A stretch of 64,000 nucleotides of DNA, from contig CADAUA010000001.1 in the NCBI GenBank assembly GCA_902791035.1, positions 310,001 through 374,000 of the forward strand, given 5' to 3'. Shown here piece by piece: positions 1-64,000 of this stretch. Both the position numbers and the translations under genes were made by a program. Origin of the DNA: an uncultured Coriobacteriaceae bacterium. Its GTDB lineage: Bacteria > Actinomycetota > Coriobacteriia > Coriobacteriales > Atopobiaceae. The notes below the pieces were generated by a model, which saw only the letters and a program-made list of their open reading frames with translations, was not told the origin of the DNA and ran no database searches. Every line of letters starts with the position of its first letter. The stretch's first letter is position 1.

Positions 1-465
1 GTGCTCGGTCAGGCTCTCACTCAGCTGGCCCTCGATGGTCATGGTGGGATCCAGTGAGGTCAGGGGGTCCTGGAACACCATGGCTACGTGCTTGCCCTTG
101 AGGGCGGCCATTTCTTTGTCGTCAATCTTGGTAAGGTCCACGGTCTTCTCGCGGCCATCGTCATCCTTGTACGTGAACTCTATGGAGCCGCCCTCGTAAA
201 TCTCATTGTGGGAGTGGATGCCCATAATCTGCTTAGCGGAGACGGACTTGCCGCTGCCCGACTCGCCAACTATGGCCACCGTCTGGCCACGGTACAGATC
301 CATGTTCACACCACGCACCGCGTGCACGATGCCGTTTGCCGTCTTGAACGAGATGGTCAGGTCAGAAATCTTGATGACCGGCCTTTCGTGGACGTGATCT
401 CTTGGGGCCTGCGCTTCTATCGACGCGGCACTCGCGTTACCACTGGCAATTGGACTCTTCATCAT
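1..465 (-). CDS. oppD: Oligopeptide ABC transporter ATP-binding protein OppD (partial, N-terminal part)
   Basis: This is the N-terminal 155 codons of an OppD/DppD-type ATPase that powers a peptide importer from the cytoplasmic face; the gene runs off the window edge. The translation shows Walker A GESGSGKS and the Q-loop VFQDPLTSLDP, which is typical of the Opp subfamily. The start is an ATG-ATG pair behind GGAGG. Five bases separate it from the stop of the oppC-like permease, so it is the distal gene of the oppA-B-C-D operon. Walker B and the signature motif lie outside the window. I am confident of the family; substrate specificity (possibly glycated peptides) is inferred from the frl-type genes upstream. 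Confidence 0.93.
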   Translation of the reverse strand, partial: MMKSPIASGNASAASIEAQAPRDHVHERPVIKISDLTISFKTANGIVHAVRGVNMDLYRGQTVAIVGESGSGKSVSAKQIMGIHSHNEIYEGGSIEFTYKDDDGREKTVDLTKIDDKEMAALKGKHVAMVFQDPLTSLDPTMTIEGQLSESLTEH

Positions 466-470
466 GCCTC

Positions 471-1481
471 CTAGCTCTGGTTGGGCTCGATGGCGTCACG
501 AAGGCCATCGGCAAAGAGGTTGAAGCCAAGCATGAGAAGACCAAGCACCACCACAGGGCCAACGACCATGTAGGGATACACCATGGCCGACTTGTAGCCG
601 TCATTGATCATCGTGCCAAGCGAGGAGATGGGTGCCGGCACTCCAAGGCCGACAAATGCCAGGAAGGCCTCGAAGAAGATGGCATTGGGGATGGAGAACA
701 TAAAGGTGACGATAATCTGTGCCAGGCAGTTGGGCATGACCTCCTTGAAGATGATCTCGCGCCAGCTTGCACCAAGCGTACGGGCGGCGAGCACAAACTC
801 CATGTTCTTGAGCTTGAGCATCTGCGCGCGCACGATACGGCTCATGTCTATCCAGCCCGTGATGGCCAGAGCGATGACAATGTTGCCCAAACCGGGCCCC
901 AGCGCCACCAGAAGTATGGTCACGATGACCAACTGGGGTATGGAGCTCAAAATCTCTGTGATGCGCTGCATCACGATGTCAACCCTGCCGCCAAAGTAGC
1001 CGGAGATAAGCCCGTACACCACGCCAATGAAGATGTCTATTACCACCGCGATGAGCGAGATGAGCAACGAGATGCGCGTGCCGTACCATACGCGAACCCA
1101 AATGTCACGGCCAAGTGAGTCCGTCCCAAAGTAGTGGTACTCCTCCGAGATGCCCTTTTCTGCATAGACGTTAACGCCGTCCTTGGTGCCGTCAAAGAGG
1201 CCCACCTGCTCCAGACCGGGAACACGCGGTGGCAGGTTGCTGCGCGTGGAATTTACCTCATCAAACTTGTACGGGCTGAGCATGGGCGCCACAATGGCCA
1301 GCACGATGATGAGCACAATCATGACGAGGCTCACAAAGGCACCCTTGTTGTCCATGAAGCGATTGAAAATCTCCCGCACATACGAGTAGTTGGCATATTC
1401 GCGCTCCGCCTCCTCCTCGTGTCCCTGCGCAAAGCCGAAGTCAGCTGCCGGGATGCTGGCGACCTCTGATTCTTGTGCCAT
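471..1481 (-). CDS. oppC: Oligopeptide ABC transporter permease OppC
   Basis: This is a 336-residue inner-membrane permease of the OppC/DppC family. It has the long N-terminal cytoplasmic and periplasmic-loop region and then five to six hydrophobic segments in the last two thirds. The EAA loop that docks the ATPase reads LGASWREIIFKEVMPN. The start ATG lies 3 bp after the oppB stop, and the ribosome binding site sits inside the oppB end, so the two are translationally coupled. With OppB it forms the translocation pore of the importer. The length is normal for the family and no lesion is seen. Confidence 0.93.
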   Translation of the reverse strand: MAQESEVASIPAADFGFAQGHEEEAEREYANYSYVREIFNRFMDNKGAFVSLVMIVLIIVLAIVAPMLSPYKFDEVNSTRSNLPPRVPGLEQVGLFDGTKDGVNVYAEKGISEEYHYFGTDSLGRDIWVRVWYGTRISLLISLIAVVIDIFIGVVYGLISGYFGGRVDIVMQRITEILSSIPQLVIVTILLVALGPGLGNIVIALAITGWIDMSRIVRAQMLKLKNMEFVLAARTLGASWREIIFKEVMPNCLAQIIVTFMFSIPNAIFFEAFLAFVGLGVPAPISSLGTMINDGYKSAMVYPYMVVGPVVVLGLLMLGFNLFADGLRDAIEPNQS

Positions 1482-1484
1482 GGC

Positions 1485-2423
1485 CTATCCCTTCTGTCCC
1501 GCCAAGCGCACCCTCGGGTCTATGAGCCCGTAGGCAAGGTCCACCAGGAGCATCGCTATGACGAACATGACGCTATATATGAAGCTCGTCGCAAGTACGA
1601 CGTTGTAGTCGTTTGACTGGATTGCGGTGATGTACAGCGTTCCCAACCCAGGGATCGAGAAAATCTTCTCGATGACGATGGAACCACTCATGAGGTTGAC
1701 CAGAAGCGGTGCCAGCACCGTGATGAGGCTGATGAGCGCGTTACGCAACGCATGGCGCATGATGAGCTTACGCCGTGGGAGGCCCTTGGACTCCGCAAGC
1801 ATCATGTAGTCGGAGTCCATGATGCTCACCAGCTCCGAGCGCGTGTATCGCTCCATGCTCGCGAGTGTGAACATGGAGAGCGCAATCACCGGCAGGACGG
1901 AGGAGCGTATGGGATCGGCCGGATTGAAGGTGAGCGGGAAGAGCTTGAGCCTGTAGCCAAAGAAGTACGAGAGCAGCAGTGCAAACACAAAGTTGGGAAG
2001 ACTTACGCCCAGAACCGCTATTACCGTGGCCACGGTGTCAACAGGTGTGTGACGCTTGAGGGCCGCCAGTATGCCCAGCAGGTTGCCGACGATCGCGCCG
2101 AGGATCCCTGCTTCCAGACCCAGGCCAAGCGTCACCTTTAGACGGGACCCCACCATGGTTGCTATGGGCATGTTGTTCTGAATGTTGTACGAGACGCCAA
2201 AGTCGCCTCGCAGCATGTTGCCAACATAGATGAAGAAGCGCTCTATGACGGGCTTGTCCAGACCATAGGCCGCCTTGAGGGTGGCAATCTGCTCCGGGGT
2301 CATCTTCTCCTCATTGTTGAAGGGGGAGCCCGGCATGAAGTTCAAGAGCATAAACAGGACGAAGAGGATGATGAAGACCGTGAGAGCGGCAACTGCCAGC
2401 CTCTTTGCGATGTATCTTCCCAA
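1485..2423 (-). CDS. oppB: Oligopeptide ABC transporter permease OppB
   Basis: This is a 312-residue OppB/DppB permease, the partner of OppC. The first residues form a transmembrane segment and are followed by the family motif FMPGSPF (residues about 28-34) and the periplasmic loop. The EAA motif region is near SKGLPRRKLIMRHALRNAL. The only start that keeps the first membrane helix intact is a TTG at the annotated position, since no in-frame ATG lies upstream. The gene follows oppA after a 120-bp gap that holds a strong hairpin, which may set oppA expression above that of the permeases. Confidence 0.9.
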   Translation of the reverse strand: MGRYIAKRLAVAALTVFIILFVLFMLLNFMPGSPFNNEEKMTPEQIATLKAAYGLDKPVIERFFIYVGNMLRGDFGVSYNIQNNMPIATMVGSRLKVTLGLGLEAGILGAIVGNLLGILAALKRHTPVDTVATVIAVLGVSLPNFVFALLLSYFFGYRLKLFPLTFNPADPIRSSVLPVIALSMFTLASMERYTRSELVSIMDSDYMMLAESKGLPRRKLIMRHALRNALISLITVLAPLLVNLMSGSIVIEKIFSIPGLGTLYITAIQSNDYNVVLATSFIYSVMFVIAMLLVDLAYGLIDPRVRLAGQKG

Positions 2424-2443
2424 CTCTTCACCACCCTCTCTTA

Positions 2444-2475
2444 ATGTCGCCCGCGGAGAACTCCGCGGGCGACAT
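2444..2475 (-). terminator. Hairpin between oppA and oppB
   Basis: Perfect 15-bp inverted repeat (arm ATGTCGCCCGCGGAG, 2-nt loop) in the oppA-oppB gap. There is no T-tract, so a 3' stabilising or partial-termination hairpin is more likely than a full terminator. This arrangement is common after the abundant binding-protein gene of ABC operons. Confidence 0.7.
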
Positions 2476-2542
2476 AGGTGTAAAAGCCACTACAAACAGG
2501 TGTCACCACTCAAAGGAAGGGCACCTAATAGTGCGTCATCGC

Positions 2543-4237
2543 CTATGCATCAAGGGTGCAGAACTTGTAGTAGCACTCGATGCCGGTGATGTGATCGGTC
2601 TTCCCCTTGAGGGTCGGACGCGTGAGCTTGGACAGGCCCTCCTGGAAGATGGGGATGCAGACGGCATTTTCGGTGCAAATGCTGTTGCACTGCATCAGAT
2701 CGTCCCAACGCGCCGCCGCGTCACCCGCGTCCGTGGAGTTTGCCTTGTCATAGAGCTCATCGAACTCCGGGCTGTTCCACTGGCTGTAGTTGGAGGCATC
2801 GTCAGACTGGTACATGGCCAAAATGGCCGTGGCATCGGCGTAATCAGGTCCCCAGCGGTGCAGGGTGATCTCGTAGTCGTGATCTGCCTGCATCTGAATC
2901 CTGTTCTTCTTGGGCGTGCTCTCGATGTTCACCGTCAGGCCCTCGAGGGTGCTCTGGAGCGTGGACTGCAGGTACTCGGCTACGCTCTTGCAGAAGTCGA
3001 CCTCCTGGTCGTAGACGATCTTGATCTCGCGACGATCGGTCTCCTGCTGCGCGGCAGCCCAAAGCTCCTTGGCCTTGTCGGGGTCGTACTCAAAGAACTG
3101 CGGGGACGACTGGGCAAAGTCGTCGCCGTTCTCGTTGGCCCAGAGGCCGTTCATGCACATCTGGTAGACCGGCAGCGACCCGTCCTTGAGCACGTTGTCG
3201 CAGATGTCCGGTCTGTTGATTGCGTAAGCGATGGCCTGACGCAGGTTGAGGCTATCCAGGCCGCTCTCCTTGGTGTTGACCATCAGGTAGTAGTTGAAGA
3301 TGCCACCGGTGGAGCTGAAGGCAGGATCGTCCTTGTACTGCTGCACGAGGTCGCTCGTCAGCTTGACATAGTCCACGTCACCGTTCTCGTAGGACATGAC
3401 CGCCTGCTGCGTGTCGGCAATGACCTGCAGGTTAATGACGTCGATGTCCACGTTCTCGGCATCCCAATAATCCGGGTTCTTGGTCAAGGTAACAATGTTG
3501 GAGGCGGTGTCATAGCCTGTCAGCGTGTAGGGACCGTTCCACAGCATGTCATCCTTGGTGAGGCCAAAGTTGTCGCCCTTTTCCTCACGGAAGGCCTGCT
3601 GGACGGGACCAAACGGCGTGAACGCAAACAGGTTGAACAGGAAGGGCACCGGGTGGTCCAGCTCGACAACAATCGTCTTGTCGTCCGTGGCGTGTGCACC
3701 AAGCTCGTCCACATCCATCTCGCCGTTGATGACTGCGGTAGCGTTCTTGAACCCTGCCATCTCCAGCTGGTACTGGAAGAGCGCGGAGTTGGCGTCACCC
3801 AGCGCATTACGGTGCCAGGAGTACACAAAGTCCTGCGCGGTAACCGAATCGCCGTTGCTCCACTTCTGGTCACGCAGGTGGAAGGTGTAGGTGAGCTGAT
3901 CGTCAGTCACCTCATAGCTCTCGCAGAGGCCATTGACGGGGTTGCCGTCCACATCCGTGACAAAGAGTCCCTCGTTGCAGTTGGAAATAACAACCATAGA
4001 GGTGCCGTCGCCTGCAACGACGGGATCCAGGGACTCCACGGGCGTGCTCATGGCAATGTTGACCGTCTTGCCGCTGCCGCCTTCGCCGCTGGTGCTGCTA
4101 CCACTGGATTCCCCAGAATCCGATGTGCCGCCGCAGCCCACGAGCCACATGCCGCTCATGGCAAGGGCACCAAGCCCCGCAGCCCTAACAAAACCGCGCC
4201 TTGTCAGTTGACCAACTTGCTCAAACTTCCTGTGCAT
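2543..4237 (-). CDS. oppA: Peptide ABC transporter substrate-binding lipoprotein OppA
   Basis: This 564-residue SBP family 5 protein captures the substrate outside the cell for the OppBCD importer. Residues 8-40 hold a twin-Arg-like LTRRGFVRAAG stretch, a hydrophobic segment and the lipobox LVGCGG, so it is exported, probably as a lipoprotein through the Tat route. A Ser/Gly-rich linker precedes the folded domain. The ATG chosen has an AAGAAGAG/GGAGG-rich leader and starts the signal peptide; a longer frame upstream has no signal logic. The start overlaps the end of the kinase gene by 17 bp. Family is certain; the ligand is inferred to be a glycated peptide or amino acid. Confidence 0.92.
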   Translation of the reverse strand: MHRKFEQVGQLTRRGFVRAAGLGALAMSGMWLVGCGGTSDSGESSGSSTSGEGGSGKTVNIAMSTPVESLDPVVAGDGTSMVVISNCNEGLFVTDVDGNPVNGLCESYEVTDDQLTYTFHLRDQKWSNGDSVTAQDFVYSWHRNALGDANSALFQYQLEMAGFKNATAVINGEMDVDELGAHATDDKTIVVELDHPVPFLFNLFAFTPFGPVQQAFREEKGDNFGLTKDDMLWNGPYTLTGYDTASNIVTLTKNPDYWDAENVDIDVINLQVIADTQQAVMSYENGDVDYVKLTSDLVQQYKDDPAFSSTGGIFNYYLMVNTKESGLDSLNLRQAIAYAINRPDICDNVLKDGSLPVYQMCMNGLWANENGDDFAQSSPQFFEYDPDKAKELWAAAQQETDRREIKIVYDQEVDFCKSVAEYLQSTLQSTLEGLTVNIESTPKKNRIQMQADHDYEITLHRWGPDYADATAILAMYQSDDASNYSQWNSPEFDELYDKANSTDAGDAAARWDDLMQCNSICTENAVCIPIFQEGLSKLTRPTLKGKTDHITGIECYYKFCTLDA

Positions 4238-5060
4238 CTCTTCTTCCTTCCTCCCTATGGGAATAACCAAAGGCACCATGCAGAGTGCAGGTGTGCGCCG
4301 CCTTCTGGGCGGCAAACGCGAGCGCCTCCTCCGCATCGCGCGTCTTGCCAAAGCTGACGAGAAAAGCCGCCGCAAAAGAGTCGCCGGCACCCATGGCGTC
4401 AATGGCGTCAACTCTCACGGCATCCTGGACGTAGGTCTTGTCCTCATAGAGACAGTGGCTTCCACGTTCACCAAGCGTCATGACGACGACCTTTGGACCC
4501 ATCTCGTACACATGACGCATGAGCGAGTCCGCATCGTCAGTCGAAAGTCCCGATCCAGAGAGGAAGGCAATACTCACGTTGGGGCACACCGTTCTGAGGT
4601 ATGCCTCGTCCCGGTCGGTTGAAAAGTCATACGAGAGCGGCACCACGGCATTGATGCGCGACAGCTGGTCATCGATGTCGGCCTCGTTGGTGGTATGGCA
4701 GACGTCGTATCGTCCAATAAGATCCAGGTCTCCCTGGGCAAGCCTCATGCGCACAAGAGCCGGGCACGAATCGGCTGGTCCGTGCACAAACACGCGATCA
4801 CCGTCAACAATGTGCACACCCGGCCGAGCTGTCGGCAGACAGGCAACGCGGCAACGCTCGGTGCTCACACCCTCTGCACGCAGGCATTCCTTAATGTAGG
4901 CAGCACGCTCGTCATTGCCAAAAACGCCCAGGTATGCCGCTTCCTCAGCACCGTCGCGCTTCGCGTTCACAGCTACGTTCACCGCCTGGCCACCCGGAAA
5001 GTATTCGTGGGTGTCGAGGTAGCAATCGGTGACGTTGTCTCCCACACTTATGAGCTTCAT
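4221..5060 (-). CDS. frlD: PfkB-family fructosamine (fructoselysine) kinase, first copy
   Basis: This is a 279-residue PfkB-family sugar kinase. It has an N-terminal GDNVTDCY and FPGGQAVNVAVNAKRDG, which matches the FrlD pattern of a Gly-Gly motif followed by NVAV. The C-terminal PfkB signature DAMGAGDSFAA carries the catalytic Asp. FrlD phosphorylates the 6-OH of fructoselysine before deglycation by FrlB, and the deglycase gene lies immediately upstream. ATG at 5060 was chosen because GGAG sits 6 bp before it; a start 27 bp further upstream lacks this. A second, clearly different FrlD-like kinase lies at 11582-12382, so the two may act on different Amadori compounds. Confidence 0.85.
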   Translation of the reverse strand: MKLISVGDNVTDCYLDTHEYFPGGQAVNVAVNAKRDGAEEAAYLGVFGNDERAAYIKECLRAEGVSTERCRVACLPTARPGVHIVDGDRVFVHGPADSCPALVRMRLAQGDLDLIGRYDVCHTTNEADIDDQLSRINAVVPLSYDFSTDRDEAYLRTVCPNVSIAFLSGSGLSTDDADSLMRHVYEMGPKVVVMTLGERGSHCLYEDKTYVQDAVRVDAIDAMGAGDSFAAAFLVSFGKTRDAEEALAFAAQKAAHTCTLHGAFGYSHREEGRRDAQEV

Positions 5061-5081
5061 CGTTGGCTCCAAGAAAAAGGG

Positions 5082-5116
5082 CGGCACGTGCGGGGGAAGG
5101 GAAACCGCACGTGCCG
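5082..5116 (-). terminator. Intercistronic hairpin between deglycase and kinase genes
   Basis: Perfect 12-bp inverted repeat (arm CGGCACGTGCGG) with an 11-nt loop, inside the 69-bp gap between the frlB-like stop and the kinase start. A purine-rich loop and no U-tract suggest processing or attenuation rather than full termination. Confidence 0.55.
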
Positions 5117-5129
5117 GTCGTGCATGAAC

Positions 5130-6122
5130 CTAGTACTCCATCTGCCACATGTAGCGACGAACGGAGAGCGCGTGCCCACGGTCGTGGGCCAGCTTGTCAA
5201 CAAAGGAGCGCACGGTCACGCCCAGAATCCACTGCGCGAAGTACTCATGCAGGGACTCGTCGATCCCGTTGAAGTCAAACTTCTCCTCGTCAAAGACCAA
5301 CAGGCGCTCGGAGAACTTCTTGGCAAACGCAAGTGCACGCTCATCCAGGTGACGGGTCACACCGCAAGAGAGCGCAATGACAAAGGGCACGTCATAGTCC
5401 GTGACCTCAAAGGGACCGTGGAAGTACTCGCCAGAGTGGATGGCATTGGAGTGTATCCACTGCATCTCCATGAAGAGGCAGCTGGTAAGCGAGTACATCT
5501 CGCCGTAGTTGACGCCCGAGCCCATGGTGTAGATAAGGGGTGCGCGCTTGTTGGCGGTCGCAAAGGACTCGGCAACCTCGCGGTAGATGTCCCACGTGGC
5601 CTTGCAGGCACCGTCGACTTTGTCGATGTCTGCGACGCCCTGCTCCCAGCGGGCGGCCTGATCGGGATCGATAATCGTCAAGATGGAGAAGGCCAGGTCA
5701 TAGAGAACCGCATTGTTGCGGTCGGTCATGTCAGTCTCAGGACCGTGGTCGTAGTGGATGGGGTAGCCAGCGGCCTTCCAAAGCGGGGAATCGACCACGT
5801 TGGAAAACGCAATCGAGAGGGCGCCGCAGTCCGTGGCGGTCTGAGCGGCGGCAACCGTCTCAGGTGTAGTGCCGGAGTGAGAAACGGTGATGACGACGGA
5901 CTCAGGACCAAAGGCCTTGGGCTTTGCGTAGTTGAACTCGTTTGCCGTATAGATGAAGGAGGGGATGGGGGTCTCGCGGTCAAACATGTACTGGATGGGC
6001 ATCATGGTGGCCTGTGATCCACCACATGCCACAAAGTAGAAGTTCTTAACCTTGCCCACGGCAAAACGTGCGCGAAGCGCGTCAACCGCCGCCTGAACCT
6101 GATCCTTATGCTCCTGCTTCAT
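5130..6122 (-). CDS. frlB: Fructosamine-6-phosphate deglycase (FrlB-like SIS protein)
   Basis: This 330-residue SIS-domain protein resembles E. coli FrlB, which splits fructoselysine 6-phosphate into glucose 6-phosphate and the amino acid. Visible marks are FYFVACGGSQ near the N terminus, the phosphate-binding VSHSGTTPETV, the active-site region SGEYFHGPFEV, and a C-terminal RRYMWQMEY that echoes the FrlB end. ATG at 6122 lies 7 bp after GGAGG; a TTG two codons earlier would leave no spacing. It is the first gene of the unit that continues into the kinase and oppABCD, and the 20-bp operator lies 52 bp upstream. Family confidence is high; the exact amino acid substrate is unknown. Confidence 0.88.
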   Translation of the reverse strand: MKQEHKDQVQAAVDALRARFAVGKVKNFYFVACGGSQATMMPIQYMFDRETPIPSFIYTANEFNYAKPKAFGPESVVITVSHSGTTPETVAAAQTATDCGALSIAFSNVVDSPLWKAAGYPIHYDHGPETDMTDRNNAVLYDLAFSILTIIDPDQAARWEQGVADIDKVDGACKATWDIYREVAESFATANKRAPLIYTMGSGVNYGEMYSLTSCLFMEMQWIHSNAIHSGEYFHGPFEVTDYDVPFVIALSCGVTRHLDERALAFAKKFSERLLVFDEEKFDFNGIDESLHEYFAQWILGVTVRSFVDKLAHDRGHALSVRRYMWQMEY

Positions 6123-6173
6123 TTGCAATCCTCCGTGCCTCTAGAATCATCGCTTTATTGTCTTGATATCTTG

Positions 6174-6193
6174 TGATGTCATATTACATCATG
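6174..6193. promoter_or_regulatory. GntR-type operator, copy 1
   Basis: The 20-mer TGATGTCATATTACATCATG is a near-perfect palindrome (TGATGT, 6-bp spacer, ACATCA). It lies 52 bp upstream of the frlB-like start and 76 bp downstream of the yjbQ-like stop. The identical 20-mer recurs at 14100-14119, and a variant lies at 7647-7666. This is the expected operator of the HutC-type repressor encoded at 14156-15025 (inference). Confidence 0.8.
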
Positions 6194-6269
6194 TGATGGT
6201 ATGTGCCACAAATGAACCTCCTGTAGTTATTCGAGGAATCGATTGCTACTTGTAACATAACGAGCGGCT

Positions 6270-6701
6270 CTATTCGTCACCAAGAACCTCGACGAAGACC
6301 TTCCGCCGTTGTGGGCCGTCATATTCCACAAGATAGATGTCCTGGGCACCCCCACGGACCACCTTGCCGTCAACCACCGGAAAGAGGCAGTGATTGCCTG
6401 TGAGCGCGCTCTTGAGGTGGCCCTGGGAGTTGTTGCCTGTCGCACCGTAACTGGGCAGGAAGTGAGCGTGCGCATAGTCATCCTCAAGAGGCACCAGACG
6501 CTCAAAGAGGGCGGCAAGGTCCTTCTCCACGCACGGAAGGCCCTCGTTGACCGTTATGCCGCAGGTGGTGTGTGCCACGATCACGGCCACCAGACCCTTC
6601 TTGATGCCGCTCCTCGCAACCGCGTCATCGACGTCGCTGGTGATCATAATGTACTCGTTAACCTTCTTGGTAAGGTACGAGAACGTCTCAAGCTTCATCA
6701 T
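6270..6701 (-). CDS. YjbQ/UPF0047 family protein
   Basis: This is a 143-residue single-domain protein of the YjbQ (UPF0047) family. The family signature is visible as IVAHTTCGITVNEG, HAHFLPSYGATGNNSQGHLKSAL and the C-terminal GGAQDIYLVEYDGPQRRKV; His residues in these motifs form the presumed metal or substrate site. Some members have weak thiamine-phosphate-synthase activity, but the cellular role is not settled. The ATG overlaps the amidohydrolase stop by 4 bp, so the two genes are coupled. The link with sugar catabolism is contextual; a role in clearing a phosphorylated side product is only a guess. Confidence 0.85.
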   Translation of the reverse strand: MMKLETFSYLTKKVNEYIMITSDVDDAVARSGIKKGLVAVIVAHTTCGITVNEGLPCVEKDLAALFERLVPLEDDYAHAHFLPSYGATGNNSQGHLKSALTGNHCLFPVVDGKVVRGGAQDIYLVEYDGPQRRKVFVEVLGDE

Positions 6702-7552
6702 CGCGCGTCATCCTCCCCCAAGAACGTCAGTGCATTGCCACCCAGCAGGGCATCGCGCGCATCCTGGGGCAGCCCCAGCGCCTCGACGCCACGGCGAATC
6801 TTGAAGGAGCGGAAGCGAGGCGTATTGCTGGCAAACATGACCTGGTGCATGAAGGAGCGCTGGAACCAGAGCGGACCCATGTCCTCCGTGAAGAGCCGCC
6901 TCATGGACTCCTCGGGCGAATCCAGGTACAGCACCGAGGTGTCTGTGTACGCATTGGGATACTTGATCATGAGCATGACCATTTCGCGCACCCAGGGCCA
7001 GGCAAAGTGCGCCAGGCACATGCGAATGTCCGGATGGGACATGATTGCTTCCTCTATGGCCAACGGGTGGTTGTACTTTGTTGGCGTATTAGGCTCCCAC
7101 GAGAGCCCGGCGTCAAACATGATGGGCTTGTGATAGCGCTCGCAGATCTGGTAGATGGACTCCATGCATGCCTCATAGGCGTAGAAGCGCTGCTTGGCGG
7201 GGTGCAGGTAGAGGCCCTTGGCGTTCAGGACCTCGAATGCGGCCTCCAGGACCTCGGGCGCATCCGGCCTGTGAGGGTCAACACTGGCAAAGTTGATAAA
7301 CCGGTCGGGGTGGTCGCACACAATCTTGTAGGCCTCTTCGTTGGTTACGACCCAGCAGCCCTCCGTGGTGGTTAGGTCCATGGGGTGCAGGACCTTCTTG
7401 TCAACGCCGCCCACAGCCATCTCCGTAAAGATCTCGTCATAGTCCTGGGGCCCCATAAGGCCAAAACCGAAGACGCGCTCGTTGCGATGAAACTCGTCCT
7501 CGTCATATATGGCCTTGTAACAGACGGGATGGACGTTCATGTCTATGACCAT
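6698..7552 (-). CDS. Amidohydrolase-2 family metal-dependent hydrolase
   Basis: This is a 284-residue TIM-barrel protein of the amidohydrolase-2 (PF04909) type. The N-terminal metal motif is reduced to VIDMNVHP. Further candidate ligands are LYLHP, LAHFAWPW and the C-terminal ASNTPRF, where most relatives have an Asp rather than Asn. ATG at 7552 follows GAGGAG with 7-bp spacing; the longer frame upstream is not supported. It is divergent from the BtpA-like gene, with one operator copy between them, so it belongs to the same regulon. Substrate is unknown; hydrolysis of a lactone or amide made during Amadori-compound breakdown would fit the setting. Confidence 0.75.
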   Translation of the reverse strand: MVIDMNVHPVCYKAIYDEDEFHRNERVFGFGLMGPQDYDEIFTEMAVGGVDKKVLHPMDLTTTEGCWVVTNEEAYKIVCDHPDRFINFASVDPHRPDAPEVLEAAFEVLNAKGLYLHPAKQRFYAYEACMESIYQICERYHKPIMFDAGLSWEPNTPTKYNHPLAIEEAIMSHPDIRMCLAHFAWPWVREMVMLMIKYPNAYTDTSVLYLDSPEESMRRLFTEDMGPLWFQRSFMHQVMFASNTPRFRSFKIRRGVEALGLPQDARDALLGGNALTFLGEDDAR

Positions 7553-7646
7553 GCAGCGGCTCCTCTTCTCTCCCTTGGCGTTTGGTAAGCCGTCAGAAGC
7601 CATGAAGGTGGCTGCCGGCGGTCGTTCGGCTCCGTATACTATAACA

Positions 7647-7666
7647 TGACGTCATAAGATGTCATG
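7647..7666. promoter_or_regulatory. GntR-type operator, copy 2 (divergent promoter)
   Basis: TGACGTCATAAGATGTCATG matches the operator at 6174 at 15 of 20 positions and keeps its dyad symmetry. It lies in the 149-bp gap between the divergent amidohydrolase and BtpA-like genes, which would let one site control both directions. Confidence 0.7.
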
Positions 7667-7701
7667 CCTTGAAATGCAAGCCGGAAACGAGAGGAGAACG
7701 C

Positions 7702-8514
7702 ATGTCATTCCTGAAAGAGCTCTTTGGCACCGAATATCCCATCATCGGCCTTCTGCACCTCAAGCCGCTTCCCGGCGACCCCTTCCAGGCGCCGGGGTCC
7801 ACGCTTGACGGCACCATCGAGGCGGCTGCGGCCGACCTTGCGGCACTTCAGAACGGCGGGGTTGACGGTGTTCTGGTGACCAACGAGTTCTCTCTCCCCT
7901 ATCAGCAGCACGTCTCGCCGGTAACCCTGGCTGCCATGGGTACCGTCATAGGTGCTGTGCGCAGCAGCTTTGCCGTACCGTTTGGTGCCGAAGCCATCTT
8001 TGACGGGGACGCTACCATAGACCTCTGCGCCGCCACGGGTGCCGCCTTCACGCGCTGCCTCTTCACAGATGCCTGGGTGGGCGACATCGGCATCGTCAAC
8101 CGCGACATTGCCTCCACTCTACGTCGCAAGTTCGCTCTACGTCTGGACGACCTCAAGCTCTTCTATTTTGCGACCACCGAGGGCGACATAAACCTGGGCG
8201 GGCGCAGCACGGCAGACGTCGTCCGCACACTCAAGAGGACCGTGCACCCAGATGCCCTTGTCGTTGGTGGCAGCGCGGCGGGAACTGCCCCCGTGTTGGA
8301 CCAGTTTGACGAGCTTGCCAGCATAGCCGGGGACGTGCCCCTGGTGTGCGGCACGGGCTGCAAGGCGTCCACCGTGGCAGATGTCTTTGCTGTGGCACAC
8401 GGTGCCTTTGTCGGCACCTCGCTGAAGGTAGATGGAAAGATCGAGAACCCGGTGGACCTGCAGCGTGTTCGTCAGCTCATGGATGTGGCGCGCAGCGTCA
8501 GGGGAGACAAGTAA
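7702..8514 (+). CDS. BtpA/SgcQ family protein
   Basis: This is a 270-residue TIM-barrel protein of the BtpA/SgcQ family. Features are the N-terminal PIIGLLHLKPLPG, the central GVDGVLVTNEFSLPY and the C-terminal phosphate-binding-like GTGCKAS and GAFVGTSLKVDGKIENPVD. SgcQ members occur in sugar catabolic operons and their reaction is not established. ATG at 7702 follows AGGAG; it was chosen over an upstream in-frame ATG with no binding site. Its TAA overlaps the ATG of the FGGY kinase by one base. A role as an aldolase or epimerase-like step acting on a phosphorylated sugar is only inferred. Confidence 0.8.
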   Translation: MSFLKELFGTEYPIIGLLHLKPLPGDPFQAPGSTLDGTIEAAAADLAALQNGGVDGVLVTNEFSLPYQQHVSPVTLAAMGTVIGAVRSSFAVPFGAEAIFDGDATIDLCAATGAAFTRCLFTDAWVGDIGIVNRDIASTLRRKFALRLDDLKLFYFATTEGDINLGGRSTADVVRTLKRTVHPDALVVGGSAAGTAPVLDQFDELASIAGDVPLVCGTGCKASTVADVFAVAHGAFVGTSLKVDGKIENPVDLQRVRQLMDVARSVRGDK

Positions 8515-10025
8515 TGGCCCGCTACTTTCTGGGGATCGACATCGGCACCAGCCAGGGCAAGGGCGTCATCATTGACGATTCCTGCAAGGTTGTGTGCGAG
8601 GCACACGTGCCTCACAGCGTCTCTACTCCGCATCCCGGGTGGTTTGAGCACGATGCCGAGAAGATCTGGTGGGGGGACTTCTGCAAGCTCTCCCACGAGC
8701 TCATGCAAAAAGGGGATATCCGTGTTCAAGACATTCGCTGCATAGGCCTCTCCGCCCTGGGGTGTGACTGCGTCCCCGTGGACGAGCAGGGCACTGCCCT
8801 GGCACCCGCCATCCTCTATGGCATAGACTCCCGGGTCACACCACAGATCGAGCGTCTGAGCAATCATTTTGCCGGAGAGCCCGGACTCTTGACCCACCCC
8901 TTGTGCACCAGCGACGTAGCACCTAAGATCCTTTGGTTCTACGACCAGATGCCCCAGATAGCCCAACGTGCCCACAAGTTCCTGACCGGATCCTCCTACC
9001 TCTCGGCCAAGCTCACGGGCAACTTCACCATAGATGCCTACCTGGCCGACTCCTGGCAGCCCTTGTACGATTTGGAAGCCCGCACGCCCGACAAGGTCCA
9101 CTGCGGGTACGTCTGTCGCCCCGACCAGCTGGCGACCATCGCCAACGCCATCGACGTGGCTGGCACGGTTAGTGCCAAGGCTGCGCTCGAGACCGGCTTA
9201 GCCGAGGGTACGCCTGTGCTCGTAGGAACGGGTGACTCCGGGGCAGAGGCCATATCTTGTGGGGTCTTCCTTCCCGGCGACCTGCTGGTACAGCTGGGAT
9301 CCACCTGCTTCTTTATCTATGTGTGCGATCACGCCATAGAAGAGCCCCGACTGTGGCCGGGAAGGTTTGTCATACCTGGCCGCGACGCAATATGTGCTGG
9401 CACCAACACGGCAGGCACCCTTACCGCTTGGATACGTGACCAGCTCTTCTCCGACGCGGTGTCTGCAAGCGCGCAGGGCGGTGAGGACCCCTATGCCCTC
9501 ATGACCAGGGCCGCGCGGGACACGGCCCCCGGAGCCGATGGCCTTATCTGCCTACCCTACTTCCAGGGGGAGCGCACGCCGATAAACGATCCCGCCGCCC
9601 GCGGAACGTTCTTTGGGCTGACGCTCCGCCACACGCGGGGCCATCTGGTACGTGCCGCCCTCGAGGGCATAGCCTGCAGCATTGCCCAGCATGTGGCCAT
9701 CCTGGAGGAGGACGGCCTACCCGTACGCAAGATCGTCTGCACGGGCGGTGGCACCAAGAACGACGTCTGGCTGCAGGCGGTATCGGACGTGCTGGAGCGA
9801 CCCATCCAGACCGCCAGCGTCTCCGTGGGCGCGGCCTACGGAGACGCCATCATGGCTGCCCTGGCAGGTGGGGCCTACTCGAACTGGGTGGATCTCTCCA
9901 CGGCAATACGGCCGGGCGGGGTCATTGAGCCTCGCCCAGAGACCTATACCACCTACAGGAGGCTACGCAGCCAGTTCACGCGCCTCTACGAAACCACCAA
10001 GGACCTTATGCACGAGCTTGAGTAA
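8514..10025 (+). CDS. FGGY-family carbohydrate kinase (xylulokinase-like)
   Basis: This 503-residue two-domain FGGY kinase begins with FLGIDIGTSQGKGVIID, the phosphate-1 motif. It also carries GTGDSGAEAISCGV and, near the C terminus, the adenosine motif TGGGTKNDVWLQAVSDVL. Length matches xylulokinase/gluconokinase relatives. The ATG overlaps the TAA of the BtpA-like gene (TAATG), so the two are co-translated. It would phosphorylate a free keto- or polyol-type sugar and feed the same pathway as the FrlD-type kinases; which sugar cannot be told from sequence. A perfect bidirectional terminator follows 50 bp after the stop. Confidence 0.88.
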   Translation: MARYFLGIDIGTSQGKGVIIDDSCKVVCEAHVPHSVSTPHPGWFEHDAEKIWWGDFCKLSHELMQKGDIRVQDIRCIGLSALGCDCVPVDEQGTALAPAILYGIDSRVTPQIERLSNHFAGEPGLLTHPLCTSDVAPKILWFYDQMPQIAQRAHKFLTGSSYLSAKLTGNFTIDAYLADSWQPLYDLEARTPDKVHCGYVCRPDQLATIANAIDVAGTVSAKAALETGLAEGTPVLVGTGDSGAEAISCGVFLPGDLLVQLGSTCFFIYVCDHAIEEPRLWPGRFVIPGRDAICAGTNTAGTLTAWIRDQLFSDAVSASAQGGEDPYALMTRAARDTAPGADGLICLPYFQGERTPINDPAARGTFFGLTLRHTRGHLVRAALEGIACSIAQHVAILEEDGLPVRKIVCTGGGTKNDVWLQAVSDVLERPIQTASVSVGAAYGDAIMAALAGGAYSNWVDLSTAIRPGGVIEPRPETYTTYRRLRSQFTRLYETTKDLMHELE

Positions 10026-10074
10026 GTGAGCGGCCCCGCATTTCCCTTGTGCACGCATGGGCACAGCAGCATCT

Positions 10075-10134
10075 GCGCAATAGGGGGTAGCCCCCGGCTG
10101 CACGTATGCAGCCGGGGGCTACCCCCTATTGCGC
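10075..10134. terminator. Bidirectional terminator, 28-bp perfect stem
   Basis: A perfect inverted repeat has 28-bp arms (left 10075-10102, right 10107-10134) and a 4-nt loop CGTA. It lies between the convergent FGGY kinase and M20 peptidase genes, so it can end both transcripts. The length and perfection of the stem are unusual for a simple terminator. Confidence 0.85.
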
Positions 10135-10144
10135 ACCCTCCGGT

Positions 10145-11509
10145 CTACAGATTCCCCGATAGCTCGTGCATGATCGCGGCATTGACCTTGATCTCTTCCA
10201 CGAAGTCGTCCATGTCCACCCACTCATTGGGGGCATGGATGTTAGCCTCGTCGCTCATGCATCCGCACATAATCGCAGGGGTGCCCTTCTCCAGGCAAAA
10301 GTAATGGCAGGGGCTCGTACCGGCGTTCATATAGTTGAGCGTCACCTTCTGCCCGCTGACGCGCTCGCTGGCGGCAATGGCCGCCTTTACAAAGTCAGAG
10401 TCCGGGGCGCTGCGAAAGGCGGGACATCCAGAGTCGTAGACCAGCTCGATGTCCCCGAAGCCGTGGTCGTCCAGATGCTTGCGCAGGAGCTCGTAGATGC
10501 GGTCGGGGTCCTGGCCCATCACAAGCCTGATGTCGCACTTGACCCGCGCGTAGCTGGGCAGCACCGTCTTGGAGCCCTCGTCGATGTAGCCGGAGTAGAA
10601 CCCGCAGATGTTGAAGGTGGGCTCGTAATGCAGCTTCTTGAGCAGGTCGTCTCCCGTGGCACCGTCGATGAAGTGATCGATGCCCAGGTACCGCTTGGTC
10701 GCCTCCTCGTCAAACCCGTCCTGAGCAAAGGCCTCGACGTCCTCCTTGGACACCTCGGGGATGCCGTCGTAGAAGCCGTCGATGTTGATGTGTCCATCCG
10801 GCCCCTTGATGGAGTTGAGTGCCCATATGAGCCTCCATGCGGGGTTCTCCACGATGGCGGCGTTGCATGAGTGAGCATCCATCTTGGCACCACGGCAGAT
10901 CATCTCAACGTAGAGGAGCCCCTTCACGCCAATGCAGATGTCGAGCGGGCCCTGGTTGTTGGCACGGTTTCCGCCCTCCCAGTTGTAGCCATCGCAGTCC
11001 AGGCGATCGCGATAGTGCTCGGCAAACCAGCCCAGGTTGGGGGAGCCTATCTCCTCCTCGCCCTCGGTGATGAACTTGACGCCACAGGGCAGCTTGCCAT
11101 AGACGTGCTGATAAGCATCTACTGCGCAAAGGTGGGCCACCAAACCGCCCTTGTTGTCGCACACCCCACGGCCCCAGATGCGATTGTCATGCACATTGGC
11201 GGAGAAGGGAGGGTCTACCCACAGGTCGATGGGGTCAACCGGCTGAACGTCATAGTGGTCGTAGAAGCCCATCACCTTGTCGGACACGCCAGCCTGCTCC
11301 GCTATGATCACGGGGTTGCCAGGGGTCTTACACACATCCACTGAGAGCCCGCGCTTCTCGTAGTTGTCCACCACGATCTTGACCATGTCGTCGATACCCT
11401 CGTGCGTGCCCGCAAGGCTGGGCTGGCGCACGTAGTCGCGCAGCAGCTCAAGGTACTCGTCCCTGTGCTCGTCGATGTAGGCGAACACCTTGCTCTCGTC
11501 AAACTCCAT
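10145..11509 (-). CDS. M20 family dipeptidase/deacylase
   Basis: This is a 454-residue zinc peptidase of clan MH, family M20 (CNDP/PepV-like length). Metal and catalytic motifs are visible in order: FYDHYDVQP, GRGVCDNKGG, the catalytic ITEGEEEIGS, then the dimerisation domain and the C-terminal EANIHAPNEWV. It hydrolyses dipeptides or acyl-amino acids in the cytoplasm. ATG at 11509 follows AAAGGA. It is the last gene of the unit that begins at the operator at 14100. In this context it may release glycated amino acids from imported glycated dipeptides; that is inference from the neighbouring opp and frl genes. Confidence 0.88.
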   Translation of the reverse strand: MEFDESKVFAYIDEHRDEYLELLRDYVRQPSLAGTHEGIDDMVKIVVDNYEKRGLSVDVCKTPGNPVIIAEQAGVSDKVMGFYDHYDVQPVDPIDLWVDPPFSANVHDNRIWGRGVCDNKGGLVAHLCAVDAYQHVYGKLPCGVKFITEGEEEIGSPNLGWFAEHYRDRLDCDGYNWEGGNRANNQGPLDICIGVKGLLYVEMICRGAKMDAHSCNAAIVENPAWRLIWALNSIKGPDGHINIDGFYDGIPEVSKEDVEAFAQDGFDEEATKRYLGIDHFIDGATGDDLLKKLHYEPTFNICGFYSGYIDEGSKTVLPSYARVKCDIRLVMGQDPDRIYELLRKHLDDHGFGDIELVYDSGCPAFRSAPDSDFVKAAIAASERVSGQKVTLNYMNAGTSPCHYFCLEKGTPAIMCGCMSDEANIHAPNEWVDMDDFVEEIKVNAAIMHELSGNL

Positions 11510-11581
11510 TCCGTACGTTCCTTTCCACGATGACGTTACCCGTTCTCGGACCAGCCTTGAACCAGCCCGTGTAGAACCTCG

Positions 11582-12382
11582 CTAATAGGGCTCAAACTTC
11601 TCTATGGTCTTGGCGGAGACCTCTGCACCGTGATCCATACACTGCTCGACGTCCCAGCCCTTGAGCAGGCCATAGGTGAAGCCTGCTATGTAGGAGTCGC
11701 CCGCGCCCACCGTGTTTACCACATGGGCGGGTCTGATGCCGCACTCGTGGAAGCCTTTGTCATCGAAGCTGATGGAGCCCTTCTCACCGCGCGTGGCCGT
11801 GACCACCTTTGGACCCAGCGCCTGCACGTGGCGTATCCACTGGCGCACGCGTGCCTCGTCGGTATCTCCACACGACATAAAAGCGTAGTCCACATAGGGA
11901 AAGAGGTCCTCGCAGTGCCGGGTGGGGTCCTCGCTGTACACCGAGAAGTCCATGACCACCTCAATTCCCGCCTGATGCCATTGGGGAAGGTAGCCGAGTA
12001 CATGCCCAAAGAGGTCCGTGTGCACCATGTCATGCTCCAGCACAAATCTCTCGTCCTCCGGAGTAAGCGCAAAGTTGGCCATGACGCCTTCCACCTGCCG
12101 CAGGTGCACACGGTCAACACCATCCTTGAGGCCCATGTACATGACGCAGGTGTTGCCGGACTCGCGCCTGAGGTGGGTCACGTCGATGCCCTCTGCCCCA
12201 AGGGCCTGGAACATCTGGTCTCCAAAGGAGTCTTCACCAACGACGCTCACCACAGAGACCTGCTGGCCCATGCGTGCCAGGTGAACTCCCCAGTCCACGC
12301 CGTTGCCCGTGGGGTATGAGCGGCCCAACTTCTCATAGACATCCATGCAGCTGAAGCCCACCGCCGCCAGCCTCTTGCCCAT
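11582..12382 (-). CDS. frlD: PfkB-family fructosamine (fructoselysine) kinase, second copy
   Basis: This is a 266-residue PfkB kinase that resembles E. coli FrlD. The stretch VMANFALTPEDERF parallels VMADFALSEED in FrlD, and the signature NTVGAGDSYIAGF carries the catalytic Asp. The ATG directly follows the TAG of the FrlC-like gene, with GGAG inside that gene as binding site. It is a closer FrlD match than the kinase at 4221-5060; the two differ in motif wording and length, so they are not a recent duplication. It would phosphorylate fructoselysine or a relative after uptake. Confidence 0.87.
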   Translation of the reverse strand: MGKRLAAVGFSCMDVYEKLGRSYPTGNGVDWGVHLARMGQQVSVVSVVGEDSFGDQMFQALGAEGIDVTHLRRESGNTCVMYMGLKDGVDRVHLRQVEGVMANFALTPEDERFVLEHDMVHTDLFGHVLGYLPQWHQAGIEVVMDFSVYSEDPTRHCEDLFPYVDYAFMSCGDTDEARVRQWIRHVQALGPKVVTATRGEKGSISFDDKGFHECGIRPAHVVNTVGAGDSYIAGFTYGLLKGWDVEQCMDHGAEVSAKTIEKFEPY

Positions 12383-13228
12383 CTACGTCTCCTTCATGTA
12401 GAGCTCAAAGTTGCGCATGTTTCGAGCGTCTGCCACATCGGGCCTGTCGTAGTAGCGGGGGTCCGTGATCTCCTGACCCAGATACCCCTCAAAGTGGTAG
12501 CGATTAAGGGTCTGAATCCAACGGCCCAGATGGTGCTTGCCGTCACCCCACACAAGATGGCCGTAGGGGCAGCCATCCACAAAGTGCATCTCATGAATCG
12601 TGCTCCCAAAGGCCTCAAACCACTGGTCGAGAGTCTCCCCAGACACGCTCATGGCACAGGTGTCCACCATGGGCGTAAGGCAGGGATGGTCAACTTCCGC
12701 AATCATCCGCTTTGCATCCTCAAGCGTAACCACCAGCTTGGTCTCCTCCGGGCGCAGGCTCTCCATGGTAAGCACGATGCCCTCGGACTCGGCAAACTCC
12801 GCGAGCCTGCGCAGCATGTCTCGGCTGCGCTTCCATGCCTCCTCGCGGCCCTCATCCCAGTAGCCCCAGCCGCTGTTTACCTCCATGTACTGGCAACCGA
12901 GTTCCGCCGCCAGGCGAATGCCGTTGCTGAAGTACCGATAGCTGCGATCTATGGCTGCCGGCTCCCTCACCGCAAACTGATAGGGGGACGTGCAGTTCTC
13001 AGGCGTCAACGTGTGGACGGTCAGGTTGCGTGAGGCAATCTTCTTCCTTAGCGCGTGGGCGTCCGGACATGTGAGGTGATCGAGCCACACGTGCGGCATG
13101 GCGCACCAAAGCTCTATGGAGCGGAAGCCTAATCGCTCCTGCTGCTCCAAGAAGGCGTCGAGCGAGTACCTCATCCAGTGGATGTTCATGCCCGCGACCT
13201 GTTCGCGACAAATCGATGGCATGCTCAT
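12383..13228 (-). CDS. frlC: FrlC-like sugar isomerase/epimerase (second of pair)
   Basis: This is a 281-residue xylose-isomerase-like TIM barrel, similar in length and plan to FrlC, which interconverts fructoselysine and psicoselysine. Likely metal ligands sit in YMEVNSGWGYWDEG, LTMESLRPEETK, TPMVDTCAM, MHFVDG and LGQEIT. ATG at 13228 has GGAGG with a 7-bp gap and overlaps the stop of the preceding gene by 4 bp (ATGA). The upstream in-frame start would lie before that binding site. The tandem arrangement with a second, different FrlC-like gene suggests two epimers or two amino acid adducts are handled. Confidence 0.82.
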   Translation of the reverse strand: MSMPSICREQVAGMNIHWMRYSLDAFLEQQERLGFRSIELWCAMPHVWLDHLTCPDAHALRKKIASRNLTVHTLTPENCTSPYQFAVREPAAIDRSYRYFSNGIRLAAELGCQYMEVNSGWGYWDEGREEAWKRSRDMLRRLAEFAESEGIVLTMESLRPEETKLVVTLEDAKRMIAEVDHPCLTPMVDTCAMSVSGETLDQWFEAFGSTIHEMHFVDGCPYGHLVWGDGKHHLGRWIQTLNRYHFEGYLGQEITDPRYYDRPDVADARNMRNFELYMKET

Positions 13229-14076
13229 GCGATTGCCTCCCCATCGCACAGGTAGGGGCGCAGGGCCTCGAGGTTGCGCCGATCGGCGGAGTTGGGATCA
13301 AAGAGATAGCGACTATCGTCCGGTGCCAGACCCAAGAGGCCGCGATAGCCGTGATCCTCCAGTTCAAGCAGATATCGCTCAAGAGGAAGCAGGCCGTCAC
13401 CCCATACCAGCCTACCTTCGGGGCGGCCGTCATCCAGCTGCACGTGGGCAATGGCCCCTCCCAGAGCGTCAAACCACTGGGTTGGAGTCTCCCCTGCGTC
13501 TGCCATGGCGATGGTGTCCAGGCAGGCTTGCACCCTGGTGCTGTCAACTGCCGCAAGAAGATCCACAAGCTCCGGAAGGGTGTTGAACACCCGGGCTGTA
13601 TTCCAGGCATTCGTCTTCACCGCAAGGGTGATGCCGCAATCTTGCGCCGCATATGAAAGCTGCTGCAGGTCTCTGACGGTTTGCCCAAAGACGCGTGCGG
13701 AATCCTGATCGTAGGTGCCGCCCAGGCAGGATACCAGCATCACCTTGGCACCCAGCTGCCTGGTTGCCTCGCACGCCTTGGCAAAGTAGCGCCTGCTGCG
13801 CCCACTTAGCTCAGGGTCTTCCTGGCCCAGACGGTAGTTATAAGCACCTGCCTCAGGAACAAAGGCACCAATGCGCAGCTCTGCCTCTTCCGCCTTGCGC
13901 CTGACCTCCCGCACATCCAGCACGCCGTTCTCGTCCATTAAGAGATGAGGTGACCATCCAATCAGCTCGATGGTTTTGTATCCCGCAAGTGCCTGGTCCT
14001 GCAGCATGGTGTCCAGCGAGAAATATCGATAATGACGACCGGCAGCCGCCAACTGATCCAAGTGAACCCGTGGCAC
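13225..14076 (-). CDS. FrlC-like sugar isomerase/epimerase (first of pair)
   Basis: This is a 283-residue AP-endonuclease-2/xylose-isomerase-like barrel protein. It aligns in plan with the following gene: KTIELIGWSPH, VMLVSCLGGTYD, LAVKTNAWN, QACLDTIAMAD, VQLDDG and GLLGL. Several acidic positions of the usual metal site differ: LAVKTN replaces a Glu-containing strand and VQLDDG replaces H-x-x-D. Its activity may therefore differ from that of FrlC. GTG at 14076 was chosen because GGAGGG sits 4 bp before it; a TTG four codons earlier is inside that binding site. It is the first gene after the operator at 14100-14119, only 23 bp away. Confidence 0.72.
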   Translation of the reverse strand: MPRVHLDQLAAAGRHYRYFSLDTMLQDQALAGYKTIELIGWSPHLLMDENGVLDVREVRRKAEEAELRIGAFVPEAGAYNYRLGQEDPELSGRSRRYFAKACEATRQLGAKVMLVSCLGGTYDQDSARVFGQTVRDLQQLSYAAQDCGITLAVKTNAWNTARVFNTLPELVDLLAAVDSTRVQACLDTIAMADAGETPTQWFDALGGAIAHVQLDDGRPEGRLVWGDGLLPLERYLLELEDHGYRGLLGLAPDDSRYLFDPNSADRRNLEALRPYLCDGEAIA

Positions 14077-14099
14077 AGCACCCTCCAAACTACTGTTTA

Positions 14100-14119
14100 T
14101 GATGTCATATTACATCATG
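14100..14119. promoter_or_regulatory. GntR-type operator, copy 3
   Basis: This 20-mer is identical to the one at 6174-6193. It lies between the frlC-like unit and the stop of the regulator gene, 23 bp upstream of the GTG at 14076. The position suggests that repressor binding covers the promoter of the frlC-frlC-frlD-M20 unit. Confidence 0.8.
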
Positions 14120-14155
14120 TTAACCACAGCGAGTGTAAAGGCGCTTCTGTAATAC

Positions 14156-15025
14156 TTAGTTAATGGACGGCCTTGGCGTTGCGGGGCCGCCTGGTGCCAT
14201 AGACGTATCTGACGTCAGCGTGTTGCCAAACCGATCGACCGTAAACTTGTATGACACCCGGTCACCACGCAGGATGCTCTTGGAGTAGTGCATGGGGGTT
14301 CCGTCAGCACACCTCATGAGCTTCTTGAGTATGAAGAGGGGTGCACCAATGTTACAACGCAACAGCTGACCTTCATCGTCTCTCGCCGTCGTCACGCCAA
14401 TGGTGAGGTCCTCCGAGCCAAACGCAATACCGTAGTGGTTCTCTACAAGGTCATAGAAGGACACGTTATCCTGCATAAGGCCGATGAGCCCGGGGAAGAG
14501 CTGCTCGGGGGCAATGAGCTCGTCTATGGCAAAGGGATAGTTATTGTCTAGGACAACTCTGCGCACATAACAGAGAGGAGCACCCACCTCACAGCCAAGC
14601 ATGTCCGCAAAGTGCTTGTCAGCCTTGCTTAGGCGCTTCTCAACTACGTTCCTGATCACAGGCCCCTCACCCATGACCAGAGATGTAAAACTACGTTGGT
14701 CGGTCGGGCTTGACCCCACAACATGCTTTGGCACAGCAACAAAGGTGCCCTTGCCGCGCACCTTCTCGAGCAAACCATCCTCGACAAGGTCCTGGATTGC
14801 TCGACGAACTGTTATGCGGCTTACGTCGTACTTATCGCACAGCTCTTGCTCGGTGGGGATTTTGGAACCAATGGGGTATTCACCGGAGAGAATCTTCTGT
14901 CGTATGTCGCTACCTAGCTGCAAATACAGAATGCCGCTCTCGTGTCTTGCTGCCACGTCGTCCTCCGATGTGTTTTCATACGCCATCTGGCGATACACAA
15001 CATAATATCCGACTATTTGGGCCAT
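14156..15025 (-). CDS. frlR: GntR/HutC-family transcriptional regulator (FrlR-like)
   Basis: This protein of up to 289 residues has an N-terminal winged helix. The region LGSDIRQKILSGEYPIGSKI, the helix-turn-helix EQELCDKYDVSRITVRRAIQDLV and the wing VRGKGTFV are all visible. A UTRA effector domain follows, ending LFILKKLMRCADGTPMHYSKSIL. This is the layout of FrlR and other HutC-type repressors that release DNA on binding a phosphorylated sugar. The ATG at 14986 is an alternative start; neither has a strong binding site. The 20-bp palindromes at 6174, 7647 and 14100 are its presumed targets. The C-terminal Pro/Gly/Thr tail is unusual. Confidence 0.85.
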   Translation of the reverse strand: MAQIVGYYVVYRQMAYENTSEDDVAARHESGILYLQLGSDIRQKILSGEYPIGSKIPTEQELCDKYDVSRITVRRAIQDLVEDGLLEKVRGKGTFVAVPKHVVGSSPTDQRSFTSLVMGEGPVIRNVVEKRLSKADKHFADMLGCEVGAPLCYVRRVVLDNNYPFAIDELIAPEQLFPGLIGLMQDNVSFYDLVENHYGIAFGSEDLTIGVTTARDDEGQLLRCNIGAPLFILKKLMRCADGTPMHYSKSILRGDRVSYKFTVDRFGNTLTSDTSMAPGGPATPRPSIN

Positions 15026-15522
15026 GCGGCGGGATGTGTTACGTATGAGTGACTAGATGGCAACCGTCGCAGTAACGCAACTGGGTTGATTGAGGCGCCA
15101 GATTGACTGGTACCCCCTACCAGGGACCACTAGGCTGCAAATGCGGCCTGCGGCGAGGAGGCATCTCTGGGTCGTAGGTGGAAGAGACATCGTGGGACTC
15201 GTGAGGCGATACGCATGTCCAGCATGGCGTTGACCTCACGTTCGTTGACGAACGCCTCGCCGTGCTCGGCCAAACACTCTAAGCGTCTGCCGCACAGTAT
15301 AGGAGGCTGGTAGCGCTTCTGGCGGTGAAAAGCTCTAACGATGTACGGGCCGGCTGACGTTTGCCCTGGTAACGGAATCGGGGCTGCACGGCGTTGCAGG
15401 CTGACAGTCCCTCTAGCGGTGGCAAACCCTAACAGCGTGCATGCCACCAGGCGTTTGCCCAAGTAGCGCAGACACCACTGCACAGCGTTGCGCGGCGCCG
15501 AGGCACCTGCCGGCGGCAGCCG
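15026..15522. other. Non-coding or decayed stretch between regulator and SDR pseudogene
   Basis: About 500 bp without a gene I can support. A 117-codon open frame exists on the minus strand (15130-15483) but starts without a convincing binding site. Its C-terminal half (VNEREVNAMLDMRIASRVPR) looks protein-like while the N-terminal part does not. It may be a decayed gene fragment. No RNA gene is seen. Confidence 0.35.
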
Positions 15523-15569
15523 CTAACTGTGTTCATCCCGCACCCGCCGCCCCCCACCCTCCACAAGAA

Positions 15570-15601
15570 GGGCTCCCGCAGGTGCATGCCCACGGGAGCC
15601 C
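15570..15601 (-). terminator. Rho-independent terminator of the SDR gene
   Basis: Inverted repeat GGGCTCCCG/CGGGAGCCC with a 14-nt loop, followed on the minus strand by TTCTTGTGG. It lies 38 bp past the original stop codon of the SDR pseudogene, which supports that stop as the ancestral end. Confidence 0.7.
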
Positions 15602-15638
15602 TGGTACTTCTCGCTAGCAGTCCTTGCGGCCTTTGGCC

Positions 15639-16388
15639 TTACTGCGCCGGTGTAGCCGCCGTCCACGTACACGTGCTGGCCGGTCATAAACTCGTTCTCC
15701 ACCAGGAAGACCACGGCGTGCGCGATCTCCTCGGGCTTGCCCGGGCGGCCCAGCGGGTGCAGGCCTGCCAGACGGTTGTAGGCCTCCTCGCCTAGGCCTC
15801 GGGGTTGATCATGCCGGTGTCAACGTAGCCAGGGTTGACGGTGTTGACGCGGATGCCGTCCTTGGCCTGGGCCAGGGCAGACGACTGGGTGAGCAGGTTG
15901 ACGCCGCCCTTTGCCGCGTTGTAGAAGGGCGGGTTGGGATTGCTGATGGTACCCTCGATGGACGAGGTGCTGACGATGGCGCCACCGTGGCCCTGCTTCT
16001 TCATCTGGATGGCGGCGTAGTGAATGCCATAGTACACGCCCGTGAGGTTGATGGAGATGAGCTTGCGGAAGTCCTCGCCGCTCATCTGGTCCACGGGACC
16101 CCAGTTGGCAATGCCGGCGTTGTTATACATGATGTCAAGCTCGCCATAGGTGGCCACGGCGTAGTCGATGAGGTCCTTGACCTCCTGCTCGTCGCTGGTG
16201 TCGCACTGACGGTAGACGACGTCATCGGAGACCTTCTTGAGCTCCGCCAGCGCCTGCTCGCCACGCCTTGCGTTGCGGCCGGCGATGACCACCTTTGCGT
16301 CCTTCTCCAGGAAGGCCTTGGCCGTAGCCAGGCCGATGCCCGAGGTGCCGCCGGTTACCACTGCAACCTTGCCGTTGATGTCAAACAC
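15639..16388 (-). pseudogene. Short-chain dehydrogenase/reductase, two compensating frameshifts
   Basis: A classical SDR of about 249 residues: NAD-binding TGGTSGIG, NNAG, catalytic Ser in VSTSSIEG and YNAAK. GTG at 16388 has AAAGGAGG 5 bp before it. The first frame stops at TAG 15792 just after GMINPEA. A one-base loss there shifts the remainder (EEAYNRLAGLHPLGRPGKPEE ... FMTGQHVYVDGGYTG) into another frame. That second frame then runs through the terminator. If one G is removed near 15648 the end reads GGYTAQ-stop at TAA 15639, the usual SDR end and back in the first frame. The whole interval is exactly 250 codons. It is either a young pseudogene or two sequencing errors. Confidence 0.8.
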
Positions 16389-16671
16389 GGGATCCTCCTT
16401 TGGTCCAGGTTTGCTGACGGTCATCCTTCTTCCCACCAGAGCGGATATATCTGCCCAAGGTATCAATCGAACAATAGGAGGGACCATTGTTGAGGGCCCC
16501 GTGGCGTCCCAGGCAACAGAGGAGGCCCGCCCGCCACGTGCGGACAAGGGCGCGCCGCCCGCAGGCCGGGACCGCTGCGCTGGAGGCAGTGCCCGCGACA
16601 AGCCCGCATGGCTGGCAGTTGCGTTCCGCTACCATAAGGGCAAGGCTTGGCCCCGACGATTGGAGAGCCCC

Positions 16672-17082
16672 ATGGAGATGGACAAGGACATGGTCGCGCT
16701 TGTTGCCGAGTACAAGCGCCTGGACCAGTGCATGGAAATCATGGACGACGACGATCCGGTGAGCATGGACTGCGCCCTCTCGCAGGCGGCCATCGCCGAC
16801 CAGCTCATGGACCGCGTGGTGGCCGAGTGGGAGCACCAGAAGTCTGACCCGGACGCCTGGGCGGAGGAGCCCCTCTGGCTCACGCAGGCCGTCTTTGCCG
16901 TGGCCGACGCCCTGCGCGACGAGTGGCTGGCCGAGGTGCAGCAGGACGCCATCGACGCCGCCACCGAGGGCAACCCGGACTACCTGGCCCACCTGGACGA
17001 GGACCTCGACGACTACGACTTTGACGACGGGTTCGGCGGCGGCCCGGACGACTTCGACGGCGTGCACGTGCCCATCGACTAG
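16672..17082 (+). CDS. Small acidic protein of unknown function
   Basis: 136 residues, strongly acidic, with a C-terminal run rich in Asp, Gly and Phe (DLDDYDFDDGFGGGPDDFDG). The N-terminal two thirds is predicted helical (LVAEYKRLDQCMEIMDDDD, QAAIADQLMDRVVAEWEHQK). No family is recognised. ATG at 16672 has GGAG with a 6-bp spacer; the longer open frame upstream runs through the divergent SDR promoter and is rejected. It is followed after 48 bp by the first composite palindrome element. Codon use matches the host, so a native cytosolic protein is likely. Confidence 0.7.
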   Translation: MEMDKDMVALVAEYKRLDQCMEIMDDDDPVSMDCALSQAAIADQLMDRVVAEWEHQKSDPDAWAEEPLWLTQAVFAVADALRDEWLAEVQQDAIDAATEGNPDYLAHLDEDLDDYDFDDGFGGGPDDFDGVHVPID

Positions 17083-17130
17083 CCCGGGGACCCGCGACCG
17101 GAGCAATCCTCAGGCCAGAGACGAGTGGAG

Positions 17131-17263
17131 CACCTGCAGGTGACATGTCACTTGCAGGTGCCCTTTTGTAGCCAGGCGTTATTGTCAACAAGCCCACTAC
17201 CTGCGGTTATATAACCTGCAACCAACCGCCACCCACCTGCAAGTGACATATCACTTGCAGGTG
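17131..17263. repeat. Composite palindrome element, copy 1
   Basis: Two 30-bp palindromes (17131-17160 and 17234-17263; half-site CACCTGCAAGTGACA) flank a 73-bp core whose right half reads CTACCTGC, GTTATATAACCTGCAA, CCAACCGCC. The same layout recurs at 33313-33445, 42315-42446 and 44130-44262. It lies between the convergent acidic-protein and Abi genes. Confidence 0.85.
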
Positions 17264-17301
17264 CCCCGCCGGGGAGCAAGTGCGCAAGGGAAGCGAGGTG
17301 A

Positions 17302-18018
17302 TCAGATGTCCACCTCTATGGGCGGCGGGCTGTCTCTGAGAAAAGTCTGAGCGTTGTTGCGTCCGTTCGCCCCATAGAGGAATTCGTGCGCCTCCGGGCA
17401 GAACGAGCGGAAGAGTTCGGACAAGCTATTGGCAACGGAGCTTGGAAGCAGTTCTACCTTTGATGGCTTGAACAGGCGCTCATGGTGGGCAGCCCTATTG
17501 CGCACGCCATCAATGGCGAGAATCTCCTGATGCAAGGTCTTGCGGCTTGTTGGAGACGGCCAGGTTTGGTGCAGGTAGGGAATCCAGACCTCGCGCTCGT
17601 GCATGCGGTCTGACATATGCACCCAGAAGCCCAGCGTAAGGTTGGATATCACCTGGTTGGGATCGCTGGGATCGTGAGCTCTAGCCCTGGCCTGCTCTAT
17701 AGAGCGACGGTTCACCAGATTGACATCGCGCTCGATTCCACGGTGGCTCTTGTGGAGTATTGGCTTGCGCACTGGGGAGTTCTCATCAAAGAGCCAGTGC
17801 GCCGTGCCTTGAAAGTTGTTTGAGAGAGTTCTGTCGTATGCGTTTCGAAGGGCTATCTCAAAGTAGGAGATGTCACCCATAAGCGCTCGGCCAAGCGCCG
17901 TCTCAACGTCGTTGTCGCAGCAGCTGAGGTAGGGAGCCAGCCGTGCATCAGAAAGCCAGCGCGGTGCCCAAACGGCAGGTGGCGAGCCTTGGGACATTTC
18001 TGGGTTGCCAGCGGACAA
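17302..18018 (-). CDS. Abi-like HEPN family protein (abortive infection)
   Basis: A 238-residue protein of the Abi_2/AbiD-AbiF kind. The N-terminal half has the family strand WLSDARLAPYLSCC and YFEIALRNAYDRTL. The C-terminal half carries a HEPN-type R-N-x3-H motif, VRNRAAHHERLF (residues about 172-182), the presumed RNase active site. TTG at 18018 was chosen because AGGAG sits 7 bp before it. HEPN proteins of this group abort phage infection by cutting RNA; that activity is inferred. No antitoxin is adjacent. Its 3' end abuts a composite palindrome element. Confidence 0.8.
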   Translation of the reverse strand: MSAGNPEMSQGSPPAVWAPRWLSDARLAPYLSCCDNDVETALGRALMGDISYFEIALRNAYDRTLSNNFQGTAHWLFDENSPVRKPILHKSHRGIERDVNLVNRRSIEQARARAHDPSDPNQVISNLTLGFWVHMSDRMHEREVWIPYLHQTWPSPTSRKTLHQEILAIDGVRNRAAHHERLFKPSKVELLPSSVANSLSELFRSFCPEAHEFLYGANGRNNAQTFLRDSPPPIEVDI

Positions 18019-18188
18019 GTGTGAGCTCCTAGAGGTAAGAATTTAGGCCCGGTGACTTGAATCAGCGGTCATCCCGGGCCCATCGATTGCCATGTTACCC
18101 CACAGGCAACGCTTCAGACAAGTCCATGGGAAGCACAGGCTCTCGCCGGCTCTCGGGCCACCACGCAACGGAGACGGGCGACGCCACC

Positions 18189-18218
18189 CACCTGCAAGTG
18201 ACATGTCACTTGCAGGTG
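18189..18218. repeat. Solo 30-bp palindrome
   Basis: A perfect dyad with half-site CACCTGCAAGTGACA, identical in wording to the palindromes of the composite element but without core or partner. It lies 12 bp past the stop of the Uma2-like gene. Confidence 0.85.
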
Positions 18219-18230
18219 CCACCAGGCGCC

Positions 18231-18821
18231 TCACATCCCCGCCATCACCTGGCCGAAGTCCACGACAAAGCCGGGGAAGATGCCCGAGGGCACCGGCTCC
18301 GAGAAGGGATAGATCGCGGGCGGCTCGTCCTCCGTATCGAAGCGGTACACGAGCACACGCTGTTTGGCTGGGTCGCAGATCCAGTACTCGCGGACCCCCG
18401 CCTCGCTGTAGAGGTTGAGCTTGGTCACATAGTCCCTGCGCATGTCGCTGGGCGAGACCACCTCGGCCACGAAGTCCGGCGCGCCCTCGCATCCACGATC
18501 GCTCAGCTTGTCGTGGTCGCATATGACGGATACGTCCGGCTCCACGAAGGTCGAGTCGTTCGCAAAGAGGTTCACCGCAAAGGGCGCGGGATAGACCTTG
18601 CAGGCACCGCCATGAGCGACGACGAAGCCTCTGAGCTGAGCGCTCAACTCCATCACGATCTCCTGGTGCACCCGGTTCGGCGAGGCCATGTCCCACAGCT
18701 CGCCACCAATCAGCTCCGCGCGCACACCCTCGGGCAGCGCCCAGTAGTCCTCGGCCGTGCAAGTCCCCTTTGCAGCCACTGCGTCCTCCCCAGCCCATGC
18801 GGCGTTACCTGCCCAAATCAT
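18231..18821 (-). CDS. Uma2-family (DUF820) endonuclease-like protein
   Basis: This is a 196-residue PD-(D/E)XK-fold protein of the Uma2/DUF820 family. Visible motifs are the N-terminal TAEDYWALPEGVRAELIGGELW, FVEPDVSVICD, the catalytic-core FVAEVVSPSD with a following Lys (YVTKLNLYSEAGVREYWICDP), and the tail PGFVVDFGQV. These are the usual conserved blocks. Members are often found in mobile or defence settings and their biological role is unproven. ATG at 18821 has GGGG upstream. A perfect 30-bp palindrome sits at its 3' end. Confidence 0.88.
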   Translation of the reverse strand: MIWAGNAAWAGEDAVAAKGTCTAEDYWALPEGVRAELIGGELWDMASPNRVHQEIVMELSAQLRGFVVAHGGACKVYPAPFAVNLFANDSTFVEPDVSVICDHDKLSDRGCEGAPDFVAEVVSPSDMRRDYVTKLNLYSEAGVREYWICDPAKQRVLVYRFDTEDEPPAIYPFSEPVPSGIFPGFVVDFGQVMAGM

Positions 18822-19049
18822 AGCATGCCCCCCTTGGCCCGCCCCTTTGCGTATGCTGCATACAATAGTACATGCGTACGTCTTGTGTCAAGTACAAATG
18901 TTTGCTTTCACTTCTTGGGCGCCGGGGGGTGCCCCCTGGCGCCCGCCCAACCTACGGGACCCTCCAGCCGCCCAAAGCACCCCAGCCCACTGTCCGCGAT
19001 GCCGCACAATATGGCCAGCTAGGACCCCACACCCCACGGGAGGCACCAC

Positions 19050-19505
19050 ATGAAGCTGGCAGAGGCCCTGCAGAGGCGGGCCGACCTCAACCGAAAGATA
19101 GACGAGCTGCGCCGCCGCCTGGTGCAGAACGCTCTGACACAGGAGGGCGAGAAGCCCGCAGAGGACCCGGCGGACCTGCTCAACCAGTTCGACGCCGCCA
19201 TCGAGGAGTACGGCCGGCTGATCGCCCAGATCAACCTCACGAACAGCCGCACCGTGCGCGACGGCATGACGCTCACGCAGATCATCGCCCGCAAGGACGC
19301 CCTCAACGTGCAGCTGCAGGGCTATCGCGACATCGCCGACGCCGCCAGCCAGGGCAGCTACCGCGCCCGCGCGACCGAGATCCGGATCCTCCCCACCGTG
19401 GACGTGGCGGCCCTGAGGCACGAGGCCGACGGCATGGCCAAGGAGATCCGCCGGCTGGACAACCTGCTCCAGGAGACCAACTGGACCACGGAGCTGGAGG
19501 AGTAG
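19050..19505 (+). CDS. DIP1984/septicolysin family protein
   Basis: A 151-residue, almost entirely alpha-helical protein. MKLAEALQRRADLNRKIDEL, DLLNQFDAAIEEYGRLIAQINLTN and LTQIIARKDAL are the conserved blocks of the DIP1984 (sometimes called septicolysin) family. No function has been demonstrated for most members. ATG at 19050 has GGGAGG 6 bp before it. The gene stands alone; its divergent neighbour is the Uma2-like gene. Confidence 0.85.
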   Translation: MKLAEALQRRADLNRKIDELRRRLVQNALTQEGEKPAEDPADLLNQFDAAIEEYGRLIAQINLTNSRTVRDGMTLTQIIARKDALNVQLQGYRDIADAASQGSYRARATEIRILPTVDVAALRHEADGMAKEIRRLDNLLQETNWTTELEE

Positions 19506-19815
19506 CGAGCGGCCGCCACGGCGAGGGCCGCTGGGCACACAAACGCATACAGACACGTCAGCAGCAGGTAGCCACGCGCGGGGCGAATGCGAGGCAGCGA
19601 TTGCCAAAGTCGCACCATGGCTGGGCACGGGGAGCCCGGGTTCAAGTCCCAAAGAATCGTCACTCCCCCATCGCGCACAGACGCACGGTCACACGTCACC
19701 TTTAGCACCAGGCATTGACCGCACGTGGCGAGGGCGGGTACGGGGATTGCGATCGTGTCGTCAAGGTTGGTGTAAGGGCAAAAGCGCCCAGTAGCCCCCG
19801 GACATAAATAAGGGA
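19506..19815. other. 310-bp gene-free stretch
   Basis: Holds no open frame that I can support. At 19638-19651 GGGTTCAAGTCCC resembles a tRNA T-arm, but no cloverleaf can be built around it. It could be a remnant of a tRNA-type attachment site. No terminator hairpin is clear. Confidence 0.3.
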
Positions 19816-20241
19816 TTACTTGAACTGAGCGAGCCCCTCGGTCATCTTCTTGGCAGCGTGCCAATCGGCCAGGTAGATAAGGGCGTGAGCGACCACGAAC
19901 ACTACGGCCACCACCGACATCAGGGCCGCCACCTCGCCGGACTCCCCTACGGCAACCGAGGGCCCCGTGAGCACGAGCGCGACGATGCCAGCCTCGATGA
20001 TGGCAAACTGGATGACCTTGCGCACCACATAGCGCGCGCCCGAGAGCTCTTCTTTTGAGGCCATGACCAGCTGCGGCAAGGCCCCTACCAACGCGTACAG
20101 CAGCGGAGTGAGAAATGCGTCGTACGAGAAGGTGCGCCCCGCATCGGCTGCCGAGCCCAGCGCAAACATCGCAACCGTTATGAGCGTGACCAGGATGAAG
20201 AAGGTGCGCACGGTCTGGTACAGGGTTTCTCGCCAATCCAT
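19816..20241 (-). CDS. DUF3021 family membrane protein
   Basis: 141 residues with four predicted membrane helices (TFFILVTLITVAMFALG; FLTPLLYALVGALPQLV; IEAGIVALVLTG; LMSVVAVVFVVAHALIYL). This is the DUF3021 pattern. The ATG overlaps the stop of the LytTR gene by one base (TGATG). LytTR-DUF3021 pairs are a known arrangement, in which the membrane protein is thought to hold or modulate the regulator; that role is inferred here. Confidence 0.85.
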   Translation of the reverse strand: MDWRETLYQTVRTFFILVTLITVAMFALGSAADAGRTFSYDAFLTPLLYALVGALPQLVMASKEELSGARYVVRKVIQFAIIEAGIVALVLTGPSVAVGESGEVAALMSVVAVVFVVAHALIYLADWHAAKKMTEGLAQFK

Positions 20242-20687
20242 CACAGGCTCCCTTCGGCCAGCGCCCGCTTGAGCTCGGGCGCGTACTTTCTTGAGACGAC
20301 CAACTGCTCGCCGTTGCACATGACTGCGTAAAAACGGCTGTTCAGCGCTGGTTTGATGGCGGTTATCTTGGTGAGGTTGACCAGCACCGACTTTGAAACC
20401 CGCAAGAATCTACGGCTTGCCAGGCGCTCCTCCAACTCGTACAGCCTGCCGCCCGTCTCAAACACGGCGCCGACGGTGTACACAAAGATGCGGTCGTCCA
20501 CCGACTCGACGTACAGGATCTCCGCAATCGGCACCGGAGCCTGACCATCATCGCCGCGCGCCATGACCGTGCCCTGCCGCGACCTGACGAACTCGGCTAT
20601 CTCGCGCACCTCACCCGTGACCCTGTGGCAGCGAATCTCCACTACCTCCGGCTGCTCTGGTCCCACAGGTGTGATGACGAGGTTCAC
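20241..20687 (-). CDS. LytTR-domain transcriptional regulator
   Basis: 148 residues with a C-terminal LytTR DNA-binding domain: ILYVESVDDRIFVYT, YELEERLASRRFLRVSKSVLVNL, IKPALNSRFYAVMCNGEQLVVSRKYAPEL. The N-terminal 50 residues are not a receiver domain, as usual for DUF3021-linked regulators. GTG at 20687 is chosen because AAAGGAAG precedes it; the longer open frame has no binding site. Likely controls its own operon, probably through paired direct repeats upstream that I could not delimit. Confidence 0.85.
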   Translation of the reverse strand: MNLVITPVGPEQPEVVEIRCHRVTGEVREIAEFVRSRQGTVMARGDDGQAPVPIAEILYVESVDDRIFVYTVGAVFETGGRLYELEERLASRRFLRVSKSVLVNLTKITAIKPALNSRFYAVMCNGEQLVVSRKYAPELKRALAEGSL

Positions 20688-20872
20688 GGTGCTTCCTTTG
20701 GTCGGGCGGGCGATAAGGCGGTTGGCACTCGGCAGGGCAACCGGCAACGGAGCCCGGCAGGCGCCGCAGTCGAGCGACCCAAGCGGGCGTCCCTCAACGG
20801 ACCAGACAACACAGCCAGCTCTACGTGACAGGCAGGCAGATGCGCCACCGCGCGATTGGGTTTCTCGCCTCG

Positions 20873-22408
20873 TTAATCGCCCTGCTGGTCAAGGCCGGCC
20901 AAGCTGCCTTCTCCCTTGAGGTAGTAGTCGCAGTACTCCAAGATTATATGGTTGATGCGGGTGGAGAACTGCTCGTGGTCGATGTTTTGCGAACCCAGCA
21001 TGCCGGCGAGCATGGGTGAGAAAAGCGGCAGGTCGGTAAAGTCCATGTGCTCGGTGCCCTTGAACGTGAGCGAGTGGGCGTCTGCGGCGTGCTCGATCAC
21101 GTAGGCGTTGACGTACTGGGTGCCGTCGGGGTTGCCCTGCGCGTACTGCTGGCCGTGCTGCTCGTTGTTGAGCGCCAGCAGGGGTGTGGCGAAGGGGGCC
21201 GGGTTGTACTGGTATGAGCCATTCACCAGGGCCTCCTCCCCCAGCATGGTGCCGTCGATGTCGATGACCGCGTCGACGTCGGTGCGCTGGCGGGCCAGGT
21301 CCATGCTCGCGGCACCGCCTATGGAGTGCCCCATGAGGCCGATCTTGTCGAGGTCGGCACGGTTGACGGCCTGGAGCACGGCGGCGGCTTGGTCGGGAGA
21401 ATCAGCCACCCAGGCGTCGCTAAGCGAGCCCTCTGCCTGCGCGGTTTCGATGGAATCGAGCACCAGGTTGAGGTCGGCGTCGCGGGTGGTCATCCACTCT
21501 CGCACGAGCGCGTCTGCCTGGTTGGCGTCGAGTGCATCGTTGGTGACGTCGATGACTGCCTGCATGAACTGCGGGTCGACCGGCACGATGCTGCCCGAGG
21601 TGTCGTGCGTGAAGAGGGAGTAATAGGGGTGTTCCACGACCGCCACCACGTAGCCGTTGCTCGCCAGCTCCTGGTAGGTGGACATGTTGCTCTGGTAGTA
21701 GCCAAACGACCCGTGGTCAAACACAACGAGGGGGTAGGCGGCTTGGGCGGCGGCGCTCGCGGGGGACGCATCAGCGGGATAGAAGAAGTAGATGGGCACC
21801 TCGCGATGCGAACCGTCGGACTCGCGCGGCTCAAGGCGGTTGGCGTCCACGAAGATGGCCTGGGCCTCAGCTACCTGGTGTTCTCCCGTGGTGGGAAGGC
21901 CCTGGTAGCCGGTAAAGACGTAGGCGGGAAAAGCTGCCACGGCAAGCAACAAGGTGGAGAGCACCGCGCCGCGGATAGCAGCTCCCCTGGTGCGGAGGGT
22001 TGCGCGGGGGCGGCACGCGGAGTGCTTTGAACTGCGCACGCCTTCGGCGTGATGGGCAGCATGCTCGGCATCGGCATTCTGCGCATGCCCGGCAGAATCG
22101 GCAGTGCCACCAGCGTGGACGTCGGATTTGGTCACGACGCCCGCACGCCCCGCCTTGGCACGACCCACCAGGTACGCCACCACCGCCCAAACAAACAGAA
22201 CGACAACCACGGCTAGAAACCCGGTGAACCTCCACGAGTTGCCGAAGGCCGGCACAAACCGCGCGATGAGGGCGATAGCGAGCTCGATGGTTCGCAGGGC
22301 TAGCCGGTCGCGTCGCCAGCCGGCTTTGCTCGCGCGGGTCTTTACGGCACGCACCGCAAACACGACCTCGGCCGCGGCAATCAACACAACCAGAATCACA
22401 AACGCCAT
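20873..22408 (-). CDS. Membrane-anchored PAF-acetylhydrolase-like alpha/beta hydrolase
   Basis: This 511-residue protein has an N-terminal membrane helix, a second helix (FLAVVVVLFVWAVVAYLVG), a 60-residue His/Ala-rich loop, then a third helix (AVLSTLLLAVAAFPAYVF). A C-terminal extracellular hydrolase follows. The oxyanion strand VVFDHGSFGYYQSN and nucleophile GHSIGGAA match the platelet-activating-factor acetylhydrolase II type; GTEHMDFTDLPL is the His region. ATG at 22408 has GGGAG with a good gap. Likely cleaves a short-chain ester outside the cell; substrate unknown. No operon partner; the 3' neighbour is the LytTR gene, 185 bp away. Confidence 0.82.
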   Translation of the reverse strand: MAFVILVVLIAAAEVVFAVRAVKTRASKAGWRRDRLALRTIELAIALIARFVPAFGNSWRFTGFLAVVVVLFVWAVVAYLVGRAKAGRAGVVTKSDVHAGGTADSAGHAQNADAEHAAHHAEGVRSSKHSACRPRATLRTRGAAIRGAVLSTLLLAVAAFPAYVFTGYQGLPTTGEHQVAEAQAIFVDANRLEPRESDGSHREVPIYFFYPADASPASAAAQAAYPLVVFDHGSFGYYQSNMSTYQELASNGYVVAVVEHPYYSLFTHDTSGSIVPVDPQFMQAVIDVTNDALDANQADALVREWMTTRDADLNLVLDSIETAQAEGSLSDAWVADSPDQAAAVLQAVNRADLDKIGLMGHSIGGAASMDLARQRTDVDAVIDIDGTMLGEEALVNGSYQYNPAPFATPLLALNNEQHGQQYAQGNPDGTQYVNAYVIEHAADAHSLTFKGTEHMDFTDLPLFSPMLAGMLGSQNIDHEQFSTRINHIILEYCDYYLKGEGSLAGLDQQGD

Positions 22409-22806
22409 GGTGGGTCTCCCTCTCGTCGGCTTCCCGTCAACCCACCATCTTTATATACGCCCGACGCGCCGCCCCTTGAGCCCGCCGCGGCAAGATGCAA
22501 ATCGACGTGGCAAGATGCAGAACGCCACGGCAAGGTGCGAGGCGTCGCTGATGGGACTGCAACAAAGCACGGTCAAAGCGCGACTCTCTCCGCCTCCTTA
22601 AGCCCGCACGCGGTCGAGCCAGTATGGGCGAGCGGCGCGGATGCACCGATGACCCGATGCGACGATGCACTGCCGCGCCGATGTACGGATGCAGCGGGCC
22701 AACGGACGACTACGCGATGACTTGGGTTGATGGACCAAGAAATCCGGTGGATTTTGGTAGTGTCCACAGAAGTGGTGTAAGAGCCCGCCAGCCCCGGCGG
22801 GAGCGG
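22409..22806. other. 400-bp gene-free stretch
   Basis: GC-rich with short imperfect GATGC repeats near 22640-22700. GTAGTGTCCACAGAAGTGG at 22759-22777 resembles the end of an IS3 or IS256-type insertion sequence, but no transposase or opposite end is visible. No gene is supported. Confidence 0.3.
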
Positions 22807-23625
22807 TTATCGGGCACCCAGGGACTGGGCCAGAATCCGCAGGTCCAGCTCGTGAATCAGCTGATGCCAGCCATCGGCCGGCAGGGCGTCGGTCGCCCCA
22901 GCACGAATCGCGTCATCTATCTGCGCCAGGGTGCCATGCTGGGCACCGAGAAACTCGCGGGAGTTCGTCCACCTCAAGTCCTGGCGGAAAGCGCAGATGC
23001 ACGCGTACGCACGGACAAGCACATGCGCCTCGGGCAGCCTATAGACCTGCGCGAGCGTCATGTCGGCAAGCTCCGAGCCGAGCGCGAGGCCATCCGCGTC
23101 GAGGCTCTTGCCAGCGAGGTCGCGCGCCCAGCCACGAAGGTCCGAGCGGACGTCCATGAGGGTCTGGCCCAGCAGGTTCTTGCCGTCCCACGTGGCAGGA
23201 TCGGCCAGGTTGGGGTCGCTCAGGCCCATATGGGCACCCCACACCCCATCGCGCGGGGCGGCCTCCACCAGGAGCGCGTTGCCCGTGGAGAGGAGCTGCT
23301 CGCGCAGGGCTGGGTTCTGCAGGAACTTCTCCCTCAGGGCCACGCGCATGAGGGGCCCACGGACCTGCGCCCACAGGTCCTCGTCGTAGGGGCGCACTTC
23401 CTTGCCCAGACTTTTTATCTTGGCAGAGTCGGTCTCGTGCAGGATCTTGTCGGCCACAGTCGCGTCGCCGAAGACGCGCGCCTTGGTCCACATCATGACC
23501 TGCTCGCCACGGCAGAAGCGGTGGCCGAGGTACGTGAACGGTGCCTCGTACCAGTTGCTGAGGTAGCCGTCTAGGTCGTAATCGTGGTAGAAGCCAAGGA
23601 CGTTGGAGGAAGGGACGAGGGGCAT
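22807..23625 (-). CDS. NADAR-domain protein with extra C-terminal domain
   Basis: 272 residues. Residues about 10-165 form a NADAR (YbiA-like) domain: YLSNWYEAPFTYLG, CRGEQVMMWTKA, KSLGKEV, REKFLQNPALREQLLSTG, LVEAAPRDGVWG and WDGKNLLGQTLMDVR. YbiA removes ribose from damaged riboflavin precursors, and other NADAR proteins remove ADP-ribose from guanine next to DarT toxins. Here no DarT is adjacent. The remaining 100 residues (LAQVYRLPEAHVLVRAYACICAF...) form a second helical part that I do not recognise. ATG has GGAGG 6 bp upstream. It lies next to a restriction-modification gene. Confidence 0.85.
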   Translation of the reverse strand: MPLVPSSNVLGFYHDYDLDGYLSNWYEAPFTYLGHRFCRGEQVMMWTKARVFGDATVADKILHETDSAKIKSLGKEVRPYDEDLWAQVRGPLMRVALREKFLQNPALREQLLSTGNALLVEAAPRDGVWGAHMGLSDPNLADPATWDGKNLLGQTLMDVRSDLRGWARDLAGKSLDADGLALGSELADMTLAQVYRLPEAHVLVRAYACICAFRQDLRWTNSREFLGAQHGTLAQIDDAIRAGATDALPADGWHQLIHELDLRILAQSLGAR

Positions 23626-23781
23626 GAGATGCCTCCGGTGAATAGCTTTTGATCGGTACCTTCCAGTCGTACTTGTGCTGATAAGCGGGGAACGGCGGAA
23701 GTCATTGTCTTGCCCTCATGAGATTCGTTAGATACTGCTTGTGTCCCCCACATCTATCTCCTTCTCGTCAAGCTTTCTTAG

Positions 23782-26700
23782 CTATTCGTCAAAAGGTATT
23801 ACCGTCTGCTCGATGAATTCAATGTCATCCCTAGAGAGGTCATAGCGCTGGTAGAGCATCTCGTCATTCCAAGGGTGGTCGTAGCTGAGGTCAGGGATAA
23901 ATGCGTAAACGTCACGTGATGCGTGTTGGGTCGATTTCCTAAGTGAAACTAGGAATCGAACAAAGCGCGTGCTTAGATAGGTTGCATAGTTCTCGGCTAG
24001 TTCTCTAGTGGAAAAATGCCCAGCAACGACATATGTTTCTGTACACGCAGTATTAGGGCCCGCCACAATTGGTTTCGATAGGAATCGTCGTTCCACCGAT
24101 GCACTAGTGCCTTGAACCGTCGTCTCTAGTACCTTCCACTCGTCAACCCACTCATTGTTCTGAGTCACGGTGCTTCTATCTATCCAGCTGACACGCTGAG
24201 ACCCATAGAGCATGACGGGATTAGCAAATCCTTCCGGCTCCTCAGCACCATGGAAGTAGGTGCGCATCCCAAAGGGTTTATTGGCGGAAACCCGAGCATC
24301 AAGTGTGGGTTCGCCCTTGGCGACCACCTTCTCCAGTATGGGAACCGCCTCGTTGCGTCGGATGAGCACGTCATATACGTCCAAATACCGCTCCACCGCC
24401 GGACCTACGGGTTTTCCGTCCTCAATGGTCTGCACCGCACACGGTCCGTCATGGTCCCTGTCCCAGAGGAAGTAGGAGATACCACCCCTGATTTTCACGT
24501 TAGGGAAGGGCTCATAAAGGCGCGGGAAGTCCGTGATGCTGCTGAGGTGGTGATCCGCGAGCATACGCGCCCGGAAGTCGTCCAGCCCTTTGCCACCCAC
24601 GAACCATCTGGAAGGAGTGATCATGGAGACATACTCCGGGTTCAGATCGATGGCCGTCTCCACGAAGTGCTGGTAGACGGGCATGGCCGACGCGTTGTTA
24701 CCACCGTCGTCAATCTGGTAGGGCGGGTTACCCACGACTGCCGAGAATTCCATAGCCTTCTCCTTGTGCCAGAAACGGCCAGCCTTTGCCTTGGTAAGGA
24801 ACTGCTTGGGCTTGTTCTGCAGGGTATTCACAAGGTCCTTTACAAAGCGCGCGTTTACCCTCTTGCCCGTGTAGCCCACAAGCGTCCTTGTGGTGATGGC
24901 CTTGGCCATCGGGGTCTTGCATATGACGAAAACGCCCTGATCCACTACGCGCCACCACAGCTCCTGCTGCATGGCAATGGGCATGTCATCGAGCTTGTCG
25001 CCGGTGCGCTGGTGAAACAGGGAATATGCTACGTACAGGGGGTAGAGTCCCGTCTTCGAGTTGATTTCCAATACCTTGCTTGTCACGGTGGAGAAGGTCC
25101 TTCGCGTCACGGCACCACGGTCAACGAAACGCGGCTCGTCGAGCTCTCTGGTATGCGTCTCGTCGAAGAAGTCCCATCCGCCCAGCGTGTCACTCAACTG
25201 CATGTTCACCACTCGCCAAGGCGTGAGCACTGTCTCCTTGTCTGGGTTCTTGAAGTGAGAGAAGAGGCCCGCAATCGTCCGTGTCCGCTCCATAGGGGCA
25301 AGTGTGTCCGCATAGCGCGCAATGTTGCGTATCCTTCTGCCTGCGGCAATGAATACATCTTCGTCGTAGTACTTCTCGAAGCGTCTGAAGATTGCCTTCG
25401 TCACGCCTGCGGGCATGAACTCGCTCCAGGATTGGTCATCTACCACCTTCACGAACGTCTTGAGGTCAATCTCATCCTCGTAGGCGATATCCGCACCAAA
25501 GATGAGCAGGGGCATTCTCACACTGATGCCTGCGAGAATGGATATGGCGGCTTTCCGCTGATCTCTCGCCTTTCTGAGGCGCTCCAGCAGCTCTTTCTCC
25601 TCGGGCGATAAATCCTTCTTTGGTTTCTTTTCCGTTCGCTCGGCTTCCTCGTACTCCTCGTTGGTGAGACCTTGCTGGTTGACTGTAATGTCATGGCTCT
25701 TTTTCTGGGCCACGGTCTCACCGACTATGGCACGCAGGTGGTTGAACCTATCTATCTCTATGTCGTCGAGCTTCAGGAGGGAGTCGTTGTAGAGGTGGGG
25801 ATCATCAAATCCGTTCTCCACCGCGCGTTCTGCATAGGCCCGCTTGAGCTGGCGGAGGAGTTTGCCAGCGTCGTACTCTGCCATAAGTGAGCCCTCTATG
25901 CTGATGACTGGGCAATAGTTGAGGAACTTGCCAAGAGCCTCACGGTCACCTGTAGAGGTCTTCCCTGCCTTTGCAGACACGGCCACGGCCCTTGTCACCA
26001 TCTTGAGGGTACGGTCTGGTGCGAAGTCGAACACGTAGGCGGAGTCCTTCACCTTGCCATTTCTGTTGCAGGGAGACTGGACGCGGAAAATGGTCTGCAG
26101 GTAGCTGCTGGCAGACGTGCTGAAGGTACCCGCAAGCATGAGCACCGCCGTCCACTCGCGCACGGTGACCCCTGTGGTCAACCTGCCACATGACAGCGTG
26201 ATGGTGTACCTGCCCTCACGTTCTGCATTGTCAATCATGTTGGTGACGTATCTGAGAGCATCACCACGCTCCTCGTCGCCTTCGCCAGCCACGTTGAGAA
26301 TCTCGAACTGGCCGCTTCCAAAGACGGGATGCTCAAACATGAGACGCTGAAGGGCGCTTGCGGCCTTCACCCCCGGCACCATCCAAAGGGTATGACGGAA
26401 CTGATCGCGATATTCCTCGCGAGAGAAGGGATAGTGGTTGTCTCCGTCCGTTCGCGTCATGAGATTGAGCAGACTGCGAACGTCCTCCTCATGTTCGAAG
26501 TACTTGCCGTCCTCGGTGCGGAAGAACTCGGCGAAATTGAATGCCTTGTCCTCGACGGCAACATAGTTGTCGTTTGCGAGGGCAGTGCCGAGGTCGTATG
26601 TATAGATTCGGAGCTGGGGCAGTTCCTCGTAGGGATTGGAGTCACCAAAGTGTTCCCTGTCCCATCTCTCCTTGGCCTCCTGCTCCATCACGTAATCCCA

Positions 26701-27702
26701 GGTGTAGACCTCGCCCTGCTCAAATTCGTCGAGAAGATTGAACGGAGTGCCCGAGAGGAGGAGGCACTTGGTGCCGCAGCCCTCTTTAACGACGGCCTTG
26801 ACTGTTGCGTCGCCCAATGCCGTTTTTGTGCCTTCATGGGCCTCGTCTACGATGACGCAATCCCAGACCGTAGAGAACACGAGATCGTTCTTCTGGTACT
26901 TTCCACCTACCTTACCGGAACCGCGCAAGTCCTGTATGGAGGCGAAGTACACGAAGCCAAGGTCGCCCGCGAGCAGGCTCTCAATGCTATTCCCGTGGCC
27001 CTTCGAGCCATAGATGTAGCCGCTATCTGGACCAAATATCTTGTTAAAGTCTTCGTACCATCCATCGTCGACGACGGGCCGGTGGGTCATGATGATGGTT
27101 CTCTTGAAGCCCATCCTTCGCACGACCTCCAGCGCAGATAGCGTCTTCCCGAATCGCATCTTTGCGTTCCATAGCATGTGGTCGGACTTCTTGAACTGCT
27201 TAATGGTGAGATCGATGGCAGCTTGCTGCTCGGGCCGGAACACGATTGTCCCACCACCATCTGCAGTGATTCCCGAAAGATTCCCTCGCCCGGTCTTTAC
27301 TGCAGCGATGGCCGCCCTCACCGTGCCCAAATCAACCCTGAACCACTCTTTGCCGGTAGTTTTGTTGATTCTCTTGGCGTGAATTCCCGAGTTCTCTAAT
27401 ACACGTTGAACGTCATAGTCTCTGAACGCCCGCAGCGCGCTGTCACCCGTGTCGATCTTAACCTGTCGAACGGCTAGCTCCGTGTGAAGCAGCTGGTAGC
27501 TGACGCCAGCCGTGGACGTATAGGAGTCTATACGCTTCCTGGCGGCCTCGTTGAGGTCATGGCAGTTTGGTGGGAGCGAATCGATAGCCTTGCTCGTCTT
27601 TACGGTTGCGTCGCCGACCTTGATACATCCCTTGTGCGCGTCATCGGGAATCGTGAAGGCATAGATGCACTTATACGAGTCGACGGGAACAAACTCATCC
27701 AT
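23782..27702 (-). CDS. Restriction enzyme: GIY-YIG-like, SF2 helicase and Eco57I-type methylase domains in one chain
   Basis: 1306 residues. Residues about 10-125 resemble a GIY-YIG/T5orf172 nuclease (IYAFTIPDD, IKVGDATV, ARKRIDSYTSTAG, LLHTELAV). An SF2 motor follows with MRFGKT (about 182-187), VIVDEAH (about 284-290), LLLSGTPF (about 315-322) and SCGRLTTGVTV. Further on are VVGNPPYQIDD (Asn about 992) and PSRWFVGGKGL, the catalytic and TRD-like parts of an Eco57I/TaqI-type adenine methylase. No SAM-binding motif I was seen in this chain; it lies in the adjacent gene. ATG at 27702 has AAGGGG 8 bp away; a GTG at 27711 is possible. The start overlaps the methylase-subunit stop. Confidence 0.85.
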   Translation of the reverse strand: MDEFVPVDSYKCIYAFTIPDDAHKGCIKVGDATVKTSKAIDSLPPNCHDLNEAARKRIDSYTSTAGVSYQLLHTELAVRQVKIDTGDSALRAFRDYDVQRVLENSGIHAKRINKTTGKEWFRVDLGTVRAAIAAVKTGRGNLSGITADGGGTIVFRPEQQAAIDLTIKQFKKSDHMLWNAKMRFGKTLSALEVVRRMGFKRTIIMTHRPVVDDGWYEDFNKIFGPDSGYIYGSKGHGNSIESLLAGDLGFVYFASIQDLRGSGKVGGKYQKNDLVFSTVWDCVIVDEAHEGTKTALGDATVKAVVKEGCGTKCLLLSGTPFNLLDEFEQGEVYTWDYVMEQEAKERWDREHFGDSNPYEELPQLRIYTYDLGTALANDNYVAVEDKAFNFAEFFRTEDGKYFEHEEDVRSLLNLMTRTDGDNHYPFSREEYRDQFRHTLWMVPGVKAASALQRLMFEHPVFGSGQFEILNVAGEGDEERGDALRYVTNMIDNAEREGRYTITLSCGRLTTGVTVREWTAVLMLAGTFSTSASSYLQTIFRVQSPCNRNGKVKDSAYVFDFAPDRTLKMVTRAVAVSAKAGKTSTGDREALGKFLNYCPVISIEGSLMAEYDAGKLLRQLKRAYAERAVENGFDDPHLYNDSLLKLDDIEIDRFNHLRAIVGETVAQKKSHDITVNQQGLTNEEYEEAERTEKKPKKDLSPEEKELLERLRKARDQRKAAISILAGISVRMPLLIFGADIAYEDEIDLKTFVKVVDDQSWSEFMPAGVTKAIFRRFEKYYDEDVFIAAGRRIRNIARYADTLAPMERTRTIAGLFSHFKNPDKETVLTPWRVVNMQLSDTLGGWDFFDETHTRELDEPRFVDRGAVTRRTFSTVTSKVLEINSKTGLYPLYVAYSLFHQRTGDKLDDMPIAMQQELWWRVVDQGVFVICKTPMAKAITTRTLVGYTGKRVNARFVKDLVNTLQNKPKQFLTKAKAGRFWHKEKAMEFSAVVGNPPYQIDDGGNNASAMPVYQHFVETAIDLNPEYVSMITPSRWFVGGKGLDDFRARMLADHHLSSITDFPRLYEPFPNVKIRGGISYFLWDRDHDGPCAVQTIEDGKPVGPAVERYLDVYDVLIRRNEAVPILEKVVAKGEPTLDARVSANKPFGMRTYFHGAEEPEGFANPVMLYGSQRVSWIDRSTVTQNNEWVDEWKVLETTVQGTSASVERRFLSKPIVAGPNTACTETYVVAGHFSTRELAENYATYLSTRFVRFLVSLRKSTQHASRDVYAFIPDLSYDHPWNDEMLYQRYDLSRDDIEFIEQTVIPFDE

Positions 27703-28648
27703 CTTCTCCACCCCTTACGAGGCTTCTGAATGTAATCGCGCTGCCACCGGACATTGCGCGCCAATCCCTTACCAGACAAGGCACCCCTTCTTGGTGGAAA
27801 CTCTCCATACCCGGAAGTTGATTCGGTCCGTCAAGCACCCTGCGCTGAGCAAATGGCACCTCATATGTTGTGCCATCCATCTGGAAAACATTCCAGACTA
27901 TACGGTTGGCGGCGACCTTCACCCGACGAGCGTCCGGCCATTGGCCATTTCTAAAGCGACTCCACTCGCAGTATGCCGCAAGCAAGTTTTCACGAGCAAG
28001 CAGGACGTTATCTCCTTGAAGATCGAAGGCATAAGTTGCCTCTAACGCCCTGAGCGACCACTTATTCCAGGCCTCATCGTCATTAAGGGTGTTCTCAAGA
28101 ACGACGCGCAACTTCCTATCGAGAAGCCCCATCCTCATCACCATTGGAATCAACTCGCCGCTCTCCGCATTGTAGCGGCTGGTCAGATACGGCGCTTCCC
28201 CGCATGCCATCTCTAGTACGCGCTTGTCAACATAATGTCGCCAGTTCTTATTATCAGTAAACTCTACTTCATGGTCTACCGGCATCCAAGCTTGACTGTT
28301 CTGGTCAACGGAGAAAATTGCATTTTCATGCCCAAACCAGGCAGTATCAAGGAGGTTGTTCTGGGCACAGCAGACAATCGGAGGAGTGAAGACCTCTCCC
28401 ATATTGCGTGTTCTTGTCTGCTGCTCGTCATGCGACTTGAGGGCGCGCGGACGGATAATTTTCTCCATCGGTCCAGTGATGAGGCACGGCAAAATCTGAC
28501 AACTCGGTTGGTACTCCTCACCAAGTTTGGTATACGCGTCAGTAACCCAATAGATATTGCCTCCCGTGGTCTTGTCTACCAACAGAAGCCGCAACAAACT
28601 TGGGGTCAAGTTAAGCAGAAGCGCGTCATGCGTATCAATCTCAACCAT
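27695..28648 (-). CDS. Restriction-modification methylase subunit carrying SAM-binding motifs
   Basis: 317 residues. RNMGEVFTPP (about 81-90) is the N-terminal motif X type of gamma-class adenine methylases. VLEMACGEAPYL (about 144-155) is motif I, and ATYAFDLQGDNVLLARENLL (about 204-223) fits motifs II-III. The catalytic NPPY is missing from this chain and instead occurs in the downstream 1306-residue protein, whose start overlaps this stop by 8 bp. The two probably assemble into one active methylase. ATG at 28648 has only a weak upstream binding site (GAGGTG, 11-bp gap). Protection of host DNA is the expected role. Confidence 0.8.
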   Translation of the reverse strand: MVEIDTHDALLLNLTPSLLRLLLVDKTTGGNIYWVTDAYTKLGEEYQPSCQILPCLITGPMEKIIRPRALKSHDEQQTRTRNMGEVFTPPIVCCAQNNLLDTAWFGHENAIFSVDQNSQAWMPVDHEVEFTDNKNWRHYVDKRVLEMACGEAPYLTSRYNAESGELIPMVMRMGLLDRKLRVVLENTLNDDEAWNKWSLRALEATYAFDLQGDNVLLARENLLAAYCEWSRFRNGQWPDARRVKVAANRIVWNVFQMDGTTYEVPFAQRRVLDGPNQLPGMESFHQEGVPCLVRDWRAMSGGSAITFRSLVRGGEDG

Positions 28649-29289
28649 GCCAGTGCTTACACCTCATATTCCAAAGGGTTCGACACTAGGATAACCCGCC
28701 CATAGGACATATAGAAACATCTAAAACACCTCGCGTCCCACACTAGTGGCTAGCATAAGAACGGAAAGAAACCAGCATCAGAAAACCGATGGCACAACGC
28801 TCAAAACCGTATCGGGAGAATTGAGCGGTTGTCCTTTCTTACAAACAAGCGCCTATGCACCTTGCCTAAGCTCGCTCCAAGAGAGACATCCGGCTTCAAT
28901 GCAAATCGAGCGTCTGCATGCCAATAACGACGGGCACGCAAAGATGATAGGCGGTGCTTCCGTACGCTCGCACCTTGTCATCTGCCCTCCAATACTGAAG
29001 AAGCCGATAAGCCACCACAGGGGCACATGGAGGTCATCCTTGATGCCTTCAAGCAAACCCGTAAGTCTCTTGGTTTTCCCACCCGTGCTCTCTTTCCTAG
29101 GCTCAGCAACAAGACTACGTCAACACTCCTGGACAAATCTGAATAACGGAAGTCTCCCTAATGACAGGGACGGACATTAGGGAGCAGGAAACTGCTATTG
29201 GAGACCTAAATCAAAGATGCGAATAAGCTCAACGTAGATCCAGTGGATTGCCTTATTCAGAGCCACCGCCTCCCGGTGGGGCCCATCCC
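28649..29289. other. 640-bp stretch upstream of the restriction-modification operon
   Basis: Lower in GC than the flanks. Open frames on both strands (for example plus 28746-29180 and minus 28853-29056) have no binding site and no recognisable protein pattern. The RM promoter should lie at its left end. CTCCCTAATGACAGGGACGGACATTAGGGAG near 29153-29183 forms a hairpin with CCCTAATG/CATTAGGG arms, possibly the terminator of the small gene or of the RM leader. Confidence 0.4.
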
Positions 29290-29418
29290 CTACTTGAGCC
29301 TCTTATCCACCTTGAGAAACCCAATCCCCGAGAGCAGCCCTGCCAAGGCACCAACGATGCACGCGACGCCGATATCGCCAAACATGAGCATCCCAAAGAA
29401 GATGCCGATTACTTTCAT
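29290..29418 (-). CDS. 42-residue hydrophobic membrane peptide
   Basis: A short frame encodes 42 residues: a hydrophobic run (VIGIFFGMLMFGDIGVACIV), a Gly/Ala-rich run (GALAGLLSGIGFL) and a basic end KVDKRLK. AGGTGG lies 5 bp before the ATG and a TAG ends it cleanly. The composition (one or two membrane helices with a positive tail) is typical of real small membrane proteins rather than chance. Function is unknown; candidates include a small toxin-like peptide or a subunit of an envelope complex. Confidence 0.5.
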   Translation of the reverse strand: MKVIGIFFGMLMFGDIGVACIVGALAGLLSGIGFLKVDKRLK

Positions 29419-29635
29419 GCCAACCACCTCTCCAAACGTGGTGTGGCTCCTTGGTATGGAGTCACCGTTAGGATGGCAGACCGACCGGACACAAATTCCC
29501 CCAGCGCCTGCACCAACCGGCCGATGCGATCCAACCGACTCCCTGCAGGCACTTCTCTACCACACGGCGCCGCACTACCGGCAGCACCCCTTCCCCGCGA
29601 TAGAATTCCCCAAAGGCAGTCGGATGGGAGCAACC

Positions 29636-30916
29636 ATGAGCGAGTCGGACAACCACCTTCAGCTAGTCGACAACACGAGCGAGCCGCCGGCAATCCCGCA
29701 GCTCTCAAGCGCCGATCTTGTCCTCTCCCCGCTCGACATCGAGGTCGACACGGGCAACGCCATCCGCCTGCCGCTCGACCAAGTACCGGCGTTGGGCGCG
29801 ATGATCGCCTCTCTCCCAAAGGGGCTACGCACCGTGTCCACAACCCAGACCGTCACGCAGTCGTTCTCGTCCCCAAAGGCGCTCATAGCCATGAACGAAG
29901 CGGGCCAGCAGCTCGACCCAAGCATCCTCTTCACATTCAAGGACAGCTTCGGCAGCACCGGCGGCTACCTTGACGCAGCAAATAAGACCAAGCAAGCCCA
30001 CTTAGTGCAGGCCGCTGCCACGAATGCCCAAGCCAAGACGGTCGTCCAGAGCGCCTCGGTCATGCCCCTCAACCTTCCGCAGCTCTTCATGGCAGCCGCG
30101 CTCGTGCAGATAAACGTCAAGCTCGATGCCATCCAAAAGACGCAGGAGGAGATGTTCGCCTACCTCAAGCGGAAGGACAAGGCCAAGCAGCGCGGCAACC
30201 TCAAGGTTCTGGCGGACACGCTCGATGCCTACGCGCAGAACTGGGACAATGTGACCTGGTGCAGCAACCACCACATGAAGGTGATCGACATCCAGCAGGA
30301 TGCCGACCAGAGCGCCATCGAGCTGCGCGCACATATCCGTGAGAAGCTCGGGGAGAGGGGCCTGGTCGAGAGCCGCCTTATGGTTGCGCAGAGGCTCGAC
30401 GCGGTGTGCGACCTCATGAGGGAGTACCAGCTCGCCGTCTACCTCTACGGATTCGCCTCGTTCCTCAAGCCGATGCTCTGCGGGAACTTCGAGGCCGGCA
30501 ACCTCGACCAGGTCTCGTCGAGGATCAACGAGCGGTCAACGCAGTATCGCGAGCACTACACCAGCTGCTACGACGCGATCGAAGCGAGCGCCAAGGGCTC
30601 CGTGGACGCCGCGCTCCTTGGCGGGGTGTCGCTCGTGGGCAAGTCGCTCGGCAGCACGATAGCCGCCTCGCCCGTGGGGGACCTCACGCGGGTCGACGAC
30701 GCCCTCATCGACGGGGGCAAGGCCGTGGAGGAGTTCAACGACGGCCAGACCGAGGCCCTGCTGGCAAGGCTCCGCGAGGCGAAGTCGCCCGGCGTCCGGC
30801 CCTTCATAGAGGGCGTCGACGAGACGAACAGGCTCCACAACCGGCCGCTGAGGCTCCTGGTGGACGCAGAGAGCGTGTACCTGCTGCCCGAGGACGCGAC
30901 CTGCGGCGTGGCGTAG
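29636..30916 (+). CDS. Conserved hypothetical protein with central coiled-coil
   Basis: 426 residues. The first 150 residues are mixed (LVLSPLDIEVDTGNAIRLPL). LPQLFMAAALVQINVKLDAIQKTQEEMFAYL (about 145-175) looks like a membrane-proximal helix leading into a coiled coil, with a Lys-rich stretch (KRKDKAKQRGNLKVLADTL) after it. The rest is helical. I recall similar hypothetical proteins in Firmicutes but no function. ATG at 29636 has GGGAG with a 5-bp spacer; the open frame upstream is not coding. It lies between the RM module and a repeat array, so it counts as accessory. Confidence 0.7.
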   Translation: MSESDNHLQLVDNTSEPPAIPQLSSADLVLSPLDIEVDTGNAIRLPLDQVPALGAMIASLPKGLRTVSTTQTVTQSFSSPKALIAMNEAGQQLDPSILFTFKDSFGSTGGYLDAANKTKQAHLVQAAATNAQAKTVVQSASVMPLNLPQLFMAAALVQINVKLDAIQKTQEEMFAYLKRKDKAKQRGNLKVLADTLDAYAQNWDNVTWCSNHHMKVIDIQQDADQSAIELRAHIREKLGERGLVESRLMVAQRLDAVCDLMREYQLAVYLYGFASFLKPMLCGNFEAGNLDQVSSRINERSTQYREHYTSCYDAIEASAKGSVDAALLGGVSLVGKSLGSTIAASPVGDLTRVDDALIDGGKAVEEFNDGQTEALLARLREAKSPGVRPFIEGVDETNRLHNRPLRLLVDAESVYLLPEDATCGVA

Positions 30917-30944
30917 GGGCGCTGGGGGGATGCCGGCAGGCATT

Positions 30945-31600
30945 CGGGGTCGGCGCCCCGTGTGACCGAGAAGGATACCGATTGCACGCACGGCCCCACC
31001 GCGGCGAGCTGGGGTTTCTCGCAGGGCGCCCGCAGCCATTTGTGCCCCGCACCCCCTCTGACCGAAACCGACCCCCAACGCCTGCACCGCCCCACTGCGG
31101 CGAGCTGGGGTTTCTCGCTGGACACCCGCAGCCATTCGGGGTCGGCGCCCCGTGTGACCGAAAGGAACCTCCAATGTCTGCGGCGGGCTCTGAGCCCACA
31201 GGGCCTCTACCTGCAGTTTTGCGAATCGACCCCTGCAGCCATTCGGGGTCGGCGCCCCGTGTGACCGAGAAGGATACCGATTGCATGCACGGCCCCACCG
31301 CGCCTAGCTGGGGTTTCTCGCAGGGCGCCGCAGACATTTGTGCCCCGCACCGCCTCCGACCGGAACCGGCCGCAAATGCCTGCAGCGAATTCGGGGCCCA
31401 CAGGGCCTCTACCAGCGGGTTTGCGAATCGACCCTTGCAGCCATTCGGGGTAGGCACCCCCTCTGACCGAAACCGACCTCCAACGCCTGCACCACCCCGC
31501 CACGCCGAGCTGGGGTTTCTCTCCAAGCGCCGCAGCCGTTCGGGGCTCCTCTCGGTCAGAGGGGGTGCCGGCCTCGAACGCCTGCCGCTCGGCAGCAATG
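30945..31600. repeat. Degenerate tandem repeat array, about six 95-110 bp units
   Basis: Units start with CATTCGGGGTCGGCGCCCC or the variant CATTTGTGCCCCGCACC, continue with TGTGACCGA or TCTGACCGA, and end in GCGAGCTGGGGTTTCTCGC. Two units have an alternative end instead: CCCACAGGGCCTCTACC, then GCGAATCGACCC. Both strands show long open frames here, but these are periodic by-products of the repeat. There is no gene in the 850 bp between 30917 and 31769. Confidence 0.8.
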
Positions 31601-31769
31601 TGGCGCCCGATGCGCCAGCCCCAACGGGATCCCGCGCCCGATGCGCCGCAGAAGGGGTCAAAACGTGCCCAAACCGGTGCATCGGGCGCGGAATCCCGAA
31701 GCCGGCGATGCACCCAGCGCGGAATCCCCGGGGCGGCGACGCCCGCCCCCAGCCCCGACGTCCTTGTCG

Positions 31770-33140
31770 CTAGAGCCGCATCGGTGCCAGCAGCCATCGC
31801 CATGCAGGAACCACGTCGATCGTCCCCGCCTCCACCTGGATGGTCTCGTGCTCGTCAATGGTCACGATGGTTCCGTGCCCCACGTGCGCGTGGCGCATGC
31901 AGGCTTCCAGCGCGCCAACCTCGCGCCTGCGGGTCTTCGGCGCCTCCAGCGACGTCGTCACCTGTATGGGCTCGTACGCCACCTGGGAGAGCGCGTCCCC
32001 AACCACAAAGTCTACCTTGCCATCCGCGGCCATCGGCGCCGTGTACGAGCTCACGGACTCGATGCGCCGTCCCGCAAGCCTCCGTGCCAGCTCCAGGTAG
32101 ACCACCGTCTCCAGCCGCTTGCCCACATCCTGCTGGTTCGCACGCGAGACGGCATAGGCCATGCCCGGGTCCGTCGCGTAGACCTTCGGCACCTCCGTGC
32201 TCCCGGGAACCAGCTGCAGGCTGAACTCGCGCAGCAGCCGATAGAGGTAGGCCTGCTGCATGAGCTCCGAGAGCCGGTTGACCTTGGCCCAGTGGGCCTT
32301 GTATCCCAGATTGGTGAGGGACTGGCTCAGGTTGTTGAGCGAGAACCCGCAGCCAGTGTTGCGCAGCGCGTAGACAGCCAGCTGGTTTGCCAGGCCGATT
32401 TCCATGCGGTCGAAGCGCTCTGCGACGTCGCGCGCCACCACATCGCGCACATATCCCTGCAGCACCTCGATGCGCTCGGCGGGAGACGCCTCTTGCACCG
32501 CCGGGAAGCCGCCCTCCACCAAGTAGGCGTCGAGCAGCCCACGTAAACGCGTCTGGTCTCGCGCGGGGAGCTCGGCCCCATCCGCCACCTGCTGGGCAAG
32601 GTCGCCCTCACCCGCCAGGCGCACGCACTCCGCAAAGGAATAGGGCAGCAGCACATGCGACCTCGACCTGCCGCGGGACTCGGTAGCCAGCTCCTCCGAG
32701 GAGAGCTTGGACGAGGACCCGGTGACCACCATGGTCACCTTCTCGTGCTCCGCGATGCGCCGCAGGAGCGGCTGCCAGTCGCCCAGCTCCTGGACCTCGT
32801 CCAAGAAGAGGTAGCAGCCCTCCTTGCGAGCCATGGGCACCTGGCGGAAGTACTCCTCCAGCACTCGCGCGCCAAGTCCCTCCTGGATAGGCATCAGCCG
32901 GTCGTCCGCAAAGTTGAAGTAGAAGATGCGACTGGGGTCGCACCCGCCAGCCAGCAGGCGACGCATCAGCTGGAAGCAGTAGAAGGTCTTGCCGCAGCGC
33001 CGGATGCCCACGATGACGTGGTAGTCATTGAAGCGCGCCGGCCCTGGGATCCGACCGACCACGTCGTCACGCTCGAAGAGCGGAGGGATCTCGAAGGCGC
33101 GATACTCGCGCACGAGCGCCTCAAGGTCTGCTTGGTTCAT
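31770..33140 (-). CDS. AAA ATPase with DUF4143 domain, copy 1
   Basis: 456 residues. Walker A GIRRCGKT (45-52), Walker B CYLFLDEVQEL, sensor VVTGSSSKLSSEE, then the C-terminal DUF4143 region with a PD-(D/E)XK-like core (VDFVVGDALSQVAYEPIQVT). This family of predicted DNA-related ATPases is common in Coriobacteriia and its role is unproven. ATG at 33140 has GGAG 4 bp away. Two 28-bp palindromic repeats sit directly upstream, presumably operators. Confidence 0.85.
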   Translation of the reverse strand: MNQADLEALVREYRAFEIPPLFERDDVVGRIPGPARFNDYHVIVGIRRCGKTFYCFQLMRRLLAGGCDPSRIFYFNFADDRLMPIQEGLGARVLEEYFRQVPMARKEGCYLFLDEVQELGDWQPLLRRIAEHEKVTMVVTGSSSKLSSEELATESRGRSRSHVLLPYSFAECVRLAGEGDLAQQVADGAELPARDQTRLRGLLDAYLVEGGFPAVQEASPAERIEVLQGYVRDVVARDVAERFDRMEIGLANQLAVYALRNTGCGFSLNNLSQSLTNLGYKAHWAKVNRLSELMQQAYLYRLLREFSLQLVPGSTEVPKVYATDPGMAYAVSRANQQDVGKRLETVVYLELARRLAGRRIESVSSYTAPMAADGKVDFVVGDALSQVAYEPIQVTTSLEAPKTRRREVGALEACMRHAHVGHGTIVTIDEHETIQVEAGTIDVVPAWRWLLAPMRL

Positions 33141-33147
33141 GGGGCTC

Positions 33148-33208
33148 CACTTCTAATGTCACTTTAGAAGTTGAGCTTATCACTTCTAATGCTATTTTAG
33201 AAGTTGAG
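33148..33208. promoter_or_regulatory. Tandem palindromic operator-like repeats of the DUF4143 gene
   Basis: Two 28-bp copies (33148-33175 and 33181-33208) begin CACTTCTAATG and end TTAGAAGTTGAG, each a dyad of ACTTCTAA with TTAGAAGT. The period is 33 bp, three helical turns. They occupy the promoter of the ATPase gene and are much more AT-rich than the flanks. Confidence 0.7.
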
Positions 33209-33312
33209 ACGGTGATGAGCCCGCGAGCGAAACTCCAGTGGGATTACGCGCCCGCCGCACCGGCCCGGATGGGATTGCGCGCTGGATTGCCCCTCTGGCC
33301 GCACCACCGAGC

Positions 33313-33445
33313 GACCTGCAAGTGACATGTCAGTTGCAGGTGCCTCCCTCGTAGTGCGGTCGCAGACATGCACCTCATCTACCTGCTGTTATATACTTTG
33401 CAATCAAATGCCACCCACCTGCAAGTGACATGTCATTTGCAGGTG
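33313..33445. repeat. Composite palindrome element, copy 2
   Basis: Palindromes at 33313-33342 and 33416-33445 flank a 73-bp core containing CTACCTGCTGTTATATACTT. One base of the left palindrome is changed in each arm. It lies between the DUF4143 ATPase promoter and the 3' end of the dehydrogenase gene. Confidence 0.85.
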
Positions 33446-33519
33446 CCTGACGCTAGCGGCCCGCGCGTGCGCGCACCGTGGAACAGAGGGGCGCCGGCCC
33501 AGTCGGGCCGTGTGCGCCC

Positions 33520-34533
33520 CTACTCCCCCGCGGCGCCGGCCTTGATCCCGTGGAACATGCTCTCGTACAGGTGCTGGGGCGTCACGGGGTCGGGCGGGGT
33601 CGCGCCGTCCTTCACCGCAAGGATGTTGTCGACCACGATGTTTCCCATGCGCTGGGAGCTCTCGAAGGTGTTGCCCGCGATGTGGGGCGTCACGATCACG
33701 TTGGGATAGTCGTAGTAGGGCTGGTGGTCCGGCGGCTCCTTGCTAAAGACGTCAATGGCAAAGCCCGCGATCTGCCCGCTCTTGAGGGCGTTGTCGAGCG
33801 CTCCATGGCGCACGATGCCCGCACGCGCCGTGTTTATCAGGATGGACCCGGGCTTCATGAGGCGCAGCTCGCGCGAGCCCAGGAGGTTTCGGGTGGAGTC
33901 GTTGAGGGGCAGGTGGATGGTCACCACGTCGCTCCTGCGCAAAAGGTCGTTCAGGGTGGTGTACACCACGCCATACACGGTTGCCTCGTTGCGCTGCTCT
34001 ATGTCGTAGCCCAGGATGTCCATGCCAAAGCCCATGGCGCGGCGGGCGACGGCCGTACCGATCTGCCCCACGCCTATGATGCCGATGGTCTTGCCATAGA
34101 GGCTGGTGCCGGTCATCTTCTCCCAGCCGCCGGACCTGGTGGCTATGGCCATCTGCGTTATGTGGCGCTCCAGGTCCAGGATGAGCCCCATCGTGAAGTC
34201 AGCCGTCTCCTCGCGGTTGGCCGCCGGCGCGTAGGTGACCTCTATGCCGCGGTCGCGTGCCTCCGCCAGGTCCACCCCGTCAAAGCCCACGCCGTAGCGA
34301 GCGATTATCTTGAGCTTCTTGAGCTTCTTGATGACGCTGGCGGGCAGGTTGTCGTTGCCAAGGATAAGGGCGTCCGCGTCGCCGGCGAACTCCGCCATCT
34401 CCTTGGCGTCAAGCGGGCGGCCGTAGGGGTTGAGCCGCACCTCGCAGCCGGCCTCCTCCAGCCGGTCCACCGGCTGCTGGGCCGCCCGACCAAAGGTGAC
34501 TGCCGTCGACGCCACGACCCACTTGCCTGCCAT
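33520..34533 (-). CDS. D-isomer-specific 2-hydroxyacid dehydrogenase (SerA/PdxB-type)
   Basis: 337 residues. Rossmann motif GIIGVGQIGTAVA, catalytic Arg in NTARAGIV, Glu in SKEPPDHQP and His in VTPHIAGNT are all present. NAD-dependent reduction or oxidation of a 2-keto/2-hydroxy acid is expected. ATG at 34533 has GGAGG with a 7-bp spacer. Next to a sugar-acid PTS operon, a hydroxypyruvate or 2-keto-sugar-acid substrate is plausible, but phosphoglycerate cannot be excluded. No ACT domain is present. Confidence 0.85.
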   Translation of the reverse strand: MAGKWVVASTAVTFGRAAQQPVDRLEEAGCEVRLNPYGRPLDAKEMAEFAGDADALILGNDNLPASVIKKLKKLKIIARYGVGFDGVDLAEARDRGIEVTYAPAANREETADFTMGLILDLERHITQMAIATRSGGWEKMTGTSLYGKTIGIIGVGQIGTAVARRAMGFGMDILGYDIEQRNEATVYGVVYTTLNDLLRRSDVVTIHLPLNDSTRNLLGSRELRLMKPGSILINTARAGIVRHGALDNALKSGQIAGFAIDVFSKEPPDHQPYYDYPNVIVTPHIAGNTFESSQRMGNIVVDNILAVKDGATPPDPVTPQHLYESMFHGIKAGAAGE

Positions 34534-34693
34534 TGCTCGCCCTCCGAGAGGTCGAAAGGCCACCGCCCAACCGGCTATGGCGGGCGCGGCCCAAGTGTGT
34601 AAGAAACCCGTACGTGGCGGGAACCGGAAAGATATCCCTCGCTCGCCAACTCGCTAGTCTAACAGGGGCATCGCCGGGAGGAGGCACCGGCTT

Positions 34694-35563
34694 TTATATG
34701 CCGAGAAGTTCCATCGCCATGCGACCCACACCACCTGCGTTGTTGTCCCAGGGGCAGACCCGCGCGGCCGCAGCCTTGGCCTCTTCGGTGGCGTTTGCCA
34801 TGGCCACAGACGTGCCCACCGCACGCAGCATGGGCAGGTCGTTCTCCGCGTCTCCAAAGGCCAGGGCCTCATCGCGCGCGACTCCCAGCTCCTCGCAAAG
34901 CCAGCATATTCCCGTGCCCTTGTCCACGTTTGCCAGGGTAATTTCGAGTCCGCACACGTCATGGAAGGTGTGGTGGAAGCCCGCCGCCTCTGCTGCGGCG
35001 TTCACACGGTCCATGTCGTCCCGGGTCTTGAAGTACACGTTGAGCCGCTCAATCACGGGCAGATCGCGGATAAGGTCGTCCAGGTCCGGCACAGGCGTAC
35101 GCTGACGCCGCACGAAGCCCATCATGCCCTCCGGAATGGGGAACTCCCCGATACGGGCCAGGCGCGCAGCATCGGAATAGGAGGTGCCGTTGCCAAACAC
35201 GTCAAACTGGATGTCCAACGGGCGCACCTCGTGCCAGAGGTCCAGAACCACGCGCTTGTCCATTCCCCGCTGGCAAAGCGAGTGCCAGGCTGGCTCGTCC
35301 GTGGGGCCGGGCACCCCACGCTCGTAGGCCACGATATTTGCCCCCATGGAGCAGACGGCGTGGGTCACACAGCGATGGCGTACAAGCCCCACGGGAATCC
35401 CGCGGGGCATGCGGCCCGTGCAGGGCACCACACGCACCGGCACTTCCTCGCCAGCACCAAGCGCATCCAGCTTGCAGAGCAGGCGCTCGTTGGGTGCGGG
35501 GATGGACTTGTCATCCTTGAGGAAGGTGCCGTCCATGTCGGTGAAGATGATGCGGATGCCCAT
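34694..35563 (-). CDS. Cof-type HAD-family phosphatase
   Basis: 289 residues. Motif I FTDMDGTFL at the start, motif II PCTGR, and motif III/IV with Lys DKGTG and GDAENDLPML. The long C2 cap is that of Cof/SupH sugar phosphatases. ATG at 35563 has GAGAGGGGCGGGG upstream. It lies downstream of the dehydratase gene, after a strong terminator, so it has its own or read-through expression. A similar HAD enzyme is encoded at 47812-48666. Confidence 0.85.
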   Translation of the reverse strand: MGIRIIFTDMDGTFLKDDKSIPAPNERLLCKLDALGAGEEVPVRVVPCTGRMPRGIPVGLVRHRCVTHAVCSMGANIVAYERGVPGPTDEPAWHSLCQRGMDKRVVLDLWHEVRPLDIQFDVFGNGTSYSDAARLARIGEFPIPEGMMGFVRRQRTPVPDLDDLIRDLPVIERLNVYFKTRDDMDRVNAAAEAAGFHHTFHDVCGLEITLANVDKGTGICWLCEELGVARDEALAFGDAENDLPMLRAVGTSVAMANATEEAKAAAARVCPWDNNAGGVGRMAMELLGI

Positions 35564-35635
35564 GCCCCGCCCCTCTCGCTCGCGTCCTATCCCGGCCACG
35601 GTAGGGCTCCCCCACCCGTGCCCGCACACAAAGAA

Positions 35636-35676
35636 GGCCGGGCGACCCCACGCACTCGCGCAAGTCCGCCCGGCCG
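35636..35676 (-). terminator. Terminator of the dehydratase gene
   Basis: Stem GGCCGGGCG/CGCCCGGCC (9 bp, 23-nt loop) followed on the minus strand by TTCTTTGTG, 20 bp after the dehydratase stop. It ends the PTS/aldolase/dehydratase operon. Confidence 0.75.
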
Positions 35677-35696
35677 CACCACCACCAGCAGCGCCG

Positions 35697-37340
35697 CTAC
35701 GCGTCCAGCACGGCACCCGTCTTGGCGGAGGCCACCTGCGCGGCGTAGCGCTTGAGCACGTGTCCGCCGTTCTCGCGGATCACGGGAGTCCAGGCGGCCT
35801 TGCGCGCGGCCAGCTCCTCGTCACTCACGTGGAGCTCGATGAGGTTCTGGGAGAGGTCGATGTGGATCTCGTCGCCGTCCTGCACGAGGGCGATCGCGCC
35901 GCCGTCCAGCGCCTCGGGGCACAGGTAGCCCACGGAAAGCCCGCCCGACGCACCGGAGAAGCGGCCGTCGGTGATCACGGCGGAGTTCGGGATGCCCTTC
36001 ATGATCTCGGTCACGCGGTGGAGCTCCTTCATGCCGGGGCCGCCCTTGGGGCCCTCGTAGCGCACCACCACGCCGGTGCCCGGCTTGATGAGGTGCTTGT
36101 CGTAGGCGGCGAAGGCCTCCTCCTCGGAGTTGAACACCTGGGCCTTGCCGGTCCACACGTGGAGGTCGGCCGGGACGGCGCTGGTCTTTACCAGCGCGCC
36201 CTCGGGGGCAAGGTTGCCGTAGAGCACCTGGATGCCGTTGCACACGGAGGCCGGGTCGTCCTGGGTGCGGATCACGGAGCGGTCGCAGGGCACGTCGCGG
36301 TCCAGGTTTTGGGCCAGGGTCTTGCCCGTAACGGTGAGCACGGAGCCGTCCAGGTCGCTCTCGATGGTCTTGAGCACGGCCGGCACGCCGCCCGCCTTGT
36401 AGAGGTTGATGCAGGAGATGTCGCCGTTGGGCACCACGTTGCAGATCACGGGCGTGTGGGAGGTCACGTCGGCCACCTGGTCCCAGGTAACGGAGAGGCC
36501 GAGCTCATGGGCGAGCGCCGGCAGGTGCACCAGGGCGTTGAGGGAGCCGCCGATGGAGGCCAGGACCTTGACGGCGTTGTCCAGCGCGGCCTGGGTCATG
36601 ATGTCGGACGGGCGGATGCCGCGGCGCACGAGCTCGACCACGGCGGCACCGGTCTGACGGGCGGAGAAGCGACGCTGGCTCGTGGAGCTGGGCCACAGGG
36701 CGCCGTACGGGAGCATCATGCCGAGCGCCTCGGTGAGGCAGCCCATGGTGTTTGCCGTGCCCAGGAAGGGGCAGATGCCGGGGCCGGTGTAGTACTTGAG
36801 GGTGCCCTCGATGACCTCGCGCTCCGTGGCCTCGCCGCGCAGGAAGCGGGCGCGCAGGGCCTTGGACTCGGAGGGCTTGATCTCGTCGTAGCAGGGGCCG
36901 GCCGTAACCAGCGCGGCGGGCAGGTTGATGCGGGCCGCGGCGTTGAGCATGCCGGGGATGATCTTGTCGCAGGAGCCCATGTAGACGACGCCGTCAAACA
37001 CGCCCTCGCCCACGATCATGGCCTCGCAGGAGTCTGTGATGATCTCGCGGTGGGGCAGGCAGTAACGCATGCCGGGGTGGCCCTGGGCAATGCCGTCGCA
37101 CATGCCGATGGTGTTGAACTCGATGGGCTCGCCGCCCGCCTCCAGGATGCCCTTCTTGACCTCCGCGGCCAGCTGGCGCAGGGGCTCATGGCCGGGGCAC
37201 ACCTCGTTCCAGCTGTTGGCGATGGCGATGATGGGCTTGTTTGGGTCCTCGAGCGAGTCGATGGAGACGCCGGCCGAGGCCAGGTGTGCCTTGGAGATGG
37301 CCCTCTGGAAGGGCTCGAGCTTGTCGATTGCGCGCTGCAT
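35697..37340 (-). CDS. IlvD/Edd-family dehydratase, probably sugar-acid
   Basis: 547 residues, with the Fe-S cysteine blocks CDGIAQGHPGM, GSCDKIIPGM and GPCYDEIKP, then PGICPFLGTANTMG and the C-terminal TDGRFSGASGGLSVGYLCPEA. Family members dehydrate dihydroxy acids (IlvD), 6-phosphogluconate (Edd) or sugar acids. Its operon with a KDPG-type aldolase and a PTS points to a phosphorylated sugar acid rather than valine synthesis. ATG at 37340 has AGGAG with a 7-bp spacer. Confidence 0.85.
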   Translation of the reverse strand: MQRAIDKLEPFQRAISKAHLASAGVSIDSLEDPNKPIIAIANSWNEVCPGHEPLRQLAAEVKKGILEAGGEPIEFNTIGMCDGIAQGHPGMRYCLPHREIITDSCEAMIVGEGVFDGVVYMGSCDKIIPGMLNAAARINLPAALVTAGPCYDEIKPSESKALRARFLRGEATEREVIEGTLKYYTGPGICPFLGTANTMGCLTEALGMMLPYGALWPSSTSQRRFSARQTGAAVVELVRRGIRPSDIMTQAALDNAVKVLASIGGSLNALVHLPALAHELGLSVTWDQVADVTSHTPVICNVVPNGDISCINLYKAGGVPAVLKTIESDLDGSVLTVTGKTLAQNLDRDVPCDRSVIRTQDDPASVCNGIQVLYGNLAPEGALVKTSAVPADLHVWTGKAQVFNSEEEAFAAYDKHLIKPGTGVVVRYEGPKGGPGMKELHRVTEIMKGIPNSAVITDGRFSGASGGLSVGYLCPEALDGGAIALVQDGDEIHIDLSQNLIELHVSDEELAARKAAWTPVIRENGGHVLKRYAAQVASAKTGAVLDA

Positions 37341-37398
37341 GGTGCAGCTCCTCTCATGCACGGGATACCGGCGCAGGGGACGCCGGTGCTTGGAAGAA

Positions 37399-37429
37399 GG
37401 GCGGGCGCTCCACGGTGGTGCGCCCGCCC
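37399..37429 (-). terminator. Intercistronic hairpin between PTS IIC and dehydratase genes
   Basis: Perfect 10-bp stem GGGCGGGCGC/GCGCCCGCCC with an 11-nt loop, 45 bp after the IIC stop, followed on the minus strand by TTCTTCC. Partial termination would lower dehydratase levels relative to the transporter. Confidence 0.6.
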
Positions 37430-37473
37430 AAAACCCCTTCCGGAGAGCGATGCCTCTAGGGAGGGAGAAGGTC

Positions 37474-38853
37474 TTACATCTCGTCCATCTTGGCGGCGTA
37501 AGCCTCGATCTTCTCCATGCCAATCTTCTTCTCGATCACGTACCACACAACGGCGAAGACAGCCACCAGGATCACGATGGAGACCACGGGGTTGGCGGAG
37601 ATGCAGCTCCAGAAGACGATGGCGGTCTGGGTGAGCGAGGTGCCAGCCATGGAGGCGATGGGGCCGTCGAAGGTCAGGCCGGTGGACTGGGCGTAGGCCG
37701 TGAGGTAGGGGGCTGCGGCGGTGCCGGCGTAGAGGATGGCGGACATGACGGGGATGGAGATCAGGATGGAGCGGAACACGTTGCCACCGCAGAGGGCGAC
37801 GACCAGTGCCACGCGGAAGGTCACGACGGCGAGGTCGGCCAGGGGCATCATGTGGTTGCCCGGGAGGATGAAGGCCAGCAGGATCGTGACCGGGATCATG
37901 ATGAGGGCGGTGGTGATGACGTCGGGGTTGCCCACAACGACGGCGGCGTCGAGGCCGATGGTAAGCGAACGGCCGCCGAACTTGTCGGAGGTGAACTTCT
38001 GCGCGGCCTCGGAGATGGGCATGAGGCCCTCGACAAACATGGAGGTCATCTTGGGCATGAGGGCCATGACAGCAGCCACGTTAACGCCGGTGAGGAAGCA
38101 CTGGTCAACGGGCATGAGGGCCAGGGCACCCAAGGCGCAGCCGAGGATGAAGCCAAGAATCATGGGATCACCGAGGAAACCGATCTTCTTCTGGACACCC
38201 TTGATGGAGAAGTTGATGTCGCGCAGGCCGGGAATGCGGTCGATGAGCCAGTTGAAGGGCGCGGCGATGATGATGGAGCTGATGTAGGACACGGTGGGCA
38301 GCGAGACATCGGGAATACCGAAGAAGTGCTCCACCAGCGGCTGGGTCCAGTCGCAGAGCTTGAGGGAAATCACGGCCATGAGACCGGAGGCAATGAGGGC
38401 CAGCACGAAGTTGTTGGTCACGAAGAAGACAAGGATTCCGGCAATCATCATGTGGTGGTAGTTCCAGATGTCCACGTCCATGGTGTTGGTCTTCTTGAGG
38501 ACGAGCATGAGGATGTTGATGCCCAGGATCTCGAAGACAAGGAAGGCCACGATCGGGGATGCCCAGGTGATGGACGAAATGGCGCCCCAGCCCACATCGG
38601 TAACGTCGAGGTTAAGGCCGAAGTTGGTGACCATGCCGGAGGCGGCGGGGGTCACGGCCGACTTGAGCAGGTTGACGAGCAGGTTGATGCCAACGAAGCC
38701 GCAGGTGATGGTCATGCCGCACTTAAAGGCCTGGCCGATCTTGAGGCGGAAGACAAGGCCCAGGATCGTGATGATCACCGGGAGCATGACGTAGGCACCG
38801 GCGCCCAGGAAGGCCTGGAACGCGACATAGATGCCATTGGCGATTGCGTCCAT
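37474..38853 (-). CDS. PTS galactitol-type EIIC permease
   Basis: 459 residues with about ten membrane segments, of the GatC/SgcC family. The conserved GNPDVITTALIMIPV stands in the middle of the second half, and LLAFILPGNHMMPLADLAV and GGNVFRS are other conserved parts. It moves the sugar while IIB phosphorylates it. The order IIA-IIB-IIC-dehydratase is clear. The ATG opens the first membrane helix. Substrate may be a sugar acid or polyol. Confidence 0.88.
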   Translation of the reverse strand: MDAIANGIYVAFQAFLGAGAYVMLPVIITILGLVFRLKIGQAFKCGMTITCGFVGINLLVNLLKSAVTPAASGMVTNFGLNLDVTDVGWGAISSITWASPIVAFLVFEILGINILMLVLKKTNTMDVDIWNYHHMMIAGILVFFVTNNFVLALIASGLMAVISLKLCDWTQPLVEHFFGIPDVSLPTVSYISSIIIAAPFNWLIDRIPGLRDINFSIKGVQKKIGFLGDPMILGFILGCALGALALMPVDQCFLTGVNVAAVMALMPKMTSMFVEGLMPISEAAQKFTSDKFGGRSLTIGLDAAVVVGNPDVITTALIMIPVTILLAFILPGNHMMPLADLAVVTFRVALVVALCGGNVFRSILISIPVMSAILYAGTAAAPYLTAYAQSTGLTFDGPIASMAGTSLTQTAIVFWSCISANPVVSIVILVAVFAVVWYVIEKKIGMEKIEAYAAKMDEM

Positions 38854-38981
38854 TAACTACCCTTTCGTGTGAAGCGAACAGTTTCGCGCTACGCGCCCGC
38901 AGGCGCGGTGGAGCTGGGGTGGGATGGCCGGTGGAAGGCCGGCCCACGGGGCTCGGGCTGGGCCCGCGCTTAAGCGGGACG

Positions 38982-39266
38982 CTAGTCCTTGACGGCCTGG
39001 TAAATCTGCTCGAGGGTCTTGTCAGCACCGATGCCGGTGAGCAGGGAGATGGCCATGATGCAGGGGGTCTTGATGTCGGGATCGGAGAACTTGCCGGAAG
39101 TCACGATCAGGTCGTAGCCATCACCCTTGTCGTGGAGCTCGATCATGCGGCACTGGGTGGTCTGGACCGCGAGACCCTTCTTGGCGCAGTAGTCGCGAAT
39201 CTTGCTCGCAACCACCGTGGAAGTGGCGACGCCATTGCCGCACGCAACCAGAATCCTCTTAGCCAT
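38982..39266 (-). CDS. PTS galactitol-type EIIB
   Basis: 94 residues. The phospho-acceptor Cys9 is in LVACGNGVATST, the usual P-loop of GatB/SgcB type IIB. It passes phosphate from IIA to the sugar carried by the IIC. ATG at 39266 has AAAGGAACT upstream; the longer frame is not supported. GC-rich inverted repeats lie in the 128-bp gap to the IIC gene. Confidence 0.9.
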   Translation of the reverse strand: MAKRILVACGNGVATSTVVASKIRDYCAKKGLAVQTTQCRMIELHDKGDGYDLIVTSGKFSDPDIKTPCIMAISLLTGIGADKTLEQIYQAVKD

Positions 39267-39421
39267 TTTTAGTTCCTTTCTCTTGCGGGTCCCTCTTGCG
39301 GGACTTCTCTGTACGTTCACGCCCACGGGCGTGGAATAGCCGTTCTTGGAGTCACAGAGCCAGCTGGCCCGTCACTATGCGCGCGGGCCGGACGCTGGCG
39401 ACCGTACCGGCGAGGCCGGGG

Positions 39422-39883
39422 TTAGGCCAGCTTGGCACCCACGAGGTCGTACACGGCCTTGGCGTTGGGTGCGGCCACGATCTGGGCCATGAGGTCCTGG
39501 TCCTGGATGAGGGCCACGACCTTCTGAAGCATGTCGAGGTGGGCGTGGGCCTCGGTGAGTGCCAGCATGGTCACGAGCGAGACGGGGCAGGTGGAGTCGG
39601 GATCGTCCATGCGGCGCCAGTCCACAGGCTGCTTGAGGACGCCCACGCAGACAGCCGCGGAGTTGACGTTGGCCACGTCGCAGTGGGGCATGGCGGCGTT
39701 TATGCCCTCGACGTCGAGACCGGTGGGATAGTCCACCTCGCGCAGGCGAATGGCCTCGGGATAGGTGTCCTTCGCATAGCCGAGCTTGACCAGGTGATCG
39801 GCCATGACCCTCTCGGCCTCCTGGTAGGTCTTGACTCCGTCGAGCATCACGACCAGCTCGGGATTGAACTCAACGTCTGCCAT
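39422..39883 (-). CDS. PTS EIIA-2 (fructose/galactitol-type)
   Basis: 153 residues of the PTS EIIA type 2 fold. The active-site His67 lies in INAAMPHCD, the counterpart of GIAIPH. It accepts phosphate from HPr. The start ATG has AAGGAGAAG close upstream. It is the second gene of the operon, after the aldolase. Confidence 0.9.
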   Translation of the reverse strand: MADVEFNPELVVMLDGVKTYQEAERVMADHLVKLGYAKDTYPEAIRLREVDYPTGLDVEGINAAMPHCDVANVNSAAVCVGVLKQPVDWRRMDDPDSTCPVSLVTMLALTEAHAHLDMLQKVVALIQDQDLMAQIVAAPNAKAVYDLVGAKLA

Positions 39884-39975
39884 GTGCTTCTCCTTGCTCG
39901 CGCGGACCCCCTCCCCGGGCGGCCCTTATGACCGATCGAAACTTGCAGTGGGCGCGGCCTGCAGTGGGCGCGGAC

Positions 39976-40605
39976 CTACCACCGCACCTTCTGCTCGAAG
40001 ACCTCGATGGAGCGGCGCAGGGCGTCCTCGTTCTGGTCCAGGATGTCCTGCTTCTCGAAGATGCCGGAGCCGATGCCGGCGTAGGTGGCGCCGTTGTCCA
40101 GGTACTCCTGGCAGTTGTCGGCGTTCACGCCGCCGACCACCATGAGGGGCATGGGGTCCAGCGGGGCCTGGATGTCCTTGAGGTACTTGGGGCCCAGGGT
40201 GCAAGCAGGGAAGATCTTGACGATGTCCGCACCCATCTCGAACATGCCCCAGACCTCGCTGGGCGAGAAGGCGGAAGGCACGGTGAGAAGGCCGTTCTCG
40301 TGGCAGATGTCGAAGATCTGCTGCGTGAAGCAGATGGGCGAGAGGGCGAACCTGGCGCCAGCCTCCACAGCCTGGTGGGCACGCTCCGCAGAGATCACGG
40401 TACCGGCGCCCACGAGCACGTCGTTGCCAAACTCGTCGGCTACGCGCTTGATGATCTCGGGCGCGCCGGGGGTGTTCATGGCCACCTCGACGGCGCTGAG
40501 GCGCGTGCCAACCATGGTCTTGACCACGGTACGCACCTGCTCGTAGGTGTAGCCGCGCAGGATCACCGTGACCTTGGGGTAGTTGCTGGTAGTGGGATCG
40601 AGCAT
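39976..40605 (-). CDS. KDPG/KHG-type 2-keto-3-deoxy-sugar aldolase
   Basis: 209 residues, class I aldolase of the KDPG family. Schiff-base Lys130 lies in ADIVKIFPA, the acid-base Glu40 in SAVEVAMN, and Arg17 in ILRG. GGVNADNCQEYL is the phosphate loop. It would cleave the 2-keto-3-deoxy acid phosphate made by the dehydratase into pyruvate and a phosphorylated aldehyde. ATG at 40605 has TAGGAG. It is the first gene of the operon. Confidence 0.88.
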   Translation of the reverse strand: MLDPTTSNYPKVTVILRGYTYEQVRTVVKTMVGTRLSAVEVAMNTPGAPEIIKRVADEFGNDVLVGAGTVISAERAHQAVEAGARFALSPICFTQQIFDICHENGLLTVPSAFSPSEVWGMFEMGADIVKIFPACTLGPKYLKDIQAPLDPMPLMVVGGVNADNCQEYLDNGATYAGIGSGIFEKQDILDQNEDALRRSIEVFEQKVRW

Positions 40606-40619
40606 CTTTGGCTCCTATC

Positions 40620-40920
40620 GGATGACCGAGTGCATATTTCGTTTGCCATGGCTATTTAGCTCCATTTTTTCGTCATATTCAAGTGGCGTTTTTCAATGTG
40701 CATATTAATTTGTTTGTTCTGGTTATTATAAGCTACGTTTCCGGCCGTTATGCTGTCTTACATGCATATCTAATTGTTTTGCTGGCTTTTATCTTCATTG
40801 TTTCTTCACTTTTAGAAAATGCTATCTGTCAAGCCACGTCTGGTTATTGCGAACTTAAACTTGCATATTTCTATATTGTTTTCGTATTTCTCGAAAAGAA
40901 CCCGGAGCTCTGTGCACCAA
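40620..40920. promoter_or_regulatory. AT-rich upstream region of the sugar-acid operon
   Basis: About 300 bp far richer in A and T than the flanks. TGCATAT occurs four times (40631, 40699, 40763, 40862). It includes the promoter region of the aldolase-PTS operon. A weak hydrophobic frame (40683-40934) on the plus strand has no binding site. It could hold regulator or nucleoid-protein sites, or be acquired DNA. Confidence 0.55.
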
Positions 40921-41015
40921 AGAAACCCAGCTAGATGCACCCGCGTGTGCTTGCTAGCATTCGGAGGCTTCTCCCTTTCTGCATTCGCCCGACACGCACT
41001 CCGCCGGGAGCAACC

Positions 41016-41073
41016 CGGCAGACGTTTGGGGGTCGCACGCCCTTTGACCAGAGGCACCCCCAAACGTCTGCCG
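41016..41073. repeat. 18-bp inverted repeat
   Basis: Arms CGGCAGACGTTTGGGGGT (41016-41033) and its exact complement (41056-41073) are separated by 22 nt. The loop CGCACGCCCTTTGACC resembles the unit of the array at 30945-31600. No gene ends here, so it is not an obvious terminator. Confidence 0.75.
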
Positions 41074-41179
41074 ACCCGCTGCGCACGCCGCGCCCCATAA
41101 GTCGTTTGCATTGCGCAACACAACTGGGGGCCCGCCGTAGCAAGATGGTTCCGTACCCCACCCCCCTGGAGGCGATCAC

Positions 41180-42268
41180 ATGGACACTCACCTGCAAGAG
41201 ATCCCCACCAACACGCGCCACTCCCCCGCACCCGCGGGCGGACACGCCCCCAACCTCGGCCCCACCGGGCCTGACCTTGTCCCCAGCCCGCGCATACGGC
41301 TGGCCATAGTCGTGGTCGTCTGCGTGGTGCTGGCCCTCGTGTCCGCCTTCCCGCTGGCGGACCACTTTGGCAACCCGGCCACCTACGCCGGGCAGATCTC
41401 CTCGCTAAACGCCAAGGCCTCCACGGTATCTGCGCTGGTGGCCTCATCGACCACGGCAAGCGTGCTCGTGACCGTGGCCCCCGGCGACATTGGCACCCCC
41501 ATAGCCGAGAAGCTCGTGGACCTCTCCACGGACTTCGCGGTGGTGCTGGCAGCCATCTACCTAGAGAAGTACCTGCTCACGATACTCGGCATGGCCAGCT
41601 TCCGCGTGCTCATACCCCTGGGCCTAGGCGCGGTCGCACTAACGGCGGCCTGCGCGCCGGACTCGCGCTGGCGGCATACCTGGAGCAAACTCTCCTTCAA
41701 GCTCCTGGTCTTCTCGCTGGCGGCGCTCCTGGTGGTGCCCACCAGCATCTGGGTCTCCGACACCATCCAGGCCACCTACCAGGAAGAAATCGACGCCGCC
41801 GTGAGTGCGGCGGGTGTGGTGGAGGACGCCTCGCAGCAGGTCCAGCAGGAGACAAGCTCCTCGGCCGGCAACGCCGCCGGCAGCACAAGCACTAACACGA
41901 CCACGACCTCGAGCGGCTCCGGCACCTCCTCCGGCGGCTCTCTCCTGGACGACATCGCCGGCTGGCTGACGGGCGCAGGCAGCGCGGTGACGAGCGCCGC
42001 GACCGAGGCGGTCGACGCCGTGGGCGAGGGGACGACCGAGCTTCTCAACTCCGCCAAGAACGCACTGAACAGCCTGGTGGAAGCCCTCGTGGTGATGATC
42101 GTGACCAACTGCGTGGTTCCCGTGCTGGTGCTGGTCTTCTTCGTGTGGCTGGCGCGGGTGATCCTGGGGGTGGACGTGGACGTTTCCGCTGGGGTGGACG
42201 CCCTCCGGTCCCGCGCCCACCACAGCCGGGCGGCGCTGGGCCGGGCCGCCAAGTCGCACCGCGGCTAG
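41180..42268 (+). CDS. Multi-pass membrane protein of unknown function
   Basis: 362 residues. A Pro/Gly-rich cytosolic N terminus precedes a helix (IRLAIVVVVCVVLALVSAF). A hydrophobic middle follows (FAVVLAAIYLEKYLLTILGMASFRVLIPLGLGAVALTA; LLVFSLAALLVVPTSIWV), then a long Ser/Thr/Gly-rich segment and a last helix (LVVMIVTNCVVPVLVLVFFVWLARVIL). Basic tail. No family recognised. ATG at 41180 has GGAGG with a 7-bp spacer. The gene ends 46 bp before a composite palindrome element. Confidence 0.75.
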   Translation: MDTHLQEIPTNTRHSPAPAGGHAPNLGPTGPDLVPSPRIRLAIVVVVCVVLALVSAFPLADHFGNPATYAGQISSLNAKASTVSALVASSTTASVLVTVAPGDIGTPIAEKLVDLSTDFAVVLAAIYLEKYLLTILGMASFRVLIPLGLGAVALTAACAPDSRWRHTWSKLSFKLLVFSLAALLVVPTSIWVSDTIQATYQEEIDAAVSAAGVVEDASQQVQQETSSSAGNAAGSTSTNTTTTSSGSGTSSGGSLLDDIAGWLTGAGSAVTSAATEAVDAVGEGTTELLNSAKNALNSLVEALVVMIVTNCVVPVLVLVFFVWLARVILGVDVDVSAGVDALRSRAHHSRAALGRAAKSHRG

Positions 42269-42314
42269 CACCGGGACATCTTTGTGCCGGGACACCCTGG
42301 CGCCGACACCCCGC

Positions 42315-42446
42315 CGCCTGCAGGTGACATGTCACTTGCAGGTGCCATGCCCCAGCCGCCGGCGACAAGGTCGCCCCTTCTACCTGCAGTTATACAACCT
42401 GCAATCAACCGCCGCCCACCTGCAAGTGACATGTCATTTGTAGGTG
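42315..42446. repeat. Composite palindrome element, copy 3
   Basis: Palindromes at 42315-42344 and 42417-42446, with a 72-bp core including CTACCTGCAGTTATACAACC. It lies between the convergent membrane-protein and second DUF4143 ATPase genes. Confidence 0.85.
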
Positions 42447-42580
42447 GTCGGCACTGCGTCTCGCTTCCCACACACCTTGCATTTTCGCGTCCGAACTGCT
42501 TGCAAAACGCAGTTTCAGTTACTTGTAATAGACAGTCTCGCAGGGCCAACATGCCAGTTTCAGTTAGCCCCACACCATCC

Positions 42581-43951
42581 TTAGTCCCGCACGAACCCTT
42601 CGTCCAAGCAGAAGGCCGCATAGAGTGGGAGGCTGCGCAACCATGCGCCGCCCTCGCCCATCTGGCTCATCCCAAATTGCTCGCCAGAGAGGCGAACGGC
42701 ATATGGCGACCGTCCCTCTTGCATGAAACGCACAAGAGTTCTTGCTCGGACGTTCCTTCCGGACTTCACTTCCACGGGCACGACCTGCGCCTGGTCGGTC
42801 TGCAGGAGAAAGTCTATCTCTCCCTTTGCCTTCCACGAGTCGGGCGGCGTCCAGTAGAACGTCCGGAGACCGTTTGCGCGCAGCGCGAGCATCACAGAAT
42901 TCTCGGCGAGAGCGCCGCGAAAGTCAGACGAAAGCTGGAACCCAGGAATCTCGGGCGAGAGGAACTGCCGGGGGTTGATGCCGAACTTCCTGAACATGAG
43001 ACCCGTGTCCGACATGTAGACCTTGAAGAAGCTCCCCTCTTCCGCGTCGAAAGCGACTAGGGGAAACTCGGTGTCCTTAGTCATATCATTGATCACAACG
43101 ACACCCGCCGCGGCAAGCCATTCAAGAGGTTCCATAAGCCGCTGGCGCCGTCCGCCGCGCACGACCTCGGAGTATTTGAACTTCTTAGTGGACGAGCGGA
43201 GCAACTGAGCGGGGAGACTGTTCCAGATGCGGAGTGCCGAAACACCACTGATGCCGTTTTCTGGGTTGGTCATGTCGGCGGTGTAGGTAGAGTCAATCTC
43301 GGCAAGCGCCTCGCCCACGCGCTCTGGCGCGGCGCCCTCGCAGAGAAGTTCCACGCAGCGCGGCATTCCGCCATAGACCAGGAACCTCTGATAGACCTGC
43401 ATTGCCCTGTCGTGAAGCACATAGGGTTCGAGCGAGAGCGCATGCTCACGGATAGCGTTTGCCATTGGCGCCTCTCCAAGCGCCCAGAGGAACTCTTCGA
43501 AGTCAAATGGCACCATAGTTGCTTGCTTGATGCCACTAGGAAACGGCAGGCAACGTCTGCCCGCAGACACCCCCAGCTGACTCCCAGAGGCAATCACATG
43601 CCAGCCGCTGCCAGAGAAGAAGCGCAGGGCGTTCAGGGCTCGCTCGTTGAGCTGCACCTCATCAAGAAAGATGAGACTGGATTCCTTCTGGAGCGTTGTT
43701 CCCGCATAGTCTCCAATAGTGCGCACTATGCGGTCGACCTCTCTCGTATCTCCAGAGAAGACCTGCTCACAAACAGAGGGCTCCGCTTGGAAGTCCAGCA
43801 TCACAAAGCCACGTCCGACGAGCTCTTCGCCCACATGGCAGATGGTCGAGGTCTTGCCGGTACGCCGCGCGCCGCGAACGAGGAGAGGCCGCTCGCCGTC
43901 TTTGGCAAACCAATCACGTATGGTGGCATCCATCTTGCGTTTTCTGTACAT
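42581..43951 (-). CDS. AAA ATPase with DUF4143 domain, copy 2
   Basis: 456 residues. Walker A GARRTGKT (27-34), Walker B SLIFLDEVQL, ASGSQLGV, and a C-terminal DUF4143 part with KGEIDFLLQTDQAQVVPVEVKSG, a clear PD-(D/E)XK D-x(n)-E-x-K core. The family is predicted to act on DNA; no function is demonstrated. It differs in sequence from the copy at 31770-33140. ATG at 43951 follows GGAGGG. Three TGTACA-type palindromes sit upstream. Confidence 0.87.
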   Translation of the reverse strand: MYRKRKMDATIRDWFAKDGERPLLVRGARRTGKTSTICHVGEELVGRGFVMLDFQAEPSVCEQVFSGDTREVDRIVRTIGDYAGTTLQKESSLIFLDEVQLNERALNALRFFSGSGWHVIASGSQLGVSAGRRCLPFPSGIKQATMVPFDFEEFLWALGEAPMANAIREHALSLEPYVLHDRAMQVYQRFLVYGGMPRCVELLCEGAAPERVGEALAEIDSTYTADMTNPENGISGVSALRIWNSLPAQLLRSSTKKFKYSEVVRGGRRQRLMEPLEWLAAAGVVVINDMTKDTEFPLVAFDAEEGSFFKVYMSDTGLMFRKFGINPRQFLSPEIPGFQLSSDFRGALAENSVMLALRANGLRTFYWTPPDSWKAKGEIDFLLQTDQAQVVPVEVKSGRNVRARTLVRFMQEGRSPYAVRLSGEQFGMSQMGEGGAWLRSLPLYAAFCLDEGFVRD

Positions 43952-44003
43952 GCGCCCTCCCTAAGGACAAGGCCCAGCTCATCGCCCACTTAGGATAATT
44001 CTC

Positions 44004-44089
44004 ATGTATACCATTTGTACACGTAATTGCTGCAGTGTCTGTACATGTTGTACAGTTATTTTTGGTATTTCATGTACACCATGTACATG
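44004..44089. promoter_or_regulatory. TGTACA palindromes upstream of the second DUF4143 gene
   Basis: Three related sites: ATGTATACCATTTGTACA (44004-44021), TGTACATGTTGTACA (44040-44054) and CATGTACACCATGTACATG (44071-44089). The 18-45 bp spacing and AT-rich setting 50-140 bp upstream of the ATPase start fit an operator array. No regulator gene is adjacent. Confidence 0.65.
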
Positions 44090-44129
44090 AAATTCCGCCA
44101 AAATGATGCATGAGACAACACGCTGGCTT

Positions 44130-44262
44130 TACCCCAAAGTGACATGTCACTTGCAGGTGCCCCGCCCCGGCCGCCGGCGACAAGGGCACCCCAATCTACC
44201 TGCAGCTATATAACATGCAACCAACTGCCGCCCACCTGCAAGTGACATGTCATTTGCAGGTG
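44130..44262. repeat. Composite palindrome element, copy 4 (left arm partly lost)
   Basis: Right palindrome 44233-44262 is intact apart from one base. The left palindrome (44130-44159) keeps only its right half and the inner part of its left half. The core contains CTACCTGCAGCTATATAACA. It lies 210 bp upstream of the esterase gene. Confidence 0.8.
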
Positions 44263-44472
44263 GGCGGCTTCATCGCTGCTCGCCGCACGCTGCCCCACGC
44301 GCACATGCCGTGTGGTTCTGTTATCTGGAACAGCATCGAAACACACCGCTGCTACCATGTCGTACCCGTACGTCCACAGGGAACGCGGGGGACGCCCCGC
44401 GCCGCCCCACAAACCTTGATTTACCAGCCGGGCAGCGCCTCCCGCGCGCCCGCCACATAGAAAGGAACCCTC

Positions 44473-45654
44473 ATGAACCGCGACTGGATCACCTGGAAGA
44501 GCGACAACCTGGGCCGCGACATGCACATCCTCGTGTATGGCAACGGCGGCTACCCCATCGTGTGCTTCCCCACGCAGGACTCCCCCTGCACCAACTACGA
44601 GGACTTCGGCATGGTGGACACCATCGCCGACTACATCGAGTCCGGCCAGGTGCAGCTCTTCTGCCTGGATTCCGTCGACAAGGACTCCTGGTCCGACCAG
44701 TTTGGCGACAAGCACTGGCGTGCCCAGGTCCAGGAGGCCTACGTGCGCTACGTGACGCAGGAGGTCATTCCCTTCGTGCACGACCGCAACCAGTCCGGCT
44801 GCCTGCCGCTGGCCTTCGGCTGCTCCATGGGTGCCACCCACTCCGTGATCTTCGCCCTGCGCTTCCCGGACCTCTTCCAGGGCTGCATCGCCCTCTCCGG
44901 CGTGTATGACTCCAAGTTCTTCTTCGGCGACTGGATGGACGAGACCCTCTACCAGAACTCTCCCGTCCACTTCCTGCCCAACCTGCCAGCCGACCACCCC
45001 TTCGTGGACCTCTACAACCAGCGCGACCTGGTGCTCTGCATCGGTCAGGGCGCCTGGGAGGATGGCCTGGGCGACCAGCGCTTCCTGGCGCAGGTCTTCA
45101 AGGACAAGGGCATCGACGCCTGGTGCGACTTCTGGGGCACCGACGTGTGCCACGACTGGCCCTGGTGGAAGAAGCAGATCCGCTACTTCCTGCCCATAGT
45201 GCTCGACGACATCCGCGCCAAGGAGGCTGCTGCCGCGCAGGCCGCAGTCGAGCCCGCACCGGAGCCGGAGCCCGTTGCCGAGAAGCCCGTGGCCGTGGCT
45301 GAGCCCACGCCGGAGCCCGAGCCGGTGGCCGAGGAGCCCGCGCCCGTGGCCGAGCCCGCACCTGCGCCTGAACCCGCCAAGAAGTCGACGGCGAAGAAGG
45401 CCCCGGCGCGCAAGGCCACCACGAAGAAGCCCGCAGCCGCAGCCAAGAAGCCTGCAGCCAAGTCCGCCACCGCCGCCAAGCCCGCGACCAAGAAGCCCGC
45501 GCCCAAGGCCGGCGCCGCGGTGAAGAAGGCCACCGCCACCAAGGCCGCCACGGCCAAGTCTGCGGAGAAGCCCGCAGCCACCAAGGCCACGACCTCCACG
45601 GCGAAGAAGGCCACGACCCCGCGCACTTCTCGCCGGTCCACGAAGTCCGAGTAG
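44473..45654 (+). CDS. Esterase (alpha/beta hydrolase) with Pro/Glu linker and histone-like Lys/Ala tail
   Basis: 393 residues. Residues 1 to about 250 form an esterase-D/Ag85-like hydrolase with nucleophile Ser118 in FGCSMGATH and catalytic His227 in DVCHDWPWW. A Pro/Glu/Ala linker (about 256-301) follows, then a 90-residue tail of Lys, Ala, Thr and Pro repeats (AKKAPARKATTKKPAAAAKK), like histone H1 tails. ATG at 44473 has AAAGGAACCC. No signal peptide, so it is cytosolic; the tail may bind nucleic acid or another polyanion. It precedes an ATP-grasp gene. A paralogue without Ser and His lies at 54875-56098. Confidence 0.85.
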   Translation: MNRDWITWKSDNLGRDMHILVYGNGGYPIVCFPTQDSPCTNYEDFGMVDTIADYIESGQVQLFCLDSVDKDSWSDQFGDKHWRAQVQEAYVRYVTQEVIPFVHDRNQSGCLPLAFGCSMGATHSVIFALRFPDLFQGCIALSGVYDSKFFFGDWMDETLYQNSPVHFLPNLPADHPFVDLYNQRDLVLCIGQGAWEDGLGDQRFLAQVFKDKGIDAWCDFWGTDVCHDWPWWKKQIRYFLPIVLDDIRAKEAAAAQAAVEPAPEPEPVAEKPVAVAEPTPEPEPVAEEPAPVAEPAPAPEPAKKSTAKKAPARKATTKKPAAAAKKPAAKSATAAKPATKKPAPKAGAAVKKATATKAATAKSAEKPAATKATTSTAKKATTPRTSRRSTKSE

Positions 45655-45665
45655 TTAAGCAGGTC

Positions 45666-45700
45666 GGGCGACGGCCCTGGCGCTGCCCGGACCGTCGCCC
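45666..45700 (+). terminator. Hairpin after esterase gene
   Basis: GGGCGACGG/CCGTCGCCC stem with a 17-nt loop, followed by CTTGTTTCC, 12 bp after the esterase stop and 35 bp before the ATP-grasp start. It may end or attenuate the transcript. Confidence 0.65.
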
Positions 45701-45734
45701 CTTGTTTCCATAAGACACCGATCGGGAGCACATC

Positions 45735-46925
45735 ATGAACTTCGTCTTCGTGTCTCCGCAGTTCCCGGAGACGTACGCCAACTTCTGCGAACGGCTGGCC
45801 GAGCGCGGCGTCACGGTGCTGGGCATCGGCGACGCCCCCTACGACGGCCTTCCCCAGGCCCTGCGCGACGCCCTGACGGAGTACTGGTACGCCCCCTCGC
45901 TGGAGGACTACGACCAGGTCTTCCGCGCCTGCGCCTACTTCTCGTACAAGTACGGAAAGATCGACTGGATCGAGTCCAACAACGAGTACTGGCTGAGCCT
46001 GGACGCCCAGCTGCGCACCGACTTCAACGTGACCACCGGAGCCAACGCCCAGACCATGGCCGCCTGGCAGAGCAAGGCCGCCATGAAGCCCCTCTACGCG
46101 GCGGGCGGCGTGCCCTCCGCACGCCAGGTGCCCGTGACCACCATCGAGGCCGCGGCGGACTTCGTGGACCGGGTGGGCGTGGCCTTTGCCAAGCCCGAGT
46201 ACGGCATGGGCGCGGCCGGCACCATGAAGGTGGAGACCTGGGAGGACCTGGAGACCCTCTTTGCCGAGAAGGGAGACTCCCCCTACGTGCTGGAGGAGTT
46301 CGTGCCCGCCAGCGAGATCTGCGCCTACGACGCCATCCTGGACTCCGACTCCGAGCCACTCTTCGAGAACGAGGAGGAGTTCCCGCCGTCCATGAGCGAG
46401 GTGGCCCAGAAGCAGATCGACCTGGCCTACTGGTGCCGGCCCGACGTGGAGGAGGAGCTCCGCCAGATGGGCCGCGCCACGGCCAAGGCCTTTGGCATCA
46501 AGAGCCGCTTCGTCCACATGGAGTTCTTCCGCCTGGCGGAAGACAAGCCCGGCCTGGGCAAGAAGGGCGGCTTCGTGGGCCTGGAGGTCAACTGCCGGCC
46601 CGCTGGCGGCTACACTACCGAGCTCATGAACTACGCCCACTCCACCGACGTCTACACCATCTGGGCCGACATGGTCTGCCACGACCAGCTGCTGCGCTCC
46701 GTGGACGAGACCTCCTGGTTCTGCGTGGACGCAGGCCGCCGCAACGTGCACAGCTACGTGCACGACCACGACGACATCGTGCGCACCTGGGGCGACCGCA
46801 TCGTCATGATGCGGCCCATCCCGCAGGCCCTCTCCGACGACCTGGGCGACTTCATGTACGTGGCGCGCGTGGCCACCGAGGACGAGCGCAAGGCCTTCGT
46901 GGACTACGTGCAGGAGCAGCGATAA
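45735..46925 (+). CDS. ATP-grasp domain protein (CarB-like ligase)
   Basis: 396 residues. N-terminal Rossmann-like part (MNFVFVSPQFPETYANFCERLAERGVTVLGIGD), then an ATP-grasp: SKAAMKPLYAAGGVP, VAFAKPEYGMGAAGTMKV, PYVLEEFVPASEICAYDA, HMEFFRL and LEVNCRPAGGYTTELMNYA, the metal site. Such stand-alone ligases join a carboxylate to an amine or thiol. ATG at 45735 has GGGAGC. It follows the tailed esterase by 80 bp, which suggests joint action; substrates are unknown. Confidence 0.82.
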   Translation: MNFVFVSPQFPETYANFCERLAERGVTVLGIGDAPYDGLPQALRDALTEYWYAPSLEDYDQVFRACAYFSYKYGKIDWIESNNEYWLSLDAQLRTDFNVTTGANAQTMAAWQSKAAMKPLYAAGGVPSARQVPVTTIEAAADFVDRVGVAFAKPEYGMGAAGTMKVETWEDLETLFAEKGDSPYVLEEFVPASEICAYDAILDSDSEPLFENEEEFPPSMSEVAQKQIDLAYWCRPDVEEELRQMGRATAKAFGIKSRFVHMEFFRLAEDKPGLGKKGGFVGLEVNCRPAGGYTTELMNYAHSTDVYTIWADMVCHDQLLRSVDETSWFCVDAGRRNVHSYVHDHDDIVRTWGDRIVMMRPIPQALSDDLGDFMYVARVATEDERKAFVDYVQEQR

Positions 46926-46933
46926 GGGCGAGC

Positions 46934-47815
46934 ATGGCAGCACAGCAGACCGAGCACTCCCCCTACGACTGCTCGACCGCCGAGGAGGCCTTCGACGACT
47001 GGCGGCGCAAGACCCTCTGGGCCCACGTCCTGGGCGGTGCAGGCATCGTGGTGGCCACCTGGGTCTACCTCGCGCAGACCCGGCAGACGTTCGCGGGCTT
47101 CCTGCTGCTCCTGGTGGTGACGGCGGGGATCGCCGTAGCCGTGGCCTGGTGCGCGAACCGCCTCTGGGCCGACGTGGTGGGCATCGCCGCCCGCGACTGC
47201 GACCCGCAGAAGTGCCTGGAGGTAGTGGACCGCGTGACCAAGATGCGGCGTGGACGTGGCTTCGCGAATACGAGCGACCTCGCTTATGCGGCATGCAGCC
47301 AGCTCTTGGGCTACGACGACATCGCGCTCGCCTGGGCCGAGAAGGCCAGCGAGAACGCACCGCGACCCGCCCACTGGGTGCAGATCATAGGCGTCCGGCT
47401 GGATGTGGCGATCCGTGCGCGGGACTGGCGCCGCGTCCAGCAGCTCCGCGACCAGGCGCTGCAGCTGGCACACGACCTCGAGGACCCGCACGGGACCGAC
47501 CGGCTGGTGTCGGCGCAGCTGCAGGACCTGGCGCGCGACCTGGTGAGCCAGGCCAACGAGGGTCTCTACCGCGCCAACGGCAACTGGTCCGCCGCGCTGG
47601 AGGAGGTCGGCCGGCTGGAGGCGGGGGTCGACACCCCACTGGCCGAGATGGAGAACGCCATGCGACGCGCGAAGGTGCTGGAGCTGGTGGGCATGCCCCA
47701 GCTGGCCCGCGGGCAGTACGAGCTCGTGGCCGCCGGTGCCGGGACCTGCGCCATGCGGGCGGAGGCTCAGCGCTGGCTGGACGCCCATCCCAGGCCGGAG
47801 GTCACGCAGGCATGA
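46934..47815 (+). CDS. Membrane protein with helical (TPR-like) C-terminal domain
   Basis: 293 residues. Two adjacent membrane helices (LWAHVLGGAGIVVATWVYLA and FAGFLLLLVVTAGIAVAVAW) near residues 28-75 are followed by some 200 residues of paired helices that resemble TPRs (DLAYAACSQLLGYDDIALAWAEKA, WRRVQQLRDQALQLAHDL). No enzyme motif. ATG at 46934 is 8 bp after the ATP-grasp stop. It overlaps the HAD gene by 4 bp. Confidence 0.72.
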   Translation: MAAQQTEHSPYDCSTAEEAFDDWRRKTLWAHVLGGAGIVVATWVYLAQTRQTFAGFLLLLVVTAGIAVAVAWCANRLWADVVGIAARDCDPQKCLEVVDRVTKMRRGRGFANTSDLAYAACSQLLGYDDIALAWAEKASENAPRPAHWVQIIGVRLDVAIRARDWRRVQQLRDQALQLAHDLEDPHGTDRLVSAQLQDLARDLVSQANEGLYRANGNWSAALEEVGRLEAGVDTPLAEMENAMRRAKVLELVGMPQLARGQYELVAAGAGTCAMRAEAQRWLDAHPRPEVTQA

Positions 47816-48666
47816 CGGACACCACGCCCGGTCGCGGCTGCGGCCCCGTCTGTGACCTTCTTGCCCTCGACATGGACGGCACACTTCTCAACGGGCGGAA
47901 GGAGCCGGATGCCGAGGCCCTCGCCGCCGTTCGGGAGGCCACGGCACGCGGCAAGGTGGCTGTCATCGCCTCCGGGCGGGCCTTCTGCCAGCTGGCCCAG
48001 TACCGCGAGACCCTCGACGCAGCGGGCTTTGGTTACTACGTGTGCTGCAACGGGGCGAACGTGTACGACCGCGAGGGGCACGCCCTTCTCTCCGGCTCGC
48101 TCGACGCAGAGGACGTGCGGCTGCTGCTCGCGGTCTGCGAAGGCGTGGACGTCATGCAGGACTGCACCTCCCATGGTCAGGTGTTCGTGCAGGAGGACCA
48201 GTTCCCCAGGATGGCCCACTGGGACATGGGCATGTACCACGACCTGCATGCGCGCACGTCGCGCTTCGTGGACGACATGCCTCGCTGGATGCTCGAGCAC
48301 CAGAGGGAGATCTCCAAGCTCAACCCCCACTTCACGACCGCGGAGGTGCGCGGGCGCGTGCGGGATACCCTGGCGCCGCGCATCCGCGGCGAGCTCGTTG
48401 ACGCCGAGACCACCAGCCTGGAGATCACGCCAGCCGGTATGAGCAAGGGCACGGGCGTCATGTGGCTCGCCGAGCAGCTGGGGATCCCCCGCGAGCGCGT
48501 GGGCGCCGTGGGCGACTCCGGCAACGACCTTCCCATACTCGCCGCGGTGGGCGTGCCGGTGGCCATGGGCAACGCATACCCCCAGGTCAAGGCGGTCTGC
48601 CGCTTTGCGGTGGCCGACAACGAGCACGGCGGAGCGGCCGAGGCCGTGCGACGCTTCCTGCGATAA
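47812..48666 (+). CDS. Cof-type HAD-family phosphatase
   Basis: 284 residues. LLALDMDGTLLNG (motif I), ASGRAF (motif II), GMSKGTGVMWL with the motif III Lys, and GDSGNDLPILAAVG (motif IV). Cap type C2B. Cytosolic sugar or flavin phosphate phosphatase. The ATG overlaps the previous stop (ATGA), so the esterase, ATP-grasp, TPR-like and HAD genes probably form one unit. Confidence 0.87.
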   Translation: MTDTTPGRGCGPVCDLLALDMDGTLLNGRKEPDAEALAAVREATARGKVAVIASGRAFCQLAQYRETLDAAGFGYYVCCNGANVYDREGHALLSGSLDAEDVRLLLAVCEGVDVMQDCTSHGQVFVQEDQFPRMAHWDMGMYHDLHARTSRFVDDMPRWMLEHQREISKLNPHFTTAEVRGRVRDTLAPRIRGELVDAETTSLEITPAGMSKGTGVMWLAEQLGIPRERVGAVGDSGNDLPILAAVGVPVAMGNAYPQVKAVCRFAVADNEHGGAAEAVRRFLR

Positions 48667-48880
48667 GGATATCCGAACCACAGCGATGCATCCGGCGCGC
48701 TATGTGCGGCCCGAGCCCGTTACGAACCGTTCCGGGTGCCCTTGTCGCGCCCAATCCCACCCACCGCCGTCCGCGAGAGCTTATACGCCCCTTACAATCG
48801 CCCGCCGGCAGCTGCCCATACTGGAGGTATCTGTCGGTAGCGGACGCACGGGTTTCCCGCGCGCGGAAGGGGTGTCGCGG

Positions 48881-50668
48881 ATGGGAACCACTCAAGGGGG
48901 CGAGCGCAAGGGTGTACGCGGAGGCGAGCACAGGCGCGGGCGCGCGGCGGTCCCCGTCGTGCTTCTTGCCCTGCTCGTGATGTTCGGCGGAGCCTTTCTT
49001 GCCCTGAGCCTCTCTGCGTGTGGGACGGACGCAAGCGAAACCGAAACCGGCGACTCCTGGTCCGCGCCCAACGCGGACGACGTCGAGACCATAGGCGACG
49101 TCTCCGTGATCACCATGGGCAAGACCCAGAAGTTCACGCCCAAGGACCCCACGGCGGCTACCCTCGTGATCGCCTCCGGCTCGGAGAACAAGGAGGCCAA
49201 GTCCGCCATCGCCATCGCCTGCGCCCAGTCGGGCGTGACCGTGGAGATGCACTACATGGGCTCCGTGGACATAAAGAACCTCCTGGCCTCCGGGGCCGAC
49301 GGCTACGACGCCGTGTGGCCGGCGAGCTCCATCTGGATCTCCATGGGCGACACCCAGCACCTGGTCAAGGACACCCAGTCCACCTCCACCACTCCCGTGA
49401 TCCTGGGCATGGCCAAGTCCATGGCCACCGAGCTCGGCTGGTACACCCCCGGCCAGACCACCTCCGTCCCCACGGCCGACATCGTGCGCGCGGTCCAGAG
49501 CGGCAAGCTGGCCTTCTCGATGACAAGCGCCACCCAGTCCAACTCCGGCGCCTCGGCCTACCTGGCCTTTCTCACCGCGCTTGCCGGCAAGGACACCCCT
49601 CTTACGGCGGACGACCTGGAGAGCGCGACCCTCCAGGACTCCATGAGGGACCTTCTCTCCGGCGTGGACCGCTCGTCGGGCTCGTCCGACTGGCTCAAGG
49701 AGATGGTCGTGGCCAACCCCGACCAACACAGGGCCATGATCAACTACGAGAGCCTGGTCATCGCCGCAAACAAGGAGCTGACCGAGGCCGGGGCCGACCC
49801 GCTCGTGGCCGTCTACCCCGCGGACGGCATCGCCGTCTCGGACTCCCCGCTCGGCTACATCGACCGCGGGCAGGGCAACGAGGAGGTCTTCTCCAAGTTC
49901 CAGGAGGCCCTGGCCACAGACGATGCCAAGCTGGAGCTGGAGCGCGCGGGCAGGCGCACGGGCCTAGGCGGCAAGCTGGCCCATGCGGACGACGCCCAGG
50001 TGCAGGCGGCCTTCGACCCGGACTGGGGCATCACCGAGGACGCCTCGGTCCTGCGGACGGCACCCATGCCGGCAGCCGACGTGATGACCCAGGCCCTCAA
50101 CCTCTACCAGTCCACCCTGCGCAAGCCGGCCTACACCATCTGGGTGGTGGACTACTCCGGCTCCATGGAGGGCGCGGGCAAGGAGGGAGTGACCGAGGGC
50201 CTGCGCCTGGCGCTCGACCCCGCCGAGGCCACGCGGTACATGATCCAGCCCAGCGACTACGACCTCAACGTGTTCGTCCCCTTCAACCACAGCGTGATAG
50301 ACACGGAGTTCGCCACCGGTGCGGACACGCAGGACCTGCTGGCCCTGGCCGAAGACACCTCGGCGACCGGCGGCACGAACATGTACATAGGCCTCGAGGC
50401 TGCCCTGCAGTACCTGCCCAAGGACGAGGACGCCTTTACCGTGGCCATCATCCTCATGACGGACGGCCAGTCCGACGTTGACGACAAGGACGACTTCATG
50501 CGGCAGTACCAGGAGCTGGGGCGCGACGTGCCCATCTTCCCCATCATGTTCGGGATGGCGGACAGCTCGCAGCTGGAGCCGCTGGCCCAGATGTCCGACG
50601 GCAAGGTGTTCGACGGCCGCTCCGGGGACCTGGCCCAGACCTTCCGCGAAGTGAAGGGCTACAACTGA
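48881..50668 (+). CDS. VWA-domain lipoprotein with solute-binding-like N-terminal part
   Basis: 595 residues. A basic start, a hydrophobic helix and lipobox LSLSAC (Cys47) indicate a lipoprotein on the outer face of the membrane. Residues about 65-400 look like a periplasmic-binding-protein fold (TLVIASGSENKE, SKFQEALATDD). A VWA domain from about 415 has a full MIDAS: DYSGS, a Thr in ATGGTNM and Asp in LMTDGQSD. ATG at 48881 has GAAGGGG 8 bp upstream. It is first in the VWA-XpaC-SBP-TelA operon. Confidence 0.85.
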   Translation: MGTTQGGERKGVRGGEHRRGRAAVPVVLLALLVMFGGAFLALSLSACGTDASETETGDSWSAPNADDVETIGDVSVITMGKTQKFTPKDPTAATLVIASGSENKEAKSAIAIACAQSGVTVEMHYMGSVDIKNLLASGADGYDAVWPASSIWISMGDTQHLVKDTQSTSTTPVILGMAKSMATELGWYTPGQTTSVPTADIVRAVQSGKLAFSMTSATQSNSGASAYLAFLTALAGKDTPLTADDLESATLQDSMRDLLSGVDRSSGSSDWLKEMVVANPDQHRAMINYESLVIAANKELTEAGADPLVAVYPADGIAVSDSPLGYIDRGQGNEEVFSKFQEALATDDAKLELERAGRRTGLGGKLAHADDAQVQAAFDPDWGITEDASVLRTAPMPAADVMTQALNLYQSTLRKPAYTIWVVDYSGSMEGAGKEGVTEGLRLALDPAEATRYMIQPSDYDLNVFVPFNHSVIDTEFATGADTQDLLALAEDTSATGGTNMYIGLEAALQYLPKDEDAFTVAIILMTDGQSDVDDKDDFMRQYQELGRDVPIFPIMFGMADSSQLEPLAQMSDGKVFDGRSGDLAQTFREVKGYN

Positions 50669-51381
50669 TGGGCGGCGCGCTGGGAACGCTTTTGGGCATA
50701 GCCGCCGGCCTGGCACTTGGCGGCGCGGTGGTCTGGCTCGTGCCGGGCCTGCCGGGCGTGGTGGCCGGCATGGCCGCGGCCGCCCTGGGCTACCTGGGCG
50801 TGTCCCTCTTGGCCACGCCCGAGCGGCGGCTGGGCGGCCAGGCGGCCTCCCTCCTGCCCAACGGCGAGGCCATCTCCGCCAAGCTCGACGAGGCCCAGGT
50901 CGTCATGCGCAAGCTCGACCGCGCGGCCGGTCGCACGCGCGACGCCAAGGTGCGCAAGGCGCTGGGCCGCCTCTCGCAGGCCCTGGGCAAGCTCGTAGCC
51001 TACGTGCAGGACAACCCCTCGGCCTACCGGCCCCTCGCCCACTGGCTCAACACCTACGCAGACCAGTGCGACTCCGTGCTACAGAGTTGGTCGCAGCTGG
51101 AGGCCTCGGGCGACGCGCAGAACACCCGCGAGGGCCGAGACGACGTGCTATTGGCCCTGGAGGGGCTTGCCACCGCAGCCGAGGGCGAGCTTGGCCAGGC
51201 CACCGACGCCCACGTGGCCCAGCTCGAGGCCAGCCAGGAGGCCATCCGCCGCCTGGCCGCCATGGACGGCTACGACGCCGCCTCGCCAAAGGTGTCGAAC
51301 CCCACTGGCGCGAACGGCACGAGCGGCACGAGCGACGCGAGCGACGCGAACGGCACGCGTGAAGGGAGCGAGTCCCGATGA
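50668..51381 (+). CDS. XpaC-like (5-bromo-4-chloroindolyl phosphate hydrolysis) family protein
   Basis: 237 residues. Two N-terminal membrane helices (LLGIAAGLALGGAVVWLVPGLPGVVAGMAAAALGYLGVSLL) are followed by a helical XpaC-type domain (AKLDEAQVVMRKLDRAAGRTRD, LSQALGKLVAYVQDNPSAYRPLAHWLNTY). The tail is Ser/Thr/Asn/Gly-rich. XpaC occurs with TelA in membrane-stress systems. The ATG overlaps the VWA gene stop (TGATG). Confidence 0.78.
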   Translation: MGGALGTLLGIAAGLALGGAVVWLVPGLPGVVAGMAAAALGYLGVSLLATPERRLGGQAASLLPNGEAISAKLDEAQVVMRKLDRAAGRTRDAKVRKALGRLSQALGKLVAYVQDNPSAYRPLAHWLNTYADQCDSVLQSWSQLEASGDAQNTREGRDDVLLALEGLATAAEGELGQATDAHVAQLEASQEAIRRLAAMDGYDAASPKVSNPTGANGTSGTSDASDANGTREGSESR

Positions 51382-52481
51382 AGATGAGCAGGTCCAAGCT
51401 GATAGGCCTTGTCGCCGTGGTGGCGGCCGTGGGCATCGTGGGCGCTGTCTTGGCCTGGCGCCAGGCACAGCCGGAGCCCGAGGTGCCGGTGCCGCCAGCC
51501 CAGCCCACTGTGGTCACCGGCTACCTGGGAGGCGAGAAGATCAGCCTCTTTGACGACGACCAGTTCCAGAGCCTGGCCACCGACGCCGGCCTTTCCGTGA
51601 GCTACAAGAAGGCCGGCTCCCTGGCCATGATGGACGCCGACCTGACGGGCATGGACTACCTCTTCCCGTCCAGCCGCGCAGCCGTGGAGTACGGCGCCAC
51701 CAAGGGCGTGACCTCCTCCGACCAGGACATCGTGTTCAACTCCCCCATCGTGGTCTACACCTACCGCGACGTGGCCGACTCGCTGGTGGCCTCCGGCCTG
51801 GTGAGCAAGGAGGGCGAGGTCTACCACCTGGACGCTGCAGCGGCCGTCCAGGCCATGGCCGAGGACAAGACCTGGGCGGACCTGGGCTGGGCCAGCGGCT
51901 ACGGGCAGTTCCGCATAGACTCCACCGACCCCACCAAGTCCAATTCCGGCAACGAGTGGGCGGCCCTGGTGGCCACCATGCTCAACGGCGGCTCCCCCGC
52001 CACCGTGGACTCCATCGAGCGTGACAAGGACACGATCCTCGCGATCTTCTCAAAGTCCGGCTGGATGGAGACGAGCTCCGAGGACTCCTTCGCCCAGTTC
52101 CTCACCTTGGGTGAGGGCTCCAAGCCCATGATGGTGGGCTACGAGTCGCAGATCCTGGACCTGGCGGTAAACGAGCCCGACCTCTACGCCCAGGCCAAGG
52201 ACGACGTGGTGATCGCCTACCTGACGCCCACCGTGTGGTCCACGCACGTAATCATGCCACTGGACGACGCGGGCGTGCAGCTGCGCGACTTTCTCAAGAG
52301 CGACGCAGTGCAGCGGCTGGCCTGGGAGCGTCACGGCTTCCGCAACGCCTCCTACGCCGCGGCCGGCTCCACCGAGCAGTTCGGCGTGCCCGGCGTGGTA
52401 GACAAGGTCGGTGCCGCCGTGGAGCTGCCCAGCACCGATGCCATGAACCGCCTGATCGACCTTCTCGCAAACAAGCACTAG
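51378..52481 (+). CDS. Membrane-anchored solute-binding-like protein
   Basis: 367 residues. One N-terminal membrane helix (LIGLVAVVAAVGIVGAVLAW) with no lipobox, then a periplasmic-binding-protein-like domain (YLGGEKISLFDDDQF, DIVFNSPIVVYTYRDVA, GGSPATVDSIERDKD). The domain resembles the N-terminal half of the VWA lipoprotein two genes upstream, which suggests shared descent. The ATG overlaps the XpaC-like stop (ATGA). No ABC permease is nearby, so it is not a normal transporter subunit. Confidence 0.72.
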   Translation: MKMSRSKLIGLVAVVAAVGIVGAVLAWRQAQPEPEVPVPPAQPTVVTGYLGGEKISLFDDDQFQSLATDAGLSVSYKKAGSLAMMDADLTGMDYLFPSSRAAVEYGATKGVTSSDQDIVFNSPIVVYTYRDVADSLVASGLVSKEGEVYHLDAAAAVQAMAEDKTWADLGWASGYGQFRIDSTDPTKSNSGNEWAALVATMLNGGSPATVDSIERDKDTILAIFSKSGWMETSSEDSFAQFLTLGEGSKPMMVGYESQILDLAVNEPDLYAQAKDDVVIAYLTPTVWSTHVIMPLDDAGVQLRDFLKSDAVQRLAWERHGFRNASYAAAGSTEQFGVPGVVDKVGAAVELPSTDAMNRLIDLLANKH

Positions 52482-52545
52482 CAACTGGGGTACAACATCA
52501 GCATGACGCGAACGCAAGGGCCATGCCACGAACCAGGGAGGAACC

Positions 52546-53745
52546 ATGTCCGACGCAGACCAGAACGCCCAGCAGCCCGACTCCTACGAGACCCCCGAGG
52601 CCAAGCCCAAGCCGCGCAAGGTCACGCTCGACTCCCTCATGAGCGCGAGCCCCGCGGCCAGGGGTTCGGCTGAGCAGCTGACCCCGCCCGCCACCACCGA
52701 GGCCCAGGTGACCCAGCGCGTCTCCGCCCTGAGCGCCGAGGACCAGAAGAAGGCCCACGAGCTGGCCGCGCAGATTGACTTCACGCAGAGTGGCATCGAG
52801 CAGACCTACGCCGCCGACGCCCAGCGCGGCATGGCGGACTTCTCGGACACGGTGCTTGCCAAGGTGACCAGCAAGGACACCGGCGAGGCCGGCGAGCTTT
52901 TGCGCGAGCTCATGGTCACGGTGGACGAGAGCTCCCTCTCCGGTGTGAAGAAGGTCCCCATCCTGGGCACCGTGGTCGTCAAGGTGGAGCAGATCCGCCG
53001 CGAGTACCAGAAGGTGACCCCGCAGATCGACGAGATCGTGGGCAAGCTGGAGAAGAACCAGGCCCAGATGGTCTCCGACATCGCCATGTACGACAAGCTC
53101 TACGACCGGTCCGTGAGCCAGTACCGCGACCTCAAGGTCTACATCGCGGCCGGCCACGAGGCGCTGGACACCTTCCGCGCAGACCAGCTGCCCGCGCTCG
53201 AGCAGGAGGCCGCGGCCTCGGCTGATCCCATGGCGGGCCAGGTGCTCAAGGACTTCAAGAGCAAGCTCGACCGCTTTGACAAGCACCTGGACGACCTAGA
53301 CCGCGTGAGCATGGTGGCCCTGCAGACCTGCCCGCAGATCAAGATCCTCCAGTCCGCCGACCAGGTGATCGTGGACAAGATCAACACGACCACCAGCCTG
53401 ACCATCCCCATGTGGAAGAGCCAGATGGTCATAGCCCTGGGCCTGGAGAACCAGCGCCGTGCCCTTGACCTCCAGAAGCAGGTGGACGACGTGACCAACC
53501 GTCTGATGAAGGAGAACGCCCAGCAGCTCCACCAGGGGGCCGTGGACGCCGCCAAGGCCAACCAGCGCGGCGCCGTGGACATCGAGACCCTGCAGGAAGT
53601 GAACAGCCAGCTCATAGCCACCCTCAAGGACACCATCCAGATACAGGAGGAGGGCCGCGCCCAGCGCGCCGACGCCCAGGCCAAGATGCGCCAGATGGAG
53701 GCCGACCTCAAGACCGCCCTCATGGAGCAGGCCCAGAACCTCTAG
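52546..53745 (+). CDS. telA: TelA/toxic anion resistance family protein
   Basis: 399 residues, mostly coiled-coil: ELLRELMVTVDESSLSGVKKVPILG, VEQIRREYQKVTPQIDEIVGKLEKN, LYDRSVSQYRDLKVYIAAG, TTTSLTIPMWKSQMVIALGLENQRRAL, which are the family blocks of TelA (TerC-neighbourhood; tellurite or cell-envelope stress). ATG at 52546 has GGGAGG. It closes the operon with the VWA, XpaC-like and binding-like genes. Confidence 0.9.
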   Translation: MSDADQNAQQPDSYETPEAKPKPRKVTLDSLMSASPAARGSAEQLTPPATTEAQVTQRVSALSAEDQKKAHELAAQIDFTQSGIEQTYAADAQRGMADFSDTVLAKVTSKDTGEAGELLRELMVTVDESSLSGVKKVPILGTVVVKVEQIRREYQKVTPQIDEIVGKLEKNQAQMVSDIAMYDKLYDRSVSQYRDLKVYIAAGHEALDTFRADQLPALEQEAAASADPMAGQVLKDFKSKLDRFDKHLDDLDRVSMVALQTCPQIKILQSADQVIVDKINTTTSLTIPMWKSQMVIALGLENQRRALDLQKQVDDVTNRLMKENAQQLHQGAVDAAKANQRGAVDIETLQEVNSQLIATLKDTIQIQEEGRAQRADAQAKMRQMEADLKTALMEQAQNL

Positions 53746-53776
53746 TGTCACAAAAGTGTCAGACACTTCTGTGACA
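53746..53776. repeat. 31-bp palindrome (TGTCAC family), copy A
   Basis: Half-site TGTCACAAAAGTGTC with a one-mismatch inverted partner around a single central base. It starts directly after the TelA TAG, so it may double as a terminator. A related pair lies at 54818-54863. Confidence 0.8.
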
Positions 53777-53793
53777 TTTCAGGTTTGATATTT

Positions 53794-54756
53794 ATGGGAG
53801 CCCTGTGGGAGCTGGCGTCCACGCCAGCCGCCTACGCGAAGAAGGCCTTCTACAAGGCCAACGACCCAGGACGGTCCACGCCGCCGGTGCGCATCGACTT
53901 TGGCCCCGCGCCTCTCCAGCACTGCATGCTGTGGGAGTCAGACGTGGTGCGCCACGAGGAGGTCGTCTTCTGGTTCCACGGGGGCGGCTACCTGGTGGGC
54001 ACCGCCGAGTCCATGCTCGACGCGGCCAACGTGTACAACGCCCAGGGCTACCGGTTCTGCTCTGTGGGCTTTCGCCTGATGCCGTGGGACCGCTTTCCCG
54101 CGCAGGTAGACGACGCCTTCGCGGGGATCGCGGCCGCACTGGTCTGGCTGGAGGCAAACGGGCGGCCCTGCGAGCGCATCTTCGTGGGCGGAAGCTCCTG
54201 CGGCGGCCACCTGGCCTGTCTCGTGGGCTACGGCCGCTGGCTCCAGGAGGCGCACGGCTTCCCGGCGGAGCGGCTTGCGGGCGTGGTGAGCTGCGCGGCA
54301 GTGGTCGACGCGGACGACATGCTGCTGCGCCCCTTCCCCGCGCCTGCCGTCTGGCATGCCTACATGGACCTGCCCACGCATGGGTCGGACAGCCTGGCCG
54401 CACGGCACATGGCCCTTCTCCCCTACTCGCCCGTCGCGCTGGTTGAGCGCTACGCGCAGCCGGGGGCACCGGGGCCGGGCGCGCCCACGCCGGCGCCGAA
54501 CCCGCCCACGCCGGCGCCCTTCTTCGCCATCCACGGCCGGGCCGACACCATGAGTCCCTACGCGCACGAGGCGGCCTTCGTGCGCCGCCTGAACGAGATA
54601 GCGCCACGGCCCGCCGACGCCTCTCCCACGGCCACGCTCCACACCGTGGAAGACTGGCGCTGGCAGCACATGGTCACGACCGTGACGCTCCACAAGGATC
54701 CGGTTGACAGGAGCCCGGCCCTTGCGGCCCTCTTCGCCTGGCTGGCGGATAAGTAG
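53794..54756 (+). CDS. Alpha/beta hydrolase (HSL/carboxylesterase type)
   Basis: 320 residues. Oxyanion motif FHGGGYL, nucleophile in GGSSCGGHL and His in WRWQHMVTT are visible. A Pro/Gly/Ala repeat (PGAPGPGAPTPAPNPPTPAP) sits before the last strand, unusual for the family. ATG at 53794 is preferred to a TTG three codons earlier, which would lie on the AGG binding site. It lies between two TGTCAC palindromes. Confidence 0.82.
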   Translation: MGALWELASTPAAYAKKAFYKANDPGRSTPPVRIDFGPAPLQHCMLWESDVVRHEEVVFWFHGGGYLVGTAESMLDAANVYNAQGYRFCSVGFRLMPWDRFPAQVDDAFAGIAAALVWLEANGRPCERIFVGGSSCGGHLACLVGYGRWLQEAHGFPAERLAGVVSCAAVVDADDMLLRPFPAPAVWHAYMDLPTHGSDSLAARHMALLPYSPVALVERYAQPGAPGPGAPTPAPNPPTPAPFFAIHGRADTMSPYAHEAAFVRRLNEIAPRPADASPTATLHTVEDWRWQHMVTTVTLHKDPVDRSPALAALFAWLADK

Positions 54757-54817
54757 CTTCATGCGCTAACCGCAGCGCATGCCATCCCGCAGCACGGTCA
54801 TCGCTGTCACATCCGAG

Positions 54818-54863
54818 TGTCACAAAAGTGACTGACACTTCTGTGACAGACACTTCTGTGACA
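54818..54863. repeat. TGTCAC-family palindromes, copies B and C
   Basis: 54818-54848 is a slightly changed copy of the 53746 palindrome; 54849-54863 repeats its right half, GACACTTCTGTGACA. They lie between the convergent hydrolase and pseudo-esterase genes. Confidence 0.75.
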
Positions 54864-54874
54864 CGGCCCGACCG

Positions 54875-56098
54875 CTAGGCCTTGGCGGCCTCCAGCGCGG
54901 CCTTGGCGTCGGCGTCGGCCTTCTCGGCGTCCTTGGCGGCTGTCTTTGCGTTGGTCGCGCGCACCTTGGCGTCCACGAGCGCGCCTGCGGCCTTGCGGGC
55001 GCTAGCCTCGGCCTCGCCCAGGATCCACTCGGCGGTCTCGCGCCCATGACGGGCAGCGTCGGCGGCGCCCTGGGCCTTCTCGCCTGCGGCCTGGGCCTCG
55101 GCCAGGAGCGCCGCGATCCGGTCGCGCTCAGCCCAGGCCTCGGCGGCCTTGGCGGAGAGCTCGGCCTCGCGAGCCTGCGCGGACTCCACGGAGGCGGTCT
55201 CGGACTTTACGCGGGCAGTGGCGGACTTATCGGTGGCTCGGGCGGCCTTGAGGGCGGCATTGGCATTCTTGAGCTCGTCCTTGGCTGCCGCCAAGACCGC
55301 GGCGGTGTGGTCAGCCACAGCCTGGGCCTGCCCCACGCGCGCCGAGTGCGCCCGCTCCTCCAGGCCACCCTCCACGACCACGCTGGGCAGGAGCTGCGCG
55401 ACCTCCTTCTGCCACCAGACCCAGTCGTAGGTCACGTCCTGGCCCCAGTACTCGAAGGTGGCGGTCACGTCCTTGCGGCCGAGCACCTCCTGGAGCTCGC
55501 GCTGGGTCTCGAGCCCGCGCTCCGTCCCCGAGGTTCCGCACACGAAGGCCAGCTGCTTGCCGGCAAAGGCGGCGTCGTCCTCGCCCAGGGCATCCGCCAG
55601 GTCCACCGGCGAGACCCCCGCCCACTCGTCGGTAAAGAGGTCGCCCACGTAGCGGCGGGCGTCATAGGTGCCGGAGAGGGCGAGAAGCCCAGCGAACTCC
55701 GCCGGCCACCGCAGCATGCATATCGTGGCGTCGAGCGCTCCCGAACCGGCGCCGGCAAGGACCGGCAGCGCGTCCACGGCTGCGTGCTCCCGCACATAGG
55801 GCACGAGCACCTCGTCCACAAAGCCGAAGAAGGCCGTGAGGTTCTCAAGCCTGTAGCCCGCGGTCGACGAGGTGGCGTACCAGCCCATGTCGTCTGCGGA
55901 GTCGGTGCAGAAGAGCTGGACCTTGCCCGCGTCCACGAGATCGGCCACGGCGTCGACCATGCCGTTGTTCTCCCAGCAGGTGCACGACGAGTCCCCCTCC
56001 GGGAACACGATGACCGGCACCCCCGCCGTGCCATAGACGCTCAGGTCGAAGTCCTTGTGCATGCTGTCGCTGTGGAGCGTGAGGTCGCAGATCTCCAT
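54875..56098 (-). CDS. Catalytically dead esterase paralogue with coiled-coil tail
   Basis: 407 residues. The first 240 residues follow the esterase at 44473-45654 step by step (SVYGTAGVPVIVFPEGDSSCTCWENNGMVDAVADLVDAGKVQLFCTDS). But AGAGSGALD puts Gly118 where Ser118 stands and VTYDWVWW puts Tyr224 at the catalytic His. Both residues needed for catalysis are gone. The tail is an Ala/Lys/Glu-rich coiled coil of about 150 residues. ATG at 56098 has GGGGGT. No frame damage and no unusual codon use, so it is a functional non-enzyme, perhaps a binding or scaffold protein. Confidence 0.82.
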   Translation of the reverse strand: MEICDLTLHSDSMHKDFDLSVYGTAGVPVIVFPEGDSSCTCWENNGMVDAVADLVDAGKVQLFCTDSADDMGWYATSSTAGYRLENLTAFFGFVDEVLVPYVREHAAVDALPVLAGAGSGALDATICMLRWPAEFAGLLALSGTYDARRYVGDLFTDEWAGVSPVDLADALGEDDAAFAGKQLAFVCGTSGTERGLETQRELQEVLGRKDVTATFEYWGQDVTYDWVWWQKEVAQLLPSVVVEGGLEERAHSARVGQAQAVADHTAAVLAAAKDELKNANAALKAARATDKSATARVKSETASVESAQAREAELSAKAAEAWAERDRIAALLAEAQAAGEKAQGAADAARHGRETAEWILGEAEASARKAAGALVDAKVRATNAKTAAKDAEKADADAKAALEAAKA

Positions 56099-56204
56099 GT
56101 GTACCCCCAAATAAAGGCCGCGCGGCTGCCGTCCGTCCGCACCATTGTAGGCGCGACAAGGGCGAACAACCGCGCGGCTTCCGCATGCGACCTGGCAGTG
56201 CCGC

Positions 56205-57386
56205 CTAGTGGTGGAAGAGCCTCATCCCCGTGAAGGCCATGGCCATGCCGTACTTGTCGGCCGTCTCGATCACGTTGTCGTCGCGGATGGAGCCGCCGGG
56301 CTCGGCCACGTAGGACACGCCGGACTTGTGGGCGCGCTCGATGTTGTCGCCAAAGGGGAAGAAGGCGTCGGAGCCCAGGGCCACGCCCGTCTGGGTGGCC
56401 AACCAAGTGGCCTTCTCCTCGCGGGTCAGGACCTCAGGCTTCTCGGCAAACCACTTCTGCCACTCGCCGTCGCGCAGGACGTCGTCGTGCTCCTCGCCGA
56501 TGTAGACGTCGATGGCGTTGTCGCGGTTGGCGCGACGGATGCCGTCCACGAACTTGAGGCCCAGCACCTTGGGATGCTGGCGGAGGTACCAGGTGTCGGC
56601 CTTGTTGCCGGCAAGGCGGGTGCAGTGCACGCGGCTCTGCTGGCCCGCGCCCACGCCGATGGCCTGGCCGTCCTTGACGTAGCAGACGGAGTTGGACTGC
56701 GTGTACTTGAGGGTGATCAGGCTCACGATCAGGTCGCGCGCGGCGGCGTCGGGAATGTCCTTGTTTGTCGTGACCACGTTGGAGAGAAGGTCGCGGTCGA
56801 TCTTGAAGAAGTTGTGCCCCTGCTCGAAGGTGATGCCGAAGATGTCCTTGGTCTCGATGGCGGGGCAGACGTAGTCGGGGTCGATCTGGACCACGTTGTA
56901 CTTGCCGCCCTTCTTTGCGGAGAGGATCTCCAGCGCCTCGGGGGTGTAGCCGGGGGCGATGATGCCGTCGGACACTTCGTGCTTGATGTAGAGGGCGGTG
57001 CGGGCATCGCAGGGCTCGGAGAGGGCGGCCCAGTCGCCGTAGGAGCTCATGCGGTCGGCGCCACGGGCACGGATGTATGCGCAGGCGATAGGCGTGAGGG
57101 GCCCGTCGGCCTCGTCCACGAAGTAGATCTGCTTGTCAACGTCGGAGAGGGGCAGGCCCACGGCGGCGCCGGCGGGACTCACGTGCTTGAAGCTGGCGGC
57201 CGAGGGCAGGCCCGTGGCCTCGGCGAGCTCGCGCACGAGCTGCCAGGAGTTGAGGGCATCCATGAAGTTGATGTAGCCCGGCTTGCCGGAGAGGACGGTC
57301 ACAGGCAGGTCGGAGCCGTCGCGCATGAAGATGCGCGCAGGCTTCTGGTTGGGGTTGACGCCGTACTTGAGCTGGAGTTCGTTCAC
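56205..57386 (-). CDS. purH: Stand-alone AICAR transformylase (PurH C-terminal type)
   Basis: 393 residues covering only the AICAR formyltransferase part of PurH. KHVSPAGAA carries the Lys-His pair, and GVGAGQQSRVHCTRLAG and GSDAFFPFGDNIE are the other conserved blocks. The IMP-cyclohydrolase domain is absent; that step is supplied by the next gene. It forms FAICAR from AICAR and 10-formyl-THF. ATG at 57386 has AGAAAGGATACG. Confidence 0.9.
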   Translation of the reverse strand: MNELQLKYGVNPNQKPARIFMRDGSDLPVTVLSGKPGYINFMDALNSWQLVRELAEATGLPSAASFKHVSPAGAAVGLPLSDVDKQIYFVDEADGPLTPIACAYIRARGADRMSSYGDWAALSEPCDARTALYIKHEVSDGIIAPGYTPEALEILSAKKGGKYNVVQIDPDYVCPAIETKDIFGITFEQGHNFFKIDRDLLSNVVTTNKDIPDAAARDLIVSLITLKYTQSNSVCYVKDGQAIGVGAGQQSRVHCTRLAGNKADTWYLRQHPKVLGLKFVDGIRRANRDNAIDVYIGEEHDDVLRDGEWQKWFAEKPEVLTREEKATWLATQTGVALGSDAFFPFGDNIERAHKSGVSYVAEPGGSIRDDNVIETADKYGMAMAFTGMRLFHH

Positions 57387-57600
57387 TTCGTATCCTTTCT
57401 GCTTGCCATGGTGCCCGTCGGCGCTTCTCGGTGCTCAAACAATCCTCGCGCACAAAGCGCGCTGCGGAACTGCGCCCGAGAAACACCGACGGGCGGACTC
57501 ACAGCTAGATCCACTTACCGCAATTTGGCGCATAACGCATGGCACCGCGCAACCATCGGCCCGACCACGCAGAGCCACGATTAGGGACTGGTTCGCGTGG

Positions 57601-58242
57601 CTAGTCGCCCAGGTTCTTGTTGAAGAGGCGGACCTGGCCGGCCACGTTCGTGTAGAGCGAGACCTTGTTGTCTGCGTTGAGGGCGGCCCAGACCTCCTCC
57701 GGCGTGCCCAGCGCAACGAGCAGGGGCTCGCCCGCAAAGCTCGGCAGCGGGCTGCCGTCGTGCTGGTAGGTGGTGAGGAGGTAGCCCACGCCCTCGTCGG
57801 CGCCCTCGTAGGCGAAGAACTGGCGCAGGCAGCGGTCGGTGGCGGAGTTGGGGTCGTGCTTGAGGATGGAGAGCTCGAAGGAGCCGTCCTCGTGGATCAC
57901 GCAGCTGATGCGCGGGGTCCAGTTGGGGCCGTCGGGCTCATACTCGCGGGTCATGCAGCCGGCGCGAAAGCCCAGGTCGCGGATGGTGTCGGTCTGGTCG
58001 CCGTTGGTGACCACGAGGTCGGAGCCCACCTGGCGCACCGGGTGGTAGATGATCAGCGACGGGTCCTCGAGCTTGGACTCGTCGAAGGCCTTGGTCCGGA
58101 TGCCGTCCTCGGTGAGCTCGAACACGCGGTTGCGGCTGTTTGCGCTGCGTCCCATGATCCAGTAGTAGACGCAGCCCTTGCCCACCACGATGCCGCGTCC
58201 GGGGTAGGTGTTGCCCCGCAGGTACTCGCACAGGTCTTGCAT
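57601..58242 (-). CDS. purO: IMP cyclohydrolase of the archaeal PurO type
   Basis: 213 residues: NTYPGRGIVVGKG, YYWIMGRSANSRNRVF and the C-terminal LVALGTPEEVW fit the PurO/COG3363 family. It closes FAICAR to IMP and pairs with the AICAR transformylase downstream. It replaces the N-terminal domain of normal PurH. ATG at 58242 has GGAGGGAGCG. This split is unusual in bacteria but known in some Actinobacteria (Coriobacteriia) and Firmicutes. Confidence 0.87.
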   Translation of the reverse strand: MQDLCEYLRGNTYPGRGIVVGKGCVYYWIMGRSANSRNRVFELTEDGIRTKAFDESKLEDPSLIIYHPVRQVGSDLVVTNGDQTDTIRDLGFRAGCMTREYEPDGPNWTPRISCVIHEDGSFELSILKHDPNSATDRCLRQFFAYEGADEGVGYLLTTYQHDGSPLPSFAGEPLLVALGTPEEVWAALNADNKVSLYTNVAGQVRLFNKNLGD

Positions 58243-58504
58243 GACGCTCCCTCCATACGTTGACGTACCAAAGCCGCAGGTGGGAGGCCAAGGCAGGGCT
58301 CGCCCTCACAGGTGCGGCTTGCCCAGACGGTCGGCGTGATGTCTCGTGCGCCGCTCCCCCGTGGTGTCCCACGAATCTCCGTCAGTCACAGCGCATGCTC
58401 GGAACGAGCCCATTGTAGCCGGAAATCCACCGGCCCCCGCGTGGCGCAAGCACCACCAACGCGAATCCATCTGGCCAAGGGGCCACAGAAGTAGAAGAAT
58501 CTCC

Positions 58505-58656
58505 CAAGACGACACCAAATCCGAACTTTTCGGTGTCGTCTTGCGCCAATCAGCTGCCGCAGGCCCACCCGTAGCCCGCAGCCATCCCTGCCAACTGGGA
58601 TAATGCGTTGCCCAATACGTTATGTCAGCTCCATTGACACCGAAAAGTTCGGATTT
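58505..58656. repeat. Nested inverted repeats with 98-bp spacer
   Basis: AAATCCGAACTTTTCGGTGT plus C (58517-58537) recurs as its exact complement at 58636-58656. The left copy is also inside a 12-bp hairpin (CAAGACGACACC, 58505-58543). No gene is between them. The 530-bp gap 58243-58773 has no other coding signal. Confidence 0.75.
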
Positions 58657-58709
58657 GACGTCAGATTCCGGGATTCCTCCACTTCGACTCCCCTTGGAAG
58701 CATAAGCAA

Positions 58710-58741
58710 GAGGGCGGCCACCCCGAAGGATGGCCGCCCTC
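58710..58741 (-). terminator. Terminator of the CobW-family gene
   Basis: 11-bp stem GAGGGCGGCCA/TGGCCGCCCTC, 33 bp after the CobW-family stop, followed on the minus strand by TTGCTTATG. Confidence 0.75.
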
Positions 58742-58773
58742 GTTGGCTCAGTATGTGTACGAGGCGTTCGACA

Positions 58774-59925
58774 CTACTCCTCGTCGGGCTCCCAGTCCAC
58801 GAGGCAGTCGTCCAGGCCCTTGATGACGGCGTCCTTGTCCATGTGGCGGCCGATGAAGCAGAGCTTGGTCTGGCGGTCGCCGGTATAGTCGTCCCACTCG
58901 TCCATGACCTCGGGGTTCTCGGCGATGATCTTCTTGCGCTCGTCGTCGGGGGCGGAGGCGATGAAGTAGCCGTTCTCAGAGAGGGTCACCTGCTTGCCGG
59001 ACTGCTCGAAGACGTAGCACATGTCGGGGTCGTGGGCCATCCAGGCCATGCCCTTGCAGCGGATGATGGCATCGGGCCAGGTGGCCACGTAGTCGGAGAG
59101 CTTGTTCATGTCGAAGGGCTTGCGGCGCTGGTAGATGAAGGTGGCGATGTCGTACTCCAGCACCTCGGGATCCTCGTGCTCCTCCGGATGCTCCATGGCG
59201 TCGAGCCAGGCGGCGGAGTTGTAGGCGGCGTTGAAGTCAAAGCGGCCGGTGTTGAGCAGCTCGTCGAGCGGGATGTCGGCCTTCTGGGCCTCGATGATCA
59301 CGGCGTCCTTCTGCAGGCTGCGCACGATGGCCTTGAGCTCGTCGATCTGCTCGCGCGTCACGAGGTCCGTCTTGTTGAGCACGAGGGTGGAGCAGAACTC
59401 GATCTGCTGGATGAGCAGAGACTCCACGTCGTCCTCGTCGATGTCGTCGGCCAGGAGGTCGCGGCCGCCGTTGAACTCGTCCCACATACGCTTGCAGTCG
59501 ACCACGGCCACGATGTTGTCGAGCGAGAGCGGGGCCTGGCCACCGTACTTGCTCTGGTCGCAGAAGGCGGAGATGGTGTAGGCGATGGGGATGGGCTCGC
59601 AGATGCCGGAGGCCTCGATGATGATGTAGTCGAAGTCGCCCGAGTTGGCGATGGACTGCAGCTGGTTGGTGAGGTCGTTGGACAGCGTGCAGCAGATGCA
59701 GCCGTTGGTCATGGGGATGAGGGTGTCGGTCTGGGAGAGGCCGCCGTTCTTGATGAGGCCGGCGTCGACGTTGACCTCGCCGATGTCGTTGACGATCACC
59801 GCGGCACGGATGCCCTCGTCGTTTGCCAGGATGTGGTTGAGGATGGTGGTCTTGCCTGCGCCGAGGTAGCCCGTGAGCATGACGATCTTCACGGGGCCCT
59901 TGGCCGTATTCTTCTTGCCGAACAT
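58774..59925 (-). CDS. CobW/COG0523-family GTP-dependent metallochaperone
   Basis: 383 residues. Walker A GYLGAGKT (19-26), the metal motif GCICC (about 74-78), Walker B-type IIIEASGICEP, NKTD. The C-terminal CobW_C domain follows. The family delivers zinc, cobalt or iron in a GTP-dependent way. ATG at 59925 has GGAAGGG. Long acidic insert (EHPEEHEDPE). Confidence 0.9.
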   Translation of the reverse strand: MFGKKNTAKGPVKIVMLTGYLGAGKTTILNHILANDEGIRAAVIVNDIGEVNVDAGLIKNGGLSQTDTLIPMTNGCICCTLSNDLTNQLQSIANSGDFDYIIIEASGICEPIPIAYTISAFCDQSKYGGQAPLSLDNIVAVVDCKRMWDEFNGGRDLLADDIDEDDVESLLIQQIEFCSTLVLNKTDLVTREQIDELKAIVRSLQKDAVIIEAQKADIPLDELLNTGRFDFNAAYNSAAWLDAMEHPEEHEDPEVLEYDIATFIYQRRKPFDMNKLSDYVATWPDAIIRCKGMAWMAHDPDMCYVFEQSGKQVTLSENGYFIASAPDDERKKIIAENPEVMDEWDDYTGDRQTKLCFIGRHMDKDAVIKGLDDCLVDWEPDEE

Positions 59926-60148
59926 GCTTTGCCCTTCCGTGGTGGCCCGTCTGGCGGGCGCGATACGTAACGGCCATATCCTACCCCCACGGGGGTTATT
60001 CCAACGCGCCGTGCGCAACAACCACACGCACAGCCACCGCTTGCCGCATAATTGCGCTCGGCGACAAACACTTACACCTCCCTAACCGCCATCTGTGCAG
60101 GCGCTGGCATATTCGACACCATGCGGGTAGCGGCGAATTGGGGGCGTT

Positions 60149-60364
60149 ATGAACTGTTGGAACTGTGGGGCCAGTATGCCGGAGTGGGCGCGCACGTGCC
60201 CCGTGTGCGGGGCGCTGGCCAGGGATGTCGCAGCCGACGGGCCGGCCCCGGCTGAGGCTCTCGGGGAGACGGAGGTCACGCGTGAACGAGAGAACCTACG
60301 AGTTCGACGCACCGCTGATGCAGAACGGCACCATGGACGCAGCCTACGTCGAGGTGCCGCTTGA
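60149..60364 (+). CDS. Zinc-ribbon small protein
   Basis: 71 residues. CWNCG and CPVCG form a zinc ribbon in the first 25 residues; the remainder is disordered. GGGGG lies 4 bp before the ATG. Its last 80 bases overlap the DUF1905 gene in another frame. It may be a genuine short protein, or a zinc-ribbon head of DUF1905 cut off by a frameshift near 60285. Confidence 0.5.
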
Positions 60365-60548
60365 CGTGCGAGCCACGTGGGGCAAGGGACGCGTGGCCGT
60401 GCACGCCACCTTCGACGGCGTGCCCTACGACGGGCAGGTGTGTCGCATGGGTACGCCCGGCCACATCATCGGCGTACGCAAGGACATTCGCCAGAAGCTG
60501 GGAAAGACCTTTGGCGACGTGGTCCACGTGACGCTGCGGGAGCGTTAG
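60282..60548 (+). CDS. DUF1905 family protein
   Basis: 88 residues covering a single DUF1905 beta-barrel domain: [39 protein letters not shown] and [23 protein letters not shown] at 60282 has GGAGG with a 6-bp spacer. Function is unknown; many relatives are fused to a YdeI-type domain, absent here. Confidence 0.8.
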
Positions 60549-60582
60549 CGACGCGCGTGACGGGGACGCGTGACAGGGGGTC

Positions 60583-60680
60583 GGGTCCCTTGCCACGCTA
60601 GGGTCCCTTGCCACGCTAGGGTCCCTTGCCACGCTAGGGTCCCTTGCCACGCTAGGGTCCCTTGTCCCTTGCCACGCTAG
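60583..60680. repeat. 18-bp tandem repeat (4 full units plus an expanded fifth)
   Basis: GGGTCCCTTGCCACGCTA is repeated end to end at 60583, 60601, 60619 and 60637; the fifth unit carries an 8-bp internal insertion. The last CTAG supplies the stop codon of the deformylase gene on the other strand. Confidence 0.9.
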
Positions 60681-61093
60681 ATCAGGATCCCGTCGCAGTG
60701 GTCGATCTCGTGTTGGATGATCTGGGCCGTCCAGCCGGAATAGCTGCGGGTACGGTGTCGGAAGCCCTTGTCGTCGAACTCCACCGTGATGGTGCGCCAA
60801 CGCGTGGCTTCGCGCACGCCGGGGAGACTCAGGCAGCCCTCGGTGGCCGTGTACTCCCCCGTGCGGCGCATGATGCGCGGGTTATACATGATGACGTCCG
60901 TGCCCGTGGCCTCGTCGTGGAAGACGATGACCCGCTTTCGCGCGCCGATCATGTTTGCCGCCATGCCCACGCACTCGTCCGCATGGGCGGCAAGGGTGTC
61001 CAGAAGGTCTTGGCCCACCGACGCGTCCGCCGGCGTGGCTGGCTCGCTGGGTTGGCGAAGCAGCAGCTTGGAATGCACGATGTCGCGGACCAT
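60677..61093 (-). CDS. def: Peptide deformylase
   Basis: 138 residues. Motif 1 GMAANMIG, motif 2 EGCLSLPG with metal Cys, motif 3 HEIDHCDG with two His and the catalytic Glu are complete. It removes the N-formyl group of nascent proteins. The chain ends directly after motif 3 (GILI-stop) because TAG lies in the 18-bp repeat; usual deformylases run 15-30 residues longer. ATG at 61093 lacks a strong binding site. Confidence 0.87.
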   Translation of the reverse strand: MVRDIVHSKLLLRQPSEPATPADASVGQDLLDTLAAHADECVGMAANMIGARKRVIVFHDEATGTDVIMYNPRIMRRTGEYTATEGCLSLPGVREATRWRTITVEFDDKGFRHRTRSYSGWTAQIIQHEIDHCDGILI

Positions 61094-61221
61094 GGGACCC
61101 CCTCGTGATCGGACCGTCCTTGTTGCAGTTGCCCACGGCCTCGCACGGGGGCAACGCGGCCTTGCGCGGCCGCATTGCGCGACCTGCAGCCTTGCAAGTA
61201 AAGTTAACCGCGGTACTGGCC

Positions 61222-61421
61222 GTAGGCAACTCGGGATTGCCGGGCAATTCTGGCCGCGAAGGCCGAGTTACCTACGCCACCATACGTAGGCAACTGCGTT
61301 CGCAGCTCCCGTGGACCCTCCAGCCAGGTTGCCCGCATCGCCAGGCGTAGGTAACTCGCAACCGGCGGGCAGTTTGGCCCGCAACAAGCGAGTTGCCCGC
61401 GGTTCTACCCGCAGGCAACTA
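61222..61421. repeat. Cluster of GTAGGCAACT motifs
   Basis: Six copies of a 10-14 bp motif near CGTAGGCAACTCG occur in alternating orientation, at about 61221, 61264 (inverted), 61285, 61345, 61388 (inverted) and 61410. It fills most of the 450-bp gap between the deformylase start and the HerA-like stop, where no gene is supported. Confidence 0.6.
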
Positions 61422-61546
61422 CGACGCACGGTGCTCATCTTGTTTGAAAGAAGCCCCACAAGGCAGGGCCGGGAGAGAAGGCCGTCCGGACAGAGGTACC
61501 CTGGGCAGCAGGGGAGTACCCCCCTCTGCCCACCCTCGCCGTCTGC

Positions 61547-63196
61547 CTACCGACCCCTGAGGGCGCCCATGATGCCACGGGCGATCTGCGTGCCGATGCT
61601 GCGGCTCATGCTCGTCGCCGCGCTCATGGCCAGGCGCTCCACCCGCTTCCTGCGCTGCTCCTCCTCCTTGGCGGCCTTCTTTGCCGCAGCCTCGGCCTCG
61701 CGCTCGCGGCGCCGCTCCTCAGCCTCGGCCTCGCGCTCCGCCTTGCGGGCAGCGGCCTCCTCAGCCTTGATGCGCGCCCGCTCCGCCACGGCAGCCTCGC
61801 GCTCGGCCTGCCTGGCGGCAGCAGCCTCCGCCTTGGCCTTCTCGGCGGCGGCGCGCTCGGCCTCCTTCGCCGCGGCGGCATCGGCCTTGGCCTGCTCGGC
61901 GGCCTTTGCGGCGGCGATCGTCTTGGCGTTGAGCATCTCGTAGGCGCTCTCGCGGTCCACCGGCGTGCCGTACTTGCTCGCAAAGCGCGCGTTCTGCACC
62001 AGATAGTCCTTGTCGTCCGCCGGCGCCGCGTCCATGGAGCAGCCAGGCGCGATCACCCAGGCACGCTCCACCACGCCAGGCACGCCCTCCTCGTCGAGGA
62101 AGCTCACGAGCGCCTCGCCCGTGGCCAGCTGGCCGATCACGTCCGCCGTCTTGAAGGCGGGGTTCTCGCGGAAGCTGTCCGCCGCCGCACGCACGGCGCG
62201 CTGCTCGGCCGGGGTGTAGGCCCGCAGGGCGTGCTGCACGCGGTTGCCTAGCTGGGCCAGGACCTCGTCGGGCAGGTCCTGGGGGTTCTGGGTGCAGAAC
62301 CACACGCCCACGCCCTTGGACCGCACCAGCTTGACCACCTGAACGACCTTGTCGAGCAGGGCCTTGGGCGCGTCGGCAAAGATGAGGTGCGCCTCGTCGA
62401 AGAAGAGGCAGACCTTGGGCTTGTCCAGGTCGCCGGCCTCAGGCAGGCGCTCGGAGAGCTCGGAGAGCATCCACAAGAGGAAGGTGGAGTACAAAAGCGG
62501 CGACTGCACCAGCCGCACGCAGTCCAGGATGTTCACGTAGCCGTGGCCGTCGGGGTCCACCTGCAGCCAGTCCTCCATGTCGAGCGCGGGCTCGCCAAAG
62601 AAGACGTCGCCGCCCGCGTCCTCCAGCGTGAGGAGGGCCCGCTGGATGGCGCCCACGCTCTGGGGGCTCACGTTGCCGTACTGCAGGGAGAGCTCCTTGG
62701 CGTGCTCGCCCACGTAGGCCACCATGGAGCGCAGGTCCTTGAGGTCAAGCAGCAGGAGGCCCTGGTCGTCGGCCACGTGGAAGACGATGTTGAGCACGCC
62801 GGTCTGGATCTCCGTGAGGCCCATCAGGCGGGCGAGAAGGACGGGGCCCATCTCGGTGACGGTCGTGCGCACGGGCACGCCGCCCTCGCCGAATACGTCC
62901 CAGAACTGCACGGAGCTGGCGTGGAAGTCCAGGTCGGAGGCACCGAGGCCGGCCAGGCGCGCCGCAAGCTTCTCGGTGCGCTCGCCGGCAACGGCCATGC
63001 CGGAGACGTCGCCCTTGATGTCGGTGACCACGCAGGGCACGCCCACGTCGGAGAGGGACTGGGCGAGGGTCTTGAGCGTGACCGTCTTGCCCGTGCCGGT
63101 GGCGCCCGCTATGAGGCCGTGGCGGTTGGCCATGGATGGGGCGAGAAAGACGTCGTTCTCGCCGTGCGCAATGAGGAGCTTTCCGTCCTTGATCAT
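61547..63196 (-). CDS. HerA/DUF853-family ATPase
   Basis: 549 residues. Walker A GATGTGKT (31-38), KGDVSG, Walker [18 protein letters not shown] and [30 protein letters not shown] are typical of DUF853 proteins, relatives of the HerA/FtsK motor. Residues about 430-525 form an Ala/Glu/Arg coiled coil. ATG at 63196 has GGAGG with a 6-bp spacer; the longer frame is rejected. DNA translocation or remodelling is predicted. Confidence 0.9.
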
Positions 63197-63307
63197 GAGC
63201 GGCCTCCAAAGGGTGGAGCAACGGTGGCGCGGGCAGTATTGGGGTAACTTTATCACGCACACAAGGGGCTTTTGGGGCCGCAGCGGCGGTCGGACGTGGA
63301 GGATGCT

Positions 63308-63940
63308 ATGGACGACAAGGACGAGGCAGCTGAGCGTGACAAAGGGTCAGACCCCGATGGCAGGGGGGCAGACCTTGGTGACAAGAGCTCCGACCCCACG
63401 GGGGGCACGATGGCGGACGACCCGCGCATCCACCCGCAGGTCGCCACGGCCACGCCCGCCCAGATGCGCCTGAGCGTGACGCTCTCGCTCGTCGCCGTCG
63501 CGGCGCTCGTGGTGATGATCGCCATGCCGCCCATGGGCGTGGGCGCCTTCGTGGGTCGGGTGGCGTTCGCCGTGGCCTTCGCCCTCTTCGTGGCCCTCAT
63601 CGTCCTGGGCATCCGCGTGACCAAACCCCAGGGCGCCCTGCTGGCGCTCGTCATCCTGGTGACCTTGGGCCTCGGCGTGCTGGCGGGCTTCTCCGTGGTG
63701 GACACCCTCGCGGACATCCCCTCCCTCTCCCAGCCCGAGCAGACGGTCCTGACCGAGGTGAGCCTCGACGGCACCACCTCCACGACACACCTGGTGGGAA
63801 CCGACGAGAGCGGCACCGAGCACAGCTTTGCCGTCGACGACGCCACCGCGGCCGCCGCGGACGCGGCCGGGCACGGCACGGTGAGGGTGGCCTACCTGCC
63901 GCACACCAGCATCGCGCTCAGCGTGGACTTCCAGGAGTAG
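63308..63940 (+). CDS. Small membrane protein of unknown function
   Basis: 210 residues. The N terminus holds Asp/Lys/Gly repeats ([20 protein letters not shown]) that copy part of a GTGACAAAGGGTCAGACCCC-like repeat inserted in the reading frame. Three helices follow ([58 protein letters not shown]), then a short extracytoplasmic tail. ATG at 63308 has GGAGG with a 5-bp spacer. No family recognised. Confidence 0.7.
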
Positions 63941-63960
63941 CTCGCCGACTCGCGCCGCGC

Positions 63961-64000
63961 GTGTCAGGGGGACCGTGTCAGGGGGACCGTGTCAGGGGGA
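63961..64000. repeat. 14-bp tandem repeat at window edge
   Basis: GTGTCAGGGGGACC is repeated at 63961, 63975 and 63989 (cut by the window end), 21 bp after the stop of the membrane-protein gene. Similar GTGACAGGGGGTC wording appears at 60567-60583. Confidence 0.85.

What the first reader, a model, noticed from the sequence alone, without database searches (positions are those of the whole stretch)
23782..28648. Restriction-modification pair with the methylase split over two proteins
Motif X (MGEVFTPP) and SAM motif I (ACG) are only in the 317-residue protein. The catalytic NPPY and target-recognition part are only in the 1306-residue protein, which also has a GIY-YIG-like head and an SF2 motor. 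A methylase must then form between subunits, so cleavage, translocation and modification are coupled in a way unlike standard type I, IIG or ISP enzymes.
Basis: partly seen in the sequence, partly recalled or inferred. Interest (0 to 1): 0.78.

Follow-up and report, generated by a model that had tools for sequence, protein, structure and literature searches.

The report
DrdVI-type split-methylase restriction system
This is a member of an already named but little-studied kind of bacterial DNA restriction system (the DrdVI kind), in which the protective methylating enzyme appears to be built from halves carried by two proteins, and its relatives raise the open question of how one DNA-recognition half serves both protection and cutting.

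Summary
The two genes are real: 27695-28648(-), 317 aa, and 23782-27711(-), 1309 aa (1306 from the better start). They overlap, and the pair is conserved in 82 of 85 loci with an intact large gene. The small protein has methylase motifs X, I, II, III and no NPPY; the large one has a GIY-YIG-like head, SF2 motor, NPPY and target recognition. The system is not new in kind: it belongs to the DrdVI 'split methylase' family (M1, M2, R), filed as Type IIG, with m6A activity shown for M1-2.DrdVI and M1-M2.MaeIV. Here M2 is fused to R. Relatives support a composite methylase: some fuse the small protein to the NPPY half, and viral orphan versions lack the second N-half and R. All 123 second N-halves lost the motif I Gly and the motif II acid, which small proteins keep (118/119, 119/119). 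How the small protein reaches an NPPY that the dead N-half already covers is open; alternating docking is an untested possibility.

The parts
27695..28648 (-). small protein, 317 aa (M1-like): methylase N-half that binds SAM by inference
   Evidence: ORF; PADLOC PDLC03390 Type II MTase E 2e-82; conserved next to the large gene
28379..28399 (-). motif X GEVFTPP in the small protein
28184..28222 (-). motif I RVLEMACGEAPYL in the small protein (Gly150)
   Evidence: Gly in 118/119 small proteins; coordinates
28007..28033 (-). motif II YAFDLQGDN in the small protein (acid conserved)
   Evidence: Asp/Glu in 119/119
27761..27778 (-). CLVRDW element near the end of the small protein; in fused relatives the same element lies just before NPPY
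23782..27711 (-). large protein, 1309 aa from GTG (1306 aa from ATG at 27702): R-M2 fusion
   Evidence: ORF; PADLOC PDLC03626 Type IIG E 1e-60; Pfam
27292..27711 (-). GIY-YIG/T5orf172-like head (IYAF...KVGDAT, R60, E122)
   Evidence: sub-threshold in window, found in 5 of 8 homologues; Y17, K31, G33, R60, E122 invariant in A2
25972..27279 (-). SF2 motor: Walker A MRFGKT, DEAH, SGTP, motif VI-like FRVQSP
   Evidence: Pfam ResIII; DEAH in 85/85, MRFGKT in 81/85
24757..25278 (-). second, degenerate methylase N-half of the large protein (motif X-like KETVLTPWRVV; motif I position LEINSKTG with Lys886; motif II-like VFVICKTPMAK without acid)
   Evidence: predicted methylase fold together with the NPPY half
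23785..24756 (-). NPPY (995-998) plus target-recognition half of the methylase
   Evidence: Pfam Eco57I E 7e-28; exists as a separate or small-fused protein in relatives

Best explanation
A DrdVI-type split-methylase restriction-modification system: M1 (small protein) plus an R-M2 fusion (large protein). The protective methylase is formed by the SAM-binding N-half on the small protein and the NPPY plus target-recognition half at the C-terminus of the large protein, and puts m6A in a short, non-palindromic site. Unmodified sites are handled through the same recognition half by the large protein: the SF2 motor uses ATP and the GIY-YIG-like head cuts. The large protein also has a second methylase N-half that has lost its SAM-site residues and packs on the NPPY half in the predicted structure; it probably ties the recognition half to motor and nuclease. 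Shown here: gene pair, motifs, predicted folds, natural fusions, minimal orphan forms. Known from papers: m6A activity of M1 with M2 in two relatives. Inferred: composite active site in this pair, ATP-dependent cleavage, role of the dead N-half.
For: Family: plasmid pDrdVI carries the same genes as small | deadN-NPPY | R; PMC6430315, PMC4996451, PMC10113651. M2.DrdVI and R.DrdVI match two parts of the one PADLOC model that the window's large protein matches. Composite methylase: small fused to the NPPY half in relatives L111-L113, L129, L130, L132; this fusion is predicted to fold as one methylase (pLDDT 87.6, pTM 0.85; CamA Z 19.0 over residues 94-702). Orphan viral forms have only small + NPPY half, no R and no strong second N-half. 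Second N-halves have Lys at the motif I Gly in 123/123 and no acid at motif II in 123/123; small proteins keep Gly 118/119 and acid 119/119.
Against: The large protein's own C-terminal 510 residues are predicted to form a complete methylase fold without the small protein (pLDDT 93.3, pTM 0.91, CamA Z 22.3), so the small N-half would have to displace the one already there. No complex was modelled. That M2 alone is inactive is not shown in the papers read. The orphan viral records may be fragments and their activity is unknown. Homology of the window-type second N-half to other N-halves is weak by profile alone.
Confidence: 0.68

Rival explanations
1. The large protein is a self-sufficient restriction-methylation enzyme: its own N-half binds SAM in an unusual way, for example with Lys886 near the SAM carboxylate, and the small protein is an accessory subunit that stabilises it, helps flip the base or regulates cutting versus methylating.
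For: Complete methylase fold of residues 800-1309; Lys886 and the surrounding LEINSKTGLYPL are almost invariant, which speaks for a function; some phages carry several M2-like proteins with their own N-half beside one small protein.
Against: Both residues that normally hold SAM are replaced in all 123 second N-halves; relatives exist in which the NPPY half has only the small protein as N-half.
Confidence: 0.24
2. A decayed or inactive remnant of a restriction system.
For: Some relatives are broken (Bifidobacterium IS insertion in L019; split large genes L038, L086).
Against: Both window ORFs are intact with the conserved residues.
Confidence: 0.04

Closest known systems
DrdVI (M1.DrdVI, M2.DrdVI, DrdVI), Deinococcus wulumuqiensis NEB 479, filed as Type IIG; GCAGCC, m6A
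   Same: Small N-half protein without NPPY, second N-half with KSG followed by NPPY and target recognition, translocase-nuclease R with GIY-YIG domain
   Different: Three genes in DrdVI; in the window M2 is fused to the end of R, giving two genes. Small protein 212 aa against 317 aa; identities 25% (small) and 33% (R part)
M1-M2.MaeIV, Methanococcus aeolicus (split methylase, GCACY, m6A)
   Same: Named in PMC10113651 as the same split-methylase family
   Different: Sequence not compared here; archaeal
Type ISP enzymes LlaGI and LlaBIII
   Same: Nuclease, SF2 motor, gamma-class adenine methylase and recognition domain in the large chain; methylase part matches LlaGI at Z 18.3, rmsd 5.0, 405 residues
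   Different: Type ISP is one polypeptide; here an N-half sits on a second protein and the head is GIY-YIG-like
OspHL35III-like Type IIG-like systems
   Same: GIY-YIG nuclease and translocase with an m6A methylase (PMC4752239)
   Different: Described as an undivided MmeI-like methylase/recognition protein with separate translocase and nuclease proteins
CamA, orphan adenine methylase of Clostridioides difficile
   Same: Closest solved fold for both the large protein's C-terminus (Z 22.3) and the natural fusion (Z 19.0)
   Different: One chain, no nuclease or motor, about 12-14% identity

Membership tests
DrdVI split-methylase family | M1: N-half with motifs X and I, ending before NPPY | tested here: met
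DrdVI split-methylase family | M2: NPPY plus target recognition, with a second N-half carrying Lys in motif I | tested here: met
   M2.DrdVI and window large share PDLC03626 and PDLC03375
DrdVI split-methylase family | R: GIY-YIG nuclease fused to a translocase | tested here: met
   ResIII in window; T5orf172 sub-threshold in window, found in 5 of 8 homologues; R.DrdVI matches PDLC03626 at 181-675
DrdVI split-methylase family | m6A activity of M1 with M2 | not testable with these tools
   shown for DrdVI and MaeIV in papers, not for the window
Type IIG | Single target recognition domain; nuclease and m6A methylase in one polypeptide | tested here: inconclusive
   one recognition half and nuclease-like head in the large chain, but a methylase N-half is on a second protein and there is an SF2 motor; DrdVI is nevertheless filed as IIG
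Type ISP | One polypeptide carries nuclease, motor, methylase and recognition | tested here: inconclusive
   the large chain has all four by fold, but its methylase N-half looks SAM-dead and a conserved second protein is present
Type I | Separate specificity subunit (HsdS) with HsdM and HsdR | tested here: not met
   no HsdS-type protein among the two proteins and seven nearby ORFs scanned; recognition part lies in the large protein

The most novel reading that the evidence does not exclude
One recognition-plus-NPPY half is shared by two competing methylase N-halves: the SAM-binding small protein, giving a modification enzyme, and the SAM-dead N-half linked to motor and nuclease, giving a restriction enzyme. 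Exchange of N-halves on the same face would set the choice between protecting and cutting, and swapping the shared half (seen as inverted or tandem cassettes in relatives) would change both specificities at once.
Probability: 0.3. Interest if true: 0.75.

Novelty: new member of a known kind. Interest (0 to 1): 0.42.

Why it matters
The family is widespread (536 relatives of the large protein confirmed in one scan; common on lactococcal and enterococcal plasmids) but in the papers found it is described by gene names, motif and recognition site only. The either-or attachment of the catalytic half, the consistently SAM-dead second N-half and the minimal orphan forms make the question of how one recognition module serves both modification and restriction directly testable. 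The window's two-gene version is a convenient one for such tests.

Tried and rejected
A scan of genome contigs with the small protein alone found nothing, since its patterns were too specific; the alignment of large proteins worked. The EW/DW near the end of the small protein was first taken for a decayed motif IV; fused relatives show that it lies before NPPY and is part of the N-half. The idea that the large protein has no SAM half at all was dropped after alignment and folding. The complex of the two window proteins could not be predicted with the tool; a natural fusion from a viral contig was folded instead. PDB sequence searches gave only chance hits and NCBIfam none. A full-text search for the motif string SKTGLYPL found no paper. 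The two-gene Type IIG system of Prevotella intermedia (PMC5608340) was considered as a parallel but its proteins were not compared here.

Full report
Observation. The window carries, on the minus strand, a 317-residue ORF at 27695-28648 and a 1309-residue ORF at 23782-27711. The large ORF more likely starts at the ATG at 27702 (1306 aa), just after a GGAG stretch, so the genes overlap by 8 bp. Pfam finds SF2/ResIII and Eco57I domains in the large protein, a sub-threshold T5orf172 (GIY-YIG-like) head, and nothing meaningful in the small one. PADLOC models match both: small = Type II methyltransferase PDLC03390 (E 2e-82), large = Type IIG enzyme PDLC03626 (E 1e-60).

Conservation of the pair. 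tblastn against plasmids finds the large protein in 86 records, many of them lactococcal and enterococcal plasmids, with a short methylase-like gene directly upstream in the regions read. A scan of one genome per species with an alignment of large proteins confirmed 536 relatives, 80 kept, in Bacillota, Bacteroidota, Actinomycetota, Spirochaetota, Verrucomicrobiota and others, plus viral contigs. Of 85 loci with an intact large ORF, 82 have the small gene adjacent or overlapping (one on the opposite strand, L063; one downstream, L108); the other three lie near a contig edge.

Motifs. The small protein has motif X GEVFTP, motif I LEMACGEAPY, motif II YAFDLQGDN and a motif III region, and ends before motif IV; none of 119 small sequences has [NDS]PP[YFW]. 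The large protein has NPPY at 995-998. Before it lie KETVLTPWRVV, KVLEINSKTGLYPL and VFVICKTPMAK in the order X, I, II. Column counts: the first Gly of motif I is Gly in 118/119 small proteins and Lys in 75/75 large proteins, 37/37 separate M2 proteins and 11/11 R-terminal versions; the acid of motif II is Asp/Glu in 119/119 small proteins and never in the 123 second N-halves. Profile comparison supports homology between the second N-halves of M2 and R proteins (hhalign 98.7%, E 2e-16) and, in register, between M2 N-halves and the small protein (70%, E 4e-5); for the window-type N-half it is weak (E 1e-3 to 0.14), and the case there rests on motif order and predicted structure.

Folds. AlphaFold2 of window residues 800-1309 with 66 sequences gives pLDDT 93.3, pTM 0.91, a complete adenine-methylase fold: CamA Z 22.3, rmsd 4.7, 421 residues; M.TaqI 18.7; LlaGI 18.3; DrdV 17.9. 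A natural fusion of a small protein with the NPPY half (L129, 718 aa) gives pLDDT 87.6, pTM 0.85 and matches CamA at Z 19.0, rmsd 5.2, over residues 94-702, so spanning both parts. Both N-halves are therefore predicted to use the same place on the NPPY half. A shared fold does not show function.

Arrangements. Four were found: (1) window type, small | R-deadN-NPPY; (2) DrdVI type, small | deadN-NPPY | R; (3) small fused or adjacent to the NPPY half, plus R-deadN, in genomes of the window's own family and order and in some viral contigs; (4) viral orphans with only small and NPPY half, fused or adjacent (L192, L194, L247, L290, phage PTm1 in L139). Whole-record searches of these orphan records found no R and no strong second N-half, only weak matches that fall on the small-type N-half; some records may be fragments. 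So the NPPY half can be attached to either N-half, and where R is absent the dead N-half is absent too.

Prior art. Plasmid pDrdVI of Deinococcus wulumuqiensis NEB 479 carries arrangement 2. PMC6430315 lists M1-2.DrdVI, GCAGCC, 6mA, IIG, cloned and expressed in E. coli. [quoted passage not shown] PMC4752239 describes many IIG-like permutations but does not mention DrdVI. The window pair is thus a member of this family with M2 fused to R. A single PADLOC Type IIG model of 1359 positions already spans R and M2, so the fused form is not new either.

Mechanism. Best supported: the small protein supplies SAM and the large protein's C-terminal half supplies NPPY and recognition. Inferred: the dead N-half links the recognition half to motor and nuclease, and the two N-halves alternate. 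Against: the large chain is predicted to fold well without the small one, and the complex could not be modelled here.

Modularity. In L060, L063 and L104 extra NPPY halves occur as separate ORFs beginning at motif IV; in L063 and L104 inverted repeats of 33-37 bp (97%) cover the NPPY codons, and L060 has direct copies. This suggests swapping of the recognition half by recombination within motif IV.

Verdict. Pair real, interpretation partly right, kind already known; the unexplained second N-half is the interesting part.

Noticed in passing
L063:9911-13067, L104:9811-13075, L060:9933-16487: Extra stand-alone NPPY/target-recognition halves downstream of the large gene; inverted repeats over the NPPY codons in L063 and L104 suggest phase-variable specificity by inversion, direct copies in L060.
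   Followed up: partly
L213:3311-10244 and L202:4704-7628: Phage contigs with several methylase proteins that share near-identical N-halves but differ in recognition parts, beside one small N-half protein: a possible shared M1 subunit.
   Followed up: no
L108:6506-11619: Gene order reversed: large gene first, small gene after it.
   Followed up: no
L063:5936-6934: Small gene lies on the strand opposite to the large gene, unlike all other loci.
   Followed up: no
window 22807-23625 (-): NADAR-domain protein directly downstream of the system (Pfam E 7e-41).
   Followed up: no
window 29243-30916 (+): Long ORF upstream of the system without any Pfam match.
   Followed up: no
L019:5872-12687: Bifidobacterium longum plasmid copy with an IS256 element between the small gene and the NPPY gene; the NPPY start is missing there.
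   Followed up: no
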